Positions 1-64,000 of a stretch of 64,000 nucleotides of DNA are shown here, piece after piece (positions within the stretch are counted from its first letter, which is position 1; each line of letters opens with the position of its first letter). The notes below the pieces were generated by a model, which was not told where the DNA came from, made no database searches, and saw nothing but the letters and a program-made list of their open reading frames with translations. A program made the translations under genes and the position numbers. The stretch comes from Enterococcus faecium (GTDB lineage: Bacteria; Bacillota; Bacilli; Lactobacillales; Enterococcaceae). The DNA is taken from the NCBI RefSeq assembly GCF_029023785.1, contig NZ_CP118955.1, positions 2,181,001 through 2,245,000 of the forward strand, in the 5' to 3' direction.

Positions 1-480
1 TCCCATGATCACTTGATCCATCCCGTGGTTTAGCCGAATCGTCTCAGCAAGCATTTCTCTTTTTGGCTTCGTCAAACCGGAGATTTGTTTTAATACCGAA
101 GGATCAGCAATGATTTTTTCGATAGCATCTTCTCCCAGCAATTCTACAATTTTTTCTGCTGTTTTCTTCCCGATTCCTGGGAATTTTTCGCTGGAAAGAT
201 ACGCTACGATCCCATTTGCAGTTGTTGGCTTTTCTTGCTCATATCTTTCGAGTTTAAGCTGCCTTCCGTATTTAGGATGATCCACTAATTCTCCATAAAA
301 ACGATAAGTCTCATTTTCTTGAATATCGCCGAAACTTCCGGTGACTACAATCTCTTTTTCACGGTAATCAGCTGTGGTTTCACTGATGTGTACCAAAAGC
401 ACTTTGTAAAAATTACTAGGATTTTGAAAAAAAATCGCGGCAACTGTACCAACGAAATAAGGCATTTCTTCTGGCTGCAT
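1..480 (-). CDS. recD2: RecD2-type ATP-dependent DNA helicase, N-terminal part (3' end outside window)
   Basis: 160 codons are open from the ATG at 480 to the left edge without a stop, so the gene continues beyond position 1. The N-terminus (MQPEEMPYFVGTV) and following beta-rich segment fit the OB-like domain of Gram-positive RecD2. A helix-hairpin-helix stretch (FPGIGKKTAEKIVELLG, residues about 100-116) fits the DNA-binding region before the SF1B motor. The start is supported by an AAGGAGG ribosome-binding site nine bases upstream. It lies 19 bp after the phosphatase gene in the same direction, so the two are probably cotranscribed. RecD2 is a 5'-3' helicase of DNA repair that acts without RecBC. 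The helicase motifs themselves are not in the window. Confidence 0.85.
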   Translation of the reverse strand, partial: MQPEEMPYFVGTVAAIFFQNPSNFYKVLLVHISETTADYREKEIVVTGSFGDIQENETYRFYGELVDHPKYGRQLKLERYEQEKPTTANGIVAYLSSEKFPGIGKKTAEKIVELLGEDAIEKIIADPSVLKQISGLTKPKREMLAETIRLNHGMDQVIMG

Positions 481-499
481 CGGAAGCCGCCTCCTTCTT

Positions 500-1159
500 C
501 TATAGTAAAGGTTCTGGTGCTGTTTCAGTTCCTAAAAAATCTGTTTGGTTCCATACTTTCAGTTCATATGGCAATAATCTGCAAGGCTCTTCAGTCTCTA
601 AAATCGTCAAACTACTATTGAACAATCCACCCATTTCACGCAACTCACTTAGCTCTTTTCCTGTCATCCATTGAATGGCTGCAGTTAAAGAAGCTCCATG
701 TCCTACGAATAAAAGTGGGCCATCTTTATGTTGGGCAACCGCATCTGCTACAACAGTTTCGATACGTGTGATTGCCGATTCAATCGTTTCTCCGTGAAAA
801 GGAGAAGGATCATACAGATCTAAATGATTACGCAAATTCGGCAGATTATCCGGATATTTCTGGTACATTTCATCGATCGACTGACCTTCTAAAGTACCCA
901 GCCCTAGTTCTCTTAGCTTATCTGTATAAAAAATCTCTACCGGACGAGCAAGCTCTTTGTTGATACCTTCTGCTGTATCACGTGCTCGCTTTGCTGTACT
1001 GGAATAAATTGCTTTAAAAGGAACATATTTTACCTTTTTCCCAAATGCTTTGATTTCTTCGTAACTTTGTGGCAAAAGCGGAGAATCGCCATTGCTCCCT
1101 TGAAAACGTCTTTCCTGATTCCATTGTGTCTTCCCATGTCGGGTAAAATATAGTTCCAT
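500..1159 (-). CDS. Histidine phosphatase family protein (phosphoglycerate mutase-like)
   Basis: The 219-residue protein carries the histidine phosphatase signature RHG at residues 7-9, which supplies the phosphohistidine, and a second catalytic histidine in FVGHGAS near residue 154. A conserved acidic position (ELGLGTLEG) sits near residue 85. Families of this type remove phosphate from small metabolites, sugars or proteins; the substrate cannot be told from sequence. The frame extends three codons upstream to a TTG, but an AGGAG sequence ten bases before the ATG at 1159 favours the shorter form. It is followed by recD2 on the same strand. Glycolytic phosphoglycerate mutase is unlikely because enterococcal GpmA is a different, longer protein. 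Confidence 0.85.
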   Translation of the reverse strand: MELYFTRHGKTQWNQERRFQGSNGDSPLLPQSYEEIKAFGKKVKYVPFKAIYSSTAKRARDTAEGINKELARPVEIFYTDKLRELGLGTLEGQSIDEMYQKYPDNLPNLRNHLDLYDPSPFHGETIESAITRIETVVADAVAQHKDGPLLFVGHGASLTAAIQWMTGKELSELREMGGLFNSSLTILETEEPCRLLPYELKVWNQTDFLGTETAPEPLL

Positions 1160-1207
1160 ACGCAGCAAACTCCTGTCTTTCTTTTATTTTACTCTATAAT
1201 AAACTGT

Positions 1208-1711
1208 CTAATCCAGCTTGTCATTTTCATAGTGATGCGTCAATTCTAAATTAGGGAATCCTTGCTGGCGAAGTGCTTCATACACTATCATTGCAGCTGT
1301 ATTCGATAAATTCAATGAGCGGACATGCTCATCATTCATAGGGATGCGTAAACACTTTTCTTCGTTTTCACGCATAAATGTTTCTGGCAAACCGGTTGTT
1401 TCTTTTCCAAATAAAAAGAAGTGCTCTTCTCCATCAGCAAAATTTTCGTCACTATATACTTTATGGGCAAATTTTGAGATCAAATGTAGTTTACGATTAC
1501 CTAAAAATGTTAAAAAAGCTTCTAAATTACTGTGGTAAGTAATATTTACATCATTCCAATAATCCAACCCTGCCCGTTTTAGATGTTTGTCATCAGTTGA
1601 AAAACCTAGTGGCTCGATTAAATGAAGCGGAGTATTCGTGGCTGCACACGTACGGGCAATATTTCCAGTGTTTGCAGGGATTAATGGTTCAAATAAAACG
1701 ATATGATTCAT
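1208..1711 (-). CDS. trmL: tRNA (cytidine(34)-2'-O)-methyltransferase
   Basis: A 167-residue SPOUT methyltransferase starting [20 protein letters not shown], the typical N-terminus of TrmL/YibK proteins. The C-terminal trefoil-knot motifs are visible ([10 protein letters not shown] and [11 protein letters not shown]), which bind S-adenosylmethionine. The family methylates the ribose of the wobble base of some leucine tRNAs. The open frame extends 20 codons upstream, but the ATG at 1711 with AGAGGA nine bases before it gives the family length. Directly upstream lies a strong hairpin terminator and a probable small RNA (1772-1886), so trmL is either expressed by read-through or controlled by that element. 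Confidence 0.9.
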
Positions 1712-1771
1712 CAGGATCATTCCTCTCATATTTATGTTCGTTTCTATTTTCTGACAATTTGATTTTTGCAT

Positions 1772-1886
1772 AAAAAAAAACGTATCAACTCGGTGTCAGT
1801 CACTGCGAGTCGTTACGTTAGTGAAGCTCTTCTCACTAACTTTTATCAGAACAGGAACCTGATAAAAACCAATGAAAAAACAACTT
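1772..1886 (-). ncRNA. Putative small RNA or attenuating leader upstream of trmL
   Basis: Read on the minus strand, this stretch has three consecutive hairpins: a perfect 9-bp stem (1841-1849 with 1859-1867), a perfect 8-bp stem (1817-1824 with 1833-1840) and an 11-of-12-bp stem (1781-1792 with 1805-1816). The last is followed directly by nine U residues at 1772-1780. A good sigma-A promoter lies just upstream, giving a transcript of about 115 nt. No ORF with a ribosome-binding site fits inside it. It could be a free-standing small RNA, or a leader that ends most transcripts before trmL. I do not recognise the family. Confidence 0.6.
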
Positions 1887-1892
1887 GTTGCT

Positions 1893-1921
1893 AATATAAC
1901 ACCCTCAACTTTTTTTTGCAA
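1893..1921 (-). promoter_or_regulatory. Sigma-A promoter of the small RNA upstream of trmL
   Basis: On the minus strand, TTGCAA (1916-1921) and TATATT (1893-1898) are separated by exactly 17 bp. Both boxes are near consensus. The predicted start point is around 1886, just before the hairpin series. Confidence 0.65.
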
Positions 1922-1931
1922 CCTCTACTCA

Positions 1932-2798
1932 TTAAAAACTGCTAGAAAAACGTTTTCTCTTAGTTCCTTTTAATAATTCTATGTCAATTGTAATCTTCTT
2001 CAAAGGATTCTTATATAAGTCTGCTTTGATTCGCTCTTCTACCTGCCATTCTAAAGGTGACATGGCCAAAAGATCTTTTTGATTTTCCTCTGGTATCTCA
2101 AATTCATAGGTTACACGCTGACGTTCAGTTAATTTCATTGCTTCAGCAAACTTGGCTACTACACGTTCATTGGAATAACTCTGTTTTTCAGGTTGATTCG
2201 GATAAAAAGCCTGACGTAGTTCCTTTAAATAATTTTCTTGTGGCACCACCTTCAACACTTCTCCATCTTCTGAGAGTACACGTTGGAATTCTTGGTAATG
2301 AGAAGGCGAAAAGATATTTAAAACCGCGTTGAATGTTTGATCAGCAAACGGCAAATTGGTCAAATCAGCTACACACCAAAATGCTTCGGCAGATTGTTCT
2401 GTAGCTGCGTAGACTCCTTCTTTTGAAATATCAAATCCAACAGCATTTTGAATCTTTTTCAATTTTGAAAGTTCATTCAAGAAGCTACCTTCTCCGCAGC
2501 CAACATCTAATAGCGAGACTTCTTCAGGTAAATGCTGCGCAATAGTCTCAATAACGGGCTGATACATGCCAGATTGGATCATTCTACGCCTTGGAACGAA
2601 CATTCCTTGATCGTATTCTGTTTTAACCGCATGGGATAAAAAATAAAGTGTTCCTTTTTTGGAAAGGTCAAAACGGTGATTATTTTTGCATATCAAGCCA
2701 TTATCAGACTTTTTTACTTCTTCTTGGCAAACCGGACAGCGGAACAGCTGATGATTTTCTGCCAAAAACTGGCGTCCTCGGTCAATTTTTTTTAACAT
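1932..2798 (-). CDS. rlmA: 23S rRNA (guanine-N1)-methyltransferase, RlmA family
   Basis: The 288-residue protein begins with a zinc-binding module: Cys21, Cys24, Cys37 and His41. A class I methyltransferase fold follows, with the S-adenosylmethionine motif LLDVGCGEGS at about residues 96-105. This arrangement is characteristic of RlmA proteins that methylate N1 of a guanine in hairpin 35 of 23S rRNA. In Gram-positive bacteria the target is usually G748, and loss can change macrolide binding; the exact base is inferred from that family. An AGGGGG sequence precedes the ATG at 2798. It is divergent from cutC. Confidence 0.88.
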   Translation of the reverse strand: MLKKIDRGRQFLAENHQLFRCPVCQEEVKKSDNGLICKNNHRFDLSKKGTLYFLSHAVKTEYDQGMFVPRRRMIQSGMYQPVIETIAQHLPEEVSLLDVGCGEGSFLNELSKLKKIQNAVGFDISKEGVYAATEQSAEAFWCVADLTNLPFADQTFNAVLNIFSPSHYQEFQRVLSEDGEVLKVVPQENYLKELRQAFYPNQPEKQSYSNERVVAKFAEAMKLTERQRVTYEFEIPEENQKDLLAMSPLEWQVEERIKADLYKNPLKKITIDIELLKGTKRKRFSSSF

Positions 2799-2842
2799 AG
2801 TTCCCCCTCATTTCTGTTTTATCTTACCGTTAGATGCTCACT

Positions 2843-2870
2843 TTGGCAACTGCTAAAAATATGATACAAT
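2843..2870 (+). promoter_or_regulatory. Promoter of cutC
   Basis: TTGGCA (2843-2848) and TACAAT (2865-2870) are 16 bp apart, with an extended -10 TG one base upstream of the -10 box. It points toward cutC. Confidence 0.6.
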
Positions 2871-2906
2871 GCCTAGAAGAAAGTGAAAGATAAAGGAGAA
2901 GATTAG

Positions 2907-3548
2907 ATGATCAAAGAATTTTGCGCTGAAAACTACACATCTATTCCTCTAGCAATTGCTAGAGGAGCCGATCGGATCGAATTGTGTGACAACTTAGCGG
3001 TCGGTGGCACAACCCCGAGTACTGGTGTGATCGAAGAAACGTTAAGTTATGCTGGGGAAAAAGATATCCCCGTAATGACGATTATTCGTCCTAGAGGGGG
3101 CGACTTCGTCTATAACGATATCGAATTGAAAATCATGCATACTGATTTGATTGAAGCAAAGAAATTAGGGACGGATGGCGTAGTATTTGGTTGTCTTACT
3201 CCTTCAGGCTGGCTAGACGAAGAGGCCTTAGAACTATTGATCGAAACAGCAGAAGGGTTGCAGATCACCTTCCATATGGCTTTTGACAGTATTCCTGAAG
3301 ATCGGCAATTCGAAGCAATCGATTGGCTGGTAGAACATGGTGTTGACCGTATCTTGACTCATGGCGGTCCTGCTGACAAAACTATTGTAGAAAATTTCCC
3401 ACGGCTTAAAGAATTGATTGCCTATACAGATGGCCGCTTAATCATTTTGCCTGGTGGTGGTGTCACTGCAGAGAATGCAGCACATGTAGCTAAAGAATTG
3501 AACGTAAGCGAAGTACACGGAACCAAAATCGTGGATCTTCAGTTATAA
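2907..3548 (+). CDS. cutC: Copper homeostasis protein CutC
   Basis: A 213-residue TIM-barrel protein of the CutC family. The family core is clear in GADRIELCDNLAVGGTTPS (residues about 20-38), IRPRGGDFVY and FHMAFDS. The ATG at 2907 follows AAAGGAG with normal spacing, and a promoter lies 37 bp further upstream. CutC was linked to copper tolerance in Escherichia coli and Enterococcus faecalis; its biochemical activity is still uncertain. It is a single-gene unit closed by a bidirectional terminator. It is about 35 residues shorter than the E. coli protein, in line with Firmicute members. Confidence 0.88.
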   Translation: MIKEFCAENYTSIPLAIARGADRIELCDNLAVGGTTPSTGVIEETLSYAGEKDIPVMTIIRPRGGDFVYNDIELKIMHTDLIEAKKLGTDGVVFGCLTPSGWLDEEALELLIETAEGLQITFHMAFDSIPEDRQFEAIDWLVEHGVDRILTHGGPADKTIVENFPRLKELIAYTDGRLIILPGGGVTAENAAHVAKELNVSEVHGTKIVDLQL

Positions 3549-3559
3549 TCTTATAAACA

Positions 3560-3610
3560 AAAAAACATTTGCAACAGGCATAATGCTTATTGCAAATGTT
3601 TTTGTTTTTT
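3560..3610. terminator. Bidirectional terminator between cutC and mgtE
   Basis: A 10-bp perfect stem (3565-3574 with 3590-3599) is flanked by A-rich sequence on the left and T-rich sequence on the right, so it can end both convergent transcripts. Confidence 0.85.
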
Positions 3611-4971
3611 TACATAAAATAGCCCATAAATAAAGAAGCAATATTGAAATAAATCAGTACACTCGTCAAATCGCTCAAAGTCGTGATAAAGGGACCGCTT
3701 GCTACTGCTGGATCAAATCCTAGACGATCCATTAGCATCGGGATTAAACTACCTGCAAGATTCGCCACTGTGATTGCAAATAGCATAGCCATCCCTATGA
3801 CAAACCCCAAGATAAAATTATGTTTCCAAAAACCTACGATTAGAAAAATCGTGATCCCCGTAACAGCTCCTGTGACAACGCCGGTCAAGACTTCAGCCAA
3901 AACAAGTCGAACAAATCCATGATCTTTCTCATCAGAAATCGCAAGTCGACGAACAGCCACAGCTAGCGACTGGGTTCCAGCATTACCGGCAGTTCCTGTA
4001 ATCAGCGAAATGAAGACTGCTAAAATACTCGCTTCACTTACCAAGTCTTCATAGTGACTGATTAAAGAAGCGGTCGACATACCTAAAAACAACAGAGTGA
4101 TCAGCCAAGGCAAACGTCGAGACGCTGCCTTTACTGGATTTTCATTAATTTCTTCCACATTGACCCCGGCAAGTCCTGAATAATCGCTAGCAGCTTCATC
4201 ATCAATAACGTCGATGATATCATCGACTGTGACGATTCCTAACAAATGATCATCATAATCGGTAACAGGAAGAGCTAAGAAGTCATAATCTCTAAATGTT
4301 TGTGCCACATCTTCTTGGTCGTCGCCTACATGAACTGAAAGCACTCGTTCGCTCATCAGATCAGAAATCATTGCGTCGTCATCATTCACGATTAGGTCGC
4401 GCAGAGAAATAACCCCTACTAGCTGACCTTCTTGATTAACGACATAGATGTAATAGATTGTTTCAGCTACATCTGCTTCGTTCTTCAGCACGTACATCGC
4501 AGAGCGAACAGTTTGATTGGCTACGATCGAAACAAATTCAGTTGTCATGATCGCGCCAGCCGTTTCATCCTCGTAATGGAGAAGTTCCTTGATTTCACTG
4601 GCATCGTCTGCCGACATCAAACTTAAATATTTAGCAATTTGCTTTTTATCCAGCGTATTAAGCAAGTCAACAGCATTATCTGTATACATCTCAGAAAGCA
4701 TATCAGCTGCATAGCTAGGACGCATTTCATCTAGGTATTCTTTCATATGTTCGTTGTCTTCTTCAATCACATCGAACATATCCGCTAATTCTTTAGGCGA
4801 CAGATAGGAATAGATCAGCTGCCTGTTCTCTTCTGTAAGAGATTGGTAGAATTGCCCCTGCTCATAGATATGCATCTCTAAAAAACTGTTTCTGAATGCC
4901 TGAATATTATTTTCCCTTAAATCTTGAGTCAACTGGGCAAATCTTTCCTCTAATTCTTGATTTTCATCCAA
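3610..4971 (-). CDS. mgtE: Magnesium transporter MgtE
   Basis: The 453-residue protein has the full MgtE layout. An acidic N-domain of helical repeats spans about residues 25-130. Two CBS domains follow at about 135-255. A membrane domain with five segments spans about 285-453 and includes the pore-lining GTAGNAGTQS motif. MgtE is a magnesium channel gated by the cytoplasmic N and CBS domains. The first codon appears to be TTG at 4971, with GAGGTGAG six bases upstream; no in-frame ATG fits. It is the last gene of the relQ-nadK-rluD-mgtE operon, 17 bp after rluD, and I see no magnesium riboswitch. Confidence 0.92.
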   Translation of the reverse strand: MDENQELEERFAQLTQDLRENNIQAFRNSFLEMHIYEQGQFYQSLTEENRQLIYSYLSPKELADMFDVIEEDNEHMKEYLDEMRPSYAADMLSEMYTDNAVDLLNTLDKKQIAKYLSLMSADDASEIKELLHYEDETAGAIMTTEFVSIVANQTVRSAMYVLKNEADVAETIYYIYVVNQEGQLVGVISLRDLIVNDDDAMISDLMSERVLSVHVGDDQEDVAQTFRDYDFLALPVTDYDDHLLGIVTVDDIIDVIDDEAASDYSGLAGVNVEEINENPVKAASRRLPWLITLLFLGMSTASLISHYEDLVSEASILAVFISLITGTAGNAGTQSLAVAVRRLAISDEKDHGFVRLVLAEVLTGVVTGAVTGITIFLIVGFWKHNFILGFVIGMAMLFAITVANLAGSLIPMLMDRLGFDPAVASGPFITTLSDLTSVLIYFNIASLFMGYFM

Positions 4972-4988
4972 ACCAATCTCACCTCGCC

Positions 4989-5888
4989 TTATTCTTCAAA
5001 CCGTCTCACAACTGCCTCCATGTCTGCGGCTAAAGGCTGCTTGAACTCCAGCAACTCTTCTGTAAATGGATGGTAAAAACGCAGATCATAACAATGAAGG
5101 GCTTGTCTTTTTATTCCCAGATCCATTCGCCCGCCATACATATCATCACCGAGCAGGGCACAGCCAATTGCGGAAAAATGAACTCTTATTTGATGTGTCC
5201 TTCCTGTATGCAGCTGGATATCAACTAACGCGATTTCTGTTAGTCGCTTCTCTATCCAGTACTCAGTCTGTGCCGAACGTCCTTCATCAGAGACCATTCG
5301 CTTCAATAGCGAAGAATAATCTCGGGCGATCGGCAAATCGATATGTCCATGTGCCGATAAATCTGAAAGCCTTCCACTGACTAAGGCCTGATATTTTTTC
5401 ACAAACTTCTTTTCACGAAGTTGCATATCTAATTTTGCGTGCGCAAATCCATGCTTTGCAAAAAGCATCAAACCAGATGTATCCCGATCTAGTCGCGTCA
5501 CCACATGGATTACTTGGTTTTCGTAACCTTGTTTTTTATAATAAGCCTTTACACGATTAGCCATTGTCCCATTTGGATGGTATTGGGCAGGAATAGACGA
5601 AACGCCTGCTGGTTTATTTACTACCAGAACGTGTTCATCTTCATACACGATATCGATCGGTGTTTCATCCAAAAGTACGGTTTCATGTTCTCCTTCAGCA
5701 GGAATCACAATGGTTACCTTATCATCCTTAGCTAGAGAAAACAAGACATTTTCTACTTGATCATTAACTTTGATTTGACCGCCTTGAAATTTTATTTTCG
5801 CTAACAGACCCTTTGAGATCCCTTTTTCTTTTAAAAAATATTTTACTTGCTGAGAATGATCTTTCTCATAATCCCATGTAAACTGCAT
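4989..5888 (-). CDS. RluA/RluD-family 23S rRNA or tRNA pseudouridine synthase
   Basis: The 299-residue protein has an N-terminal S4-like RNA-binding segment (residues about 12-60) and the catalytic RluA-family motif TRLDRDTSGLMLF near residue 134, whose second aspartate is the nucleophile. Downstream motifs QLHTGRTHQIRVH and GDDMYGG are also typical. The family isomerises uridine in rRNA or tRNA; the exact target is not certain. The frame runs eight codons further upstream, but the ATG at 5888 sits one base after the nadK stop and uses the GAGG at the end of nadK. This translational coupling matches the Bacillus yjbM-yjbN-yjbO order. Confidence 0.88.
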   Translation of the reverse strand: MQFTWDYEKDHSQQVKYFLKEKGISKGLLAKIKFQGGQIKVNDQVENVLFSLAKDDKVTIVIPAEGEHETVLLDETPIDIVYEDEHVLVVNKPAGVSSIPAQYHPNGTMANRVKAYYKKQGYENQVIHVVTRLDRDTSGLMLFAKHGFAHAKLDMQLREKKFVKKYQALVSGRLSDLSAHGHIDLPIARDYSSLLKRMVSDEGRSAQTEYWIEKRLTEIALVDIQLHTGRTHQIRVHFSAIGCALLGDDMYGGRMDLGIKRQALHCYDLRFYHPFTEELLEFKQPLAADMEAVVRRFEE

Positions 5889-5889
5889 A

Positions 5890-6687
5890 TCAATCCTCAC
5901 TAATAAAGGCATCTTTCACACGATGCCAAAAATGCATATGTCGATAAGAAGCAAAATGGATCCGTTCTTCTGCTATTCGATAATAAATTGAGCGGATATT
6001 TGCTTTTGCGACATTCAATTGATCAACCGTTACAAGATAATCTTCTGTATTTTCCAATTTTATTTCTAGCCATTCATCATGGGCAATCACGATCGGAGAA
6101 CCCAAAGTACGAAACACTCGATTATTCAGTGAAGCAATCTCTGCCAACTGAAAGGCATTGATACTAGGATGGATCACAGCACCGCCGACACTTTTATTAT
6201 ATGCTGTCGAACCAGTAGGCGTAGAAATCGTCAATCCATCTCCTCTAAAACTTTCAAACAGCTCGTTTTTGATGTATACATCGGCTACCATCGTACGATT
6301 GGCCCGTTTAATCGTTGATTCATTCAGTGCTAAAAAATGCTGGTCCGGTGTTTCATCCAAATAACTGATCCGAACATCCAGCAAGGGATAACTAACACTT
6401 TGTTCCCGGTTCGTTCGTAAGCTGTCTACTAGTTCTTCCAGCTCGTAATCCCGCCAATCCGTGTAAAACCCTAAATGACCTGTATGCACGCCCAAGAAAC
6501 GCACATCATTCAGACAATGACTGTAGTGATGGAACGCCGACAATAATGTGCCGTCTCCGCCGACTGAGATGACCAATTCTGGCTCATGATCATCTCGTTG
6601 AATCCCTGCTTGTTCTAAAAGTGCGTTCAAACGTTCTGTCACTTCTATAGTCTTTGCTTCTTTATTATGAACGATCGCTACTTTCAT
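5890..6687 (-). CDS. nadK: NAD kinase
   Basis: A 265-residue ATP-NAD kinase that makes NADP from NAD and ATP. The nucleotide-binding GGDGT motif is at residues 43-47 and the second signature GSTAYNKSVGGAV is near the middle. The LNEST segment that contacts NAD is also present. The ATG at 6687 lies inside the end of relQ, with a 23-bp overlap, so the two genes are translationally coupled. The relQ-nadK-rluD order is conserved in many Firmicutes. Confidence 0.94.
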   Translation of the reverse strand: MKVAIVHNKEAKTIEVTERLNALLEQAGIQRDDHEPELVISVGGDGTLLSAFHHYSHCLNDVRFLGVHTGHLGFYTDWRDYELEELVDSLRTNREQSVSYPLLDVRISYLDETPDQHFLALNESTIKRANRTMVADVYIKNELFESFRGDGLTISTPTGSTAYNKSVGGAVIHPSINAFQLAEIASLNNRVFRTLGSPIVIAHDEWLEIKLENTEDYLVTVDQLNVAKANIRSIYYRIAEERIHFASYRHMHFWHRVKDAFISED

Positions 6688-7369
6688 CCCCTGCCTCCTC
6701 TCTTTCGCTTTCTTTCTTCAAAAGCGTTCGATAGTAGACATCATCTGATTTTCCTCTTCCATGGGAGAATAACCGCTGTGCTTCTTGGATTTCTTCACGG
6801 ATACTGGACATCTCTTCATCCAACTGATAGGCAGCTTCTGCCGCACGCTGAAGTCGTTCACTCATTTCTTCTGGAAAAACGCCTTGATATTTATAATTCA
6901 GCGAATGCTCAATCGTTGCCCAGAAATTCATCGCAAGAGTCCGAATCTGGATTTCCGCCAAAATTTTCTTCTCACCGCTGATCAGCTGTACAGGATACTC
7001 GATCACCAGATGATAAGAACGGTAGCCACTTGCTTTTTTATTTGTGATGTAATCTCGTTCTTGGAGAACTTTCATGTCTTTTCTTTTACGGATGATCTCA
7101 ACAACTTGATGGATATCTTCTACAAACTGACACATGATCCTTAACCCGGCAATATCAGACATTTCTTCTTCTAAACGTCCCATTGGAATATGCCGTAATT
7201 GTGATTTTGTTACAATACTATCGACTGGCTTGACTCTCCCAGTGACAAATTCAATCGGGACATGTCGATTTTGTTCACGGAACTGTTTGCGGATCCCCCG
7301 CAGTTTCACTTTCAATTCTGATACAGTTTGTTCATATGGTGCTAAAAATGCTTCCCAATCTCGTTCCAT
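6665..7369 (-). CDS. relQ: Small alarmone synthetase RelQ (GTP pyrophosphokinase)
   Basis: A 234-residue RelA/SpoT-type synthetase without the hydrolase or regulatory domains of the long enzyme. Typical motifs include the VTGRVKPVDSI segment, AGLRIMCQFVEDI, SGYRSYHLVIEYP and EIQIRTLAMNFWATIEHSL. It transfers pyrophosphate from ATP to GDP or GTP to make (p)ppGpp. An in-frame ATG at 7399 lies almost at the predicted transcription start, whereas the ATG at 7369 has AGAGG eight bases upstream, so the shorter form is preferred. It heads a four-gene operon with nadK, rluD and mgtE, and is divergent from the CYTH-domain gene. Confidence 0.92.
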   Translation of the reverse strand: MERDWEAFLAPYEQTVSELKVKLRGIRKQFREQNRHVPIEFVTGRVKPVDSIVTKSQLRHIPMGRLEEEMSDIAGLRIMCQFVEDIHQVVEIIRKRKDMKVLQERDYITNKKASGYRSYHLVIEYPVQLISGEKKILAEIQIRTLAMNFWATIEHSLNYKYQGVFPEEMSERLQRAAEAAYQLDEEMSSIREEIQEAQRLFSHGRGKSDDVYYRTLLKKESEREEAGDESSDRS

Positions 7370-7404
7370 AGCTGATACCTCTACTTCATTAACATTCATT
7401 GTTT

Positions 7405-7415
7405 ATTCTACCATA
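7405..7415 (-). promoter_or_regulatory. Extended -10 promoter of the relQ operon
   Basis: On the minus strand TGGTAGAAT forms an extended -10 element (TAGAAT at 7405-7410). No good -35 is present. The inferred start point falls at the upstream in-frame ATG, which argues for the relQ start at 7369. Confidence 0.5.
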
Positions 7416-7449
7416 TATGCAAAGTTTTTTCGTACTCTTGATTTATGCA

Positions 7450-7478
7450 TTGACCAAAAAAAGAAAATTAGGCAAAAT
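7450..7478 (+). promoter_or_regulatory. Promoter of the CYTH-domain gene
   Basis: TTGACC (7450-7455) and CAAAAT (7473-7478) are spaced by 17 bp. The -35 is strong and the -10 matches four of six consensus bases. Confidence 0.5.
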
Positions 7479-7499
7479 AGACAAAAAGGAGTCGATCAA

Positions 7500-8075
7500 A
7501 TGACACAAATGCTTGAAATCGAATATAAATCTATGCTGACAAAGCAAGAGTACGAGATATTCATCGCTCACTATCAATTAACAGATAAAGATTTCCGTGT
7601 ACAGACTAATATTTATTTCGATACCGTTGATGAACAGCTGAAGAAACAAAATTGTGGCCTACGGATCCGTTTCGTTGGTCATCAAGCTGAATATACATTA
7701 AAAACACCTGCTGAAAAAGGGCGTCTCGAAACAACGGATACCTTTATAACAGAAGAAGCAGAAGCATTTATCTTCGAAAAACGTCTGCCTCGTTCAGGCG
7801 CAGTTTTTCAAAAACTTTCTGATTTGAATATCGATCCTGCTTCATTAATCCAAACCGGAAAGCTTACAACAAAACGGGCTGAATTCCCTATTGAAGAAGG
7901 ACTTTTAGCTATTGATGAAAGCTGGGGAGACAATCTACACGATTTTGAACTGGAACTAGAGGTAGGGGATGCATCTGTGGGAAAAATTGCTTTTATAAAT
8001 TTTTTAAAACGTTTTTCTTTACCTTATCGTCCTGCTAAGAACAAGATCCAACGTATGCTTGAAGCTAAAAATTAG
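7500..8075 (+). CDS. CYTH domain protein (YjbK family)
   Basis: A 191-residue protein with the defining CYTH tunnel motif ExExK at residues 6-10 (EIEYK). Further charged strands typical of triphosphate-binding tunnels follow, such as LRIRFVG, EYTLKTP and FELELEVGD. CYTH enzymes bind triphosphate groups and divalent metal; the Bacillus relative YjbK is thought to act on inorganic polyphosphate or triphosphate. The ATG at 7500 follows AAGGAG with seven bases of spacing. The much longer open frame upstream to 7134 runs antisense through relQ and is not used. It is divergent from relQ, another nucleotide-phosphate enzyme. Confidence 0.82.
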   Translation: MTQMLEIEYKSMLTKQEYEIFIAHYQLTDKDFRVQTNIYFDTVDEQLKKQNCGLRIRFVGHQAEYTLKTPAEKGRLETTDTFITEEAEAFIFEKRLPRSGAVFQKLSDLNIDPASLIQTGKLTTKRAEFPIEEGLLAIDESWGDNLHDFELELEVGDASVGKIAFINFLKRFSLPYRPAKNKIQRMLEAKN

Positions 8076-8192
8076 AAACCTTTCATTTTCACAAGGCACT
8101 TGAGTTCATTTTTTTACTTTTTTCTGTTAAGTTATAGGATGTGAAAGAATCTAGTCACTAGTTGTATAGAATCTATTTTGGGGGAGATTCAT

Positions 8193-8870
8193 ATGATCGA
8201 AATCTATTTATTTGTTAATCCTTTAGGGGAATACTGTTTCGAAATGGAACAACAGTTATTACAATTTATCGAAGAAGAGTACGGGACACCATCAAAAGAA
8301 AAGATGCAATTTCGCTTTCTTCCTTTGGTCAATTTGCAGACAATTGGGGATGTCATGCAACAAAAAGGAATTTCTCAGAACAATCTTGAGGAACGTAATC
8401 ACTTATTCTCAATGACTTATTCTGCAGCATTGGACTGCAAAGCGGCGCAGTTTCAAGGAAAGAAAAAAGGCCGCCGTTTTTTGATCAAATTGCAAGAAGC
8501 AGTCGGCTGTAATGACATACCATATTCTCAAGAACTTGCTGAATCCATATTTGAAGAAATCGGCGGCGATTTGAATATGTTTAAAGAAGATCGTCAGTCT
8601 GACTTCGTTAAAGAAGTATTCTTTTCTGATCAAAAAATTGCTCGGGAAATGGGCATCACAAAACACCCTTCTGCAGTCGTTTACAATTATGCCTGCGACC
8701 GTGATTTTGGTGTTTTAGTAGAAGTAAAAGGTACAAGTAGCCTTTGGAGAATCACAGAGCTGTGTAAAACAACAGATAACTCATATCAAGTTTTTAATGG
8801 TGAACATTTACATACAAATGATTCTCAGTTCCATTCAAGAACTAGCCATTTACACTTGCTTTCTAATTAA
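8193..8870 (+). CDS. spxH: ClpXP adaptor protein SpxH (YjbH family, DsbA-like fold)
   Basis: A 225-residue thioredoxin/DsbA-like protein starting MIEIYLFVNPLGEYC, matching the N-terminus of YjbH/SpxH adaptors. Only Cys10 is near the position of the usual thioredoxin site, so it is not an obvious redox enzyme. In Bacillus and Staphylococcus, SpxH delivers the regulator Spx to the ClpXP protease. The spx gene itself is in this window at 13142, with mecA and coiA in the same conserved neighbourhood. The ATG at 8193 has GGGGGAG six bases upstream; a TTG five codons earlier overlaps that site and is rejected. Confidence 0.85.
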   Translation: MIEIYLFVNPLGEYCFEMEQQLLQFIEEEYGTPSKEKMQFRFLPLVNLQTIGDVMQQKGISQNNLEERNHLFSMTYSAALDCKAAQFQGKKKGRRFLIKLQEAVGCNDIPYSQELAESIFEEIGGDLNMFKEDRQSDFVKEVFFSDQKIAREMGITKHPSAVVYNYACDRDFGVLVEVKGTSSLWRITELCKTTDNSYQVFNGEHLHTNDSQFHSRTSHLHLLSN

Positions 8871-8916
8871 AAAAATACGTCGACTCCCTTACAAGAGAGC
8901 CGACGTATTTTTTTCG
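8868..8916. terminator. Bidirectional terminator between spxH and pepF
   Basis: The 10-bp arms at 8873-8882 and 8901-8910 (ending CGTATTT) are perfect complements. They are flanked by an A run on the left and a T run on the right. Confidence 0.85.
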
Positions 8917-8948
8917 TTTCTATTCGAGAAAATCAAAAATAGAAAGCC

Positions 8949-10757
8949 TTATAAACGATCGATCAATTCTTCTAATTCATTTAGACGTTGTTCAAACATC
9001 GACATTGCATCTTCAATATATGCAGCCTGTGTCATATCAACTCCTGCTTTTTTCATTACTTCCACAGGATAATCGCTGTTACCTGCTTTTAGGTAAGCCA
9101 AGTAGTTCTCTAGTGCCTCTGGTTCCTGGTTTAGTATTTTCTTCGCCAGTGCTGAAGCAGCAGAAAAGCCAGTCGAGTATTGGAAAACATAGTAATTATA
9201 ATAAAAATGCGGTATCCGTGACCATTCGAATTTAATTTCTGGGTCTTCTTCGACTGCTGGACCATAATATTTTGCATTCAATTTACCATAACTATCACTT
9301 AGGTATTCACTAGTCAATGGCACACCTTTTTCATCTTCCGTATGCATGAAATGCTCGAATTCAGCGAATTGTGTCTGGCGGAAAACTGTTCCTTTAAACC
9401 CATCCAAGTAATGGTTGAGTACATAAGCCCGTACACGAGGGTCTTTTTCTGTTTCCAATAAATACTCCGTTAGGATATTTTCATTCGTTGTCGAAGCAAT
9501 TTCTGCTAAAAAGATGGAGTAGTCGCCGTACACATAAGGCTGGTTCGAACGAGTGAAATAACTATGAACACTATGTCCCATTTCGTGGACAAGCGTAAAT
9601 AGCTGATCCAGCGTATCATGCCAATTCAATAAAATATATGGATTTGTGTCATAGCTTCCCGAAGAATAAGCACCGCTTCGTTTCCCTTTATTTTCGACAA
9701 CATCGATCCAACGTTCAGAGAATGCTTTTTCTACGATGGCCATGTATTCTTCACCCATTGGTTTCAGTGCTTCTAAAGCTTTTTCTTTTGCTTCTTCGTA
9801 CGTAAAGGTAATTGGAGCTTCCCCTAAGACCGGTGTATAAAGATCATACATGTGCAGTTTTTCCACTTCTAATAAACGTTTCCGTAATTCCATGTATCGA
9901 TGTAACAAAGGCAAATGCTTGTTTACCACGTCTACCAAAGTATCGTATACACTTTCAGGAATATGATTATTGCTCAAAGACGCTTCTCTGGCAGAGCTGT
10001 AATTACGGACTTTCGCTTTAAAATTATGTCCTTTTATATGTGTGCCTAAAGTAGAAGCAAATGTATTTCTAAATTGTTCGTAAACACTGTACAATCCCTT
10101 AAATGCTGCTTCGCGCACCCTTCGATCCGTGCTTTCTAGCAACTGACCATACACGCCATGAGATAATTGGACTATTTCACCATTTTCTCCTTCAATCGTT
10201 GGAAAAACTAGATCTGCATTATTCAAAACAGCAAATGTATCACTTGAAGCATCAAAGATTTCACCTGCTCCAGCAAGAAGAGATTCCTGCTCAGCAGATA
10301 AGACATGGGCTCGATTATCTACTATTTGCTGGATATAATGGCGATAGACTTCCAATTTTGGTTCTTCTTTGAAATATTGCCAAATCTGGTCATCTGACAA
10401 TTGCAATATTTCTGGTTCAAACCAGGAAACGGCTTCACTAACTTTCGAAAACAGACTGCTTGCTCTTGCATAAAGCGCTTGGTAATCTGTATTTCCAGTG
10501 TCTTGATCGTTTTTAAGGTGCGCATATACATAAATGACTTCAGTTTGGCGATAAACCCTCAATACGAATTCAATCGCATTTAAAAATTGAGAAGCGCCTT
10601 GATCAAGTGTTCCTTTGTGTTTTTCAGATTGTTTTAACTCTTCTGATAATTCCAAATATTTCTCATCAAACTCTTGGTCGCTTGAAAAGATCTTGGTCAA
10701 GTCCCAAGTTAAATTTTCAGGCAATTCTTCTCGTTTTGGCAACTGCTTTACTTCCAT
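8949..10757 (-). CDS. pepF: Oligoendopeptidase F (M3B metallopeptidase)
   Basis: A 602-residue M3 family zinc peptidase. The HEMGH zinc site lies at residues 391-395, preceded by the GSYDTNPYILLNW substrate segment. The length matches PepF proteins of about 600 residues. It degrades cytoplasmic oligopeptides of roughly 7-17 residues and has no signal peptide. The ATG at 10757 is preceded by AAAGGAG; the extra 13 codons upstream lack support. It lies between coiA and spxH, as in Bacillus and Streptococcus, where pepF follows coiA in the competence locus. It is convergent with spxH. Confidence 0.93.
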   Translation of the reverse strand: MEVKQLPKREELPENLTWDLTKIFSSDQEFDEKYLELSEELKQSEKHKGTLDQGASQFLNAIEFVLRVYRQTEVIYVYAHLKNDQDTGNTDYQALYARASSLFSKVSEAVSWFEPEILQLSDDQIWQYFKEEPKLEVYRHYIQQIVDNRAHVLSAEQESLLAGAGEIFDASSDTFAVLNNADLVFPTIEGENGEIVQLSHGVYGQLLESTDRRVREAAFKGLYSVYEQFRNTFASTLGTHIKGHNFKAKVRNYSSAREASLSNNHIPESVYDTLVDVVNKHLPLLHRYMELRKRLLEVEKLHMYDLYTPVLGEAPITFTYEEAKEKALEALKPMGEEYMAIVEKAFSERWIDVVENKGKRSGAYSSGSYDTNPYILLNWHDTLDQLFTLVHEMGHSVHSYFTRSNQPYVYGDYSIFLAEIASTTNENILTEYLLETEKDPRVRAYVLNHYLDGFKGTVFRQTQFAEFEHFMHTEDEKGVPLTSEYLSDSYGKLNAKYYGPAVEEDPEIKFEWSRIPHFYYNYYVFQYSTGFSAASALAKKILNQEPEALENYLAYLKAGNSDYPVEVMKKAGVDMTQAAYIEDAMSMFEQRLNELEELIDRL

Positions 10758-10932
10758 GAAATCCACTCCTTTTCTTCCCTTAGCTCTATCTATCAAAATA
10801 GATCATAGTCTAACATCCACATGTCACAGCATCTAACTTTTCTACTCATTCATGTGTCTGCTTCCATCAATTTTAGCATAACTAAATCTTGTTTTACATA
10901 GAAAACCGATTCCTAGCCTATTTTTATACTTA

Positions 10933-11931
10933 CTATTTTTTCAAAGAAGACAAGTGTATGCATTCGTTAAAAAACTGCTGATAGACCATCTCTTCATCAA
11001 TCATAGGAAAAAGCCATTCCCTTTTATGTTCTTTTATTTGGCAAAGCCATGAGTTGAAATCAGGAACTTTCTGGTTTTCCAAGGCTTCTTCGTACAACAT
11101 TCGATAAAGAAAAACCTGTTCTTGTAAATAAAAGAAAAACCGACTTTTTTGATAGATCCACGATGATAGATGCAAAAGATGTTTATGACGCAAGTAGCAT
11201 TGTTCTTGTATGGATACTGTATTCTTTTGCTTGTGAATAAGTTGGCGTGTCAGCCATTTCTTCCCATCTTCACTCACTTTTTCTATTTTTTTCATTTGGT
11301 TCATTTTAATTTCGTTACTAGTGAATATTTCTTTAAGGTCCCTACTAGAAAAAGTCCAGCAGCTACTGCAAAAGGAAATATGCCCTGATACAGTCTCTGT
11401 AATATGATGATACAAATAAAGCTTTTGTTTCTTGAGATCAGCTTTCCAGCAATGCACTCCTCTTTTTCTATTATAGTAGCAGCAACTTTTTTCTATCAAT
11501 GAGAATTGCGATTGTCCAAGAAAAGAATTACCAAGTATCCACCATACTTGGTAACTGTTATTCAAATAATTTTGGGTTCTTTCAATAAATCTCTGGTGAG
11601 ACAGTCTAGAACATTGGATTTCTATTGCTAGATTCGCCAACAAAATATCCGGCCTTTGCCGCAACCTCGGCAAATAGGCTTCCAAAAATACTGGTTCTAC
11701 TGACTGTCCCAGCCAATCCATGAAGCATTCCTTTAACTGTAAGTGCTCTTTTGATTCTCTTTCACTAAAGACCGAACAGTTATCTGATTTTTGATGGGCA
11801 AAATGAGCACATTTTTTCTTTCCCTTTTTCAAAATCACTCTTTTTCGACAGCCACGACAATAATATTTCTTTCCTTTTTCTGCATGTTTAGCAAAACAGC
11901 ACTTATTATATTCATTCATTGCAAGCAGCAT
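10933..11931 (-). CDS. coiA: Competence protein CoiA
   Basis: A 332-residue protein of the CoiA family. The N-terminus has a putative zinc-ribbon-like cluster (CCFAKHAEKGKKYYCRGC, residues about 11-28), then CAHFAHQ. A nuclease-like core follows with RPDILLANLAIEIQCS, where Asp, Glu and the glutamine-bearing strand resemble PD-(D/E)XK nucleases. CoiA is required for recombination of incoming DNA in competent streptococci, where it is induced late. The gene is intact here. No streptococcal com-box (TACGAATA) is visible upstream. Confidence 0.88.
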   Translation of the reverse strand: MLLAMNEYNKCCFAKHAEKGKKYYCRGCRKRVILKKGKKKCAHFAHQKSDNCSVFSERESKEHLQLKECFMDWLGQSVEPVFLEAYLPRLRQRPDILLANLAIEIQCSRLSHQRFIERTQNYLNNSYQVWWILGNSFLGQSQFSLIEKSCCYYNRKRGVHCWKADLKKQKLYLYHHITETVSGHISFCSSCWTFSSRDLKEIFTSNEIKMNQMKKIEKVSEDGKKWLTRQLIHKQKNTVSIQEQCYLRHKHLLHLSSWIYQKSRFFFYLQEQVFLYRMLYEEALENQKVPDFNSWLCQIKEHKREWLFPMIDEEMVYQQFFNECIHLSSLKK

Positions 11932-12104
11932 TTTTCTCCCTCTGAACTTATTTACGTCTAAGAATTTATTTACACGAAAAAAGAGGGCGTGAAAAAGCTA
12001 TTCTGCATCAAGTAATAAGAACAGCTAAACAAAAATAGTTCCCAATATTTTTCGTTTGGTTGGGCTTGTTACCGCAGATGCAAGCTTTTGAACACATTTA
12101 TACG

Positions 12105-12138
12105 AAAAAAAGACTGCGACACAATTTTTGTCACAGTC
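12105..12138 (-). terminator. Terminator of mecA
   Basis: The minus-strand hairpin has 9-bp arms (12112-12120 with 12130-12138, one wobble) followed by seven U residues. The same hairpin and flank recur at 63931-63964. Confidence 0.8.
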
Positions 12139-12156
12139 TCTTACTATAATGCTGAT

Positions 12157-12810
12157 TTATACAAAATAAAATTTCGTTCGCTCGATAGCATTACGCGCCA
12201 TCAGACATTGTCCATATTCATTCAATGTTTCTGGTGTACGATCGCTCTTTTCAGCAAACTCCAAAATTCGAGCAATCTGATTCTCTACATCCACTTGGTT
12301 GAGATTTTCCATCCAGAAGTGAACGACTAGGTAATAGCGCTCTTCGAATAAATACAAATCAGTCCAAGCAGACTCTAGTTCGACATCTGTTGCAAGTTGG
12401 ATCACTTGTTCAAAATCTTCAAAAGCAAAAGTTGCTTGTCTTTCCTGTTCTTCTAGGGCGCTTCCAGATAATTCTTCCTCCGGATCGCTGCCAATAATCT
12501 GCTGACGAAGAAAGTCACTCACATCTTCTGAATCAACAGTAGAATCTTCTGATTGAGAAATTTCTTCATCCGGAAGATTTTTACTGATAAACAGTTCTAA
12601 TCCGTCTCCTTTTGGCAAAACTTGGAAAGTGACAGCTTCGCTTCCTCGGAACTCCTCTTCGATATCAACTTCTTCCAAAATACTATAAAAGAAATTTTCG
12701 ATTTCTTTGTGATTGCCAAGTAAATCCAAAAATGAAACGCCCCGTTCCTCTAAATCTTCATGACCAATTAGTACACGGATCGTATTTTCATTAATATGTT
12801 CCATTTCCAT
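12157..12810 (-). CDS. mecA: Adaptor protein MecA
   Basis: The 217-residue protein begins MEMEHINENTIRVLIGHEDLEERG, the standard N-terminal substrate-binding domain of MecA. An acidic linker spans about residues 95-130, and a C-terminal ClpC-binding domain follows. MecA targets proteins such as ComK or ComX to ClpCP for degradation and so limits competence. The ATG at 12810 has GAGGTG seven bases upstream; the GTG five codons earlier is part of that ribosome-binding site. It lies between coiA and spx, with its own promoter and terminator. Confidence 0.92.
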   Translation of the reverse strand: MEMEHINENTIRVLIGHEDLEERGVSFLDLLGNHKEIENFFYSILEEVDIEEEFRGSEAVTFQVLPKGDGLELFISKNLPDEEISQSEDSTVDSEDVSDFLRQQIIGSDPEEELSGSALEEQERQATFAFEDFEQVIQLATDVELESAWTDLYLFEERYYLVVHFWMENLNQVDVENQIARILEFAEKSDRTPETLNEYGQCLMARNAIERTKFYFV

Positions 12811-12825
12811 TTTGCTACACCTCAC

Positions 12826-13083
12826 TTTGCCACAATGTTTAATATAGATTCATTGTAGCGAAATCAGCTTAAATGTAAAGAAAAAAAATCTCGCTGTTAA
12901 GCGAATTTAATAAAACCAGCGGATTTTTCAACCTTTCAAGCTATCTTATTTAACTATAACATTTTTGGCAGACGAATACTATATAGCCGACTTTTCAGCT
13001 AATTTTCCCTCTCTATTTTTCGTGCAATCATCATCTTCTACTACCTTTTTATACATCTAATCAAGAATACTTTTTGTAAAAAC
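12826..13083. other. Intergenic region between mecA and the spx terminator
   Basis: About 315 bp separate the mecA start from the spx stop. It holds the mecA promoter on the right side of mecA and the spx terminator at 13084-13129. Between them the sequence is AT-rich with no supported ORF and no repeat I can recognise. Confidence 0.5.
12852..12879 (-). promoter_or_regulatory. Promoter of mecA
   Basis: On the minus strand TTTACA (12874-12879) and TACAAT (12852-12857) are 16 bp apart, about 42 bp before the mecA start codon. Confidence 0.6.
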
Positions 13084-13129
13084 AAAAAAACTTGGAAAAA
13101 CTATCTTTGTAATAGTCTTTTCCAAGTTT
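13084..13129 (-). terminator. Terminator of spx
   Basis: A long hairpin of matching arms around AAACTTGGAAAA and TTTTCCAAGTTT ends in a U-rich tract on the minus strand. Confidence 0.85.
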
Positions 13130-13141
13130 CGTATTATCCTT

Positions 13142-13540
13142 CTATAATCCAGCCATCAATTGTGCTTGACGTAATTCTAATTGTCGTACATCGCGCGGTA
13201 GGAACCGACGAATTTCATCTTCATTAAAACCAACTTGCAGACGTTTATCATCAATCATGATTGGACGGCGAAGCAATCCAGGATTGTTTTGCACAAGTTC
13301 CAATAATTCTTGTAACGGCAGATCATCTAAATCCATGTTCAGTTTTTGGAATACTTTGGAACGTGTCGAGATGATTTCTTCTGTTCCGTCTTCTGTCATT
13401 TGTAAAATCGCTTTTAATTCAGAACTGTTCAATGGTTCTGAAAAAATATTACGTTCAACAAATGGAATCTGATGTTCTTGCAACCACGCACGAGCCTTTC
13501 TGCAGGAAGTACAACTTGGGGAAGTATATAATGTTAACAA
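13142..13540 (-). CDS. spxA: Transcriptional regulator Spx
   Basis: A 132-residue ArsC-like protein with the redox switch CxxC at Cys10 and Cys13 ([16 protein letters not shown]). Spx binds the alpha C-terminal domain of RNA polymerase and reprogrammes transcription under disulfide stress; its level is set by ClpXP and SpxH. The frame is open 22 codons further upstream, but the family length and an AAAGGAG nine bases before a TTG at 13540 indicate a TTG start. The longer form would add an N-terminal tail not found in Spx. mecA and spxH are close by, so target and adaptors lie in one neighbourhood. Confidence 0.93.
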
Positions 13541-14304
13541 CGTGCACCACTCCTTTTCGTGATAAGAATCACTTTTTTGTAACAGAAGATCATAATAATC
13601 TCCCATCTGTTTCTATTATACATAATCAACTTTTAAATAGCTACCTTTTTTTCATAATTTTTTTAAAAAAATGAAAGTTATCTAAGGTTAATATACAGTA
13701 AAACCAGCATTCTCGCTTTTTTTATCATTTAAAAATTAGAGTTTTCAAATCTAATTCAAATTTTCTAAACATATGAAACAGCGTATAAAACTGTACTATT
13801 ATTTTATCTCAAAAGCTAAATGAAACCGATTTCTTAAGATTTTTTATGTTTTTTATTTCTTTAATAGTAATGTTTTCTGTCATTTTAAATAATACTGTTC
13901 TTTATTATAACGCTTATTTTCTCTGTTATATAAGCGTAGTATTTTAAAGCAATGATTACTAAATAAAATTTACTATAAACAAATAAATCAAATAACGTTA
14001 TTTTATGTTTGAATAGTTATATTGAGACTGTATTAAAAAAATAAATCTTTCGAAAATTCCACAGAGATTGCATTAAAATAAATCAATCGACTTCTACCAT
14101 AATGATTAATTTGTTCATCAAACTTATTGACGTGTTTCACGATTTTTAGTGAAAAAAACTGAAATATAAAAACCTTATTCTGTCAAGGAAATAGAAATAT
14201 AGTAAGAAAAACCTTTATTTATCAGCTTTTTTAGACAATTTTTTCTGTTACAATAGTCAAGGATTTGTGAAAAAATCAATGAAAACCGAAAGGCGTGTAA
14301 AATT
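13541..14304. other. AT-rich intergenic region between spx and the HAD gene
   Basis: About 760 bp with no supported gene. On the left is the spx leader, with a TATAAT (minus strand, 13615-13620) as the likely spx -10. On the right is the extended -10 of the HAD gene (14246-14254). The central 500 bp is very rich in A and T. I see no convincing terminator, tRNA-like fold or ORF with a ribosome-binding site. It could be a decayed gene, a regulatory spacer, or a low-complexity region. Confidence 0.5.
14246..14254 (+). promoter_or_regulatory. Extended -10 promoter of the HAD gene
   Basis: TGTTACAAT is an extended -10 element (TACAAT at 14249-14254), about 50 bp before the start codon. The -35 region is only a T run. 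Confidence 0.45.
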
Positions 14305-15012
14305 TTGATTAAATCAGTTGTGTTTGATGTTGATGATACGATGTATGATCAGCAGCAGCCATTTCGAAACGCGGTCAAAAGAGTCGTTCCGCTTGTTTCA
14401 GATGCAGATATGCATCCACTATATATCCGGTTCCGCCATCATAGTGATGAAAACTTCCCAAAAGTAATGGCAGGAGATTGGACACTAGAATATATGCGAG
14501 CACATCGGATCAGCCAATCACTAAAAGATTTAGACTACCCTCATATTACGGAAGAAGATGGCCTCTTATTTCAAAAAATTTACGAGGAAGAACTTGATAA
14601 TATCTGCTTGCATGAGGAGGTCAAAAAAACCCTCGATTTCTTGAAGGAAAAGAATGTCCCATTAGGAATTATCACAAATGGGCCGACTGACCATCAGACA
14701 AAAAAACTGAAGCAACTTCAATTGAACAATTGGATTCCTTCCCGCAATATGCTCATTTCTCAAGCAACAGGTTTCCAAAAACCAGAAAAAGAGATTTTTC
14801 AGCTGGCTGAGAAAGAATTTCATATGCTTCCAGAAGAGACCTTATACGTTGGCGATAATTACGACAATGATGTTCTAGGTGCAAAAAGTGCTAACTGGCA
14901 AGCGCTTTGGTTCAACCATCGAGAACGCAAAATTGAACAGACTCCAATTTGCGATATCGAGATTTCTTCTTTTGATCAGCTGTTAGAGACAATGAAGACA
15001 ATCTTTGTATAA
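14305..15012 (+). CDS. HAD family hydrolase (5'-nucleotidase-like)
   Basis: A 235-residue haloacid dehalogenase phosphatase. Motif I is FDVDDTMYD with the catalytic aspartates at residues 8 and 10. Motif II is ITNGP, the lysine motif is KPEKEIF, and motif III is GDNYDNDV. The helical cap between motifs I and II fits subfamily I, near the YjjG/YfnB nucleotidases. The substrate is not certain. The first codon appears to be TTG at 14305, preceded by AAAGGCG; no ATG fits the motif I position. It is a single-gene unit convergent with the SNF2 helicase gene. Confidence 0.85.
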   Translation: MIKSVVFDVDDTMYDQQQPFRNAVKRVVPLVSDADMHPLYIRFRHHSDENFPKVMAGDWTLEYMRAHRISQSLKDLDYPHITEEDGLLFQKIYEEELDNICLHEEVKKTLDFLKEKNVPLGIITNGPTDHQTKKLKQLQLNNWIPSRNMLISQATGFQKPEKEIFQLAEKEFHMLPEETLYVGDNYDNDVLGAKSANWQALWFNHRERKIEQTPICDIEISSFDQLLETMKTIFV

Positions 15013-15030
15013 CCTTTAAAAATAGAAATA

Positions 15031-15090
15031 AAAAAATGATAGCAAGGAAGCTGGGATAAAATGGAATCCCAGCCTCCTTGCTATTTTTTA
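15031..15090. terminator. Bidirectional terminator between the HAD gene and the SNF2 gene
   Basis: The arms at 15039-15057 and 15066-15084 match in 18 of 19 positions, with an 8-base loop. An A run precedes and a T run follows the hairpin. Confidence 0.88.
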
Positions 15091-15157
15091 AATCAAATAA
15101 ACAATCGCTTCTTTAGAAAGGCTTTCTTACCCATTACTGAACGCTTTTTCGAGTCTC

Positions 15158-18100
15158 TTACTCCTCGATTTCTCCTACACTTAAAATCATGCGGATGTCT
15201 TCTTCAGTCAGTTTCGTCAACTGTTCTTCATTACCTTGGATCACTTTTTGGAACAGTTCGCGTTTTTCTTGCTGGAGTGAATCCATGCGTTCCTCAATCG
15301 TTCCTTCAGAGATCATACGCCACACTTCTACCACATTTTTTTGTCCGATCCGATGTGCACGTCCAGCAGCTTGTTCTTCAATGGCAGGATTCCACCAAAG
15401 GTCATACAAGATGACCGTATCTGCTCCCGTGAGATTCAATCCAGTTCCCCCAGCCTTTAAGGAAATCAGAAAAACATCTTTTTCGCCAGCATTAAATGCG
15501 TCTACCATACTTAACCGATCTTGTGGTTTCGTACTGCCTCTTAAATAAAATGTCGAGATCCCTAGCTCGGCTAACTCTTCTTGCAAGATAGTCAGCATCC
15601 CTGTAAATTGAGAAAACAGCAAAACTCTTCGTTTGTTCTCTTTGGCAGCTACCAGTAGATCTTTTACTTGTTCGAGCTTGCCGGAACCGCCTTGGTAATC
15701 TTCAATAAACAGACGAGGATCGCAGCAAATTTGTCGCAGTCTTGTCAGACCAGCAAGTATCCCGATCCGGTTTTTCTTGAATGCTTCAGAATCCATTGAT
15801 GTGATTTCTTCACGCATTTGACGCAAGTAAGCTAAATAAACAGTTTTTTGTTCTTCTGTAAGTGCAGAATATAGATTCATCTCTGTTTTTTCCGGCAAGT
15901 CTTTCAACACAGTTTGTTTATCTCGCCGTAAAATAAACGGTCGAATCATTTGCGCAATTTCTTCTGCGGCAAGTTCCCTGAATTTTGTTTTAGTCGGGAA
16001 AAATCCTGGCATAATCGTTGCAAACAATGACCACAATTCTTCTAAATTATTCTCGATTGGTGTCCCACTCAGTGCAAACCGCTGAGGTACAGCTAATTCT
16101 CTCAATGCTTGTGCAGTTTTCGTACTGCTATTTTTGACCATTTGTGCCTCATCAAGAATCAAATAATCAATTTTTTGCGACTGATAATTAGCTAGATCCT
16201 GTCTTAAGCTGGCATAAGAAGTCACTCGGATATCTGTGTCTTTAGCCAGTAATTCTTCACGTTCTTTTTTATTCCCATTGATTACTTGGATACTTAAAGA
16301 AGGGGCGAATTTTCTCACCTCTGCCTGCCAGTTGTAAATTAAGCTCGCAGGCGCTACGATCAAAGCAGAGAAGCTTTTCCGTTCTTCTTTTTCCGAAAGT
16401 AAAAAGGCAATTGTCTGTAGTGTTTTCCCAAGTCCCATTTCATCGGCTAAAATACCGCCAAACTGATAATGACCTAACATCTTCAACCATCGAAAACCTT
16501 GCTTTTGATAATCTCTCATCGTTGCATTCAATCCTTTGGGAAGCTGTGCCTGGTATCTTTCTGGATGAATGAGATCTTGTACCATCGTTTGGAACGATTC
16601 ACTAAAAGTAGCATTGCTTTTTTCCAATTGATTTTGAATGATCAATCCTTGATTTTTAGGTACATGGATCGTTCCTTCTTCTGTACGTATCGATTCCCGT
16701 AATTGTTGCAACACTTGGCTTGTTTGTTGAAATTCTTCTGAATCAAAAGAAAGAACCTGACCATTTTCTAATGTATAAAAAGCATCATTTCTCAGCAAGC
16801 TTTGCAGGACATGATCGATTTCTTGCTCCTCTATCCCTGTCACATCGAATCGAATATCGAGCCATGAACCGGTCTCGGTTACTTCGATTTTCGGTTGATG
16901 TTTATGCGCATCTAAATACAACTCTCGCAATTTTCTTCCAAGTCTGACTTCACCAAACTGACGGAAGACAGATAGTTCTGTGCGGAAAAAGGCATATAGT
17001 TCTTCCCCGCTTGGCAATGGACGTTCATAACCAGTTTCATTTTTCTGGTAGCGATACATTCTGAATAGATCAAGTACTCGTTTCTCTTCTACTGTGTCAC
17101 GTAACACCTGAAAAGCCTGTTCTGTCGAGACCTCATGCTTCGGGTCAGTCGAATAGATGACTTCACCATAGACGAAATCGACTCGAGCTTGGATTTTTCC
17201 TTTTGCTTTTCGGAAAAAGAAAATAAATTCGACGGGGATATCTGCTACTTCCTCTTCTACTGCAGGGGCAATAGCTACGTCGCCGATCTCTGACAGCAGA
17301 GGGATAATCTCTTTAAACAAAGACGGTAATTCTTTTTTCTTGAACACTACTTCTGGTTTCTCCAATCGGCGAATCAATTGTTTCCAAGTTTGATAAACCG
17401 TTTGTTGATATTTCGTCAGAGAATAAAATGTCCCTTGGATAACTCCCCACTGATAATGCATAAAGAAAAAATCAAAATCATTCAATGCTTGCAGCAAATA
17501 ATCTTCTCCAAATTTTTCCACTTTGAATGATAAAGGTTTGTTTTGATCGGAAAATTGTATTCCTTGATCGTTTTGTTCATTTATCTGCAGATGCAAACGT
17601 GTAGTCTGATTCATCTGCTCTAACAGGAAGCGGGCTTGTTCTACTGGGAGAAGCAGATATCTTTTATCTAGTTTTCCTTTGACTTGTAAGCCGTTCGTAC
17701 CTAATAATTGATGCGTCTGAGCACTTCCTGCAAGATGCGTGAGTATTTTTTGATCTTCTTTTTGAAACGCCCGTTTATCTAGACGAAACTGGTACTGTTT
17801 ATTAACAGTGTAAGTTTCTTTTTCTGTGTAAGCTTGTAAAAAATCATAGATGTTTTTTACGATATATGTTTTTTTCGGTGATGCCAATGAACCGATACGC
17901 AAGTAAAGTGCCAAAATAGAAAGCTCTGGGTGATACTGATTAGTCTCAATCGTTTCTACTTGGTATTCAATAATCAAAGGTTGCACCGCTTGAGGATTGT
18001 TTTGTGTTTTTAGACGAGAAAAACCTTTTGCAATGATTTCTCCCTCACTTGTTGCTTTTACCGGTTCTAGCATTGGCTGGTCTTTTTTCATGATACGAGA

Positions 18101-18352
18101 TAGATTTTTCGACCGTAAATAAAGTTCCACAGCAACTGTATGCTTACAATATTTATGTTCCTCCCAATAGGGACATTGGCAGTAATCTATCTCTTTTGCT
18201 GTACCATCCAAATCAACCATATACAATTCACTGCCCAAGACTTCTGCATGCCACACGTTTTCTTCTTGGTCAGGGACAACCGATAACACTCGGCCTTCTT
18301 GCAAGTATTGACGTCCACGTGCAATGACTTTTTCTGGAATACTCCATTTCAT
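15158..18352 (-). CDS. SNF2-family helicase with SWIM zinc finger
   Basis: A 1064-residue protein. A SWIM zinc-binding motif near the N-terminus (CQCPYWEEHKYCKH, residues about 55-68) is followed by a long helicase-associated middle region. The SNF2 motor fills the C-terminal 450 residues: Walker A DEMGLGKT, DEAQ box, SGTPIENN, and the second lobe with RAHRIGQ. Such proteins translocate on double-stranded DNA; the bacterial role is poorly defined. The ATG at 18352 has GGGAG ten bases upstream; a TTG three codons earlier is too close to it. It is the last gene of the sbcD-sbcC operon, 18 bp after sbcC, which suggests a role in DNA repair or processing. Confidence 0.9.
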   Translation of the reverse strand: MKWSIPEKVIARGRQYLQEGRVLSVVPDQEENVWHAEVLGSELYMVDLDGTAKEIDYCQCPYWEEHKYCKHTVAVELYLRSKNLSRIMKKDQPMLEPVKATSEGEIIAKGFSRLKTQNNPQAVQPLIIEYQVETIETNQYHPELSILALYLRIGSLASPKKTYIVKNIYDFLQAYTEKETYTVNKQYQFRLDKRAFQKEDQKILTHLAGSAQTHQLLGTNGLQVKGKLDKRYLLLPVEQARFLLEQMNQTTRLHLQINEQNDQGIQFSDQNKPLSFKVEKFGEDYLLQALNDFDFFFMHYQWGVIQGTFYSLTKYQQTVYQTWKQLIRRLEKPEVVFKKKELPSLFKEIIPLLSEIGDVAIAPAVEEEVADIPVEFIFFFRKAKGKIQARVDFVYGEVIYSTDPKHEVSTEQAFQVLRDTVEEKRVLDLFRMYRYQKNETGYERPLPSGEELYAFFRTELSVFRQFGEVRLGRKLRELYLDAHKHQPKIEVTETGSWLDIRFDVTGIEEQEIDHVLQSLLRNDAFYTLENGQVLSFDSEEFQQTSQVLQQLRESIRTEEGTIHVPKNQGLIIQNQLEKSNATFSESFQTMVQDLIHPERYQAQLPKGLNATMRDYQKQGFRWLKMLGHYQFGGILADEMGLGKTLQTIAFLLSEKEERKSFSALIVAPASLIYNWQAEVRKFAPSLSIQVINGNKKEREELLAKDTDIRVTSYASLRQDLANYQSQKIDYLILDEAQMVKNSSTKTAQALRELAVPQRFALSGTPIENNLEELWSLFATIMPGFFPTKTKFRELAAEEIAQMIRPFILRRDKQTVLKDLPEKTEMNLYSALTEEQKTVYLAYLRQMREEITSMDSEAFKKNRIGILAGLTRLRQICCDPRLFIEDYQGGSGKLEQVKDLLVAAKENKRRVLLFSQFTGMLTILQEELAELGISTFYLRGSTKPQDRLSMVDAFNAGEKDVFLISLKAGGTGLNLTGADTVILYDLWWNPAIEEQAAGRAHRIGQKNVVEVWRMISEGTIEERMDSLQQEKRELFQKVIQGNEEQLTKLTEEDIRMILSVGEIEE

Positions 18353-18370
18353 AGTTACCAATCTCCCTTT

Positions 18371-21300
18371 TTATCCAAGTTGATAGCGTATTTTGCTTTG
18401 TCCGCTACCTTCTGTATCAATTCTTATTTGTTGTAATACTCGTTCTTTCAATTCTCTTACATGACTAATGATGCCGATCATTCTTCCTTCACTTTCGATC
18501 GTTTCTAAAGCTTCCATTGCCATTTCCAAAGCTTCTTCATCTAATGACCCAAATCCTTCATCAATAAACAATGCATCGATTGCTACACCACCAGCTTGTG
18601 TCTGGATCACATCGGCAAGAGCTAATGCTAAAGAAAGTGCTGCAATAAAACTCTCACCGCCAGACAGGGTATGCGCACTTCGAGACATACCTGCCTGATC
18701 ATCATAGATATTGATTTCTAATCCGGTTTTCCCTCGATAACTGCCAATGGTATCCGCTAGCTCAAATTGATAACGATTTTTCGTTAAACGTTGGAGATGA
18801 TCATTTGCTACTTGTAACACTTCTTGAAGATAAACCTGAAGCACATACCGTTCCAAACTAGTCTTCTTAGGATTTTCTCCGTTGAATGTTTGCGAAAGCT
18901 GCTGTAATTGCGTAAGCTCATCTAATTTCGTCTGGCTTGTGTGATAAATCGAAAGACATTCATCGTAGATTTTTTGATTACTAATTTTTTGTTCTTGTAA
19001 ACCGTATATCTTTTCTTGCTTTATTTCGATCATACGTCTTATTTCTTCTAACTGTTGGCTGATCTCTTCTGTATCTGGGAATGTCTCAGTTAGCTGGATA
19101 TTTTCTAATTGACGCAGCCGGTCAGCTGTCACTAATTGCTCTTCATGATAAGAAGTAACTGTACGTTGGTTTTCTTTATATTGTGCTTGCTGTTGTGCAA
19201 ATGCACAGATTTCTTCAATTGTTGAAAAATACGACTGGCTTTCTAACTTTTTAGCTATTCTTTCTTGTTCCTTTTCTATTTTTTCATCTATTTTTTCTAT
19301 TTGTTCATGTTGAAGATCAAGCTGTGTCCGAAGCGTATGAAGATCTTGCAACAATTGCACTCCTGCTTTCTGCTCAACAGCTAGTTGATTCGAGTCTTCT
19401 TCTAACTGTTTTTCAAGTCGTCGTATCTCCTCTTCTAAACAGTTACTATCCGTATCTTGCAATTGTTGTTCTAAACTTTTGATTTCTCCTTGCAGTTGCT
19501 GGAGCTGATTATTTTTTTCTGTCTGCTGCTGTTTGTAGACAGCTAATTGTTGTTCGAGCTTTTCTGCTTGTTGTCTTATTTCTTCCAGCTCTATTCTTGC
19601 ATTGGCCATCTTGCTTTTTCGTCTATCTAAAGATTGTTCGATTACTACAAGAGTTGTTTTTGTTTTTTGTTCTGTTATCTCAGGAAATGCCTTTTTCAAA
19701 GCCTGTTGCAAGTGTTCTTCTTGTTCAGCCAATTGTATATTCGTTGCCATGATTTTTTGTTCTAAATCTGATAATTGTTGTTGAAGATTATTTTCATGTG
19801 CTTCACTTTTGGCAATGATTTGCTGAGTTCTTTCTACAGCAGACTCAGCTTCTGCCAGTTGTTGTTCTACTTTTAAGATATCTTCCTTATTTGGCTGTTC
19901 GTGTTTTAATTGTTGTATGGGGTGTTCCGTTGATCCACAAACAAGACATGGCTCCCCTGGACGCAAAAAAAGCTGAAGACGAGCAATTTGCTGCTTTGCC
20001 CATTGGCTTTTCAGCTGTTCTGCTTGTTCTGTCTGTTCTTTCAATAGCTGACTATTTTTTGTTATTTCTTCAGTTGCTTTTTTGAGTTCTTCTCTTATCT
20101 GTGCGAGCGACCCAGTGTCTTTTGCTTTTTGTTTTTCTATTTCTTGCTGCTTTTCATCTAGATATTTTAACTGTCCAAAAGCAAGACGATCTTCTTGCAG
20201 TTTTTCCTGATCCAGTAAATTTTCTTGAAGAATTCGAGTTCTTTCCTGATAGATAGCGAGATTTTGATACAGCTTCTCGGCATTCAATTCTTCTTTATCC
20301 AATGAAATTGTTAATTGTTCTGCGTCTTGTTTTTTACTACGTAAGGATTCGACAATTGGCACCATCATCTGTTTGTTTTGCAGTTTTTGAGCAGCTTCTT
20401 TGATTTTTGTTTGTCGGCGTACGCGGTTTGCTTCATTTTTTTGCCACTCTTCATAATTCTGCGTAGTCATCGCTAGTTTCTTTGTTTGCTCACTACTTTT
20501 TTGTGACAGTTCTATTTTTTCAACTTTTATTTCTTGTAGGCGCTGGATTGGTTCGACTAATCGTTGCGTAAATTCATAATACCCAATCCATCGTTTCTTT
20601 TCCTCTATTTCGTCTTTTTGAGCAGCTAATTCCTTTTGCTTGTTTATTAATATCGTTTTTTCTTCATAACTTTTTTTCAAGCTTTCAAAACGATAGTAGG
20701 AATTTTCTAGTTGCTTTTGTTTTTCCTGAAGTTCCGTTAGAGCTTCTTTTTCTTCCGTGATTTGTTTTTCGAGTATTGCCTGATGGTTTGTCCATTGGGC
20801 TAAAACGGCTTCAAACCCTGCTGCTGGTTCCTCTTCTTTGACTAAAACAAACCTTTTTTGCAGAAGATGCAGCTCTTGCTCTAAATGATCCAATTTTTGT
20901 TGCTGTTGTTTTGCTTTTTCTTTTAATCGCTCATTGAACTGTTGGAAAAATTGAGTACCGAATAAATGACGTAAAACAGTCTCTTTATCACTGCTTGATG
21001 AAACCAAAAAATTACGGAATTCTCCTTGGGGTAGTAAAACGATTTGAGAAAACTGTTTCGCATCGAGATTCATCAGTTCTCTGATCAACTGATCTGCTTC
21101 TGTACGTTTTGTGATTTGTTTTATTTCTTTTCCTTTCCCATCAAAAATGGTCAACGTTACTTTGGCTGCCTGTTTTTTTGTTCCGTTTCCTTTTCGTTTT
21201 GCTAAAACTTGTTCTGGTTTTCGTTCGATTTCATAGCTCATCTGCTGATGTTCAAAAGAAAAAGTCACGCTTGTTTCTTCGTCTGGTGTAGCAAACAAAG

Positions 21301-21499
21301 AACGCATCTCTTTTCCAGAGCGAAGTCTTCCGGAAGTTTCACCAAAAAGTGCGAAGGTGATCCCATCAAAAATCGTCGTTTTGCCAGCTCCTGTCTTCCC
21401 GCTGATCAAAAAAAGCGGTGCTTCTGTCAAACGTGAAAAATCTACGGTCTCATTGATAAAAGGACCAAAATTTTTAAGTTGTAATTTTTTCGGTTTCAT
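18371..21499 (-). CDS. sbcC: Exonuclease SbcCD subunit SbcC
   Basis: A 1042-residue SMC-like ATPase. Walker A (GKTGAGKTT) is at about residues 34-42. Very long coiled coils flank a central zinc hook, CLVCGSTEHP, near residue 518. The C-terminal part has the ABC signature LSGGES and Walker B LFIDEGFGSLD. With SbcD it forms the Mre11-Rad50 type nuclease that trims hairpins and protein-blocked DNA ends. The start lies six bases after the sbcD stop, so the two are coupled. Coiled-coil glutamine-rich repeats are prominent but in range for the family. Confidence 0.95.
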   Translation of the reverse strand: MKPKKLQLKNFGPFINETVDFSRLTEAPLFLISGKTGAGKTTIFDGITFALFGETSGRLRSGKEMRSLFATPDEETSVTFSFEHQQMSYEIERKPEQVLAKRKGNGTKKQAAKVTLTIFDGKGKEIKQITKRTEADQLIRELMNLDAKQFSQIVLLPQGEFRNFLVSSSSDKETVLRHLFGTQFFQQFNERLKEKAKQQQQKLDHLEQELHLLQKRFVLVKEEEPAAGFEAVLAQWTNHQAILEKQITEEKEALTELQEKQKQLENSYYRFESLKKSYEEKTILINKQKELAAQKDEIEEKKRWIGYYEFTQRLVEPIQRLQEIKVEKIELSQKSSEQTKKLAMTTQNYEEWQKNEANRVRRQTKIKEAAQKLQNKQMMVPIVESLRSKKQDAEQLTISLDKEELNAEKLYQNLAIYQERTRILQENLLDQEKLQEDRLAFGQLKYLDEKQQEIEKQKAKDTGSLAQIREELKKATEEITKNSQLLKEQTEQAEQLKSQWAKQQIARLQLFLRPGEPCLVCGSTEHPIQQLKHEQPNKEDILKVEQQLAEAESAVERTQQIIAKSEAHENNLQQQLSDLEQKIMATNIQLAEQEEHLQQALKKAFPEITEQKTKTTLVVIEQSLDRRKSKMANARIELEEIRQQAEKLEQQLAVYKQQQTEKNNQLQQLQGEIKSLEQQLQDTDSNCLEEEIRRLEKQLEEDSNQLAVEQKAGVQLLQDLHTLRTQLDLQHEQIEKIDEKIEKEQERIAKKLESQSYFSTIEEICAFAQQQAQYKENQRTVTSYHEEQLVTADRLRQLENIQLTETFPDTEEISQQLEEIRRMIEIKQEKIYGLQEQKISNQKIYDECLSIYHTSQTKLDELTQLQQLSQTFNGENPKKTSLERYVLQVYLQEVLQVANDHLQRLTKNRYQFELADTIGSYRGKTGLEINIYDDQAGMSRSAHTLSGGESFIAALSLALALADVIQTQAGGVAIDALFIDEGFGSLDEEALEMAMEALETIESEGRMIGIISHVRELKERVLQQIRIDTEGSGQSKIRYQLG

Positions 21500-21505
21500 T
21501 CTTGA

Positions 21506-22627
21506 TCATTCCATTTCCATGATTTCTTGCAACGTTTCTCCGAGCCATTTTTCTTGGTTTGCAGTTAGCTGCTCTTCCGTCATTTCACTAAAAAATGCTT
21601 CTGCTAATTTTTGAGGATCTTTCATTTCTAGTACTTTTCGTTTGCGCTTTGTTTGTTCTGCTCGACCGTTTGCCCGTTCAATCCCCAAAATACGAGGATA
21701 TATTTGCCGAAGCTGGTTCATCATATTCGGGATGATCGTTCTATCAGTGAGATAGATATAGATGTAATTCTCCCGATTGACGGACTGATAAAAGGCAGGA
21801 TCCAGCAATTCTTTGAAACTCGCTGTTATTTCTTCAATATCATGCAGGGGTTCGATCTCCCTAAAATTCAACTCCAGGCCTGTTGTCAGGTCAACGATCC
21901 ATACGCCTTTTTTTTGGTTGATCTCAGATAAAGAGAATTTCAATGGGGAACCGCTATAGCGAGCATTATCCTGTCTCAAAGCAGCTTGATTATGCAAATG
22001 TCCTAGTGCTACATAATCAAACGGTGTAAGTAGTTCACCAGGGATCGAATCCAACCCGCCTACTTCGATTTTCGTTTCCGAATCAGATTTTACACTTCCC
22101 ATTACAAAAAAATGGCTAATCAATACTTGTTTTTTTTCTGAATCAAATAGCTCCTGCATTTTATCTATCACCTTGGCTACCGCTTGCTTGATCGTTCGGA
22201 TATTGTCATCTTCAAAATATAATCTCGCTGCAATTGGTTCAAAGTAAGGAAGAAAGAAAAATTGTACGTTTTTAAACTCGACTGGTTCAAATGCTTCTGC
22301 TAGCTGTGTTCGCAAAAAATAGTTCGAATAACTGAACCATGGCGTACCCGCTGAAAGTCTCGTACTGCTATCGTGATTTCCTGATATAGCAAAAATCGGG
22401 ATCTTTTCCTTTAAATTCCAATCGACCATCAATTCATTGTATAATTCTACGGCATCAACAGCTGGGACACTCCTATCATATAAGTCTCCGGCAATCACGA
22501 TTGCCTCTACTTTTTCTTCTTTCGCGATATCTAGTATAGAAGATAGTACATGACGCTGGTCTTCAATCAAGTCATAACCTTGTAGTTTTTTTCCGATATG
22601 CCAATCGGCTGTATGTAAAAAACGCAT
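21506..22627 (-). CDS. sbcD: Exonuclease SbcCD subunit SbcD
   Basis: A 373-residue calcineurin-like metallophosphoesterase starting MRFLHTADWHIGKKLQG. The metal-binding motifs DWHIG, GDLYDRS, SGNHDSS and GHLHNQ appear in the order expected for Mre11/SbcD. It supplies the nuclease active site of SbcCD, using manganese. It is the first gene of the sbcD-sbcC-SNF2 operon. Confidence 0.95.
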   Translation of the reverse strand: MRFLHTADWHIGKKLQGYDLIEDQRHVLSSILDIAKEEKVEAIVIAGDLYDRSVPAVDAVELYNELMVDWNLKEKIPIFAISGNHDSSTRLSAGTPWFSYSNYFLRTQLAEAFEPVEFKNVQFFFLPYFEPIAARLYFEDDNIRTIKQAVAKVIDKMQELFDSEKKQVLISHFFVMGSVKSDSETKIEVGGLDSIPGELLTPFDYVALGHLHNQAALRQDNARYSGSPLKFSLSEINQKKGVWIVDLTTGLELNFREIEPLHDIEEITASFKELLDPAFYQSVNRENYIYIYLTDRTIIPNMMNQLRQIYPRILGIERANGRAEQTKRKRKVLEMKDPQKLAEAFFSEMTEEQLTANQEKWLGETLQEIMEME

Positions 22628-22715
22628 TCAATCACCTCAAAAAATGTCCTTCTAATTATTATAACACTTTGATCCATTACATGACACCTGTCTTCTATTT
22701 TACATATTGGAACGC

Positions 22716-22746
22716 AAAAAGAGGGCAGACTTGACGTCTCTCCCTC
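22716..22746 (-). terminator. Terminator of plsC
   Basis: The hairpin GAGGG / CCCTC with an inner AGAC / GTCT pairing is followed on the minus strand by five U residues. Confidence 0.7.
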
Positions 22747-22818
22747 GTTTTCATTGAAAAAGTCTGAACTGAACAGGACAGTAGATTCAAAAGACCGCCC
22801 ACGCATAAACTTATCATT

Positions 22819-23442
22819 TTATTTTTTTTTGACTTCATATTTGAAATCAGGGTTCACTTCTTTGTCCAATTTGTCAAAAGCTGCTTGTGTTCGTCGTTCG
22901 ATCTCCGCCATACCTTCTTTATCCGTTTTCTTGATATCTGATAAGTCGATTGGTTCGCCGAAACGCACTGTCACTCTCTGACGCTTGAACAGATCCCCAA
23001 GTGTCAACGGACCTTGATATACAGCTGGCACGATTTTCGCTTTAGACATTCTGGAAATCAATGCCATTCCGCCTTTAAGTTCTGTAGCATGTCTTGTCCC
23101 ACTGGGAAACATGATCAAACTCAAATTTGTCGATTTCAAAATCTTTACAGGTGTTTTAATGACGCTTGGTCCTGGATTTTCTCTTTTAACTGGAAAAGCA
23201 TTGGATCGAGTTAATATAAATCGCAGAACTGGATTTTTGAACAGTTCTTCTTTTGCCATAAAGCTGAATTCCTTGGGTGCTGCAGCTACCGCCAGATATA
23301 ATGGGTCCCACCAAGTACGATGGGGAGCAACTAGTATGTAATTCTCATCTTGCGGTAAAACTTCTTTATTCTCATAGCGGGCATTTCCATTAACTAAGGC
23401 TAATAGTACTCGAACTACCCCGCGCATAAATCGATAAAACAT
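22819..23442 (-). CDS. plsC: 1-acyl-sn-glycerol-3-phosphate acyltransferase
   Basis: A 207-residue PlsC-family acyltransferase. The catalytic HX4D motif is HRTWWD at residues 41-46, and the second motif FPSGTR is near residue 110. The hydrophobic N-terminus suggests membrane association. It adds the second acyl chain to lysophosphatidic acid in phospholipid synthesis. The ATG at 23442 follows GGAAAGGAAGAG; the frame extends 38 codons further without a better site. Upstream, the divergent trmN gene begins within about 130 bp. Confidence 0.87.
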   Translation of the reverse strand: MFYRFMRGVVRVLLALVNGNARYENKEVLPQDENYILVAPHRTWWDPLYLAVAAAPKEFSFMAKEELFKNPVLRFILTRSNAFPVKRENPGPSVIKTPVKILKSTNLSLIMFPSGTRHATELKGGMALISRMSKAKIVPAVYQGPLTLGDLFKRQRVTVRFGEPIDLSDIKKTDKEGMAEIERRTQAAFDKLDKEVNPDFKYEVKKK

Positions 23443-23506
23443 AGTCTCTTCCTTTCCCTTCTTATGGTCATAGTATGCATAAAAAATAGAGGTTTGACAA
23501 GCCACC

Positions 23507-23535
23507 TTGGTTCTTTTTAATAAAAATAGTATAAT
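23507..23535 (+). promoter_or_regulatory. Promoter of trmN
   Basis: TTGGTT (23507-23512) and a perfect TATAAT (23530-23535) are spaced by 17 bp, 35 bp before the trmN start codon. Confidence 0.7.
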
Positions 23536-23570
23536 ACAGACGACTATTTTTTTCATTTTGGAGGGAATCC

Positions 23571-24305
23571 ATGCTTCACGAAGACGAACGAATCGACCAA
23601 TTATACGCAGAAGATATCAAGATTATCCAAAGTTCCAAAGTGTTTTCTTTTTCTTTAGATGCTGTGCTGCTTGCTCACTTTTCCCGTGTACCTAAAAAAG
23701 GGAAGATTGTTGACCTTTGTGCAGGAAATGGCGCAGTTGGACTTTTTTTAAGTAAACGAACCCAGGCGGCTATCGACGCTATCGAACTTCAACCTCGTCT
23801 AGCAGACATGGCAAGACGTAGTATCGCGCTTAACCATTTAAATGAACAAATGACTGTCCACACCATCGATCTGAAAGACAGCTTATCTGTCGTTCGACAT
23901 AATTCTTGTGACTTAGTCGTCTGTAATCCACCTTATTTCAAAGGGCTGCCAACAAATAAAACGAACCCTAATAAACACCTGGCAATCGCCCGTCATGAGA
24001 TTCATACGACGTTAGAAGAAGTGATCGATATTTCAAGTAAGCTACTAAAAACAAATGGACGCTTTACTATGGTCCATCGTCCTGATCGGTTCTTAGAAAT
24101 CATTCAGGTCATGGAAGACTATCGAATTGCACCTAAAAGGATCCAATTTGTTTACCCAAAACCTGGAAAAGAGGCAAATATTTTGTTAGTTGAAGGAATC
24201 AAAGAAGGCAAATTAGACGGATTCAAAGTCGCTCCACCATTGATCACTTACAATATGGATGGAGAATACACTGCAGAGATTCGTGAGATGCTCTATGGCA
24301 AATGA
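23571..24305 (+). CDS. tRNA1(Val) (adenine(37)-N6)-methyltransferase family protein
   Basis: A 244-residue class I methyltransferase. The S-adenosylmethionine motif VDLCAGNGAVGLFL is at about residues 47-60. The catalytic NPPY tetrad, typical of N6-adenine and N5-glutamine methyltransferases, is at residues 119-122. The protein is of the TrmN6/YabB group, which methylates adenine next to the anticodon of a valine tRNA in E. coli; the exact tRNA here is inferred. A strong promoter precedes it. Its 3' end overlaps the GIY-YIG gene by 11 bp, the usual yabB-yazA pairing of Firmicutes. Confidence 0.88.
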   Translation: MLHEDERIDQLYAEDIKIIQSSKVFSFSLDAVLLAHFSRVPKKGKIVDLCAGNGAVGLFLSKRTQAAIDAIELQPRLADMARRSIALNHLNEQMTVHTIDLKDSLSVVRHNSCDLVVCNPPYFKGLPTNKTNPNKHLAIARHEIHTTLEEVIDISSKLLKTNGRFTMVHRPDRFLEIIQVMEDYRIAPKRIQFVYPKPGKEANILLVEGIKEGKLDGFKVAPPLITYNMDGEYTAEIREMLYGK

Positions 24306-24579
24306 ACATTATTTTTACGTATTATTCTGTAAAGATCAGACATTTTATGGTGGATATACAACCGATCTTTCTAGACGATTAGAGGAACATAACAATGGTA
24401 CTGGTGCTAAATATACTCGTCTTCAAAAAAGAAGACCTGTTAAGATGATCCATGCAGAAGTATTTTCTTCAAGAAGCGAAGCAACAAAAGCAGAAGCTGC
24501 ATTCAAAAAACTCACCCGAAAACAAAAAGAACGTTATTTACAGACACACTCAACCGTTTTGCTTCCTGAATCTATATGA
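24295..24579 (+). CDS. GIY-YIG nuclease family protein (YazA/UPF0213)
   Basis: A 94-residue single-domain GIY-YIG protein. The motif pair is YVLFCKDQTFYGGYT, followed by LSRRLEEHNNG with the conserved arginine and the acidic residue downstream. UPF0213 members of this size are probable nucleases of unknown role. The ATG at 24295 overlaps the end of the methyltransferase gene, so the two are translationally coupled. The longer frame to 24259 lies inside the upstream gene. Confidence 0.85.
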   Translation: MANEHYFYVLFCKDQTFYGGYTTDLSRRLEEHNNGTGAKYTRLQKRRPVKMIHAEVFSSRSEATKAEAAFKKLTRKQKERYLQTHSTVLLPESI

Positions 24580-24600
24580 ATGTTAAAAACACGGTAAATA

Positions 24601-24647
24601 TAAAAAAACTTCAGGCAAAAACAAATGTTTTTGCCTGAAGTTTTTTG
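24601..24647. terminator. Bidirectional terminator between the GIY-YIG gene and the oatA-like gene
   Basis: Long complementary arms (AAAACTTCAGGCAAAAAC and its complement) are flanked by A and T runs, ending both convergent genes. Confidence 0.88.
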
Positions 24648-24653
24648 TAGCTA

Positions 24654-26537
24654 TCATTCTGTCACGTTTGTCTCACTGCTGTTCGTACTTGAACTTCCTC
24701 CTAGCAAGGCTTCGCTGACTAAGTGAATGTAATGTGTCATCCCTTCAGGATTTGGATGGACTTGATCATCATAAAACCAGTCACTATGGTCATTACTGTA
24801 GCTGTACCAATCAATCAGCGTCATATTGTCGTATTTTTTCGTCATCTGTTCAAGCATCGCATTCACGTCATTTTGCCAGCGCTTCGTCGGTACTCGGACA
24901 TTGACCCAGTATACTTTTCGATCACCGATTGCATCCATCACACTATCAAACTGAGCTTCCGAGAATGAGCCATTCGTTCCTAGTCCAATCAGAACAGTGT
25001 CTTTCAACAAATCTTGTTCCTTTAATTTTTCAATGTACGGTACACTGGCATATAATTGTCGTCCGACATCTCCATCTACCACTACTTTTGGATAAAGTTC
25101 TTGTAGATCCGTTGCAGCATCCAACATAACTGAATCACCAAATGCCGTTAGTTCTAATTTTTGTGCCTTATTCCCTTGTGCCTTGGACAACTCGTACTTA
25201 TCAAGGATCGCTTGGTCAACCGAACTAGTGGTGTTTTCTGAATTGTTTCTGGTTTCTTCTGCTAATTTTTTACTTTCAGCGATTTTTGCCTGCAGTTGTT
25301 TTTGATCGGCTGTTACAGCGTTTTTCGGTGCCGTAACGAAACCAACGAGTGCAATTGCTACAAGTAATGTGCCTGGAACAACCCATGGTTTGCTCTTACT
25401 GATGATCGGTTTGCTGAACCATCCTTTCATCACTTGGAATGTACGACCATAATCAAAACGTGCTAGCGGACGCTCCACATATCGATAAGAAAGTTCACTG
25501 ATGATTAGAATCAATGTGATTTCCACTAAAGTATGCAACAAAACATGATCGGCAATATCAGTCACCTTTGCTTCATAAAAAATCATAACTGGAAACTGAT
25601 ACAGATAAATGCCATAGCTTCGTTTGCCAATCCAAGTAAATACTGGATTTGTCAGCCATCGATTCAAACTTGCTCCGGGGTGTGCTGTCACTGCAACTAG
25701 CACTACGCATAACAGACTCACTAGGAGCATTCCTCCGTAATAGATGAAATTGTAATGATCATCTAAAAAGAAGAAGCAAAGAATCAGTGCCAAAAGCGAG
25801 ATTCCTCCAGCGATATTCAGAATATTTTTCGCTTGTTTCGGGATGTTTTTCTTTAAACGCGTACTTGGCCAAACAAACGCAAGCGCACTTCCCAACCATA
25901 TAGAAAACAGACGAGTGTCGGTACCGTAATAAACACGGGTTGGATCGCCTCCTGGTGTATACAAGATCATCATCAAGATGGCGGAGAGGAAGGATGTACC
26001 TAACACAGTATAAAAGATCCATTTTCTTTTACGAACAAATACCATCAACAATACAAACAAGATCGGCCAAACCAAATAGTTTTGACCTTCTACTGCTAAA
26101 GACCAGATATGCGTAAACGGTGACTCATTAGCAAATCGATCGAAATAAGATAAACCGTTATTGATTTGCCACCAGTTGTTGACATACAGTAAGCTGCTGA
26201 CCACAACTCCTCGAAGATTGTTTAACAGCCCTCGCTGAAACAAAGTGATATAAGCCGAAGCTGTCACAAGCATAAAAACAAGTGCCGGATAGAGTCTCTT
26301 CATTCTTCTGACATAAAATTGCCAAATATTGATTTTTCCATTTTGTTCCCATTCCTGCCGCAGCAGATCCGTGATCAAATAACCAGATACGACGAAAAAA
26401 ATCGGAACGCCCAAATAGCCGCCTTTCATACTAGTTGGCAGAAGGTGATAGAAGATAACACCCACCACAGCTAATGAACGGAGCCCATCAAACCCAGTGA
26501 TGTAGCGGCTGTTTTTTAACCTTTTTTGTTTTTCCAT
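24654..26537 (-). CDS. oatA: Peptidoglycan O-acetyltransferase, OatA-like
   Basis: A 627-residue two-part protein. The N-terminal 380 residues form an acyltransferase-3 domain with about ten membrane segments, starting SRYITGFDGLRSLAVVGVI. After a linker rich in Glu, Lys and Asn, the C-terminal 200 residues form an extracytoplasmic SGNH esterase: nucleophile block FGDSVM, GLGTNG, and DDQVHPN with the catalytic Asp and His. Such proteins acetylate muramic acid in the wall, which gives lysozyme resistance in Staphylococcus and Enterococcus. The exact acceptor is inferred. It is a single-gene unit with a weak ribosome-binding site. Confidence 0.87.
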   Translation of the reverse strand: MEKQKRLKNSRYITGFDGLRSLAVVGVIFYHLLPTSMKGGYLGVPIFFVVSGYLITDLLRQEWEQNGKINIWQFYVRRMKRLYPALVFMLVTASAYITLFQRGLLNNLRGVVVSSLLYVNNWWQINNGLSYFDRFANESPFTHIWSLAVEGQNYLVWPILFVLLMVFVRKRKWIFYTVLGTSFLSAILMMILYTPGGDPTRVYYGTDTRLFSIWLGSALAFVWPSTRLKKNIPKQAKNILNIAGGISLLALILCFFFLDDHYNFIYYGGMLLVSLLCVVLVAVTAHPGASLNRWLTNPVFTWIGKRSYGIYLYQFPVMIFYEAKVTDIADHVLLHTLVEITLILIISELSYRYVERPLARFDYGRTFQVMKGWFSKPIISKSKPWVVPGTLLVAIALVGFVTAPKNAVTADQKQLQAKIAESKKLAEETRNNSENTTSSVDQAILDKYELSKAQGNKAQKLELTAFGDSVMLDAATDLQELYPKVVVDGDVGRQLYASVPYIEKLKEQDLLKDTVLIGLGTNGSFSEAQFDSVMDAIGDRKVYWVNVRVPTKRWQNDVNAMLEQMTKKYDNMTLIDWYSYSNDHSDWFYDDQVHPNPEGMTHYIHLVSEALLGGSSSTNSSETNVTE

Positions 26538-26695
26538 TCAATATTCCAACTTTTCATAAACTTTTTTCATTCGTAATATACGGGTATTAAGTGAAAATAG
26601 CAAGTAGAATCGTGTCCTTTCTCTACTATTTTTTTCTATCATCCCATAAATTTAAAAAAATAAACATGCTTTTTTTCAACTTTAAGAAAATTTCA

Positions 26696-26747
26696 AATAA
26701 AAAAGCAGTTTTTCTTTGCTGATTCTACTATGGTAGAAAAAAACTGC
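26696..26747 (-). terminator. Terminator of the yitT-family gene
   Basis: The arms GCAGTTTTT and AAAAACTGC (26705-26713 with 26739-26747) close a hairpin followed on the minus strand by a U-rich tract. Confidence 0.75.
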
Positions 26748-26802
26748 AGACAAACGAACGTCTGTCTACAGCAGTATTTCATGAATTTTTGTCAAACTCG
26801 AT

Positions 26803-27678
26803 CTAAATGCCATCCTCATAGAAACGACCAAGTATCTGGACGTTTTCTGCAATACTTACAAAAGCTTGTGGATCAGAAGCTTTCATTGCTTCTCTAAGTA
26901 GAGGCAGTTCGTATCGTGTAACGATCGTCATCAATACTGTCTGCTTATCATGCTTATAAGCACCTTCTGCTTCATTGATGATCGTGATCCCTCTACGCAT
27001 ACAGTTTTGGATTTCATTTACTACTTTTTCTGGATGTTTCGTTACGATCATTACCTGCATCTTCTTTTGTTTAGTATAAACGACATCAGTTACTTTTCCA
27101 CTGACGAAAATAGACAACGTACTGTAAAACATATATTGCCAGCCAAATAGAATTCCGGCAACAAAAACGATCAATGCATTGAAGTAGATCGAAATAGAAC
27201 CAATCGACTTTCCTGTTTTTTTACGAATCGTGATACTCACGATATCTAGACCGCCCGATGATAGGCCGTTTCTCAACGCTAGCCCAATACCTAGTCCCAT
27301 CACAGCCCCCCCAAACAACGCACAGATGATTGGATCGGTAGATAGGACTGTTTCCGGTAAAATATGGATACAAAGGGAGGTCAAAGTGACTGTGATAAAA
27401 GTGAAAATTGTAAACTTCTTCCCGATTTTTAACCACGCCAATACAAACAAAGGTATATTCAGTAAATACAAAGTTGTTGATACCGGTACTTCGAATCCTA
27501 TCAGTGATTTTGACAAAGTCGTCAAAATCTGAGCTAGACCAGTAATACCACTTGAATAAATATGTCCTGGCTGATAAAAGAAATTCAATGCGACTGATGC
27601 GATCAACGCATAAACGATAGATACCGAAAGCTTGGTCGTGTAATCATGATAAGCCCAATTTTCGAATGTTTTTTTCAT
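26803..27678 (-). CDS. YitT family membrane protein (DUF161 / DUF2179)
   Basis: A 291-residue protein with five or so membrane segments over residues 15-200, including the repeat-like GLGIGLALRNGLSSGGLDIV. A soluble C-terminal DUF2179 domain follows (residues about 205-285; KMQVMIVTKHPEKV). The family is widespread in Firmicutes and its function is not established. It is a single-gene unit with its own terminator, just downstream of the aspS-hisS operon's end. Confidence 0.82.
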   Translation of the reverse strand: MKKTFENWAYHDYTTKLSVSIVYALIASVALNFFYQPGHIYSSGITGLAQILTTLSKSLIGFEVPVSTTLYLLNIPLFVLAWLKIGKKFTIFTFITVTLTSLCIHILPETVLSTDPIICALFGGAVMGLGIGLALRNGLSSGGLDIVSITIRKKTGKSIGSISIYFNALIVFVAGILFGWQYMFYSTLSIFVSGKVTDVVYTKQKKMQVMIVTKHPEKVVNEIQNCMRRGITIINEAEGAYKHDKQTVLMTIVTRYELPLLREAMKASDPQAFVSIAENVQILGRFYEDGI

Positions 27679-27786
27679 GGAAAAGCCCCGCTTTATATGT
27701 TATGGCTTCATTATAAAGTGTTTTTCAATTAAATCAAGGTTGTCAAAAGAAGCGTATTCGACAAATCCTTTTTACCTTTTTATCGG

Positions 27787-29556
27787 CTATTCTTCTATAT
27801 TCGTTACATCAATATTCAATTCGAACAATTGTAAAGGCGAAACCATACTTGGTGCATCACTCATCACATCTGCTGCTTTTCCGTTTTTAGGAAAGGCAAT
27901 GACTTCACGAATATTATCTTCTCCGGCTAATAACATTGCAAAACGGTCCAATCCTAATGCAATACCGCCATGTGGAGGGAATCCGTAATCTAAAGCTGTT
28001 AACAAGAAACCAAATTGTTCTTCCATTTGTTCTTTTGTAAAGCCTAGAGTTTCTAGTACTTTTTCTTGAAGCTCACGAGTATGAATACGGATAGAACCTC
28101 CGCCTAGTTCATAACCGTTCAAGACGATATCATAAGCTTCTGCATAGACTTTTGCAGGGTCTTCAGCCAATAACGGGATATCTTCTTCTTTTGGCATCGT
28201 GAATGGATGGTGAGCAGAGACATATCGACCTTCTTCTTCTGAAAATTCAAATTGTGGCCAATCAGTTACCCATAAGAAATTGAATTTCGATTCATCAATT
28301 AGTCCTAATTCTTTTCCTAAACGTGTCCGGATAGCACCTAATGCAGCAGCGACGATTTCACTTTTATCTGCGCCAAACATCAGCAAGTCACCTGGTTTTG
28401 CATCTGTTGCTTTAATGATTGCTTCTGTTGCTTCTCCCATGAATTTAGCAATTGGACCTTTCAATCCGTCTTCTTCTACTTTCAGCCATGCAAGCCCCTT
28501 AGCTCCGAATTGTCCTACATATTGACCTAACTGATCCATGTCTTTTCGTGAGTAGCGATCTGCAGCGCCTTTAGCATTCAATGCTTTCACGACACCGCCG
28601 TTTTCAAGAGCCATTTGGAAGACTTTGAATTCTACTTCTTTGACTGTATCGCTTAGATCGATCAATTCCATATCAAAACGTGTATCCGGTTTGTCGCTGC
28701 CGTAGCGAGCCATTGCTTCATCATAGGTCATACGAGGAAATGGCAATGTGACTTCGATACCGCGAACTTCTTTCATTACCTTCGCAATCAATCCCTCTGT
28801 GTAAGTTTGGATTTCTTCTGCTGTTAAGAACGTTGTTTCAATATCTACTTGCGTAAATTCAGGCTGACGGTCTCCACGTAAATCTTCATCGCGGAAACAA
28901 CGAACGATTTGATAATAACGGTCGAATCCAGCATTCATCAGCAATTGTTTAAACAATTGAGGAGATTGCGGCAACGCATAGAAATGTCCAGCATGGACAC
29001 GTGAAGGAACTAGGTAGTCTCTTGCGCCTTCTGGTGTAGATTTCCCTAGGTAAGGTGTTTCGATATCGAGAAAGTCATTATCATCTAAATAATGACGAAT
29101 CGCTTTTGTTGTCGCATTTCTTAATTTGATGTTTTTAGTCATTTTTGGACGACGCAGATCCAAATAACGATATTTCAAACGTATTTCGTCACTGATTGCT
29201 TGATCATCTTCAATTTGAAATGGCGGGGTTTTTGCTTGATTCAAAATCACGATTTCACTTGCAATCACTTCGAATTCACCAGTGGCCATTTTAGGATTTA
29301 CTGCATTTTCTCCGCGTCTTCTAACTTCCCCAGTCACTTCGATCACGTATTCACTGCGACATTTATCCGCGATTTCCCATGCTTCTTTGTTGATTTCAGG
29401 ATTAAAGACGATTTGAACGATTCCTTCACGATCACGTAGGTCGATAAAGATTACTCCCCCAAGGTCTCGTCTTTTTTGTACCCATCCTTTTAATGTAACT
29501 GTTTGTTCTAATTGTTGTTCGGAAACTAATCCGCAATAGATCGTTCTTTGTGCCAT
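27787..29556 (-). CDS. aspS: Aspartyl-tRNA synthetase
   Basis: A 589-residue class IIb synthetase, the usual length for bacterial AspRS. It has an N-terminal OB-fold anticodon domain (residues about 1-110), class II motif 2 [18 protein letters not shown], the bacterial insertion domain (about 290-430) and motif 3 [13 protein letters not shown] near the C-terminus. It charges tRNA-Asp. The ATG follows AGGAGG. It is 14 bp behind hisS and shares its T-box leader. Confidence 0.97.
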
Positions 29557-29570
29557 TTATTTTTTTCCTC

Positions 29571-30863
29571 CTACTCGAATAAAGTCATTTCATCATAGAC
29601 TTCATCAAAATGTTCATATATCTCTTCTAATGGAAAACTTTTTTCTTTTCGGCTTGCCATTGCTTTGACATTAATCGTTTGACTAGCAAGCTCATCTTCA
29701 CCGATCACCAATACTAATTTGGCATTCGCTTTATCTGCTGTCTTAAATTGCGCTTTTGCTTTACGGTTCATGAAGTCGCGGTCAGCTGAAAAACCAAAGT
29801 TTCGAATCGCTTGGACCACTTTCAATGCTTCGATATTTGTTTCGTCTCCGAGTGCGACCACGTAAGCATCCAACTCATTAAATGCAGGGATAACTACTTC
29901 CTCTGCCTCCATAGTCAAGAGTAATCGCTCGATACCCATTGCAAATCCGAAGCCAGGTGTTGAAGGACCACCTAGTTCTTCCACTAGATTGTCATAACGT
30001 CCGCCTGCGCAAATCGTTGCTTGTGCCCCCATTTTTGGTGCGTCACTCATGATTTCAAAAATCGTATGTGTGTAATAATCTAGTCCGCGAACCATATTAC
30101 TGTCGATTTCATAAGGAACAGCCAATGCATCCAGCATGGAAACAACGGTATCAAAATGTTTTTGAGCAGGCTCGCTTAGATAATCTAAGATAGATGGAGC
30201 TTCTGCCACAAATTTTTGATCTCGTTTGTCTTTACTGTCCAATACGCGTAATGGATTTTCATGAAGGCGGCGTTTAGAGTCTTCACTCAGCTCTGATTCA
30301 AAAGGTAAAAGATAGTCGATCAATGCTTGACGATAGGCTTGACGCGTTTCTTTATCACCTAATGAATTGATGACTAGCCGGATTTGCGTGATCCCCAACT
30401 GTTTGAAGAAATCAAGTGCCATCACCATGCTCTCCACATCAGTTGCAGGGTTTTCTGATCCAAATGCTTCTACTCCGATTTGATGGAATTGACGTAACCG
30501 TCCTTTTTGAGGGCGTTCGTAGCGAAACATTGGTCCCATATAAAAAGTTTTGAACGGTTTCGCATACTCTGGGCCGAACAATTTATGCTCAACAAAAGAA
30601 CGAACGATTGGTGCTGTACCTTCTGGTCGAAGCGTCACATGGCGTTCCCCTTTGTCATAAAAATCATACATCTCTTTTGAAACGATATCCGTTGTATCCC
30701 CTACACTTCGGGATATCACTTCATAGTGTTCAAAAATCGGTGTACGCATTTCATTATACTGATAATCTCTGAATAATAAACGTGCTGTTTCTTCGACAAA
30801 CTGCCATTTTTCTGATTCGCCTGGCAAAATATCATTTGTTCCTTTTGGTCTTTGGAAACTCAT
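29571..30863 (-). CDS. hisS: Histidyl-tRNA synthetase
   Basis: A 430-residue class II synthetase. The start is [18 protein letters not shown]. Motif 2 contains [19 protein letters not shown], and the histidine-specific motifs are [10 protein letters not shown] and [10 protein letters not shown]-terminal anticodon-binding domain follows from about residue 330. It charges tRNA-His. It is the first gene of the hisS-aspS operon, behind a T-box leader. Confidence 0.97.
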
Positions 30864-30889
30864 AGTTTTCTCTCCCTTTCTTAGCTATG

Positions 30890-31127
30890 TAAATAAAAAA
30901 ATCACCCTTGTTCATCATGAACAAGGGTGAATGAAATTCATACACGGTACCACCTAATTTTGAAAGATTTCTCTTTCCTCTTACGAATAACGCTCGTACG
31001 CGGGACGGCTTTTCACTCGTCCATCTCCAGAGTGTCTTTAGGCTAATGAAACTTTAGATCATTTTCAGCCTCGATGATCCTCTCTTGTAAAGTTTCAAAA
31101 ACTTACTCGCTCTTTCATTGACATTCG
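30890..31127 (-). promoter_or_regulatory. T-box riboswitch leader of hisS-aspS
   Basis: On the minus strand the conserved antiterminator sequence AGGTGGTACCGTG is at 30943-30955. A terminator hairpin with 12-bp arms and a run of U residues follows at about 30890-30930. The upstream stem I region contains the AGTAA element and the AG-rich loop. The probable specifier segment reads GACAC (31032-31036), which contains both GAC (aspartate) and CAC (histidine). An uncharged tRNA pairing here would stabilise the antiterminator and allow hisS-aspS transcription. Confidence 0.92.
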
Positions 31128-31133
31128 ATATTA

Positions 31134-31161
31134 CTTATAACCTACTAAAAACCAGTCTCAA
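31134..31161 (-). promoter_or_regulatory. Promoter of the hisS T-box leader
   Basis: On the minus strand TTGAGA (31156-31161) and TATAAG (31134-31139) are 16 bp apart, placing the start point near 31127. Confidence 0.6.
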
Positions 31162-31256
31162 AGTCAAGAGATATCTGACTATTTCCCCTCACAAAAACGT
31201 TTTAGTTCAGCTTTTTGGTATTTTGTTTTAGACTAGACAAAAAGGAGGAATCAGCT

Positions 31257-32204
31257 ATGGCAGAAATAAGAATCGGACATTCACAAGTCTACGCAGAACA
31301 GCTTGGATTAGGAGCAAATGCCGTTGGAGGACATAATCTTTTTGACGGTTTGGAAGATGAGACAGGAAAACAAGTAGTTCGTACAGCTTTGAATAGCGGG
31401 ATCAATTTGATCGATACCGCTTATGCTTACGGAAACGGCCGTTCCGAAGAACTGATTGGCGAGGTACTGAAGGAAAAAGAATATGATCGCTCACGTGTCG
31501 TCATCGCTACAAAAGCTGCTCATGTACCAAATAAAGGGCGAACATTTGATAATTCTCCTGAGTTTCTCAAACAATCGGTGGAAGATGCACTAAAACGTCT
31601 GCAAACTGATTACATCGACATTTTTTATATCCACTTTCCGGATGAAAGCACACCAAAAAATGAATCAGTTGCTACATTGCACGAATTAAAAGAAGCAGGA
31701 AAAATCCGAGCAGTCGGTGTGTCAAACTTCACGTTAGAACAATTGAAAGAAGCGAATGCAGATGGATATGTCGATGTAGTAGAAGATAAATACAGTTTGA
31801 TCCATCGGCAGGCTGAAAAAGAATTATTCCCTTATCTTGAAAAAAACAAAATCAGTTTTGTTCCCTATTTTCCTCTTGCTTCCGGTTTGCTGACAGGAAA
31901 ATATGAACTTGGTGAGGAAAAACAATTTGGTGAAGGAGATCCTCGAAAAAGAAATCCAGATTTCCAAGGAGAACGTTTCAGAGAAATTTTAACCGCTGTC
32001 GATGTACTTCGCCCCATTGCTAAAAGATACCAAGCCACTCCTGCGCAACTTGTTTTAGCTTGGTACATGAAGAATCCACGAGTGTCTGTAGTTATACCTG
32101 GAGCTAAGCGTCCAGAGCAAGTATCTGACAATGTCCAAGCTTTAGATTTGCATTTATCCAATGAAGATTATCAAACCATTGATGAAGCATTTCGTGGATT
32201 TTGA
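31257..32204 (+). CDS. Aldo/keto reductase
   Basis: A 315-residue NADPH-dependent oxidoreductase of the aldo/keto reductase barrel family. The catalytic tetrad is visible: Asp and Tyr in DTAYAYGNGRSEE, Lys in VIATKAA and His in FYIHFPDE. The cofactor segment VVIPGAKRPEQVSDN is near the C-terminus. The substrate is unknown. The ATG at 31257 follows AAGGAGG; the frame is open 14 codons upstream. It is a single-gene unit convergent with the P450 gene. Confidence 0.88.
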   Translation: MAEIRIGHSQVYAEQLGLGANAVGGHNLFDGLEDETGKQVVRTALNSGINLIDTAYAYGNGRSEELIGEVLKEKEYDRSRVVIATKAAHVPNKGRTFDNSPEFLKQSVEDALKRLQTDYIDIFYIHFPDESTPKNESVATLHELKEAGKIRAVGVSNFTLEQLKEANADGYVDVVEDKYSLIHRQAEKELFPYLEKNKISFVPYFPLASGLLTGKYELGEEKQFGEGDPRKRNPDFQGERFREILTAVDVLRPIAKRYQATPAQLVLAWYMKNPRVSVVIPGAKRPEQVSDNVQALDLHLSNEDYQTIDEAFRGF

Positions 32205-32234
32205 TCAATTGACCTTATCAATTTATAGTAATAT

Positions 32235-32275
32235 GAAAAAAGGAAGATCAGCACTGTTTGATCTTCCTTTTTTTC
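32235..32275. terminator. Bidirectional terminator between the aldo/keto reductase and P450 genes
   Basis: Arms around AGGAAGATCA and TGATCTTCCT enclose a short loop, with A and T runs on the two sides. Confidence 0.85.
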
Positions 32276-32292
32276 GATAAGTTTATGCTAAT

Positions 32293-33552
32293 CTAATTCT
32301 TGTAAAGTAGCGCTCGGCTATTCGGATAAGTCGGAAACTGATTGAATGGAATCGTCCAATCTTGTTCAGGTACAGAGAACTCAAACTTATTTACTAGCTG
32401 ATCGGAAAACACACGTAGACTATGAAGAGTGATCCATTCTCCTGCACAGCGATGCATTTGTCGAAAATTTCCCCCGCCTTGTGCAATCATCTCATATTCT
32501 TCTTTATAGGAAATATCTTTTGCTTTCCCTACATACCGTTTGATCATAAAGGAATCTGGCGCTTCAACTGTTCGTTCATCATGGTCTGTTCCATATAAAT
32601 CTAAAATAACCCAACTGCCTTCTGGTATACGATAACCATCTACTTCTACTTCTTTCAGCGAAATCGCAGGTAGCATTGGGAAGAAAGGATAATAGCGTCT
32701 CATTTCTTGAATAAACGGATCTTGTAACGTCGAAAAGTCATTTTTTAATTGCTGATACAAATCTGGTCTACTGAAAAGTGCATGTCCCATCAATGCCGCC
32801 CACACAGTTAGAGCAACCGTTGGACGGATGATGTTCAATAATTCAACAGCTGCCACTTCCAGAGGTAAAAGCTGACCATCTAAATCTGTGGCATTGGCAA
32901 AAGCATATAATGCCACATTTTCTTTTCCAGCCACAGGATTTTGTCGAGCTTCTTCAATCAAGCCTTGCGCCCATTTTTCTGATTTTTTGCGATTCTCGAC
33001 ACCTTTTATGTGATCAATCGGAGAAGTAAACGTTCCGCTGATCATAGAGATTTGATATTCTGCTAATTTTTCGACCTCATCTTTAGAAATCGCTGATAAA
33101 TTGATACCTGCCCACTCGCAAATAGATGTAAAGAAAACCATCTTACTTAAATCAAATAGTTCAAATTGACCATGCTGTGCTTCAAGTGCTTGTGTCAGAT
33201 TCTTATCTAAGATACGATGATAATCTTCCATTCTTTCCGGTGTCATTAGATCCATAAAAATATTTTTCCGATGGTGATGAGCAGCTCCATCCAAAGTCTG
33301 TACTCCACCTTGACCAAAAAGTGTCTTCAATACTAATTTTGGCATAGCACCTTTTCGTTTGAAATTCCTTGGATCATAAAATACTTTTGCTGCTGATGAT
33401 CCGTAGATCGTGATAGCTTCTTTATTGAAAATCTTTGCTTTGACGACGGGAGCGTCCGCTTCATGGCGTAACTCCTCCAACATGTTGTATCCTTTTTGAT
33501 ACAATTTTTTTAAATCTGTGATTTTGATATCTACTACTGGTACTTCTTTCAT
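32293..33552 (-). CDS. Cytochrome P450 of the CYP152 fatty-acid peroxygenase family
   Basis: A 419-residue P450. The haem-ligand loop is GGGNFRQMHRCAGEWITLH, with the Cys ligand in RCAGEW as in the CYP152 group. The active-site segment GVQTLDGAAHHHRK puts Gln at residue 85, as in the Bacillus fatty-acid hydroxylase P450-BSbeta; the decarboxylase OleT has His there. The arginine that binds the carboxylate is probably that in LNIIRPTV. CYP152 enzymes use hydrogen peroxide to hydroxylate fatty acids and need no redox partner. The ATG at 33552 has AGGAGG nine bases upstream; the TTG three codons earlier overlaps it less well. No ferredoxin gene is adjacent. Confidence 0.88.
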   Translation of the reverse strand: MKEVPVVDIKITDLKKLYQKGYNMLEELRHEADAPVVKAKIFNKEAITIYGSSAAKVFYDPRNFKRKGAMPKLVLKTLFGQGGVQTLDGAAHHHRKNIFMDLMTPERMEDYHRILDKNLTQALEAQHGQFELFDLSKMVFFTSICEWAGINLSAISKDEVEKLAEYQISMISGTFTSPIDHIKGVENRKKSEKWAQGLIEEARQNPVAGKENVALYAFANATDLDGQLLPLEVAAVELLNIIRPTVALTVWAALMGHALFSRPDLYQQLKNDFSTLQDPFIQEMRRYYPFFPMLPAISLKEVEVDGYRIPEGSWVILDLYGTDHDERTVEAPDSFMIKRYVGKAKDISYKEEYEMIAQGGGNFRQMHRCAGEWITLHSLRVFSDQLVNKFEFSVPEQDWTIPFNQFPTYPNSRALLYKN

Positions 33553-33722
33553 CTTCAGCAACCTCCTATAAAAAATAACTTGTATAATTTAAGCTTAACT
33601 TTTTTTCCGACTGCTGACAAAAGAAGCGCTTTTTGCAGACAAAAAAGCCACTTAAGTTAGAGTTTATCAGTCTAACTTAAGCGACGTGTTTCATAGTTTT
33701 TACTAGTGAAAACCAGATTACT

Positions 33723-34169
33723 TTATTTGTTTTTAGAATCAATAATGATCGTTACAGGTCCATCATTGACGAGAGAAACCGACATATCTGCTCCGAATTG
33801 TCCGGTAGCGACTGTGATGCCGCGACTTCTGATTCCTTCATTGAATGATTCGTATAAAGGAATAGCTGTTTCTGGTCGTGCGGCTTCCACAAAGCTTGGT
33901 CGATTTCCTTTTTTCGTATCCGCAAACAGTGTGAATTGAGAGATACTTAAAATTTGTCCTCCCACATCTTCTACACTAATATTCATTTTTCCTTGTTCAT
34001 CTTCAAAAATACGCATTTGTGCAATTTTTTTTACCAGATAGTCCACATCTTTTTGCGTATCGGTTTCATGAATGCCTAATAAAACAAGTAGGCCGTAGCC
34101 AATTTTTCCAATTTCTTGCTGATCGACTGACACAGCAGCTTTACTTACCCGTTGAACAACTGCTCTCAT
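33723..34169 (-). CDS. dtd: D-aminoacyl-tRNA deacylase
   Basis: A 148-residue DTD protein. The signature motifs are SQFTLFAD (residues about 77-84) and the C-terminal NDGPVTIII, where Gly-Pro forms the chirality-selective site. It hydrolyses D-amino acids from tRNA, and also glycine from tRNA-Ala. The ATG at 34169 follows AGGAGG. It lies 10 bp after relA, a pairing kept in most Firmicutes. Confidence 0.95.
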
Positions 34170-34179
34170 ATCTGTCCTC

Positions 34180-36393
34180 CTATCCATTCGTCCGGCGTAC
34201 ACTGTAGACATCAGGTACTGCTTTGATTTTATCCACGATACTCTTTAGGTGGGATAAATTCTGGATACCAACCGTCAAATGGATCGTCGCCATTTTATCT
34301 TTATTCGTCCGTGCTTCAACGCTGTTGAGATTTTTCGTTAGCGCATTGACTGTTTGAAGTACATCATTCAATAAGCCTGAACGATTATAGCCGTAAATTT
34401 CCAAATCTGCATCATACTCTTTTCGTGTATTCGATGTATCTTCCCATTCGACTTCAATCAAACGTTCTGCTACATTTGGTTTGTCAGGCTGAACATTCGG
34501 ACAATCTCGACGATGAATGGATATCCCTCTGCCTTTAGTGATATAACCAACGATATCATCACCAGGAATCGGATTACAGCAGCGACTGATACGAATTAGT
34601 AAGTTTTCTACCCCTTGAATGACAACGCCACCTTCATGACGTACTTTCATTTTGTCAGGTTCTTTTTTCGGCTGATTCATGATTTCTTCTGCTTCTTGCT
34701 TTTGCTGCTCGATTTTTTGTTCTTTACGTTCTTTTTCAGTCAGACGATTGGCCATCGTCAAGGGGCTAACTTCTCCATACCCTACAGCTGCATAGAGATC
34801 ATCTTCTGTTTGATAATTAAAACGATCGAGTGCTTCTTGCAGTTTGTTCTTCGTCAAAATATCTTTAGGCGTAAATCCTAGATCTGTAATACATTTGACC
34901 ACGGATTCGTGGCCTTTGATCACATTTTCTTCTCGATCTTGGGCTTTGAAGAAACGTTTGATCTTATTTCTTGCTTTGCTAGTAGCAACTAATTTCAACC
35001 AGTCGCGACTTGGGCCAAATGAATTTGGAGAAGTCATGATCTCAATGATATCTCCGTTTTTCAATTTGTAATCAAGCTGCACCATTTTGCCATTTACTTT
35101 TGCACCAGTGGTTTTGTTACCGATATCTGTATGGATACTGTATGCAAAGTCCAATGGTCCGGATCCTTTTGGTAACTCAGTAACGTCTCCTTTTGGTGTG
35201 AAGACGTAGACTTTATCACTAAAGATATCTCCTTTTACGCCTTCCATAAATTCAGAAGCATCATAGCTTTCGTCTTGAAGTTCGAGTATCTCATGGAACC
35301 AGCTTAATTGTTTCGTCATACCATCTGGTTCTACTTTTTCATTTTTTCCTTCTTTATAGGCCCAGTGTGCAGCAACCCCGAATTCAGCGATTTCATGCAT
35401 TTCCTGTGTTCGGATTTGAATTTCTACCGGATTTCCTGCCGGACCGATCACGGTAGTATGCAAAGATTGGTACATATTAGCTTTTGGCATGGCAATATAA
35501 TCCTTAAATCTGCCGGGCATTGGTTTCCATTTTGTGTGGATTGCTCCTAATACAGCATAACAATCCTTGATTGAATCTACGATCACTCGAATAGCTAGCA
35601 AGTCATAAATTTCGTTGAACTGCTTTTTCTGATCTTTCATTTTACGATAGATTGAATAAATGTGTTTTGGCCGTCCATAGATTTCTGCAAAAATCCCCAG
35701 CTCTTCTGTCGCTATTCGAATATCTTCAACAGTACCACTTACGTATTTTTCACGTTCTTCTCTCTTCGTCTGCATCAAGTGGACGATACGGTAATACTGT
35801 TTTGGATTTAGATAACGAAGTGCTGTATCTTCTAATTCCCATTTGATCCGGCTGATCCCTAGACGATGTGCAAGAGGCGCATAGATTTCTAAAGTTTCCT
35901 GAGCGATCCTTCTTTGCTTATCTTCTCGCAGGTGCTTCAACGTACGCATGTTATGTAGTCTATCAGCTAATTTGACCATGATAACTCGTAAATCTTGAGC
36001 CATTGCTAGCAGCATCTTTCGGTGGTTTTCTGCTAGCTGCTCTTCGTGGGATTTATATTTTATTTTCCCTAATTTGGTTACGCCGTCCACTAACATAGCA
36101 ACGTCATCGCCAAATTCTTCTCTCAGATCTTCTAAAGTGATTTCTGTATCTTCAACAACATCATGTAAGAAGCCTGTAGCCACTGTATGGGGATCCATTT
36201 TTAAATCTGCTAATATACCTGCGACTTGGATAGGATGAATAATGTAGGGTTCGCCTGATTTTCTAAACTGTCCGTCATGTGCAGCAGTCGCGTATTCGCA
36301 TGCTTTCTCAACAAATGCTACATGTTCGGGACCCATGTATTGACTAACGAGCTTTATGACACCGGGTCCCGTTAAAATTTCTTCTTTTGTCAC
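34180..36393 (-). CDS. relA: Bifunctional (p)ppGpp synthetase/hydrolase RelA (Rel)
   Basis: A 737-residue long RSH enzyme. The HD hydrolase domain ([12 protein letters not shown], residues about 70-81) is intact. The synthetase domain follows, with [19 protein letters not shown] and [19 protein letters not shown] (about 390-450) and C-terminal zinc-finger and ACT regions complete the protein. It makes and degrades the stringent-response alarmone. The GTG at 36393 with GGGGG ten bases upstream gives a protein of normal length; an in-frame ATG 24 codons upstream lacks a site and family support. The small synthetase RelQ is encoded at 6665, so both enterococcal alarmone enzymes are in this window. 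Confidence 0.95.
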
Positions 36394-36560
36394 AGGAATC
36401 GATCCCCCTTTCTTTTTTCGGTAAAACGGGAATCGGGACAAATATCTGTTTGATAATTGTCCCAAAATCCGTGCAGTTATACGTTTTTTTACGGAAATGT
36501 TCGCTTTTTAAAAGCTTTTTCAAACGATTTTTCGTATCCATTGTATAAATAATTGTTTCT

Positions 36561-36589
36561 ATTATACAAATTGTTGACTATTTTTTCAA
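36561..36589 (-). promoter_or_regulatory. Promoter of relA-dtd
   Basis: On the minus strand TTGAAA (36584-36589) and a perfect TATAAT (36561-36566) are spaced by 17 bp. This leaves a leader of about 160 nt before the GTG start. Confidence 0.7.
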
Positions 36590-36625
36590 TTCTTTCTGTC
36601 GATACTCTTTTATTAATGAAGAACG

Positions 36626-37390
36626 TTAGCTGAAAGAAGGATTCATTAATTCCCATTGATAGCTAGCAGCACTTAATAAATAAAGAGGTGCTGTTTCTGT
36701 ACGAAGGATTCTTGGTCCTAATCCACAAAGTATCCCTTTGTGTTCTACAAAATAATCGACTTCATCGCGGGATAATCCACCTTCTGGTCCAAAGACAGCT
36801 AAGATTCGACTATCTGGTTTTGTTTCACTAAGAATTTTGGCTGCATTTGATTTTTCGCCTTGCTTTGCTGATTCCTCATAAGCAACCAAGACCACGTCAT
36901 AATCATCTAGCCGCTCAAATAAATCTTGTTTCGTTTCCAATAACTCTACTGATGGCACGATCTGCCGATGGGATTGTTCCGCTGCCTCTTGAGCAATCTT
37001 TTCAAGCCGTTGTTGTCGTTTCATACGTTTTTTTGCATCCCATTTAACGACAGAGGCTGATGCCGGGAAACCAAGAAAAGCTTGCGCTCCTAATTCAGTG
37101 GATTTCTGAACGATCCAATCCAGCTTTTCCCCTTTAGGATAGCCACTCGCTATGGTAATCGAACTTGGCAGTTCCTTTTGATTTTCTTCTTTTTTAATTT
37201 CTTTCAGATAAACAGCCTCTTCAGTAATCTCCGTGATTTCTGCAACAATGGCTATTTGATCATTGAATGCCAAAAAAACTTCATCCTCGGGTTCCATCCT
37301 CATAACCCGTACAATGTGGTGATAGTTTTCCCCTTCTAAAACAAAATAGTCTTTTGATTCATATGATTCTTTTAAAAAATACCGCTGCAT
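36626..37390 (-). CDS. rsmE: 16S rRNA (uracil(1498)-N3)-methyltransferase
   Basis: A 254-residue SPOUT methyltransferase. An N-terminal PUA-like domain (residues about 1-70) precedes the knotted domain with FGPEGGLSRDEVD and LGPRILRTETAPL. It methylates U1498 of 16S rRNA. The ATG directly abuts the prmA stop, so the genes are coupled; prmA-rsmE adjacency is conserved. No terminator separates it from the relA promoter region. Confidence 0.94.
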   Translation of the reverse strand: MQRYFLKESYESKDYFVLEGENYHHIVRVMRMEPEDEVFLAFNDQIAIVAEITEITEEAVYLKEIKKEENQKELPSSITIASGYPKGEKLDWIVQKSTELGAQAFLGFPASASVVKWDAKKRMKRQQRLEKIAQEAAEQSHRQIVPSVELLETKQDLFERLDDYDVVLVAYEESAKQGEKSNAAKILSETKPDSRILAVFGPEGGLSRDEVDYFVEHKGILCGLGPRILRTETAPLYLLSAASYQWELMNPSFS

Positions 37391-38338
37391 CTATTCCACC
37401 TCTGGTTTTTTCAAAATAATTGCATACCAGTCTTTTTGCTGGAAAATTTGATCCACGATAAACCCTTGTTCTAACATGGCATCCAGAACCATTTGCTTCT
37501 TCTCTTCAATGATTCCTGAAACGATCAGCGTGCCTGTTTGCTTCAGTAAACGCCAAGCATCTGGGATCATCAATAAGATGATATCTGCTAAAATGTTCGC
37601 AACGATTACATCACTTTCAATCTCGATTCCTGTCAAAAGATCGTTAGCTGATACATGGACATCTTTGGCTATTTCATTCATATCCATATTTTCTTTCGCC
37701 GAACGAACGGCTACTTCGTCTAAATCAAAGGCATAGACATCTTTTGCACCAAGATATTTTGCTGCAATACTTAGCACGCCCGACCCAGTTCCCACATCTA
37801 GCAATGTTTCACCACCACGCAAGACTGTTTCTAGTGCTGTCAATGTCAAGGAAGTCGTGGGATGAGTGCCTGTGCCAAATGCCATACCAGGATCTAGTGT
37901 GATAATTTTTTCTAGAGGATCTTCTGTCTGGTAGTTTTCCCAGCTTGGCGCAACCGTCAGCATTCGCGTAATACGCACCGGATGATAGTATTTCTTCCAG
38001 GCTGTTGCCCAGTTGCTTTCCTCTACTTCACTAACTGTTACTTTATTTTTTCCAATAGCTAGACCAAACTCAGGTAATTGTGTGATACGATCTTTGATAA
38101 AAGGCAAGATTTCCGGTAAGAAAGTCGTTTCCGGAAAATAAGCCATGACTAGTGCGCCTTCTTTCAGCGATGTAAAATCATTTTTATCTAAAATCTCACC
38201 ATATTGATCCGACTGAAAATGTTCAACATCTAAAGAATCTTCAATCGCGACACCACTCGCCCCTGCCTCCATCAAAATATTAGCAACTGCTTCGACTGCT
38301 TCACTTTCAGTTTCTACTTTTACTTCATTCCATTTCAT
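37391..38338 (-). CDS. prmA: Ribosomal protein L11 methyltransferase
   Basis: A 315-residue enzyme with an N-terminal substrate-recognition domain and a class I methyltransferase domain (LLDVGTGSGVLSIAA, residues about 177-191; VANILADII, the NPPY-like site). It trimethylates L11. The ATG at 38338 has GGAG eight bases upstream; the earlier GTG is part of that site. It is in the mpg-DUF3013-prmA-rsmE cluster. Confidence 0.94.
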   Translation of the reverse strand: MKWNEVKVETESEAVEAVANILMEAGASGVAIEDSLDVEHFQSDQYGEILDKNDFTSLKEGALVMAYFPETTFLPEILPFIKDRITQLPEFGLAIGKNKVTVSEVEESNWATAWKKYYHPVRITRMLTVAPSWENYQTEDPLEKIITLDPGMAFGTGTHPTTSLTLTALETVLRGGETLLDVGTGSGVLSIAAKYLGAKDVYAFDLDEVAVRSAKENMDMNEIAKDVHVSANDLLTGIEIESDVIVANILADIILLMIPDAWRLLKQTGTLIVSGIIEEKKQMVLDAMLEQGFIVDQIFQQKDWYAIILKKPEVE

Positions 38339-38350
38339 ATCTGTCACTCC

Positions 38351-38839
38351 TTAATAACTTGGGTACGGTAAATAAGTATCTGCTTCATTTTGCTGTTTTA
38401 CTTCTACTAATTCTGCTAGTTGTTGATTATCCCAGTGAAGCTCGAATACAGCTTCGTCATCGTCTTCATCCAAAAAATCAAGCAAATCGCTTTGCCCTTG
38501 AGCTAATACTTCATTTAGATATTCCACTAAAGAATCAGCTACTGATTTTGCCAACCCTTTTTTTCCTTCATAAGGGATTACTGCTAGATAATTGCGTTCA
38601 TCAAAAACAGATTTCTGAGGATTAAAAAGAAGTACGCCGTCTTCAAATTCGATAATTGGTTCTTGCGAAACGATCCCTTCTGCATCATCAATCTCAAATT
38701 GTGCTTTATTTTCTGCAAACAAGCGAACAACGATCTCGATCGTATGATTTTTTGTATCCCAATCTAAAGCTACATCATAGTCTGTCACTTGTTTTTCAAT
38801 TATTTCATCTAAATATGTTAATAGATCCTTCTTTTTCAT
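38351..38839 (-). CDS. DUF3013 family protein
   Basis: A 161-residue, strongly acidic cytoplasmic protein (MKKKDLLTYLDEIIEKQ at the start; FLDEDDDEAVFELHW near the end). It resembles DUF3013 proteins, which are found in Enterococcus, Streptococcus and relatives near prmA; function is unknown. There is no signal peptide or membrane segment. The ATG at 38839 follows GGAGG. Its first 35 bp overlap the end of the upstream glycosylase gene, and it ends 12 bp before prmA, so it probably belongs to the same transcript. Confidence 0.75.
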   Translation of the reverse strand: MKKKDLLTYLDEIIEKQVTDYDVALDWDTKNHTIEIVVRLFAENKAQFEIDDAEGIVSQEPIIEFEDGVLLFNPQKSVFDERNYLAVIPYEGKKGLAKSVADSLVEYLNEVLAQGQSDLLDFLDEDDDEAVFELHWDNQQLAELVEVKQQNEADTYLPYPSY

Positions 38840-39476
38840 TTTCTTTCCTCCAACCCCAATCTTTCTCGATTTGGTTTTTTCTTTGTAAAGAGATATAAGG
38901 ATTTCCCGACACAACAAAACGCAACGGCTTTTCTGTCCATACACCTTTGTTTGGGATACCGATTCTAGGCAAAGCATTGATCTTTTTTGGTGTCTTTTTT
39001 TTCTCAAAAACTAAGCGTAACGAACTATCTGCTATAGACTGACCATAAAGTTCTTGAGGAATTGCTAATGCTTCCACTAATTTTCCCGGACCGTTGCTGA
39101 TATCTGGACCAGTTTTTCCGCCACGATTTTTACTCATTTGATCAATCATTGCGGCGGGTTCGATTGCACGTATCATTACTCCTTGAGGAATCCCTTCTGG
39201 CTGAGTAATGATGTTCAAAATCCGATGAGTATGCATCGTGTAAAGGTAGATCGTACCTGGTTTTTCATACATTGCCCGCACACGCGGTGTTCTTCTTAAA
39301 CCATAGCTATGGGCGGCCTCGTCTTCTGGACCTAGGTATGCTTCCGCGTCTACAATATATCCAGCTAATCTTCCTTCTGGTGTGTCATGCTCCAAATACA
39401 TCCCCAATAAATCCCGTGCCACTTCTGGCGTCGTTTTATTCCAAAAAAATTCATCTATCTTTTGTTTATCCGTCAT
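38805..39476 (-). CDS. DNA-3-methyladenine glycosylase (AAG/MPG family)
   Basis: A 223-residue protein of the mammalian-type AAG family. It has the motif EAYLGPEDEAAHSYGLRRTPR and the conserved GPGKLVEAL and LPRIGI segments. It excises alkylated or deaminated purines from DNA. The ATG at 39476 follows AGGTGAG. The last 35 bp overlap DUF3013; the C-terminal tail (about residues 205-223) runs past the usual end and is lysine- and glutamate-rich. It is divergent from rarA, another genome-maintenance gene. Confidence 0.88.
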   Translation of the reverse strand: MTDKQKIDEFFWNKTTPEVARDLLGMYLEHDTPEGRLAGYIVDAEAYLGPEDEAAHSYGLRRTPRVRAMYEKPGTIYLYTMHTHRILNIITQPEGIPQGVMIRAIEPAAMIDQMSKNRGGKTGPDISNGPGKLVEALAIPQELYGQSIADSSLRLVFEKKKTPKKINALPRIGIPNKGVWTEKPLRFVVSGNPYISLQRKNQIEKDWGWRKENEKEGSINIFR

Positions 39477-39570
39477 TTTTCTCACCTACTTTATCATACA
39501 CAATATTAGTTGGATAAGCTATGAAAACAAAACAACAGAAGGCTGTTCTTTCTAGGCATCTTGCTAAATA

Positions 39571-39579
39571 TGATATAAT
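39571..39579 (+). promoter_or_regulatory. Extended -10 promoter of rarA
   Basis: TGATATAAT is a perfect extended -10 (TATAAT at 39574-39579), 34 bp before the rarA start. The -35 region is poor. Confidence 0.6.
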
Positions 39580-39613
39580 TAAGGGACGTAAAAACAAGAA
39601 GGAGGAAAATCCT

Positions 39614-40900
39614 ATGCAACAGCCATTGGCTTATCGCATGAGACCTCGAACGATCGATGAAGTCGTTGGTCAGCAGCATCTAGTCGGGGAAGGAAAAATC
39701 ATACGCCGCATGGTCGATGCTCGCATGCTCTCTTCCATGATTCTATATGGACCTCCTGGTACTGGAAAAACGAGTATCGCAAGTGCGATCGCCGGCTCTA
39801 CTAATTATGCATTTCGCATGCTAAACGCCGCTACAGATTCAAAAAAGGATCTACAAGTTGTAGCGGAAGAAGCAAAAATGAGTGGTACAGTGATCCTCTT
39901 ATTGGATGAAGTACACCGATTAGATAAAACAAAACAGGATTTTCTGCTTCCTCATTTAGAAAGTGGCCGAATCATCTTGATCGGAGCGACTACTGAGAAT
40001 CCTTATATTACCATCAATCCAGCGATCCGCAGCCGTACACAGATCTTTGAAGTCAAACCATTAACAGAACAAGACATCCAGTTGGCAGTCGAACATGCTT
40101 TAAGGGATAAAGAACGCGGCCTTGGACAACAAGCAATCCAGTTAGACGAAGATGCTCTTCTTCACCTTTCGCGTGCAACGAACGGCGATTTGCGGAGTGC
40201 ATTGAATGGGCTGGAACTGGCTACACTATCGACTCCTTCAGATAAAGAAGGAAGGATTCATCTTACACTGTCGATCATTGAAGAATGTGTCCAAAGAAAA
40301 GCTCTTACCCATGACAAAAATGGAGATGCTCATTATGACGTTATTTCGGCTTTTCAAAAATCGATTCGTGGAAGTGATGTGGATGCTGCACTTCATTATC
40401 TCGCCCGTTTAGTTGAGGCAGGTGATCTGGCAAGTATTTGCCGGCGTCTGATGGTTATCGGTTATGAAGATATAGGTTTAGGTAATCCTGCTGCTGCGGC
40501 TCGTACAGTGAACGCTGTATTAGCTGCTGAAAAATTGGGATTGCCTGAGGCACGTATCCCACTAGCAGACGTCGTCGTCGATCTTTGCTTGTCGCCAAAA
40601 TCCAATTCTGCCTACATGGCATTAGATGCAGCACTTGCTGATATTCGAGAGGGCAAAGCTGGAGATGTTCCTGATCATTTGAGAGATAGCCATTACAAAG
40701 GTGCGAAATCACTCAACCGTGGCGTGGGTTATCAGTATCCTCATCATTTTGATCAGGCTTGGGTCAATCAGCAATATTTACCAGATAAACTGAAGAATGC
40801 TCAGTATTATCAGCCAAAAGATACAGGGAAATATGAACAGGCTCTGGGTCAACAGTATTACCGTATAAAAGAGTGGAAAAAGCATCCTCCAAAAAACTAG
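39614..40900 (+). CDS. rarA: Replication-associated recombination protein RarA
   Basis: A 428-residue AAA+ ATPase related to clamp loaders. Walker A is GPPGTGKTS (residues about 45-53), Walker B LLLDEVHR, sensor 1 GATTENP and the arginine finger region AIRSRTQ. A C-terminal tetramerisation domain includes YEDIGLGNPAAAARTV. It acts at stalled replication forks with SSB. The ATG at 39614 follows AAGGAGG; the frame extends 31 codons upstream over the promoter. 6S RNA follows directly, as in Bacillus near yrvN. Confidence 0.94.
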   Translation: MQQPLAYRMRPRTIDEVVGQQHLVGEGKIIRRMVDARMLSSMILYGPPGTGKTSIASAIAGSTNYAFRMLNAATDSKKDLQVVAEEAKMSGTVILLLDEVHRLDKTKQDFLLPHLESGRIILIGATTENPYITINPAIRSRTQIFEVKPLTEQDIQLAVEHALRDKERGLGQQAIQLDEDALLHLSRATNGDLRSALNGLELATLSTPSDKEGRIHLTLSIIEECVQRKALTHDKNGDAHYDVISAFQKSIRGSDVDAALHYLARLVEAGDLASICRRLMVIGYEDIGLGNPAAAARTVNAVLAAEKLGLPEARIPLADVVVDLCLSPKSNSAYMALDAALADIREGKAGDVPDHLRDSHYKGAKSLNRGVGYQYPHHFDQAWVNQQYLPDKLKNAQYYQPKDTGKYEQALGQQYYRIKEWKKHPPKN

Positions 40901-40935
40901 ACAAGAAAACGGTTCTGTTTCTGCGAGCTCTCTCA

Positions 40936-40964
40936 TTGCTCTTTTTAAATTCATATGCTACTAT
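40936..40964 (+). promoter_or_regulatory. Promoter of 6S RNA
   Basis: TTGCTC (40936-40941) and TACTAT (40959-40964) are 17 bp apart, with an extended -10 TG before the -10 box. Confidence 0.65.
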
Positions 40965-40970
40965 AGAGGT

Positions 40971-41215
40971 GGGAAATCTGTGATGTTCGAATTGTCCTCT
41001 TTGTGTGTTGACCGAACATTTTTATTGATATCTTGGGACCCGTCTTGTGTCACTGCTGGTAACATGCCTTATCATTTGGTAGTTCGAAGCTACGACCATG
41101 GGACCCACCTGCTTGAATTCGCGGGATCAATACTACAGGACAAACAACGGCATTAACGGAGATTACCATCTTTTAAAGAATAAAGCAATTTGCTCTTGGC
41201 AAATTGCTTTTTCTA
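40971..41215 (+). ncRNA. ssrS: 6S RNA
   Basis: About 200 nt of noncoding sequence between a promoter and a hairpin terminator (about 41184-41213, arms AAAGCAATTTGC and GCAAATTGC). The two ends can pair (GAGGTGGGAAATCT region with AGATTACCATC; TGTCCT with AGGACA), leaving an unpaired central part. Inner pairing includes ATTGAT with ATCAAT. This fits the closing stem, bubble and long hairpin of 6S RNA, which binds sigma-A RNA polymerase in stationary phase. Its position after rarA also matches. The mature 3' end is uncertain. Confidence 0.75.
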
Positions 41216-41243
41216 TTTGTTGCTTATTTTGGAGGATTTGTTC

Positions 41244-41528
41244 ATGATTAGGATTTTAATGATTATCGCCACTTTAGTATTATTATTCGTTAGCTATTAT
41301 TTATTTAATAAACAGGATATCTTTTTTGTATTGATCAACAAAAATGATAAAAATCAAGGATTCCTACAATTTTACGGTGCTGCATATGCTGTTTTAGGCG
41401 TAATGGGTATTTTAACAGCTTTTTTCAATCAACGCTTTATTGCCTTGGTCTTTTTACTGATCGTAATTATTGTTTCTGCCACCTTCAGTATCCGATTTGC
41501 AAAAAAAATTGCTGAACCAAAGCAGTAA
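41244..41528 (+). CDS. Small membrane protein of unknown function
   Basis: A 94-residue hydrophobic protein with three predicted membrane segments (residues about 3-20, 45-62 and 66-85) and a basic C-terminal tail ending KKIAEPKQ. I do not recognise a family. The ATG at 41244 has GGAGG seven bases upstream. It begins about 30 bp after the 6S RNA terminator and has no clear promoter of its own, so it may be expressed by read-through. The universal stress protein follows about 70 bp later. Confidence 0.75.
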   Translation: MIRILMIIATLVLLFVSYYLFNKQDIFFVLINKNDKNQGFLQFYGAAYAVLGVMGILTAFFNQRFIALVFLLIVIIVSATFSIRFAKKIAEPKQ

Positions 41529-41600
41529 ATAATTCTCTTTTTCCCTAAAGTGTTCTACAATAAAAGAGTACAATACGATTGACTTGAGGAGTGAATGCTT

Positions 41601-42080
41601 ATGTTACAACAATACAAAAAAATCATGGTTGCCGTAGATGGTTCTGATGAAGCTGAATTAGCTTTTAAAAAGGCGGTCAATGTAGCTATCCGAAATAACG
41701 GAGAACTTCTATTAGCACATGTCATTGACACACGTTCTTTCCAAACCGTTTCATCCTTTGATGGAATGCTTGCAGAACAAGCTACTGAAATGGCAAAGCA
41801 AACATTGGCAGATTATGAAAGCAATGCGAAGAAAGCTGGCTTGAATAATGTAACCTCTGTCGTAGAATATGGCTCACCAAAACAAATTATTGCCAGAGAA
41901 ATCCCAGAAGATAATCAAGTAGATTTGATTATGTTAGGAGCCACAGGATTGAATGCTGTAGAACGTTTATTTATTGGTTCTGTTTCTGAATATGTTATTA
42001 GAAACGCAGCTTGCGATGTGCTTGTTGTCCGAACTGATTTAGAAAACCAATTGCCAGCTAAAGACCACACCAAAGCTTAA
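41601..42080 (+). CDS. Universal stress protein (UspA family)
   Basis: A 159-residue UspA-fold protein. The ATP-binding signature G-x2-G-x9-G-S is visible in GATGLNAVERLFIGSVS, and the N-terminus has the acidic VAVDGSDE. Such nucleotide-binding proteins are induced by stress. The ATG at 41601 is nine bases after GGAG; the ATG two codons earlier is too close. A terminator follows. Confidence 0.9.
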   Translation: MLQQYKKIMVAVDGSDEAELAFKKAVNVAIRNNGELLLAHVIDTRSFQTVSSFDGMLAEQATEMAKQTLADYESNAKKAGLNNVTSVVEYGSPKQIIAREIPEDNQVDLIMLGATGLNAVERLFIGSVSEYVIRNAACDVLVVRTDLENQLPAKDHTKA

Positions 42081-42089
42081 CACGTAGAC

Positions 42090-42118
42090 GACCTGCCAAC
42101 TATCGGCAGGTTTTTTTG
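42090..42118 (+). terminator. Terminator of the universal stress protein gene
   Basis: ACCTGCC and GGCAGGT arms enclose a short loop and are followed by seven T residues. Confidence 0.88.
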
Positions 42119-42720
42119 CACAAAAAACCGTGATAAAAACAAAAGACGCGGCAAGCACTCATCGGTCTTTATAATGTTTAAAATAAAGGGAAAACAGTCA
42201 ATGAGTTCAAGTAAAATAAAAAAAGTGAACACCAGGGCGATTAGTCGCCCTGGTGTGGTTTAAAACGACCTAAGCATGCCAAAGCTTATTGGTTCGTCAA
42301 TGTGGAAGTTTCCGATGAATCTGATACGAAAAAATATGAAGTATCGATGGCGGATACCGATTTTATCGCCAAACTAAAATTTTATTTCGGGTTCGGGTAC
42401 CGCGAGAAGGCAAGTGCTACATTCGGTAAATCATTCAAGAATTGATGAAAGGCTACCGCTTGCCATTGCAACCACAACGATACTCCTGAACGCGATGTTG
42501 GTGAGATTTCCAAAGAGAAGAGCTGTTTAATGCAACGGTATTAAGCAAATGGCAAAAGGAAGTCATGTAGACAAAGTTTTTTATCAAACACCATATGATT
42601 TCGCCTGAACGCTGGTTTAGCTCAGAATACAATGATGTGGTCCACGAGACATTACCCTCAGTCAGATAAAAAAAGCTCTCTGACAGAATTACACATCGAT
42701 AAATATTAAGTAAATGTCAG
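42119..42720. pseudogene. Scarred region with decayed coding remnants
   Basis: About 600 bp without an intact gene. A 66-codon open stretch ending at 42444 (KAYWFVNVEVSDESD and GYREKASATFGKSFKN among its residues) has no start. A second frame around 42592-42669 ends ERWFSSEYNDVVHETLPSVR before a stop. Both look like C-terminal ends of genes broken by stops and frameshifts; I do not recognise either. A 12-bp perfect inverted repeat is at 42229-42256. Base composition is richer in G and C than the flanks. It directly precedes the ABC-F unit, so it may be debris of the element that brought it. Confidence 0.45.
42229..42256. repeat. Perfect 12-bp inverted repeat
   Basis: ACACCAGGGCGA (42229-42240), loop TTAG, and its exact complement (42245-42256). 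On the minus strand a run of U residues begins four bases after it, so it may be an orphan terminator. Confidence 0.7.
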
Positions 42721-42726
42721 CGCTAG

Positions 42727-42755
42727 TTGAACTTTCTGACACTTTCAGGTACACT
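42727..42755 (+). promoter_or_regulatory. Promoter of the ABC-F leader
   Basis: TTGAAC (42727-42732) and TACACT (42750-42755) are spaced by 17 bp, about 35 bp before the leader ORF. Confidence 0.5.
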
Positions 42756-42789
42756 GGAAAAGACAACTACACGAAGGAGGGAAAATACT

Positions 42790-42918
42790 ATGATGCGCAT
42801 GACTAAAATAACAAGTAATGAAAATTACCAACGATACCATATCGCATTTAGCCATGCAATTGGTTTTACAGTTGCTGTTGACGGGACAAGTTTGTCCAAA
42901 ACAGTTGAATTCACGTAA
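42790..42918 (+). CDS. Leader peptide upstream of the ABC-F gene
   Basis: A 42-codon ORF starting MMRMTKITSNENYQRYH, with GAAGGAGGG eight bases before the first ATG. It ends TAA at 42918 right at the left arm of an attenuator. It has no known domain. Its position, strong ribosome-binding site and the following terminator resemble the regulatory leader ORFs of antibiotic-inducible ABC-F and methylase genes. The function is inferred, not shown. Confidence 0.6.
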   Translation: MMRMTKITSNENYQRYHIAFSHAIGFTVAVDGTSLSKTVEFT

Positions 42919-42923
42919 AATCA

Positions 42924-42999
42924 ATGGCCATCTCAAGGTATTTTTCTCATGATAATCTGAGTTTAAATAACACAGGCCATGGATAACCATGGCCTTTTT
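42924..42999 (+). promoter_or_regulatory. Transcription attenuator between leader ORF and ABC-F gene
   Basis: A 9-bp perfect hairpin (AGGCCATGG at 42974-42982 with its complement at 42987-42995, loop ATAA) is followed by T residues and forms an intrinsic terminator. An upstream ATGGCC (42924-42929), six bases after the leader stop, can instead pair with the hairpin's left arm (GGCCAT, 42975-42980) as an antiterminator. Confidence 0.6.
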
Positions 43000-43022
43000 G
43001 AGTGGTCTCAAGGAGAGAGATC

Positions 43023-44606
43023 ATGATCATACAAGCAATTTCTATTAAAAAAACAATCGGCGGGAATCCATTATTTGAGGATTTATCCTGTCAAATTGAA
43101 GCTGGTGAAAAAATTGCCTTAGTCGGTATCAACGGAACTGGCAAATCAACCTTTTTACAAATCTTGACCGGCAGAGAAGGTGTCGACAGCGGTGTTATCA
43201 GTCGCAAAAAAGGCTTAAAGATCGGGACGGTCGAACAAGAACTTACAGTTTCCGAAGCGACCGTCAACCACTACTTGCTCCATTCTGCCGCTGAGATACA
43301 GGACCTCAAACAGCAAATGAGTCGCTACGAAGCATTGATGACAGAACCAGATACAAACTTAGAGAAGTGTCTGGCCCGTTACGGTGAGCTGCAGCATCGC
43401 TTTGAAGAACTAGGCGGTTACGTATTAGAAGACCGGATTGCAGCGATCTTGCAAGGCTTAGGGATTCCACACCGTCAGGAAGCACGGTTAACAGAACTTA
43501 GCGGAGGCGAACGAGTTAAAGTCGCTTTAGCCAAAATTTTAGCAGCCGATGCCGATTTACTTTTACTCGATGAACCGACCAATCATTTAGATCTTAACAG
43601 TATTCGCTGGTTGGAAAACTATTTACAGAATACAAAAAAATCGGTTCTGGTCGTTTCTCATGATCGGCAATTTCTCGATCAAGTCACCACAAAAACATGG
43701 GAACTGGAAGAAGGTGCATTGATTGAGTATCCCGGAAACTACAGCCGTTTTCGAGTCTTGAAAGAAGCTCGCTTGGCTGAGCTGACAAAAAATTACGAAC
43801 TGCAGCAAAAAGAAGTCCAGCGGTTGAAAGTCATGATTCGTCGTTTTCGTCAGTGGGCACATGAAGGAGACAATGAGTCCTTCTTCAAAAAAGCCAAAGA
43901 ACTGGAACGCCGCCTGGCGAAACTGACACTCGTCAAACCGCCACCTCCCCCGAAAAATCGGCTGCAAAGCTTGTCTAATGGTGGAAAATCTGGCAAAGAA
44001 GTTTTCATCATTCAAAACTTGCACCAGCAGTACGCTGATCAAGTACTATTCAAAGACAGCAGTTTTGCAGTCTATCGTGGAGATCATTTAGCCATCATCG
44101 GCGACAATGGTGCAGGAAAATCAACCTTACTCAAATTATTACTCGGTGAGGAAAAGCCTTACGGTGGCACCATCAAATTAGGTAGTAGCTTGCAAATCGG
44201 TTATTTGCCGCAGCAGCTGCAGTTTGCCGATCCCGATAGCCGTTTGCTGGCTTACGCCATCACATTGACTGGAAACGAAGAAGTCGCTCGACGGCAATTA
44301 GCCAAAAGTGGCTTTTATCAAAGCGATGTGGGTAAACGGATCAAAGATTTATCCGGTGGTGAAAAAATCCGTTTGGCGTTGCTGAAACTCTTTTTAGAAA
44401 AAATCAACGTCCTGATTTTGGATGAACCAACCAATCACCTCGACAGCTATGCTCGAGAAGAAATTGAAGAAATGCTGCAAGACTATCAAGGAACGCTCCT
44501 AGCAGTCAGCCATGACCGCTACTTTTTGCAGCAACACTTCCAAGAAGCACTCGTTATTGATCAGGAGCAGATCAGCCGCCAGCCGCTCGGCCAACTGATT
44601 GACTAG
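43023..44606 (+). CDS. ABC-F family ATPase (translation factor or ribosome-protection type)
   Basis: A 527-residue protein with two ATP-binding cassettes and no membrane segment. Cassette 1: Walker A GINGTGKST, signature LSGGERVK, Walker B LLLLDEPTNHLDL. Cassette 2: GDNGAGKST, LSGGEKIR, VLILDEPTNHLDS. The inter-domain linker is short and charged (residues about 240-310), ending PPPPPKNR. ABC-F proteins bind the ribosomal exit site; some protect against antibiotics. I cannot match this one to Lsa, Msr or Vga. Hand counts of three 60-base lines give 45-50 per cent GC, against 32-37 per cent in neighbours, which suggests acquisition. The ATG at 43023 follows AAGGAG. Confidence 0.88.
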   Translation: MIIQAISIKKTIGGNPLFEDLSCQIEAGEKIALVGINGTGKSTFLQILTGREGVDSGVISRKKGLKIGTVEQELTVSEATVNHYLLHSAAEIQDLKQQMSRYEALMTEPDTNLEKCLARYGELQHRFEELGGYVLEDRIAAILQGLGIPHRQEARLTELSGGERVKVALAKILAADADLLLLDEPTNHLDLNSIRWLENYLQNTKKSVLVVSHDRQFLDQVTTKTWELEEGALIEYPGNYSRFRVLKEARLAELTKNYELQQKEVQRLKVMIRRFRQWAHEGDNESFFKKAKELERRLAKLTLVKPPPPPKNRLQSLSNGGKSGKEVFIIQNLHQQYADQVLFKDSSFAVYRGDHLAIIGDNGAGKSTLLKLLLGEEKPYGGTIKLGSSLQIGYLPQQLQFADPDSRLLAYAITLTGNEEVARRQLAKSGFYQSDVGKRIKDLSGGEKIRLALLKLFLEKINVLILDEPTNHLDSYAREEIEEMLQDYQGTLLAVSHDRYFLQQHFQEALVIDQEQISRQPLGQLID

Positions 44607-44975
44607 GACGTTTTTTCGCAACAAAAAACTTGATTTTCATACCTGTGCTTTCACGATTCAGGCAAAGTACAGGTGGAAAATCAAGTTTTTATTATTCGAT
44701 CAATGAATGTTTCGGATCGGTTTTCTAGCTAAACATAAAGCGAAGAATAAAGTCGACAGCCCACGAGGCTGATCTAAAAATGTTTTTTCTTTTTACATAT
44801 GTAATGTCCCTTATAAAGATGAATGAAAATAAAATATTGGGATTTTCCTGAAAATCAATAAATAAAATGCCAGTCTTTTCCCTTTTGACCACTTTTCCAA
44901 GCAAAATTCCCTAAGAAGATCCTGTAAAAAAGAAGGGAAATTGAAGTTAAATTACCATTTTGCGGTCTTCTCCGC
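44607..44975. other. Intergenic region between the ABC-F and ackA genes
   Basis: It holds the ABC-F terminator on the left. The remaining 280 bp up to the ackA terminator has no supported ORF, only weak inverted repeats such as TGCGGTCTTCTCCGCA near 44960. I see nothing else in it. Confidence 0.5.
44623..44691 (+). terminator. Terminator of the ABC-F gene
   Basis: AAAAACTTGATTTTC pairs with GAAAATCAAGTTTTT, with an inner ACCTGT / ACAGGT stem, and ends in T residues. Confidence 0.85.
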
Positions 44976-45009
44976 AAAAAAAACACATGCAAGAATTCCC
45001 TCTTGCATG
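44976..45009 (-). terminator. Terminator of ackA
   Basis: A 9-bp perfect stem (44986-44994 with 45001-45009) is followed on the minus strand by a U-rich run. Confidence 0.88.
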
Positions 45010-45042
45010 CGTTTCATCTTTTATCCTAACGAATGCTTTGGC

Positions 45043-46227
45043 TTAGCCGCGCAGACGCTCCACATCACGGGCAATCATTAGTTCCTCATCTGTTGGGATC
45101 ACTAATACTCTTACTTTTGATTCTTTTGTAGAGATATCTACTTCTTCACCACGCAATTCATTCAACGCTGGATCGATTTCACAACCAAACCAAGACATAC
45201 CTTTGATGATTTCACTACGTACATGTCCGTCATTCTCGCCGATACCAGCAGTAAAGACAATTGCATCAACACCATTCATCGTTGTCACATAACCGCCGAT
45301 GTATTTTCGGATGCGGTCCACGAAAATGTCATAAGCTAAACGAATATGTTCTTTTTCATAGTTCTTTTCAAGATCACGCATATCACTAGACAATCCTGTT
45401 AGGCCTAGCAGACCAGATTTCTTGTTCAAAACATTGATCATTTCATCAATATCAATCTCTAATTTTTCCATTAAATATGGGAGAACAGCTGGATCGATAT
45501 CACCTGAACGTGTACCCATTGTCACCCCAGCTAATGGTGTGAATCCCATAGAAGTATCCATGGATTTACCTCCATCGACTGCTGTGATCGATACACCATT
45601 TCCTAAGTGGCAAGTGATGATTTTTAGTTCTTCGATCGGTTTGTTCAATAATTTTGCCGCACGTTCCGACACATAACGATGACTTGTGCCATGGAAGCCA
45701 TATTTTCTTACTTTGAAATCTTCATAATAAGACACCGGTAAGCTATATAAATAATTTTGCTTTGGCATTGTTGAGTGGAAAGATGTATCGAATACAGCCA
45801 CACTCAAAATGTCAGGTAAAATCTTTTTAAACGCTTTGATCCCCATTAAGTTTGCAGGATTATGCAAAGGAGCAAATTCTGCTAATTCAGCAATGCGGTC
45901 CATTACTTTCTCATCGATCACTACTGAATCCCCATAAGTTTCTCCTCCGTGAACAACACGGTGCCCTACTCCGGTGATTTCATCATAAGAGCTTAAAATT
46001 TGCAGTTCAATCAACTGATCTAACAGCATTTTTACTGCTACTTCGTGGTTTTCGATATCCATGATTTGTTCGAATTTTTGATTATCGCCGTACTTGATGG
46101 TAAAAATAGAATCTTGTAAACCGATACGTTCGACGATCCCTTTCGCAACTACGGTTTCTTCTGGCATTTGATATAATTGCCATTTCAAACTTGAACTCCC
46201 AGCATTGATTGCAATTGTTTTAGACAT
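45043..46227 (-). CDS. ackA: Acetate kinase
   Basis: A 394-residue ASKHA-fold kinase of standard length. The start is [18 protein letters not shown]; the signature segments [14 protein letters not shown] and CHLGNGVSI are all present. It makes ATP and acetate from acetyl phosphate. It is 24 bp behind a YtxK-like methyltransferase at the end of the comG cluster, an order shared with streptococci. Confidence 0.97.
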
Positions 46228-46251
46228 ATGACTCTCCTTCTCGTTGAATGA

Positions 46252-47259
46252 TTACAGAGCAGATGATTTCCAGTTTTTAAACTCGTTGAAAAATTCCGTC
46301 ACCTTCTCTGGTTCTTTTAATGAAGCAAGTTTCACAAGCAAGACTTCTTTTACTTGTTGTGCTTGTGGTCCTTTTTTCTGTAAGATCAAAATACTTTTTT
46401 GCGATTGTTTATTACGGAACAATTCATCTGGCAATTGAATCATTCCTTGAAGATAACCTTCTTCTTTAAACCATTTTTTGATTTCTTCACTTTGATCCGT
46501 TTCTAAAAATCCACTCGGCATCAAAAACAAACCAAAACCATCCGGCTTCACATATTTCATTGATTGCTCTAGCAATAAATGATGTGCATAACTATGGCCT
46601 TCTTCGGTACTTGTTAAAAACTCTTTTGCTTTTTCGTCATTCGGATAATAACCGATTGGCAAATCGCTGATTGCAAAATCGACAGGATCTATTAATAATT
46701 CCTGCAACCCGTCTTGATGAAAGTATTGAACATTTGCTTGTGTCAAATCACTTGTAGAAGCTGCGACAGCCAACAATGTATCATCAATATCCACACCAAT
46801 TCCTTCTGTTTGGTACCCCGCATTCGATAGGTTTAAAAGAACTGTTAATAACAAGTTGCCCATTCCTGCCGCAATATCCAGAATCTTAACCGGTGCTTTT
46901 TTATTTGTGTATAGTTGTTCAATAAGAAAAACAAATAAAAAACCGATACTATCAGGAGTGAGTTGATGGTTCGCCTGCAAATGTTCTGTCTGGCTGCCCT
47001 TCAATAAAAGTAATTGAGACAGTCTGCGCCATTCTTCTGGCTCGAAAGAAAGTTTCTTCAACTCTTCATAAAGAGCTGTGATCCGTTGCGTTGTCTCTTT
47101 TGTCGGCACTCCATCCACCACACGTACTTGATAATCATCTATTAAATTTTCTGCATTTTCGACATAGGCTTCTAAAAAGGAAGTTCCCAATGCATTCTGT
47201 AAAAGCTGAATAGCTTCCAGGTTTTGATTAAACCCTTGTTCCATTTTTTCTGGTAACAT
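46252..47259 (-). CDS. Class I methyltransferase, YtxK-like
   Basis: A 335-residue protein related to N6-adenine methyltransferases of restriction systems. The S-adenosylmethionine motif is ILDIAAGMGNLLL and the active site is DLPIGYYPND, where NPPY is replaced by a DLPIGYY variant. An N-terminal helical domain precedes it. The target is unknown; the gene regularly follows comG operons. The M at 47259 with GAGG upstream is preferred over the ATG four codons earlier. A strong extended -10 promoter precedes it, so it is not wholly dependent on comG transcription. Confidence 0.82.
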   Translation of the reverse strand: MLPEKMEQGFNQNLEAIQLLQNALGTSFLEAYVENAENLIDDYQVRVVDGVPTKETTQRITALYEELKKLSFEPEEWRRLSQLLLLKGSQTEHLQANHQLTPDSIGFLFVFLIEQLYTNKKAPVKILDIAAGMGNLLLTVLLNLSNAGYQTEGIGVDIDDTLLAVAASTSDLTQANVQYFHQDGLQELLIDPVDFAISDLPIGYYPNDEKAKEFLTSTEEGHSYAHHLLLEQSMKYVKPDGFGLFLMPSGFLETDQSEEIKKWFKEEGYLQGMIQLPDELFRNKQSQKSILILQKKGPQAQQVKEVLLVKLASLKEPEKVTEFFNEFKNWKSSAL

Positions 47260-47281
47260 GGTGCACCTCATTTCTAGATAT

Positions 47282-47290
47282 ATTATAACA
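47282..47290 (-). promoter_or_regulatory. Extended -10 promoter of the methyltransferase-ackA unit
   Basis: On the minus strand TGTTATAAT is a perfect extended -10 (TATAAT at 47282-47287). Confidence 0.6.
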
Positions 47291-47430
47291 ATTTTTTCAC
47301 CTGTTTAATTCTATCGAACAATTGACAAAATTTCAATCGTTTTCACTGTTTTTTATTTGTGAAACGGCAAACATTTTTTTATTAAAAACAGTGTTATAAC
47401 AGAAAAGAGGGCGTTTTCACGAACATTCCA

Positions 47431-47790
47431 TCATTCTGTACTAGTATCTGTATCATTTTTTACTTCTTCTGTGAACCGAAAGATAAACGGTGAGACTTCC
47501 ACCTCTAAGAATAGGGACTGTTGTACCCACTGATATGTTACAGATCCAGTTGTGTAGTAAAAAACTCCTTCCGAACTTTCGGCAAGCGTAGACTGTTCCG
47601 ATAAAGCCATCTGCTTCATTATTTTTGCTATATAATAATTTTTGATTCGTATATTAAGATCCATTGACAAACGGTAGCTTTCTAATGCTGCCATCAATAA
47701 AAACGTACATAAAAGAAATAAAAGCAAGACAGAAAATAAAATAGAGCCCTTATAACATTTTCTACTGATCGTTTTTTGTCCATATGGCAT
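47431..47790 (-). CDS. comGG: Competence pseudopilus protein ComGG
   Basis: The last small protein of the comG operon, 119 residues from the ATG at 47790 (GGAG nine bases upstream; a longer form starts at 47820). The N-terminus is basic (SRKCYKGSILF) followed by a membrane helix (residues about 20-40), in the manner of a minor pseudopilin with a degenerate cleavage site. The rest is not conserved enough to recognise, so the assignment rests on position. It overlaps comGF. Confidence 0.7.
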   Translation of the reverse strand: MPYGQKTISRKCYKGSILFSVLLLFLLCTFLLMAALESYRLSMDLNIRIKNYYIAKIMKQMALSEQSTLAESSEGVFYYTTGSVTYQWVQQSLFLEVEVSPFIFRFTEEVKNDTDTSTE

Positions 47791-48217
47791 ATCCATCTTC
47801 TCCATTTTCAAAGTGTACATAAAAAGAAATTGTGTGTTCTTTTTCCAATAATTGAAGCTCAGTGATACTTGTTAACATAGGTTGATGTCCGCCGGAAGTT
47901 CTTCTTTTACGTATCATTGCCTGATATCTTTCGATGATATACTGTTTATCCTCGATCGTGTAGTGCAGTTGCTGATTTTTCACAGAGACATTGTGACTGC
48001 TCTTGAGTTCTTCTTCTAATTGTGCTAAAAATATTAGCCACTCTTTTTGATCTTTACGCTGCAAAAATTCACTTACTTGGATGGTTTGCTGAATCAAAAG
48101 ATTGAATGTGAGCAATAGACTGCTCAATATCATCAGTCCAATTAGACATTCAATCAGCGTAAATGCTGGAATTACTTGTTTTTTCAATACTGATCGCTTC
48201 TTTCTCCATATTGACAA
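47762..48217 (-). CDS. comGF: Competence pseudopilin ComGF
   Basis: A 151-residue minor pseudopilin. The N-terminal prepilin motif is PAFTLIECLIGLMILSSLLL, with Ala in place of Gly at the cleavage position. The ORF begins at TTG 48217; another TTG at 48187 is possible and the start is uncertain. Overlaps with comGE and comGG imply coupled translation. Confidence 0.8.
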   Translation of the reverse strand: MSIWRKKRSVLKKQVIPAFTLIECLIGLMILSSLLLTFNLLIQQTIQVSEFLQRKDQKEWLIFLAQLEEELKSSHNVSVKNQQLHYTIEDKQYIIERYQAMIRKRRTSGGHQPMLTSITELQLLEKEHTISFYVHFENGEDGYAIWTKNDQ

Positions 48218-48497
48218 ACACTTTTTCGATTACTCCATTATTATCGACAATTTGGATATCGTATGGGATCATTTCTTCCCTTCGCTCTGGTCTTTTGTGA
48301 TACATCCGCTGCGTCTTGATATCTTCATAAATCATTCGAATAAATAGCAGTTCCTCCCCACTTTTCTTTTCTGCCTGAAGCAAAAACAGCTGGCCAAAGC
48401 TCACTAAGTAGACACAGACAGAAGCGATCATAAGCGCTGTAAGGGACTCCAACAAAACAAATCCTGTTTTATTCAATTCTTTTTGTATAGCGACCAC
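48150..48497 (-). CDS. comGE: Competence pseudopilin ComGE
   Basis: A 115-residue protein with prepilin motif GFVLLESLTALMIASV and one membrane helix. The only start codons near the N-terminus are GTG at 48497, which overlaps its own GGGAG, or an unusual ATA three codons later; the true start is unclear. It overlaps comGD and comGF. Confidence 0.78.
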   Translation of the reverse strand: MVAIQKELNKTGFVLLESLTALMIASVCVYLVSFGQLFLLQAEKKSGEELLFIRMIYEDIKTQRMYHKRPERREEMIPYDIQIVDNNGVIEKVFVNMEKEAISIEKTSNSSIYAD

Positions 48498-48963
48498 TCC
48501 CTATCTGGAATTGATACGTAATCGTCCGCTCTTTTTCTTCCCAATAAAATTGATAAGCTTTTAGTGAACTTTCATTCCCGGTTCTAGCAGCAAAAGTAAT
48601 AGAAGCATGGCGTTTCAAGGTAATCTCATCAGGAATATCTAATACTTCCCAATTTATTTTATCTGGATTCGGAACATGAAAAATGATTTGATTCTCTTCA
48701 CTATTCCAATAAAAGCCTGTTTGGATCTGATTCACAATAGCGATTTTTTGCGTAGAATAGATTCGTTTTTCAAATTGGCCGAAAAATTGATAGACTGCCA
48801 ATTCATTCTTCCATGCAGAAAATGCGAGAACTGGAAAAGAAAGGATCGTTGTAAGTAATAAAATCAGTAAGAGTGATTCAAACAACGTATATCCTGATGC
48901 TAAAACCTTACCTTCAAGGCCGCTGATAGATTTCTGCATGTTCTCGTTTGATATAGCCTTCAT
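48469..48963 (-). CDS. comGD: Competence pseudopilin ComGD
   Basis: A 164-residue pseudopilin with the prepilin motif SGYTLFESLLLILLLTTIL at about residues 23-41. The ATG at 48963 follows GAGGAA with nine bases of spacing and overlaps comGC by 50 bp. It would be cleaved and methylated by the prepilin peptidase ComC, which is outside this window. Confidence 0.85.
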   Translation of the reverse strand: MKAISNENMQKSISGLEGKVLASGYTLFESLLLILLLTTILSFPVLAFSAWKNELAVYQFFGQFEKRIYSTQKIAIVNQIQTGFYWNSEENQIIFHVPNPDKINWEVLDIPDEITLKRHASITFAARTGNESSLKAYQFYWEEKERTITYQFQIGSGRYTKRIE

Positions 48964-49192
48964 TCAACAATTCCTCCACAGTAGGAACTCTTCCATTATT
49001 TTGAAGCGCATAGAGCTCTTTTTGTGTGTCTACCAACTGGATGATCGCTTCACGACTTTCTTGGTCTACATGATTCCTATAACGCGACAAATTAGGGACG
49101 AACAACAACACTAATACACTGATGATCAGTAAGACGATTAGCATTTCGATCAATGTAAAACCGCTATAATAAGATATTTTTCTCTTTTTCAT
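48914..49192 (-). CDS. comGC: Major competence pseudopilin ComGC
   Basis: A 92-residue type IV pilin-like protein. The prepilin cleavage site is SGFTLIEMLIVLLIISVL (residues about 10-27), followed by a hydrophobic helix. It is the main subunit of the transformation pilus. The ATG at 49192 follows GAGGAGG and overlaps comGB by 4 bp (ATGA). The longer frame upstream lies within comGB. Confidence 0.93.
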   Translation of the reverse strand: MKKRKISYYSGFTLIEMLIVLLIISVLVLLFVPNLSRYRNHVDQESREAIIQLVDTQKELYALQNNGRVPTVEELLNEGYIKREHAEIYQRP

Positions 49193-50238
49193 GGCAAAAC
49201 CTCCTCTATGCTTCCGTAAACAGGTAATAAAACAGCGGCATAAACTAATAAAATCAAAGCCGCTACGCCCAAAAAAATGATTGGCTGAATAAAATGCATC
49301 CAGTGATGAAGACGTTTGAAAAGCTGTTTTCTTGTCCATTCGCTGTAAAAAATCAGTTCTTTACCTAAACTTCCCTTTGCCTCTCCCTGTAAAACAATTT
49401 TACTGAATTCTTCTGATAGAAAACGATAATTCTGGAACTGCTCAGCCAATGACATACCTGCCTCCAATCCTTGAATCAACTTAGAGGCAAGATGCTGAAT
49501 CAGACTTTCTTGTTTCGTTTCCTTTAAGCAGACTATGATTTGCCTTAATTCGAAACCTTCATGAAAAAGCTTTCCAATCTCTAGTGACAAATAAGCCGAT
49601 TGATACAAGGAATATATCGGTCCAATCAATAATTGTCTGCTTATCCATTCACTCTGATCAACAGGAGACAACTTCATCAGACGATACCTTACTAGTAAAG
49701 CCAATAGAGTAACCGCTAGGATGAATAGTAGAACATACCAATGAAAGACTTGTATCAGCTGAATACCCCAATGCTCTTGCATGACCATTCCTGAACCAAT
49801 AAGCTGAGGCAAAACGAACAACCGCATACTAAACAAGATACCTAGCAAAAAGGTGAGCAATAGCATCGGATATGCAAGCAGCTTTTTCAAATCATTGCGA
49901 AATCCTTCAACAAGCCGAAACTGTTTGGCAATTTCCAACAAAGTTGTCGGCAGATTCCCATGACGTTCAGCTAACTCGATCTGTACCAGTTGCTCTGCTC
50001 CATATCCTATTTGCGAAAGTACCTCACTAAACGCTTGCCCTTCCTTTAGCTGATGTTGGATATTTGCCAAAATAACAGGTGGAAACGAACGGATCGTGAG
50101 TAATAAATAAAGGGATTCTTGCAGACTAAAACCAGATAAAAGCAGTTCTCCCATGGTTTGTGCAAACTGGTTTTGCTGGCTTCTTGTTAATCCTTTAGAA
50201 TAGTTCTGACTGCCAAATATTTTCCTGAGCTTCTTCAT
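49189..50238 (-). CDS. comGB: Competence pilus inner-membrane platform protein ComGB
   Basis: A 349-residue GspF/PilC-like protein with two T2SSF repeats and three membrane helices (about residues 125-145, 165-185 and 320-340). It anchors pilus assembly in the membrane and works with the ATPase ComGA. The ATG at 50238 follows GGGAGG and overlaps comGA by 44 bp. Confidence 0.92.
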   Translation of the reverse strand: MKKLRKIFGSQNYSKGLTRSQQNQFAQTMGELLLSGFSLQESLYLLLTIRSFPPVILANIQHQLKEGQAFSEVLSQIGYGAEQLVQIELAERHGNLPTTLLEIAKQFRLVEGFRNDLKKLLAYPMLLLTFLLGILFSMRLFVLPQLIGSGMVMQEHWGIQLIQVFHWYVLLFILAVTLLALLVRYRLMKLSPVDQSEWISRQLLIGPIYSLYQSAYLSLEIGKLFHEGFELRQIIVCLKETKQESLIQHLASKLIQGLEAGMSLAEQFQNYRFLSEEFSKIVLQGEAKGSLGKELIFYSEWTRKQLFKRLHHWMHFIQPIIFLGVAALILLVYAAVLLPVYGSIEEVLP

Positions 50239-51124
50239 AACTTTCCTCCCATGATTTTTTTACTGATTCTTCCTCCATAAATTGATAACTCCATAAAACA
50301 GAAGGATGGTGATTGGCATCTTCCAAAAGTTCTTGATAAATGACACCAGCTAAACATTCAGATAGCTCTTCTTTTTTCTTTGTCAGTTCATGGATTCTGA
50401 CCAATGTACCTTCAAGATTGCGTGCATGTACGGTTGCAAAAACCCGGTGCCCTGTTAGTGCTGCTCTTACCGCAGCATGTGCAGTTGATTCATCTCTTAT
50501 CTCGCCAATGATTAGCAAGTCTGGACGATGCCGTAATGCGAGTTTCAAAAGTGTATCATAAGTCTGTGCTATTTTCGGATTGATCTGTAGCTGCAGAAAA
50601 AACGGTTCTTCTATCTCTACAGGATCTTCGATAGTAATCACTTGCAATTTTTCTTCCAAAGCCAACCGATACATTAGAGAAGTCTTGCCTGATCCGACTG
50701 GTCCGCTGAAAAGGTATAATCCACGTCTGACGGTTTTCTGTAAAATAGTTGCAAAATCTCGAGAACTAAAGCAACGATGGGGTGTTTCAAAAGTACCGTA
50801 TAATAGCCGAATCACTAAACTCTCTCGTTGAAGGTAATCTCCTACAGAAGACAACCGCAGACGAACTTCCTGTTTTTCTAAAGAATAAGTAAATGCACCT
50901 AACTGAGCTTTTCTTTTTTCTCCGATATCCATCTGTCCCAAATACTTAAATCTTGAGATCAGTTGCTGTCCATCTGCCGAAGAGACTTTCTTCCAGAATG
51001 TTCGTTTTTTTCCATAGCGAAAATAGATGTAAAATACTTCTGAAGCTGGCAATATATATACGTCTTGGGCATGTTTGGCAAAACTTTCACTTATCATTTG
51101 ATCCGATAATCGTTTTATTTCCAT
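50195..51124 (-). CDS. comGA: Competence pilus assembly ATPase ComGA
   Basis: A 309-residue GspE/PilT-type ATPase. Walker A GPVGSGKTS is at residues 141-149, the Asp box ITIEDPVE follows, and Walker B is LLIGEIRDEST. It drives pilus extension in DNA uptake. The ATG at 51124 follows GGAGGGGAG; the longer frame to 51205 includes the untranslated leader. It heads the seven-gene operon, with no visible TACGAATA com-box. Confidence 0.93.
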   Translation of the reverse strand: MEIKRLSDQMISESFAKHAQDVYILPASEVFYIYFRYGKKRTFWKKVSSADGQQLISRFKYLGQMDIGEKRKAQLGAFTYSLEKQEVRLRLSSVGDYLQRESLVIRLLYGTFETPHRCFSSRDFATILQKTVRRGLYLFSGPVGSGKTSLMYRLALEEKLQVITIEDPVEIEEPFFLQLQINPKIAQTYDTLLKLALRHRPDLLIIGEIRDESTAHAAVRAALTGHRVFATVHARNLEGTLVRIHELTKKKEELSECLAGVIYQELLEDANHHPSVLWSYQFMEEESVKKSWEESYEEAQENIWQSELF

Positions 51125-51198
51125 TATTCTCCCCTCCACAAAAAACATACGTCTTTTTGATCTTTTTGTTTCAAATAAAATGAATTTACAAAAAAATA

Positions 51199-51226
51199 TT
51201 GGCAAAAGCCGAATTTATGTTATACT
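51199..51226 (+). promoter_or_regulatory. Promoter of the adenine deaminase gene
   Basis: TTGGCA (51199-51204) and TATACT (51221-51226) are 16 bp apart with an extended -10 TG. The start codon follows about 30 bp later. Confidence 0.65.
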
Positions 51227-51255
51227 TATAAAAATTTATCTTGGGAGGCACTCCA

Positions 51256-53010
51256 TTGGAAACAACATTAAGGAAATATATCGAAGTAGCAAGTAAAAAA
51301 AAGCCTGCTGACCTAGTGATCAAGCATGCTAAGATCGTCAACGTCTTTACGAAAGAAATCATGGAAAAAGATGTAGCAATCTGCGAAGGAATGATCGTAG
51401 GAATCGGTGAATACGAAGGAAAAAGCGTACATAATGCTAATGGGCAATATCTAGTGCCAGGATTCATCGATGGCCATGTGCATATCGAAAGCTCACTTTT
51501 ATCACCAAGCGAATTTTCAAAAGTATCCTTGCTTCATGGAGTTACTACTGTAGTGACAGATCCCCATGAAATAGGAAACATTGCTGGGAGTACAGGTCTT
51601 GAGTTTATGATAGAAGATGCAAGACAAACACTCATGAATATCTTTTTTATGCTACCTTCTTGTGTACCTGTAACCCCTTTTGAGACCAATGGTGCAAATT
51701 TAAATGCAAAAAAATTAGCCCCTTTTTTACAAAAACCCGAAGTTTTAGGCTTAGCTGAAGTCATGAACTATCAAGCAGTAGCAAATAATGAAACAGACAT
51801 CCTAGAAAAGATCCAATTGATGCACCAGCATAAGAAAAAAATTGACGGGCATGCAGCTGGTATCGGCATGGAAGAGTTAAATGTTTATCCTGCAGCAGGT
51901 ATTCGGACGGATCATGAAGCTACAACTGCAAAAGAAGCTAAAGAACGTTTGGATCTTGGTATGTATTTAATGGTTCGAGAAGGGACCGTTGCAAAAGATC
52001 TGGCATCGCTACTACCGGCGATCACACCTGAAAATTCAAGAAGATGCTTCTTTGTCACCGATGATAAACTGATCAATGATTTAGTAAAAGAAGGATCAAT
52101 CGATCATATCGTCCGTCAAGCTATTGCACTTGGAATCGATCCATTACAAGCCATTCAGATGGCAACATTGAATGCAGCAGAATGTTTTGATTTGAAAACA
52201 CTAGGTGCGATTGCCCCTGGGTATCAAGCTGATTTCTTCTTAACAGACGATCTTACCAAGCTGCCAATTCATGAAGTTTTCTATAAGGGAACATTAGTTG
52301 TTCAATCTGGGCAACTCCAAGACCATTTATTTGCTGATCATTCAAATTCATATACGTGTTGTCTGCCAAAACTAAACGCTCAACCATTAAATCCACATTC
52401 GTTAGAGCTGCTTCTTTCTTCTTCACAAGCCCATGTGATCGAAATTATCCCGAATAGTCTAGTGACTAAAGATTTGGTAGAAAAAGTGGACCGACAAGGC
52501 GAACGATTCATTCCTTCAATCGAAAAAGACCAATTAAAGATTGCGGTGATCGAGCGTCACCATCAAACGGGAAACATTGGATTAGGCATAGTGAAAGGAT
52601 TTCAGCTGAAACAAGGAGCGATAGCGACAACGATTGCCCATGACTCGCATAATCTAGTTGTCGTTGGGACAAACGACGAGGATATGCTGTATGCTGCTAA
52701 TCTTTTGATTCAAAAAGGTGGCGGGATGACCGTTGTCAACAAACAGCAGGAAATAGCTTGTGTTTCTCTTCCTATAGGCGGAATCATGACACAGGAACCT
52801 TTTTCGATCGTCTATGAACAGTTGAATGAATTAATAACTAAAGCACATCAACTAGGAGCAGCTAAAACCTTTGATCCTTTTTTGACACTTTCTTTCTTAA
52901 CATTATCTGTCATACCCGAATTGAAGATCACCGACAAAGGATTATTTTCATTTTCTCGCTTCCAATTGATTCCACCTTGTGGAAAAACCGATGAAATAAA
53001 TACATTTTAA
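51256..53010 (+). CDS. ade: Adenine deaminase
   Basis: A 584-residue amidohydrolase. The metal-binding motif is FIDGHVHIESS, and DPHEIGN, DGHAAG and DDK supply further ligands and active-site residues. It converts adenine to hypoxanthine and ammonia for purine salvage. The frame starts at a TTG (51241), but GGGAGG lies seven bases before a second TTG at 51256, which is preferred; no ATG is near. A terminator follows. It is divergent from comGA. Confidence 0.93.
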   Translation: METTLRKYIEVASKKKPADLVIKHAKIVNVFTKEIMEKDVAICEGMIVGIGEYEGKSVHNANGQYLVPGFIDGHVHIESSLLSPSEFSKVSLLHGVTTVVTDPHEIGNIAGSTGLEFMIEDARQTLMNIFFMLPSCVPVTPFETNGANLNAKKLAPFLQKPEVLGLAEVMNYQAVANNETDILEKIQLMHQHKKKIDGHAAGIGMEELNVYPAAGIRTDHEATTAKEAKERLDLGMYLMVREGTVAKDLASLLPAITPENSRRCFFVTDDKLINDLVKEGSIDHIVRQAIALGIDPLQAIQMATLNAAECFDLKTLGAIAPGYQADFFLTDDLTKLPIHEVFYKGTLVVQSGQLQDHLFADHSNSYTCCLPKLNAQPLNPHSLELLLSSSQAHVIEIIPNSLVTKDLVEKVDRQGERFIPSIEKDQLKIAVIERHHQTGNIGLGIVKGFQLKQGAIATTIAHDSHNLVVVGTNDEDMLYAANLLIQKGGGMTVVNKQQEIACVSLPIGGIMTQEPFSIVYEQLNELITKAHQLGAAKTFDPFLTLSFLTLSVIPELKITDKGLFSFSRFQLIPPCGKTDEINTF

Positions 53011-53015
53011 ATCAA

Positions 53016-53071
53016 ATAAATCCCAGAAAATACATTACATCTGTAATGTTCATTTTCTGAGATTTATTTAT
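53016..53071 (+). terminator. Terminator of the adenine deaminase gene
   Basis: AAATCCCAGAAAAT pairs with ATTTTCTGAGATTT and an inner ACATTACA with TGTAATGT, followed by T-rich sequence. Confidence 0.8.
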
Positions 53072-53107
53072 GGATATTAATGTTTTTATGAAAGCAGAAA
53101 GTTAGTT

Positions 53108-53770
53108 TCACAGACTTTTCTTTTTGGTCTTATCTTGAAATTGAGCTTCTACTCGATAAATACGTTGACCTTTTGAAGAAAATTTTTCTTCATACTCCGT
53201 CATAATATTGCCTTCAAATTGACTTTGATGTAAATCTAACCATACCTGTTTGAGGATCATGCCATATTGAGAAAAACTTGCCAGAGAATACTCAAACAAT
53301 CCTTGATTATCTGTTTTGAAATGGATTTCTCCATTTGGACGAAGAATCTGTTCATCTACAGCAAGAAAAGTCTTATATGTCAATCGCCGTTTTTCATGAC
53401 GTTTTTTTGGCCATGGATCGGAAAAATTCAGATAGATTTGATCTACTTCGCTGTCAGCGAAATACTCTGTCAACGCTGATCCATCCACATGTAGAAGTTT
53501 CAGGTTAGGAAGCGGTTGTTCGATCAACTTGTCTAGTGCAATCGAAACAACACTGACCTGCATTTCTACTCCAATATAATTGATTTCAGGATGGGCTTTT
53601 GCCATTCCAGTGATGAACTGGCCTTTCCCCATACCAATCTCAATGTGGATTGGATGATCGTTTTCAAACAATTCATTCCATTTTCCCTTCCACAATGTTG
53701 GATCACTAATTACAAAATTCGGGTGAGCCGCTAACATTTCCGCTGCTCCCGGACGATTTCGGACACGCAT
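53108..53770 (-). CDS. trmB: tRNA (guanine(46)-N7)-methyltransferase
   Basis: A 220-residue TrmB. Motifs [11 protein letters not shown] (S-adenosylmethionine) and [17 protein letters not shown], the signature catalytic loop, are present. It makes m7G46 in the variable loop of many tRNAs. The ATG at 53770 follows AAAGGA. It is behind ccrZ with a possible terminator between, the same gene order as in streptococci. Confidence 0.95.
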
Positions 53771-53797
53771 TATTTATCTCCATTCCTTTCCTCTAAT

Positions 53798-53839
53798 TAA
53801 AAAGGTCTGGCCAAATCTCCGCAGAGTTTGGGCCAAACC
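53798..53839 (-). terminator. Hairpin terminator between ccrZ and trmB
   Basis: The arms GGTTTGGCC and GGCCAGACC on the minus strand are followed by five U residues. It abuts the ccrZ stop and would reduce read-through into trmB. Confidence 0.65.
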
Positions 53840-54622
53840 TCAGCCACTGAAAATTCGTTTTAATTGTAAAATTTCTTCGTTCATCCGTCGATGATCTTCA
53901 CGTTTGCAATATCTGGTGATTTCTTGGAGCAAATTCATGGCCGCATACCAATGAAATTTTTCAAGCATTTCGTCAGTCGGGCGTATGCCATAACTGATCA
54001 GCCACTGATTCCAGCTAGACAGTGGCACATAATTTCCTAAAATCGTTGCAATATCCACCGCAGGGTCTGCAAACATGATTGAATCCCAATCGACTAGATA
54101 TAAATAATTTTTACATACTAACCAATTACGATGGTTTACATCTCCGTGTACTACTGATAAGTTTTCCTTATCTATTGACGGGATCTGCTCACGAAGAAAA
54201 CGATGGACAATTTGCAGAAATTGATTTTTCTGGAGTTCTTCCGGTAATTCTTTTTCATATTTTTGCAGCATCTTCTCCGGCGTCATGACACGACCACCGA
54301 TACGGGTCAGCATGGTTTTAAGAGAATTTGAATGATGTAAATGGTACAAAACATCAATCACGTCGTTTCTTTGACCAATCTCATTAGGAGTCAGCAAGCG
54401 ACCTTCCAGCCACTCTTGTGCTGTCAAAGTATCGCCATTCCCCGTTCGTTTTGTCCAAACAAGTTTTGGTGTAATTCCTTCCCTTGAAAGAGCAGCCAAC
54501 ATCGGAGTCGTGTTTCGTTTAATAAAGACTTTGTCCTCATCACGCATGCCTATGTATGTTTTTCCTGTGTCGCCTTTGATGGGACGTAACCGCCACTCTT
54601 GGTCTAACTGAAACTCCATCAT
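53840..54622 (-). CDS. ccrZ: Cell-cycle regulator CcrZ (phosphotransferase family)
   Basis: A 260-residue aminoglycoside-phosphotransferase-like kinase. The catalytic loop is VVHGDVNHRNWLV and the metal site is LVDWDS. Sequence and the neighbouring trmB match CcrZ of Streptococcus and YtmP of Bacillus. CcrZ interacts with FtsZ at division sites and phosphorylates a ribosyl or deoxyribosyl nucleoside substrate; the enterococcal role is inferred. The start may be 54622 or the next ATG at 54619. A drug-resistance phosphotransferase is unlikely given the conserved context. Confidence 0.86.
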   Translation of the reverse strand: MMEFQLDQEWRLRPIKGDTGKTYIGMRDEDKVFIKRNTTPMLAALSREGITPKLVWTKRTGNGDTLTAQEWLEGRLLTPNEIGQRNDVIDVLYHLHHSNSLKTMLTRIGGRVMTPEKMLQKYEKELPEELQKNQFLQIVHRFLREQIPSIDKENLSVVHGDVNHRNWLVCKNYLYLVDWDSIMFADPAVDIATILGNYVPLSSWNQWLISYGIRPTDEMLEKFHWYAAMNLLQEITRYCKREDHRRMNEEILQLKRIFSG

Positions 54623-54747
54623 GCATTCTCCCGTCCTCTTACTCTTTGTTTTGCAGTACTTATTATTCTAGTCGCCTGAACACTACACGTCAAGCACATA
54701 TACGTTCTTTTTCATTTAATTGCCATTCAAAAAACCAGCTTTTCTCA

Positions 54748-54792
54748 AAAAAAATAGAACGAACAGCATTCTTACTGTCAACGCTCTATTTT
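54748..54792 (-). terminator. Terminator of ecsB
   Basis: AAATAGAGCG and CGTTCTATTT arms with an inner ACAG / CTGT pairing are followed on the minus strand by a U run. Confidence 0.75.
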
Positions 54793-54825
54793 TCATTCTC
54801 ATTTTTACCCTACACAGCTTTGTTT

Positions 54826-56037
54826 TCAGTCTGACATCTTCTTCAAACGAGTTGGTACATATAGTTTAACAAAGAGCATAGTAACAATCAAATAAGCCGC
54901 TAGCGGAACCCATCGCTGCTGCCCATCTAATACGACTGCAGCAATCAAACCAAAAATAACCGACGCGATAATTAATACCCATGTGAGTAGATACTGAATC
55001 GCCTGCTTCTTCTGATTCTTATGGATTGGATAAAGCTGAACGAGAACCATATAGCGGAACTGGTTCGCTAAAGGTAACAGTTGGAAACCGATCAAATATA
55101 AAAATAAGAAACCGATAATCAGACTAAAATAAAAGTCGACTACTCCGGCAATCAATAACCCACCTATAATTACTAATCGGAAATAAAGACCACTAAAATC
55201 AGAACCTCTTGCCAATCTTCTTGCAAACAAGTAAAGATAAGTGTTTTTTGATTCTCTTTTAATATGAGTCAATATAGGATCCAAATAGCGTCTTCTTTTG
55301 ATCTTTGCCGTAATTTCAGGAACATCTGTGAATAAATTGATAAATTGATAGATCTGATGCAACCTATGTTCTTCTACATGCACCATTTTCTCCCAATCCA
55401 ATCCTTTTTCTTGTTGCTTCCACAAAAACCAGTAATATAGACTTGCCTGTACTAATGCACCTGCTATTCCTGCCCATATTAGCCAATAAAATGATAGAAA
55501 CAAAAAGATCAGAGAAGAAAAAAACCAGCCTAATTTCCAATAACGAATAACTTGTTGATCTAGTCGAAACAATTCTGCTCTCTTGATTTGCAGATGACTG
55601 AATTTCAAACTCCATAATATGATCAGATAGACGAAAAACATCGAAAAGGATTGCTCCGTACTAACCACCACTAATGGCATGGCCAATCCGCATGCCAATA
55701 TCAAAAAGATCAACGGAAAAATGCAAGAATAGCGAAAAGCTCGTTCCAAATAGGTTTGCATTTCTTTTTCTTTAGGAAGTAAAAAAACAATATCTGCTGC
55801 CTCTGCAAAAGTAGCCATCTTACCCACGAATAAACAGAGCATCCAAAATACAGAGATTATGAGCCCTCCAATTGCAAACGGTGGCTGCAGGGTTTTCAAC
55901 CAATTAGAATAATATAATCCCACACCGCCAATCAAGAAAAGACAAACTAAAACAAAATGATCGTTCAATACATAACGCATATATTTCATCATTTTCTTTT
56001 GATGTCTTGCTAAACGTTTTTGAAAAAAACTACTCAT
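54826..56037 (-). CDS. ecsB: ABC transporter permease EcsB
   Basis: A 403-residue membrane protein with about eight membrane helices in two groups (residues about 30-140 and 170-400). It matches EcsB in length and position. With EcsA it forms an ABC exporter that affects protein secretion and regulated proteolysis; its substrate is not settled. The start overlaps the end of ecsA by 8 bp. Confidence 0.9.
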   Translation of the reverse strand: MSSFFQKRLARHQKKMMKYMRYVLNDHFVLVCLFLIGGVGLYYSNWLKTLQPPFAIGGLIISVFWMLCLFVGKMATFAEAADIVFLLPKEKEMQTYLERAFRYSCIFPLIFLILACGLAMPLVVVSTEQSFSMFFVYLIILWSLKFSHLQIKRAELFRLDQQVIRYWKLGWFFSSLIFLFLSFYWLIWAGIAGALVQASLYYWFLWKQQEKGLDWEKMVHVEEHRLHQIYQFINLFTDVPEITAKIKRRRYLDPILTHIKRESKNTYLYLFARRLARGSDFSGLYFRLVIIGGLLIAGVVDFYFSLIIGFLFLYLIGFQLLPLANQFRYMVLVQLYPIHKNQKKQAIQYLLTWVLIIASVIFGLIAAVVLDGQQRWVPLAAYLIVTMLFVKLYVPTRLKKMSD

Positions 56038-56767
56038 GTGCCTGCTCCTTTGTTAAAGCAATATAGATTTCGTCCAAAGAAGAATCCGGCAGCTGAAATT
56101 CTTTTCTCAACATCTCAAGAGAACCGTCTGCTCGTATCTCTCCGTTATGTAAGACCACAAAACGATCACAATATTTTTCTGCAGTAGCTAAAATATGCGT
56201 AGACATCAAAATACCGGCTCCTTCTTTTTTCATTTCTACCATCAATTCAAGCAATGCATTGATAGCTAGTGGATCCAAGCCTAAAAATGGTTCGTCGATG
56301 ATATATAAAGAAGGCTCGATCAAAAAGGCGCATAAGATCATCACTTTCTGTTTCATTCCCTTTGAAAAATTAGCTGGGAACCAGTCAAGACGATTAGATA
56401 ACCGAAAAGTCTCCAACAACTTTTCTGCTCTTTTCATTGCTATATCCATAGGTATATCGTAGGCCATCGCAGTGACTTCGATATGTTCTCTCAATGTCAA
56501 TTCTTCATATAAAGAAGGAGTCTCTGGAATATACCCAATTTGTTTGCGATATTCTTCCGTATTTTTCTTTAAGGATAGATGATTGATTTCTATCGTTCCT
56601 TTTGAAGCTTCCAGCAGACCGATAATGTGCTTGATGGTCGTACTTTTCCCTGCTCCGTTCAGTCCAATCAACCCTACTATCTCTCCAGGCTGTACATCGA
56701 AACTGATATCTTTTAACACAGGGAGATGTCCGTACCCCCCTGTGACATGATCGATAATTAAACTCAT
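56030..56767 (-). CDS. ecsA: ABC transporter ATP-binding protein EcsA
   Basis: A 245-residue ATPase. Walker A is GLNGAGKST; the signature is FSKGMKQKV, an accepted variant of LSGGQ; Walker B is YIIDEPFLGLDP. It powers EcsB. The hit gene is divergent, an order kept in Bacillus and Enterococcus. A TGGTATAAT extended -10 lies about 30 bp upstream. Confidence 0.93.
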   Translation of the reverse strand: MSLIIDHVTGGYGHLPVLKDISFDVQPGEIVGLIGLNGAGKSTTIKHIIGLLEASKGTIEINHLSLKKNTEEYRKQIGYIPETPSLYEELTLREHIEVTAMAYDIPMDIAMKRAEKLLETFRLSNRLDWFPANFSKGMKQKVMILCAFLIEPSLYIIDEPFLGLDPLAINALLELMVEMKKEGAGILMSTHILATAEKYCDRFVVLHNGEIRADGSLEMLRKEFQLPDSSLDEIYIALTKEQAHE

Positions 56768-56796
56768 TCTTTTTCCTCCGCCATTTATTTTTATTT

Positions 56797-56805
56797 ATTA
56801 TACCA
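56797..56805 (-). promoter_or_regulatory. Extended -10 promoter of ecsAB
   Basis: On the minus strand TGGTATAAT gives a perfect extended -10 (TATAAT at 56797-56802). Confidence 0.6.
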
Positions 56806-56904
56806 CGAAGAAAATGACGGTATTTTGTTTTTTTCCTTACAATAGCTTTAACTTATGGTAAAGTTAAGCTGAAGTATTTATTCTTTATAGAAAGGATGTT
56901 TTAT

Positions 56905-57339
56905 ATGGAAAACTGTATTTTTTGCAAAATCATCAATCAAGAAATCCCAAGCTATAAAATATATGAAGACGACAAGGTCTATGCTTTTTTAGACATCTCT
57001 CAAGCAACGAAAGGACACACATTAGTTGTGCCTAAACGTCATGTAGCAGATATTTTTGAATATGATCCCGAACTTGCAGGAGAGGTTTTTTCGCGTGTGC
57101 CTAAGATTGCTCAAGCATTGGAAAAAGCTTTTCCAGAAATGAAAGGTCTTAATATCTTGAATAACAACCGTGAACTAGCCTATCAATCTGTTTTTCATTC
57201 ACATATCCATTTAGTCCCTCGCTACAGCAAAGAGGATGATTTTTCTATTCACTTTGTCAATCATCAAGATAGTTATGGATCGGAAGAACTAAAAGCTATT
57301 CAAGAAACAATCGTAAAGCAGGTGTCCTGCGATGATTAA
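56905..57339 (+). CDS. hit: HIT family nucleotide-binding protein
   Basis: A 144-residue HIT protein. The histidine triad HSHIHLVP is near residue 97, and the N-terminus has a CIFCKII zinc-like motif. It hydrolyses nucleoside phosphoramidates or related bonds. The ATG at 56905 has AAGG nine bases upstream. Its stop overlaps the start of the YtxH gene by 8 bp. Confidence 0.93.
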   Translation: MENCIFCKIINQEIPSYKIYEDDKVYAFLDISQATKGHTLVVPKRHVADIFEYDPELAGEVFSRVPKIAQALEKAFPEMKGLNILNNNRELAYQSVFHSHIHLVPRYSKEDDFSIHFVNHQDSYGSEELKAIQETIVKQVSCDD

Positions 57340-57676
57340 AAACTTTTTCAAAGGACTGTTATTTGGAGCTGCTGCTGGCACTGTCGGAGGTCTGTTATTG
57401 GCGCCCAGGAGCGGGAATGAAACAAGAAAGAAACTGATCGAAGAATTGGAAGAAGCAACAACTCTGACAAATGATTTAAATAACAGCCTGAATCATTTTA
57501 AAAGCGCATTGATCGAAACAAAAGAAACAGCTGAATCTGTGATTCCTGCTTTCCAAGAAGCAATCAAAAAAGATATCGAAGATTTTAAATTCCAAGCCGA
57601 ACCACGTATCACACAAATCAATGAACAAGTAGAAAAACTAAAAGCTGATCTGCCAGAGTATCCTGAACAAATATAA
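57332..57676 (+). CDS. YtxH domain protein
   Basis: A 114-residue protein: a glycine-rich hydrophobic N-terminus (FKGLLFGAAAGTVGGLLLAP, one membrane segment), then RSGNETRKKL and a long charged helix to the end. This is the YtxH/YhaH architecture of small membrane-anchored stress proteins of unknown role. It is coupled to hit and lies between hit and prsA, as in Bacillus. Confidence 0.85.
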   Translation: MIKNFFKGLLFGAAAGTVGGLLLAPRSGNETRKKLIEELEEATTLTNDLNNSLNHFKSALIETKETAESVIPAFQEAIKKDIEDFKFQAEPRITQINEQVEKLKADLPEYPEQI

Positions 57677-57804
57677 TAATGATTATTTTCTCAACAGATT
57701 TAACTATATAAGTGAGAAAAGTTTGCGTATTTCCTAGGAATGTGATGAAATTTTGAATTTTGTTTGAAACTACCACGACAACGTTTTTAAAGGAAATGGG
57801 ATAT

Positions 57805-57813
57805 GGTATAGTT
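57805..57813 (+). promoter_or_regulatory. Extended -10 promoter of prsA
   Basis: TGGTATAGT forms an extended -10 (TATAGT at 57808-57813), about 40 bp before the prsA start. Confidence 0.55.
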
Positions 57814-57855
57814 AATATATAAAAATAATAACTAATTACAGGAGTGCAAATTTTA

Positions 57856-58866
57856 ATGAAAAAAAAATCAATTATTTTGGCAGCTACTAGTGCGTTGGCT
57901 GTTTTAACTCTAGCAGCTTGTTCAGGCGATACTAATAAAGATATCGCAACGATGAAAGGCGGAACGATCACTGTATCTGATTTCTATGATGAAGCAAAAC
58001 TTGAATCATCGAACCAATCCTTAGTACAACGGATGATCATTTATAAAGTATTCAATAACAAATATGGCGATAAAGTAACCGATAAGCAAGTGGATGCAGA
58101 ATACGACAAACAAGCGAAATCATTAGGTGATACTTTTGAATCACAATTAGAAGCTGCTGGATATACGAAAGATACTTATAAAGAATATATTCGTAACAAT
58201 TTAGCTTTTGAAGCTGGCTTGAAAGCTCACGTAGATATTACAGATGACGATTTGAAAACTGCTTGGAAATCTTTCCATCCAGAAGTAGAAGCACAAATCA
58301 TCAAATTATCAAGTGAAGATGAAGCAAAAGATGTGAAAAAATCAGCGGATGATGGAGATGATTTCTCTAAATTAGCCAAAGACAAATCAACTGATACAGA
58401 GACAAAAGAAGATGGCGGTAAAGTTAAATTCGACTCAACGACAACAACTATTCCTGCAGAAGTAAAAGAAGCAGCTTTCAAATTGAAAGACGGTGAGATC
58501 TCCGATGTTATTACTACAACAAATCCTACTTCTTATGCGACAGAATACTACGTTGTCAAAATGGTGAAAAACCAAAATAAAGGCAATGACATGGATAAAT
58601 ACAAAGATCAACTAAAAGATATCGCTACTGAAACTAAACTAAGTGACAATGCATTCACAACTAAAGTAATCGGTGAAGAATTAAAAGATGCAAATGTAAA
58701 AATCAAAGATGATGCCTTTGAAAATGTGTTGAGTGCATTCACAACAACTTCATCAAGTACGAAAGACTCAAGTGAAACTACAGCTTCAACAAAGAGTTCT
58801 GACACAAAATCAACTGATTCAACAAAAGAATCTTCAACTGAAGAAACAACTGATTCATCAAAATAA
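57856..58866 (+). CDS. prsA: Foldase lipoprotein PrsA
   Basis: A 336-residue lipoprotein. The signal peptide ends LTLAAC with Cys22 as the lipid-attached residue. The middle region (residues about 135-240) is a parvulin-type peptidyl-prolyl isomerase domain flanked by chaperone helices. The last 45 residues are almost only Ser, Thr, Lys, Asp and Glu, a flexible tail. It helps secreted proteins fold outside the membrane. The ATG at 57856 follows GGAGTG. Confidence 0.93.
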   Translation: MKKKSIILAATSALAVLTLAACSGDTNKDIATMKGGTITVSDFYDEAKLESSNQSLVQRMIIYKVFNNKYGDKVTDKQVDAEYDKQAKSLGDTFESQLEAAGYTKDTYKEYIRNNLAFEAGLKAHVDITDDDLKTAWKSFHPEVEAQIIKLSSEDEAKDVKKSADDGDDFSKLAKDKSTDTETKEDGGKVKFDSTTTTIPAEVKEAAFKLKDGEISDVITTTNPTSYATEYYVVKMVKNQNKGNDMDKYKDQLKDIATETKLSDNAFTTKVIGEELKDANVKIKDDAFENVLSAFTTTSSSTKDSSETTASTKSSDTKSTDSTKESSTEETTDSSK

Positions 58867-58871
58867 AAGAA

Positions 58872-58913
58872 AACAAAAAAAGCGAAGACTTATGTCTCGC
58901 TTTTTTTGTTTTG
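58872..58913. terminator. Bidirectional terminator between prsA and yhaM
   Basis: AAAGCGAAGAC and GTCTCGCTTT arms are enclosed by A and T runs. Confidence 0.88.
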
Positions 58914-58934
58914 AATGAAAAAAATAAATTTTTG

Positions 58935-59879
58935 CTATAAATCTTTTGGTACATAGAAACTTCGGTTGTCCATACCGAAAATCCGATCGGTGTATTTTCC
59001 TGGTTCTGTTTGACGAATCGAAGTCAACATCATCTGCATCGAAGCATCGATATTGTCGATTTGATGTAATATTTCTGCTTCCATTATTCTTGGACGTACA
59101 GGTGAGCCATATTCTAATAAGCCATGGTGTGCTAAAACCATATGACGTAATACGAGAACATCTTCGTCAGCTTCGCTGATTTTCAACGCAAGACAGGCTT
59201 TAGTTATTTCTTCGTCAATCAATACCAGATGACCGATCAAATTTCCTGCAAGCGTATATTCTGTCGACATAGGACCGGAAAGTTCAATCACCTTTCCTAA
59301 ATCATGCAAAATGATACCAGCATACAACAATGCTCGATTCAGCTCAGGATATTCATCGGCGATTGATTTCCCTAAGTGAAGCATTGTCAAAGTATGATAA
59401 GCTAATCCACTGGCAAATGCATGATGGTTTCTTTTTGCTGCCGGAAACTTAAAAAATTGTTTTTGATATTTATTAAGTAGATAGCGAACAATACGATTCC
59501 AATGCGCATTGGTGATCTCAAACAACAATTGATTGATTTCTTCTTCCATTTCTTCTTTCTTCAAAGGGGCTCTTTCCATGTATAAACTAGGCTCTCCTGG
59601 CTCATCTACCCTTGTTAAGCGCATATGAAGAATCTTTACTTGAGGGTTTCCTTGATAAACCTCTCTTTTACCGTTTAGAAAAACGACTGTGCCGGCTGTA
59701 AATTTATTGATTTCCTCCTCCGAAGCATCCCAGTATTTACCATCGATAGTACCTGAAGTATCTTGGAAAGTAAAAGCAATAAATTTTTTTCCGTTTTTAG
59801 CGATTCTTACATCTGCACTTTTGATCAGGACAAATTGTTCAAACTGCTCATCGATTACTAAATCACGAATTTTTTTCAT
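58935..59879 (-). CDS. yhaM: 3'-5' exoribonuclease YhaM
   Basis: A 314-residue protein with an N-terminal OB-fold (residues about 15-95) and a C-terminal HD domain (AGIILHDLGKVIELSGP, near residue 190). This matches YhaM of Bacillus, which trims single-stranded RNA and DNA ends. It overlaps yhaN by 17 bp and is the third gene of the yhaO-yhaN-yhaM operon. Confidence 0.92.
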   Translation of the reverse strand: MKKIRDLVIDEQFEQFVLIKSADVRIAKNGKKFIAFTFQDTSGTIDGKYWDASEEEINKFTAGTVVFLNGKREVYQGNPQVKILHMRLTRVDEPGEPSLYMERAPLKKEEMEEEINQLLFEITNAHWNRIVRYLLNKYQKQFFKFPAAKRNHHAFASGLAYHTLTMLHLGKSIADEYPELNRALLYAGIILHDLGKVIELSGPMSTEYTLAGNLIGHLVLIDEEITKACLALKISEADEDVLVLRHMVLAHHGLLEYGSPVRPRIMEAEILHQIDNIDASMQMMLTSIRQTEPGKYTDRIFGMDNRSFYVPKDL

Positions 59880-62583
59880 TATTTGCTCCTTCTAATTGTT
59901 TTACGATTTGGTTCATCTCATGGTAATAGCTTACCATTTCTTTATCAGAAGAAAAACAAATTATTTGATACTTTTCTCCAAATTTAGCTAAAAGTTCAGC
60001 TAATTGATACTTTCGCTGATGATCATAATGAAGCCAGCCATCATCAATGATGATCGGGCATATCGAACGGTTAGCTTCTAATGAGAGGTAAGCAAATCTC
60101 ATCGCCATAATCAGCTGATCTTTCGTACCTGTAGATAACTCATAGATGGGAAATTCTGTATATTCGTCTGTTAAAGTCAGTGTATCATTTTTCAGTAATA
60201 TCTTCTGATAATTTCCTTTTGTTAAAATACCTAAATAATCACCTGCTGCTCTTAACAACTGGGGTAATTGTCTTTCACTCATCTCTGTTGAAAGATCACC
60301 TAAGAATGTCCCGGCGATTTCAAGTGCTCCCCATTCCTCCAGTAATTCCTGTAATTTTGCTTTTTGCCGGCTAGCTTGTTGATAAAGTTCGTCCAATGTG
60401 CCGTCTCTTTGCAACTCTTCTACTTGAAGTTGGAGTCGTTGCCGATTTTCACTTGCTTCTTTTTCTTCTTGCTGGAGTTGGGATTGCTTTTCTTTCAGTT
60501 GGCGCAGTCTTACAGATAATTTCTCTTTTGTCAGCTCTTCAGGAAATAGTGGAGTAAGCATTTCCGATAATTCATTGTATCTTTTCATCTGCTGTTCGGC
60601 TTGTTTGGCTTTTTGTAAAAAGACAGGTACTTCCGAAGGATAAGATAAGCCTGCTTGAGTCAATTGTTCGCTGTATTCTTGTATCCATACTTTTTGTTTC
60701 TTTTTCAATTGATTGATTTCTTGCTTCAATAAAGTATTTTGCTGATAGCTTCTGGCAAATTTCATCTGTTCCATCTCTTGTATAAAACGGGAAAGCAATA
60801 CCATTTTTTCTGAAATTGTCTTATCTTGTATCGGTAACCATTCTTTAACAAACTCAAATTTTTGGTCGATTTGTCGTAGTTTTTCTTGTATTTCCTGTTC
60901 TCTTTTATGTTTCCGCTCAAATACGCCATATAATTTCTGATAATCTATGACTTCCTGTCCATATTCTTTCATGAGTTTGAGCGTATCCATCTTTCCTAAG
61001 TGCCGATGATCCGCAAAACGATATACTTCTTGCTGAAGAATCTGTTTTTCTTCTCCAGTTCTCTTTTGTTTTTCTTCTGCTTCAGCTAATTGAGCTAAGG
61101 CTAGATCAAGTTGTCCTAGTTTTTCTTGCCACATTCCTTTTATCTCAGAGAAATCATTTTTAGTTTTAATTTTTGGTTGCCTTTTGTAGAAGAAATAGCC
61201 AATCATGCCTGCACCAATTAGTAAAAGGATCACTTTCAAGGGCATTGGTACAAATATACCTGCAATGATTATTGCTCCGCCAGCCATCAGCATATACGGT
61301 TTAGATGAAGAGACTGGTGCTATCTCTGACTGATTTTGTAATAATGCTGGATAGGTCTCTTCCAAGTCATTCACTTCTGCTTCAATCATCTCTTGCTGTT
61401 CTTTAGCTATTTGGAGACGCACAGAAATCTGGCTTTCTAGATCAGCAATCCTTCTTTCTTCAGCCAGAAGATGCTTCCATTCTTCTTCATATAAAAATTC
61501 TTCCGGTAACGGATTTTTCTGCCAATGCCACCTTTGTTCCAAAATCTTCAATTCTGAATTTGTTTCTCTAGTCTCAATTTGTAATCTTTGCCATTCTTCG
61601 TTTAATTGTTCCGCTGTAAATTGAAGTTGCTGGAGATCTTTTAGTTCCTGCTCCTGCTCTAAATAAAAATAATATCTGGCTGACTGCTGATCCATCCCGC
61701 TATGCTTTTCCAGTGTTGCTTCTAATTCTTCCAAACGCTCATTTGTTTGCTGATACCGTTTGGAGAAAGACTCCAGATCTAAAAGAAGTTGCTCATCAGG
61801 AAGACCTGTAGTGCTGTTTTTTTTGAGAGATTGCCATTCTTCATATAAAGAAAAATTAAGTTCTTGCTGTCTGGCTAATGAAAATTGTTTGTTCGCCTCT
61901 TTTAATTGTGCCAATAACTGCTGCTGTTGCGACTCGTATTCCTGTTCTTGTTGGATCAACTTGCCAAAATAAGCTTCCTGTTCTTGTTTTTGATGAATTT
62001 TTTCTTGCAGCTCTTTCCATTCATTTAATTTTTGATTGATTAGTAATTTTTGGCCTTTTTTCTTGAATAATTGTTGTGCTTTCTGATAATATTCTTGCCG
62101 CTTTTGGAATACTTGAGAACTGCCCGTGATGCCTAAAGAAATCAGCGCATCATGTAGCTCTTTTTCTCTCAAATGATCTAGTTCCATCAACTGCTCTTGC
62201 TGGAAAGTAAATACCTGCTGGAATAACTCTTTCGTCAAAGGTGCGATCAGTTTTTCTAGTAACTCATCACTTCCCACTTGATCCCCCAGCCACACCTTCG
62301 ATTTTCCGCGATTTTGCTGCTTGTAGCGCTCGACAGCAAATTCACCATATACAGGATGTTTAAGCCATATTTTGCCGCCATAGGCTGAGCCGTCTTTTGG
62401 TGTATAATCCTTTTTTTTACGGCCTTTTGAAGGGAAACCAAATAATATTGCTTGAATAAATTGATAAATCGTTGATTTTCCTGCTTCGTTTCCCCCATAG
62501 ATCAGCTGATTGTCTGAATAAAAGTCAAAACTTTTTTGACGCCATTTTCCAAAAGCAGCAATCTCGATCCTTAAAATCTTCAT
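59863..62583 (-). CDS. yhaN: SMC-like AAA ATPase YhaN, with central membrane hairpin
   Basis: A 906-residue ATPase with an SbcC-like layout. Walker A GGNEAGKST is near residue 31 and the C-terminal IIDDGWLHYD is Walker B. Long coiled coils lie between. Two hydrophobic segments near residues 430-465 (LMAGGAIIIAGIF and ILLLIGAGMIGYFF) form a membrane hairpin where SbcC has its zinc hook; no CxxC is seen there. It is paired with the nuclease YhaO. The exact role is not established. Confidence 0.87.
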   Translation of the reverse strand: MKILRIEIAAFGKWRQKSFDFYSDNQLIYGGNEAGKSTIYQFIQAILFGFPSKGRKKKDYTPKDGSAYGGKIWLKHPVYGEFAVERYKQQNRGKSKVWLGDQVGSDELLEKLIAPLTKELFQQVFTFQQEQLMELDHLREKELHDALISLGITGSSQVFQKRQEYYQKAQQLFKKKGQKLLINQKLNEWKELQEKIHQKQEQEAYFGKLIQQEQEYESQQQQLLAQLKEANKQFSLARQQELNFSLYEEWQSLKKNSTTGLPDEQLLLDLESFSKRYQQTNERLEELEATLEKHSGMDQQSARYYFYLEQEQELKDLQQLQFTAEQLNEEWQRLQIETRETNSELKILEQRWHWQKNPLPEEFLYEEEWKHLLAEERRIADLESQISVRLQIAKEQQEMIEAEVNDLEETYPALLQNQSEIAPVSSSKPYMLMAGGAIIIAGIFVPMPLKVILLLIGAGMIGYFFYKRQPKIKTKNDFSEIKGMWQEKLGQLDLALAQLAEAEEKQKRTGEEKQILQQEVYRFADHRHLGKMDTLKLMKEYGQEVIDYQKLYGVFERKHKREQEIQEKLRQIDQKFEFVKEWLPIQDKTISEKMVLLSRFIQEMEQMKFARSYQQNTLLKQEINQLKKKQKVWIQEYSEQLTQAGLSYPSEVPVFLQKAKQAEQQMKRYNELSEMLTPLFPEELTKEKLSVRLRQLKEKQSQLQQEEKEASENRQRLQLQVEELQRDGTLDELYQQASRQKAKLQELLEEWGALEIAGTFLGDLSTEMSERQLPQLLRAAGDYLGILTKGNYQKILLKNDTLTLTDEYTEFPIYELSTGTKDQLIMAMRFAYLSLEANRSICPIIIDDGWLHYDHQRKYQLAELLAKFGEKYQIICFSSDKEMVSYYHEMNQIVKQLEGANNEKNS

Positions 62584-63800
62584 TCCTGATCCTCCTCAAA
62601 TAAAAAATCTTGATTAAGCAGCTGCTTGGCTTTTTCAAGTGTTTCTTCTTGATATTCCGGCAGTTCGCTCAATATTCTAGCCGCTTCTTGATGACTATAT
62701 ACTTCATTTAAAATTTGTTGGAAATCTTGAGGTGTCTGATAGTATTGAAATAACTGTTCCATCAATTTAGCAGAAGCAGCAAGTGGGGTCTTCGTATAAA
62801 AAGTATTCTCTATGAGAGAAATACGCCAAATAAAGAAATCATTTATCCTATCTGAGAATTCCTCTAACAAATAGTCTAATAGCTCTCCTGATTGTATCCG
62901 TTCCAAAACATCTGTATTGAGATGGTCATAATCTTTTAATTTTATCTCAATTAAACTAAATCCATCCTCTACTTTTGAAAGCTGCTGACGAATGTGAACA
63001 ATGACCTCTTTTGTCGTTCTTGCTTTCCTCAATGATATTTCCTTTGTCTTCCAATAGACCTCTGCTACTTTAATCGGATGTATTTGGCAACTTCCTTTAC
63101 TTAATTCAACTAGTAGAATAGATGTAGAAGCTTGTTCCTTTTTAGTATGACCTTGAGGCGCACCTGGATAAACAATTGTTTGCTTTTCATTTAAGACCGT
63201 TGGCACATGGATATGCCCTAAAGCCCAATAATCGTATCCCTTTTCTTGCATCTTTGAGGGTTGGAAAGGAGCATAGTTTCCTTTTTGAGAGACGCCAGGT
63301 TCCCCGTGGTACAACCCAATATGGTAATCTGTGAGTTCTCTAGAAGGAAATTCCATCACTTTGTCTTTTTGAATCCACGGTTGACGATAACTAAATCCAC
63401 TGAGAGAGACAGTTTCTCCACTTTTTATCGTTATTTTTTTTGTCTCTACCGTTTCGGATGTAAATAAATGGACATTTTTAGGAAAGGAGAACCAATACCG
63501 CTCTTTTTGATAGAAATCATGATTTCCGAATATTATAAATACAGGTATATGGTTCTTTTCTAACCGTTTCATCTGTTCTGAAAAATGTTTCTGTATTTTT
63601 AATGAAGGACGATTTTGATGAAAATTATCTCCTGCAAGTAAAACAAAATCAACGTTATTTATTATTGCCTGTTCAATGATATTTGATAAAACGGTCAGAT
63701 TCGTCTTCAATAGTTTTTCCTGTACAGTTTTATCAAGAGTTGTCAGTCCTTCAAATGACCGATCCATATGTAAATCTGCCGCATGGATAAATTTCACCAT
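62580..63800 (-). CDS. yhaO: SbcD-like metallophosphoesterase YhaO
   Basis: A 406-residue calcineurin-like nuclease. Motifs ADLHMDRS, GDNFHQNRP, FGNHDFY and GHIHVP are in order. It is a probable DNA exonuclease working with YhaN, parallel to SbcD with SbcC. It overlaps yhaN by 4 bp (ATGA). Ribosome-binding site AAGGAGG is strong. Confidence 0.91.
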   Translation of the reverse strand: MVKFIHAADLHMDRSFEGLTTLDKTVQEKLLKTNLTVLSNIIEQAIINNVDFVLLAGDNFHQNRPSLKIQKHFSEQMKRLEKNHIPVFIIFGNHDFYQKERYWFSFPKNVHLFTSETVETKKITIKSGETVSLSGFSYRQPWIQKDKVMEFPSRELTDYHIGLYHGEPGVSQKGNYAPFQPSKMQEKGYDYWALGHIHVPTVLNEKQTIVYPGAPQGHTKKEQASTSILLVELSKGSCQIHPIKVAEVYWKTKEISLRKARTTKEVIVHIRQQLSKVEDGFSLIEIKLKDYDHLNTDVLERIQSGELLDYLLEEFSDRINDFFIWRISLIENTFYTKTPLAASAKLMEQLFQYYQTPQDFQQILNEVYSHQEAARILSELPEYQEETLEKAKQLLNQDFLFEEDQE

Positions 63801-63826
63801 TAAAAATTTCCTCCTTTTTTTCTTTT

Positions 63827-63835
63827 ATCATACCA
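63827..63835 (-). promoter_or_regulatory. Extended -10 promoter of yhaO-yhaN-yhaM
   Basis: On the minus strand TGGTATGAT forms an extended -10 (TATGAT at 63827-63832), about 27 bp before the yhaO start. Confidence 0.55.
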
Positions 63836-63930
63836 TTTTCAATGTTTTTTTTCATCAATAACCGAAAATTTGTTCGTATTATGCAAAGAAATTACGATAA
63901 ATGGCCGACTTCAAAAAATAAGTTTATTCG

Positions 63931-63964
63931 AAAAAAAGATTGTGACATGATTTTTGTCACAATC
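63931..63964 (-). terminator. Terminator of a minus-strand gene beyond the right edge
   Basis: A 9-bp stem (63938-63946 with 63956-63964) is followed by seven U residues on the minus strand. It repeats the mecA terminator at 12105. A minus-strand frame of 11 open codons ending TAG (63965-63967) enters from the right edge and could be the end of that gene, but this is too short to support a call. Confidence 0.7.
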
Positions 63965-64000
63965 CTAAATATCTATGTTATATTCGCTTCGTTTGACACT

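Follow-up and report, generated by a model that had tools for sequence, protein, structure and literature searches.

The ABC-F ATPase gene in the 64,000-nucleotide stretch of Enterococcus faecium DNA analysed here (the window, meaning that whole stretch) is preceded by a leader with an upstream open reading frame (uORF) and an intrinsic terminator, which raises the question of what decides whether transcription continues into the gene. The elements located at the locus, with the pairing strands that are dealt with below, were the following:

42727..42755, +, putative promoter TTGAAC-17-TACACT (8/12 match; leader L031 has the same hexamers)
42774..42780, +, Shine-Dalgarno (SD) sequence of the uORF, AAGGAGG, read directly
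42779..42795, +, 5′ strand of helix P0, the SD/start region of the uORF (anti-antiterminator; swap z −7.8)
42790..42918, +, uORF (leader ORF) of 42 codons, ATG at 42790, TAA at 42916-42918, with the motif FSHAIGFT
42797..42807, +, 5′ strand of helix P1, GCATGACTAAA, codons 3-6 (swap z −5.7)
42847..42857, +, 3′ strand of P1, TTTAGCCATGC, codons 20-23 (swap test, column counts)
42859..42869, +, 5′ strand of helix P2, ATTGGTTTTAC, codons 24-27 (swap z −9.2)
42884..42897, +, P3 hairpin, GGACAAGTTTGTCC, whose AGU lies 32-35 nt from the Ala codon of the motif
42915..42925, +, 3′ strand of P2, GTAAAATCAAT, overlapping the start of AT (swap test, column counts)
42923..42931, +, antiterminator strand AT, AATGGCCAT (alternative pairing AT:T5, swap-tested)
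42929..42946, +, 3′ strand of P0, overlapping the end of AT
42974..42999, +, intrinsic terminator, hairpin 42974-42995 plus T tract, with the T5 arm at 42974-42982
42998..43007, +, D strand, TTGAGTGGTC, which can pair with AT instead and lies directly 5′ of the ABC-F SD
43002..43024, +, S hairpin, with the ABC-F SD and part of the start codon inside it
43010..43015, +, SD of the ABC-F gene, AAGGAG, read directly
43023..44606, +, ABC-F ATPase, 527 aa, ATG at 43023, ribosomal protection-like

An earlier note on this DNA had described a promoter, a uORF with a strong SD, a 9-bp intrinsic terminator and a competing upstream ATGGCC ahead of the ABC-F gene. The uORF and its SD lie where that note had placed them, as does the terminator, a hairpin of the sequence AGGCCATGG-ATAA-CCATGGCCT with a stem of nine pairs, six of them G-C. 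The ATGGCC at 42924-42929 is indeed complementary to the GGCCAT of the terminator 5′ arm, as read directly from the sequence. The surrounding 1021-base region contained four terminator-like sites against 0.8 ± 1.0 in shuffles, one of the four being the minus-strand reading of the same hairpin, and the leader RNA fold was more stable than 200/200 shuffles (z −4.2). The promoter is the weakest item of the layout: its hexamers are present, but their score falls under the 9/12 limit of the terminator/promoter scan, a level reached in 17/44 leaders against 14% of shuffles. In orthologous leaders the SD of the uORF is purine-rich (AAGGTGG in the g9 clades). The same window also holds Rfam matches to the 23S-methyl RNA motif (1774-1878, −, 89.8 bits) and to 6S RNA (40972-41166, +, 61.5 bits).

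The ABC-F protein carries both LDEPTNHLD motifs and passes the NCBIfam ribosomal protection-like model NF000355 (444.5 bits, cutoff 380), while falling far below the cutoffs of the named subfamily models Vga, Sal, Msr, Lsa, OptrA and CplR. Its closest named copies are those of Enterococcus casseliflavus and E. innesii (91% protein identity). At a threshold of E ≤ 1e-105, an orthologue was found in 55 of 105 family genomes. A covariance model, R1, built from 44 leaders of these 55 genomes, found a leader at E ≤ 1.2e-13 in exactly the 55; the eleven leaders outside its training set scored E 2.1e-26 to 1.2e-13, and the other 44 match by construction. The leader and its hairpin are thus conserved with the gene in 55/55 family genomes with an orthologue, as the attenuator reading of the earlier note requires. 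Three further R1 matches in the family, all with E ≥ 0.016, include one in a genome lacking the gene. Outside the family, 295 genomes were searched with R1 and 19 had a match; in 12 of these, nine from f8 and three from f2, it stood before an ABC-F frame; that in G159 lay before a 16S rRNA gene, whose start was recognised by eye, and the remaining ones were in G053, G143, G156, G175, G182 and G346 (E 0.009-0.09). Run over 398 class genomes, R2 gave six new weak matches (E 0.001-0.047), five of them before ABC-F frames in other families of the class. Locus L213 (G735:C22:74603-74737), a weak R2 match with E 0.047, has a GGGATAAGTCTGTC element before a 139-aa frame that by eye may be RidA-like.

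A tree of 74 ABC-F proteins placed 44/44 leader-bearing ones, a set chosen from loci with a recognised leader, in a single clade (support 0.995) with 0/30 of the others inside it. The strict leader search missed several loci that have a leader by eye, the check by eye taking in part of loci L148-L177; at L168 no leader was recognised within 700 nt. Plasmid searches with the window leader and with an MFS-linked leader (see below) gave no match. Two short, unannotated entries labelled 'Listeria phage', OR847261.1 and OR848419.1, match the window leader at 100% identity, the first over 100% and the second over 89% of the query, and are probably mis-sorted Enterococcus contigs. Patchy distribution is a type of hint used for resistance ABC-Fs in the available text of Murina 2019 (PMC6723617), and the 55/105 distribution seen here may likewise hint, and only hint, at a resistance role for the ABC-F protein.

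For the alignments A1 and A2, 44 of the 55 genomes contributed their leaders, with L031 standing for L105, whose contig has the same length, and L032 for L106, whose uORF is the same; L112, L114, L117, L127, L132, L135, L136, L141, L143, L144 and L146 lie outside them. In L003 the codon aligned as the first is AAG, directly followed by the ATG. A GACCAT-like AT strand was sought in 45 leaders and was present in 44 of them at a distance of 135-139 nt from the aligned start codon; in the remaining one, L117, it was not found where it was sought. Folding indicated a three-way arrangement in which P0 closes two arms, P1 and P2, the latter enclosing P3. RNAalifold, tried on the first alignment, gave almost no consensus structure (−1.8). 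Since the upstream half of P0 and the extension of P2 shift register between clades, duplex swap tests were used and only fixed-register pairs were counted.

In the swap test, partner strands were exchanged between 18 clades and duplex energies compared over 5000 permutations for each pairing. Six pairings (P0, P1, P2, AT:T5, AT:D and S) co-evolved, with z from −3.9 to −9.2, for strands picked after viewing the folds of some of those same leaders. Native duplexes were more stable than swapped ones for P0 (−18.9 vs −12.7 kcal/mol, z −7.8), P1 (−10.8 vs −7.0, z −5.7) and P2 (−12.4 vs −6.4, z −9.2), as well as for the two alternative pairings of the antiterminator, AT:T5 (−9.5 vs −8.3, z −3.9) and AT:D (−11.8 vs −9.3, z −5.1; this test took the last 28 nt before the ABC-F gene, the stretch that holds D). 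For each of these, 0/5000 permutations did as well. The S hairpin gave z −4.4 over the 18 clades (0/5000) and −4.1 over 13 (1/5000); in the g9 clades, in L009, L003 and L004, and in g2 this hairpin is weak or missing. None of ten non-partner control combinations was favoured (z −1.2 to +2.6, best 574/5000). A change of GGCC to GACC in AT is matched by one of GGCC to GGTC in the terminator arm.

Column counts over 44 leaders agreed with these tests in part. Of the cells counted, 81.0% were paired vs 36-48% in slid controls, and 64 double-change cells were seen against 25.8 ± 3.5 by shuffling; two of the five column measures were not above shuffles (double-change pairs, 166/500; further pair types, 189/500). 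Both sides change in the P1 pairs 8-68, 9-67 and 15-61. Conservation and co-evolution of the pairings are shown by the comparative data.

The leaders also share a repeat. The hexamer AATAAC occurs in the window leader at 42807..42812 (+) and again at 42966..42971 (+), just 5′ of the terminator. Its first copy lies in uORF codons 5-9 in 43/44 leaders, and its second is present in 38/44 against 2.1 expected by shuffling, always 10-70 nt after AT and in 29 of the 38 at 37-41 nt; it keeps this place even where the terminator lies much further off. No pairing partner was found in the leaders for the repeated hexamer, and the two copies are possibly a protein-binding pair.

How a ribosome on the uORF would affect these pairings was followed in a mask scan, in which the leader was folded up to the terminator 5′ arm with the ribosome footprint masked at each odd codon. 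This was done for 43 leaders, L003, whose terminator a script had misplaced, being left out (it was kept in the swap test); by eye, the loop of the L003 terminator hairpin seems to hold a long insertion, with both arms kept. With no ribosome, at least three AT:T5 pairs formed in only 1/43 leaders. With the ribosome at codons 1, 3, 5, 7 and 9 they formed in 34, 31, 25, 8 and 2 leaders, respectively; at codons 11-17 in 0-1, at codons 21-29 in 6-7 and at codons 37-39 in 5-7. The window leader itself went from 0.0 AT:T5 pairs without a ribosome to 4.3, 3.4 and 0.2 with one at codons 1, 3 and 5. Nine of the 43 leaders, L002 and L120 included, stayed under three AT:T5 pairs with the ribosome at codon 1. 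A ribosome at codon 2 raised AT:D pairing from 0.83 to 5.08, with an increase in 29/43 leaders. Accessibility of the ABC-F SD/start was not raised in the ribosome-masked fold (0.47 to 0.43), so that translational control through SD exposure, tried as a candidate, was not supported. In equilibrium folding with the complete terminator, the terminator formed at every ribosome position; AT:T5 was therefore measured before the 3′ arm exists, and the switch has to be kinetic, acting during transcription. The scan peaks at codons 1-5, so that arrest of a ribosome at the beginning of the uORF has the best support as the trigger.

These results are consistent with the idea, to which we give a probability of about 0.75, that the leader is a ribosome-sensing transcription attenuator of the ABC-F gene, set off by an early stall on the uORF and related to the Listeria RNA RliI. 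Transcription would start near 42760. In normal translation, ribosomes would leave the start of the uORF, whose SD/start region would then pair with the AT strand to form P0, braced by the two uORF-internal arms P1 and P2/P3; with AT hidden, the terminator would form and transcription would stop. If a drug that arrests initiation or early elongation, for instance, kept a ribosome on the first codons, P0 would fail to form, and the free AT would pair with the terminator 5′ arm, letting the polymerase read through. AT may also pair with D beside the ABC-F SD, in competition with hairpin S. The succession of these steps, the role of early stalling as trigger, induction by a drug and any effect on translation are inferred. 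The attenuation layout recognised in the earlier note is well supported by the co-evolving alternative pairings, by selection on the uORF and by the strict co-occurrence with the gene. Its proposal that a stalled ribosome frees the antiterminator finds support for codons 1-5 in the mask scan, but the anti-antiterminator, which is the uORF's own SD/start region holding the ATGGCC strand, had been missed, and the leader is one of a wide set with a resemblance to Listeria RliI. The ABC-F gene would on this account be induced by a ribosome-targeting drug or stress, as that note had proposed.

The uORF itself is, as sequence comparison shows, under coding selection. Within clades, changes in codons 8-19, the P1 loop, numbered 49/43/74 at codon positions 1/2/3. 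Single-base differences were synonymous in 301/550 cases in frame vs 125/577 and 70/548 in the other frames, these counts being pairwise and not independent. From codon 9 to four codons past the motif Ala, 0/44 leaders had an in-frame stop vs 26 and 31 in the other frames; these 44 were mixed-family leaders, partly chosen for having the ORF and motif, which biases the frame-0 count for the distant ones. Between Enterococcus and Bacillus timonensis the motif varies, with forms such as FSHAIGF, FCHAII, LCRAIIS and VCKAIFH. Across leaders the uORF has 26-53 codons, its C-terminal part varying in sequence and length, and in several leaders (L003, L016, L017, L121, L155 and L207) it ends just after the motif. 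The motif Ala codon lies 32-35 nt from the AGU of P3 in 38/38 leaders in which both were located, of 44; the AGU element was not located in six, and the script misplaced the Ala in L163. Part of the motif conservation is RNA-driven: Ser or Cys at codon 21 follows base pair 15-61, and codons 20-27 double as strands of P1 and P2. Early-codon stalling leaves peptide conservation to about codon 27 unexplained. To our knowledge the motif matches no known arrest peptide, and it is a candidate arrest sequence, one for which the short uORFs known from ABC-F genes offer no explanation.

That conservation is the starting point of a different account of the trigger, in which the motif (FSHAIGF here; FCHAII or LCRAIIS elsewhere), with or without a drug, arrests the ribosome around codons 22-30; P1 and P2 would then be lost and AT set free, with start-codon stalling secondary. 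Peptide-level selection in the P1 loop, the lack of stops before Ala+4 in 44 leaders of which several end just after the motif, the constant Ala-to-AGU spacing (38/38) and the low second AT:T5 rises of the mask scan at codons 21-29 and 37-39 all speak for it. Masking codons 21-29, however, leaves P0 intact and AT hidden in most leaders, that of the window included, and the RNA role of codons 20-27 weakens the argument from conservation. We consider arrest at the motif possible though rather doubtful as the chief trigger; it and stalling at the start codon may both be true. Peptide-level selection would also suit a uORF product that is a small protein with its own function, the RNA folds merely regulating it. 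Such a function is quite improbable, given that the uORF varies from 26 to 53 residues with a variable C-terminal part and that its start lies within P0.

Two further readings were weighed. The terminated leader could be a trans-acting small RNA, a role proposed for RliI, which has a reported trans target in the available text of PMC8079631 and binds Rli51 in that of PMC11394854; against this, the leader goes with the ABC-F gene in 55/55 genomes and is not above chance in the other 50, and three pairings (AT:T5, AT:D and S) co-evolve with sequence adjoining the gene, which makes a trans role improbable here. The terminator/antiterminator layout by itself would equally fit amino-acid attenuation or a metabolite riboswitch, and yet the peptide has by eye no conserved run of a single residue, no Rfam riboswitch or T-box model matches the window leader, the gene under control codes for a ribosome-protection-like ATPase and the coding selection points to translation; metabolite or amino-acid sensing is the least credible of the readings weighed, and very improbable.

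For the preferred reading, an attenuator that senses ribosomes at the uORF start, the relation to known attenuators was judged by structure, gene context and covariance models. The window leader itself has no match to RliI (RF01487), in which it differs from RliI proper, and its five Rfam matches to other families were at chance level (E ≤ 10). No Rfam match to the 'uup' RNA motif of the literature was found in the window leader or in 28 related loci. Of these 28 loci, seven passed the RF01487 gathering score (L014, L015, L018, L154, L160, L164 and L175) and 21 fell below it, L016 with 44.5 against the required 45. Conversely, R1 gave weak matches over the uORF of L154 (E 0.077 and 0.059). Like the window leader, RliI has two arms closed by an outer helix, the second arm carrying a GGYGAAGUCUGCC hairpin, and a terminator after them, and it lies upstream of ABC-Fs of the same clade; the RliI locus L154 also has a uORF with a similar motif, FLYIVRAIFSG. 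The window leader is thus probably a divergent relative of Listeria RliI. In the available text of PMC8079631, RliI is given as the putative conditional terminator of the ABC protein lmo2760, which would belong to the same ABC-F clade to judge from L154, L160 and L164; no mention of a uORF was found in the available passages on RliI.

The vmlR leader of Bacillus subtilis, as described in the available text of PMC9226507, has a uORF in the anti-antiterminator, an antiterminator, a terminator and an SD-sequestering hairpin, and is induced by initiation-type stalling. The window leader resembles it in that, by computation, the uORF start lies inside the anti-antiterminator and the antiterminator excludes the terminator. 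It differs in the uORF, which in vmlR has three codons (MIN) vs 26-53 with coding selection here. As to the SD hairpin, S co-evolves here, but SD accessibility does not rise in the folds. Known ABC-F uORFs are short (MIN, MR[I/M], MK[L/Q] and MAGN, according to the accessible part of PMC10201436). lmo0919/Rli53, cplR and lsaA share with the window an ABC-F gene under uORF attenuation, CplR being controlled at both transcription and translation, but their uORFs have three or four codons in the available descriptions (MR[I/M], MAGN and a three-amino-acid ORF). msrD/MsrDL and bmrB-bmrCD, in the accessible accounts, also use a translated upstream ORF in ribosome-mediated transcription attenuation, MsrDL differing as a short macrolide-arrest peptide. 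What is new here is a 26-53-codon uORF with a conserved motif, in a wide family with one copy before an MFS transporter.

That copy is in G195, where a second leader of the same type (L192:349-507; R1 E 5.6e-8), with a uORF, precedes an MFS transporter (MFS_1, 98.5 bits) that scored far below cutoff with efflux models. The protein has no relative at E ≤ 1e-60 in 17 other genomes of its family, making this a single case, and it suggests that the leader is a portable module.

The locus also bears on the history of the ABC-F segment. Between usp and ackA lie 262 bp in the close relative G009 (AckA 99%) vs 2968 in the window genome, and an ABC-F gene is also found between usp and ackA in G086, G087, G019 and G033. 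The segment 42164-44951, absent from close relatives, is colinear with the E. casseliflavus usp-ackA locus; to that of G086 it has 81-85% DNA identity, with deletions, the usp and ackA parts having 77-78%. The stretch 5′ of the leader looks like the degraded end of a coding gene, open in L002. Because the ABC-F is 91% identical in the casseliflavus-like comparison vs 85% for AckA, and because 11/14 genus-mates have no ABC-F orthologue, acquisition from a casseliflavus-like donor appears likeliest, and loss of the segment in other members of the genus less likely.

Taken more widely, the leaders would form an RliI-like family with two ribosome checkpoints on one uORF, the start codon acting through P0 and a nascent-peptide motif opening P1 and P2, carried as a portable module; we put this forward tentatively, with rather little confidence. 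The motif, written [FLY]xx[FLVI][CSV][HR]AxxF/S and fixed 32-35 nt before the hairpin, would, if this is true, be a new arrest peptide that depends on a drug or on stress, and RliI, which has been investigated as an sRNA acting in trans, would be chiefly a translated attenuator. The relationship links a broad range of enterococcal and bacillary leaders to a Listeria RNA that is poorly understood, with testable strands and a testable peptide, and it suggests that a clade of ABC-F proteins not covered by the named resistance subfamilies is expressed under translation stress.
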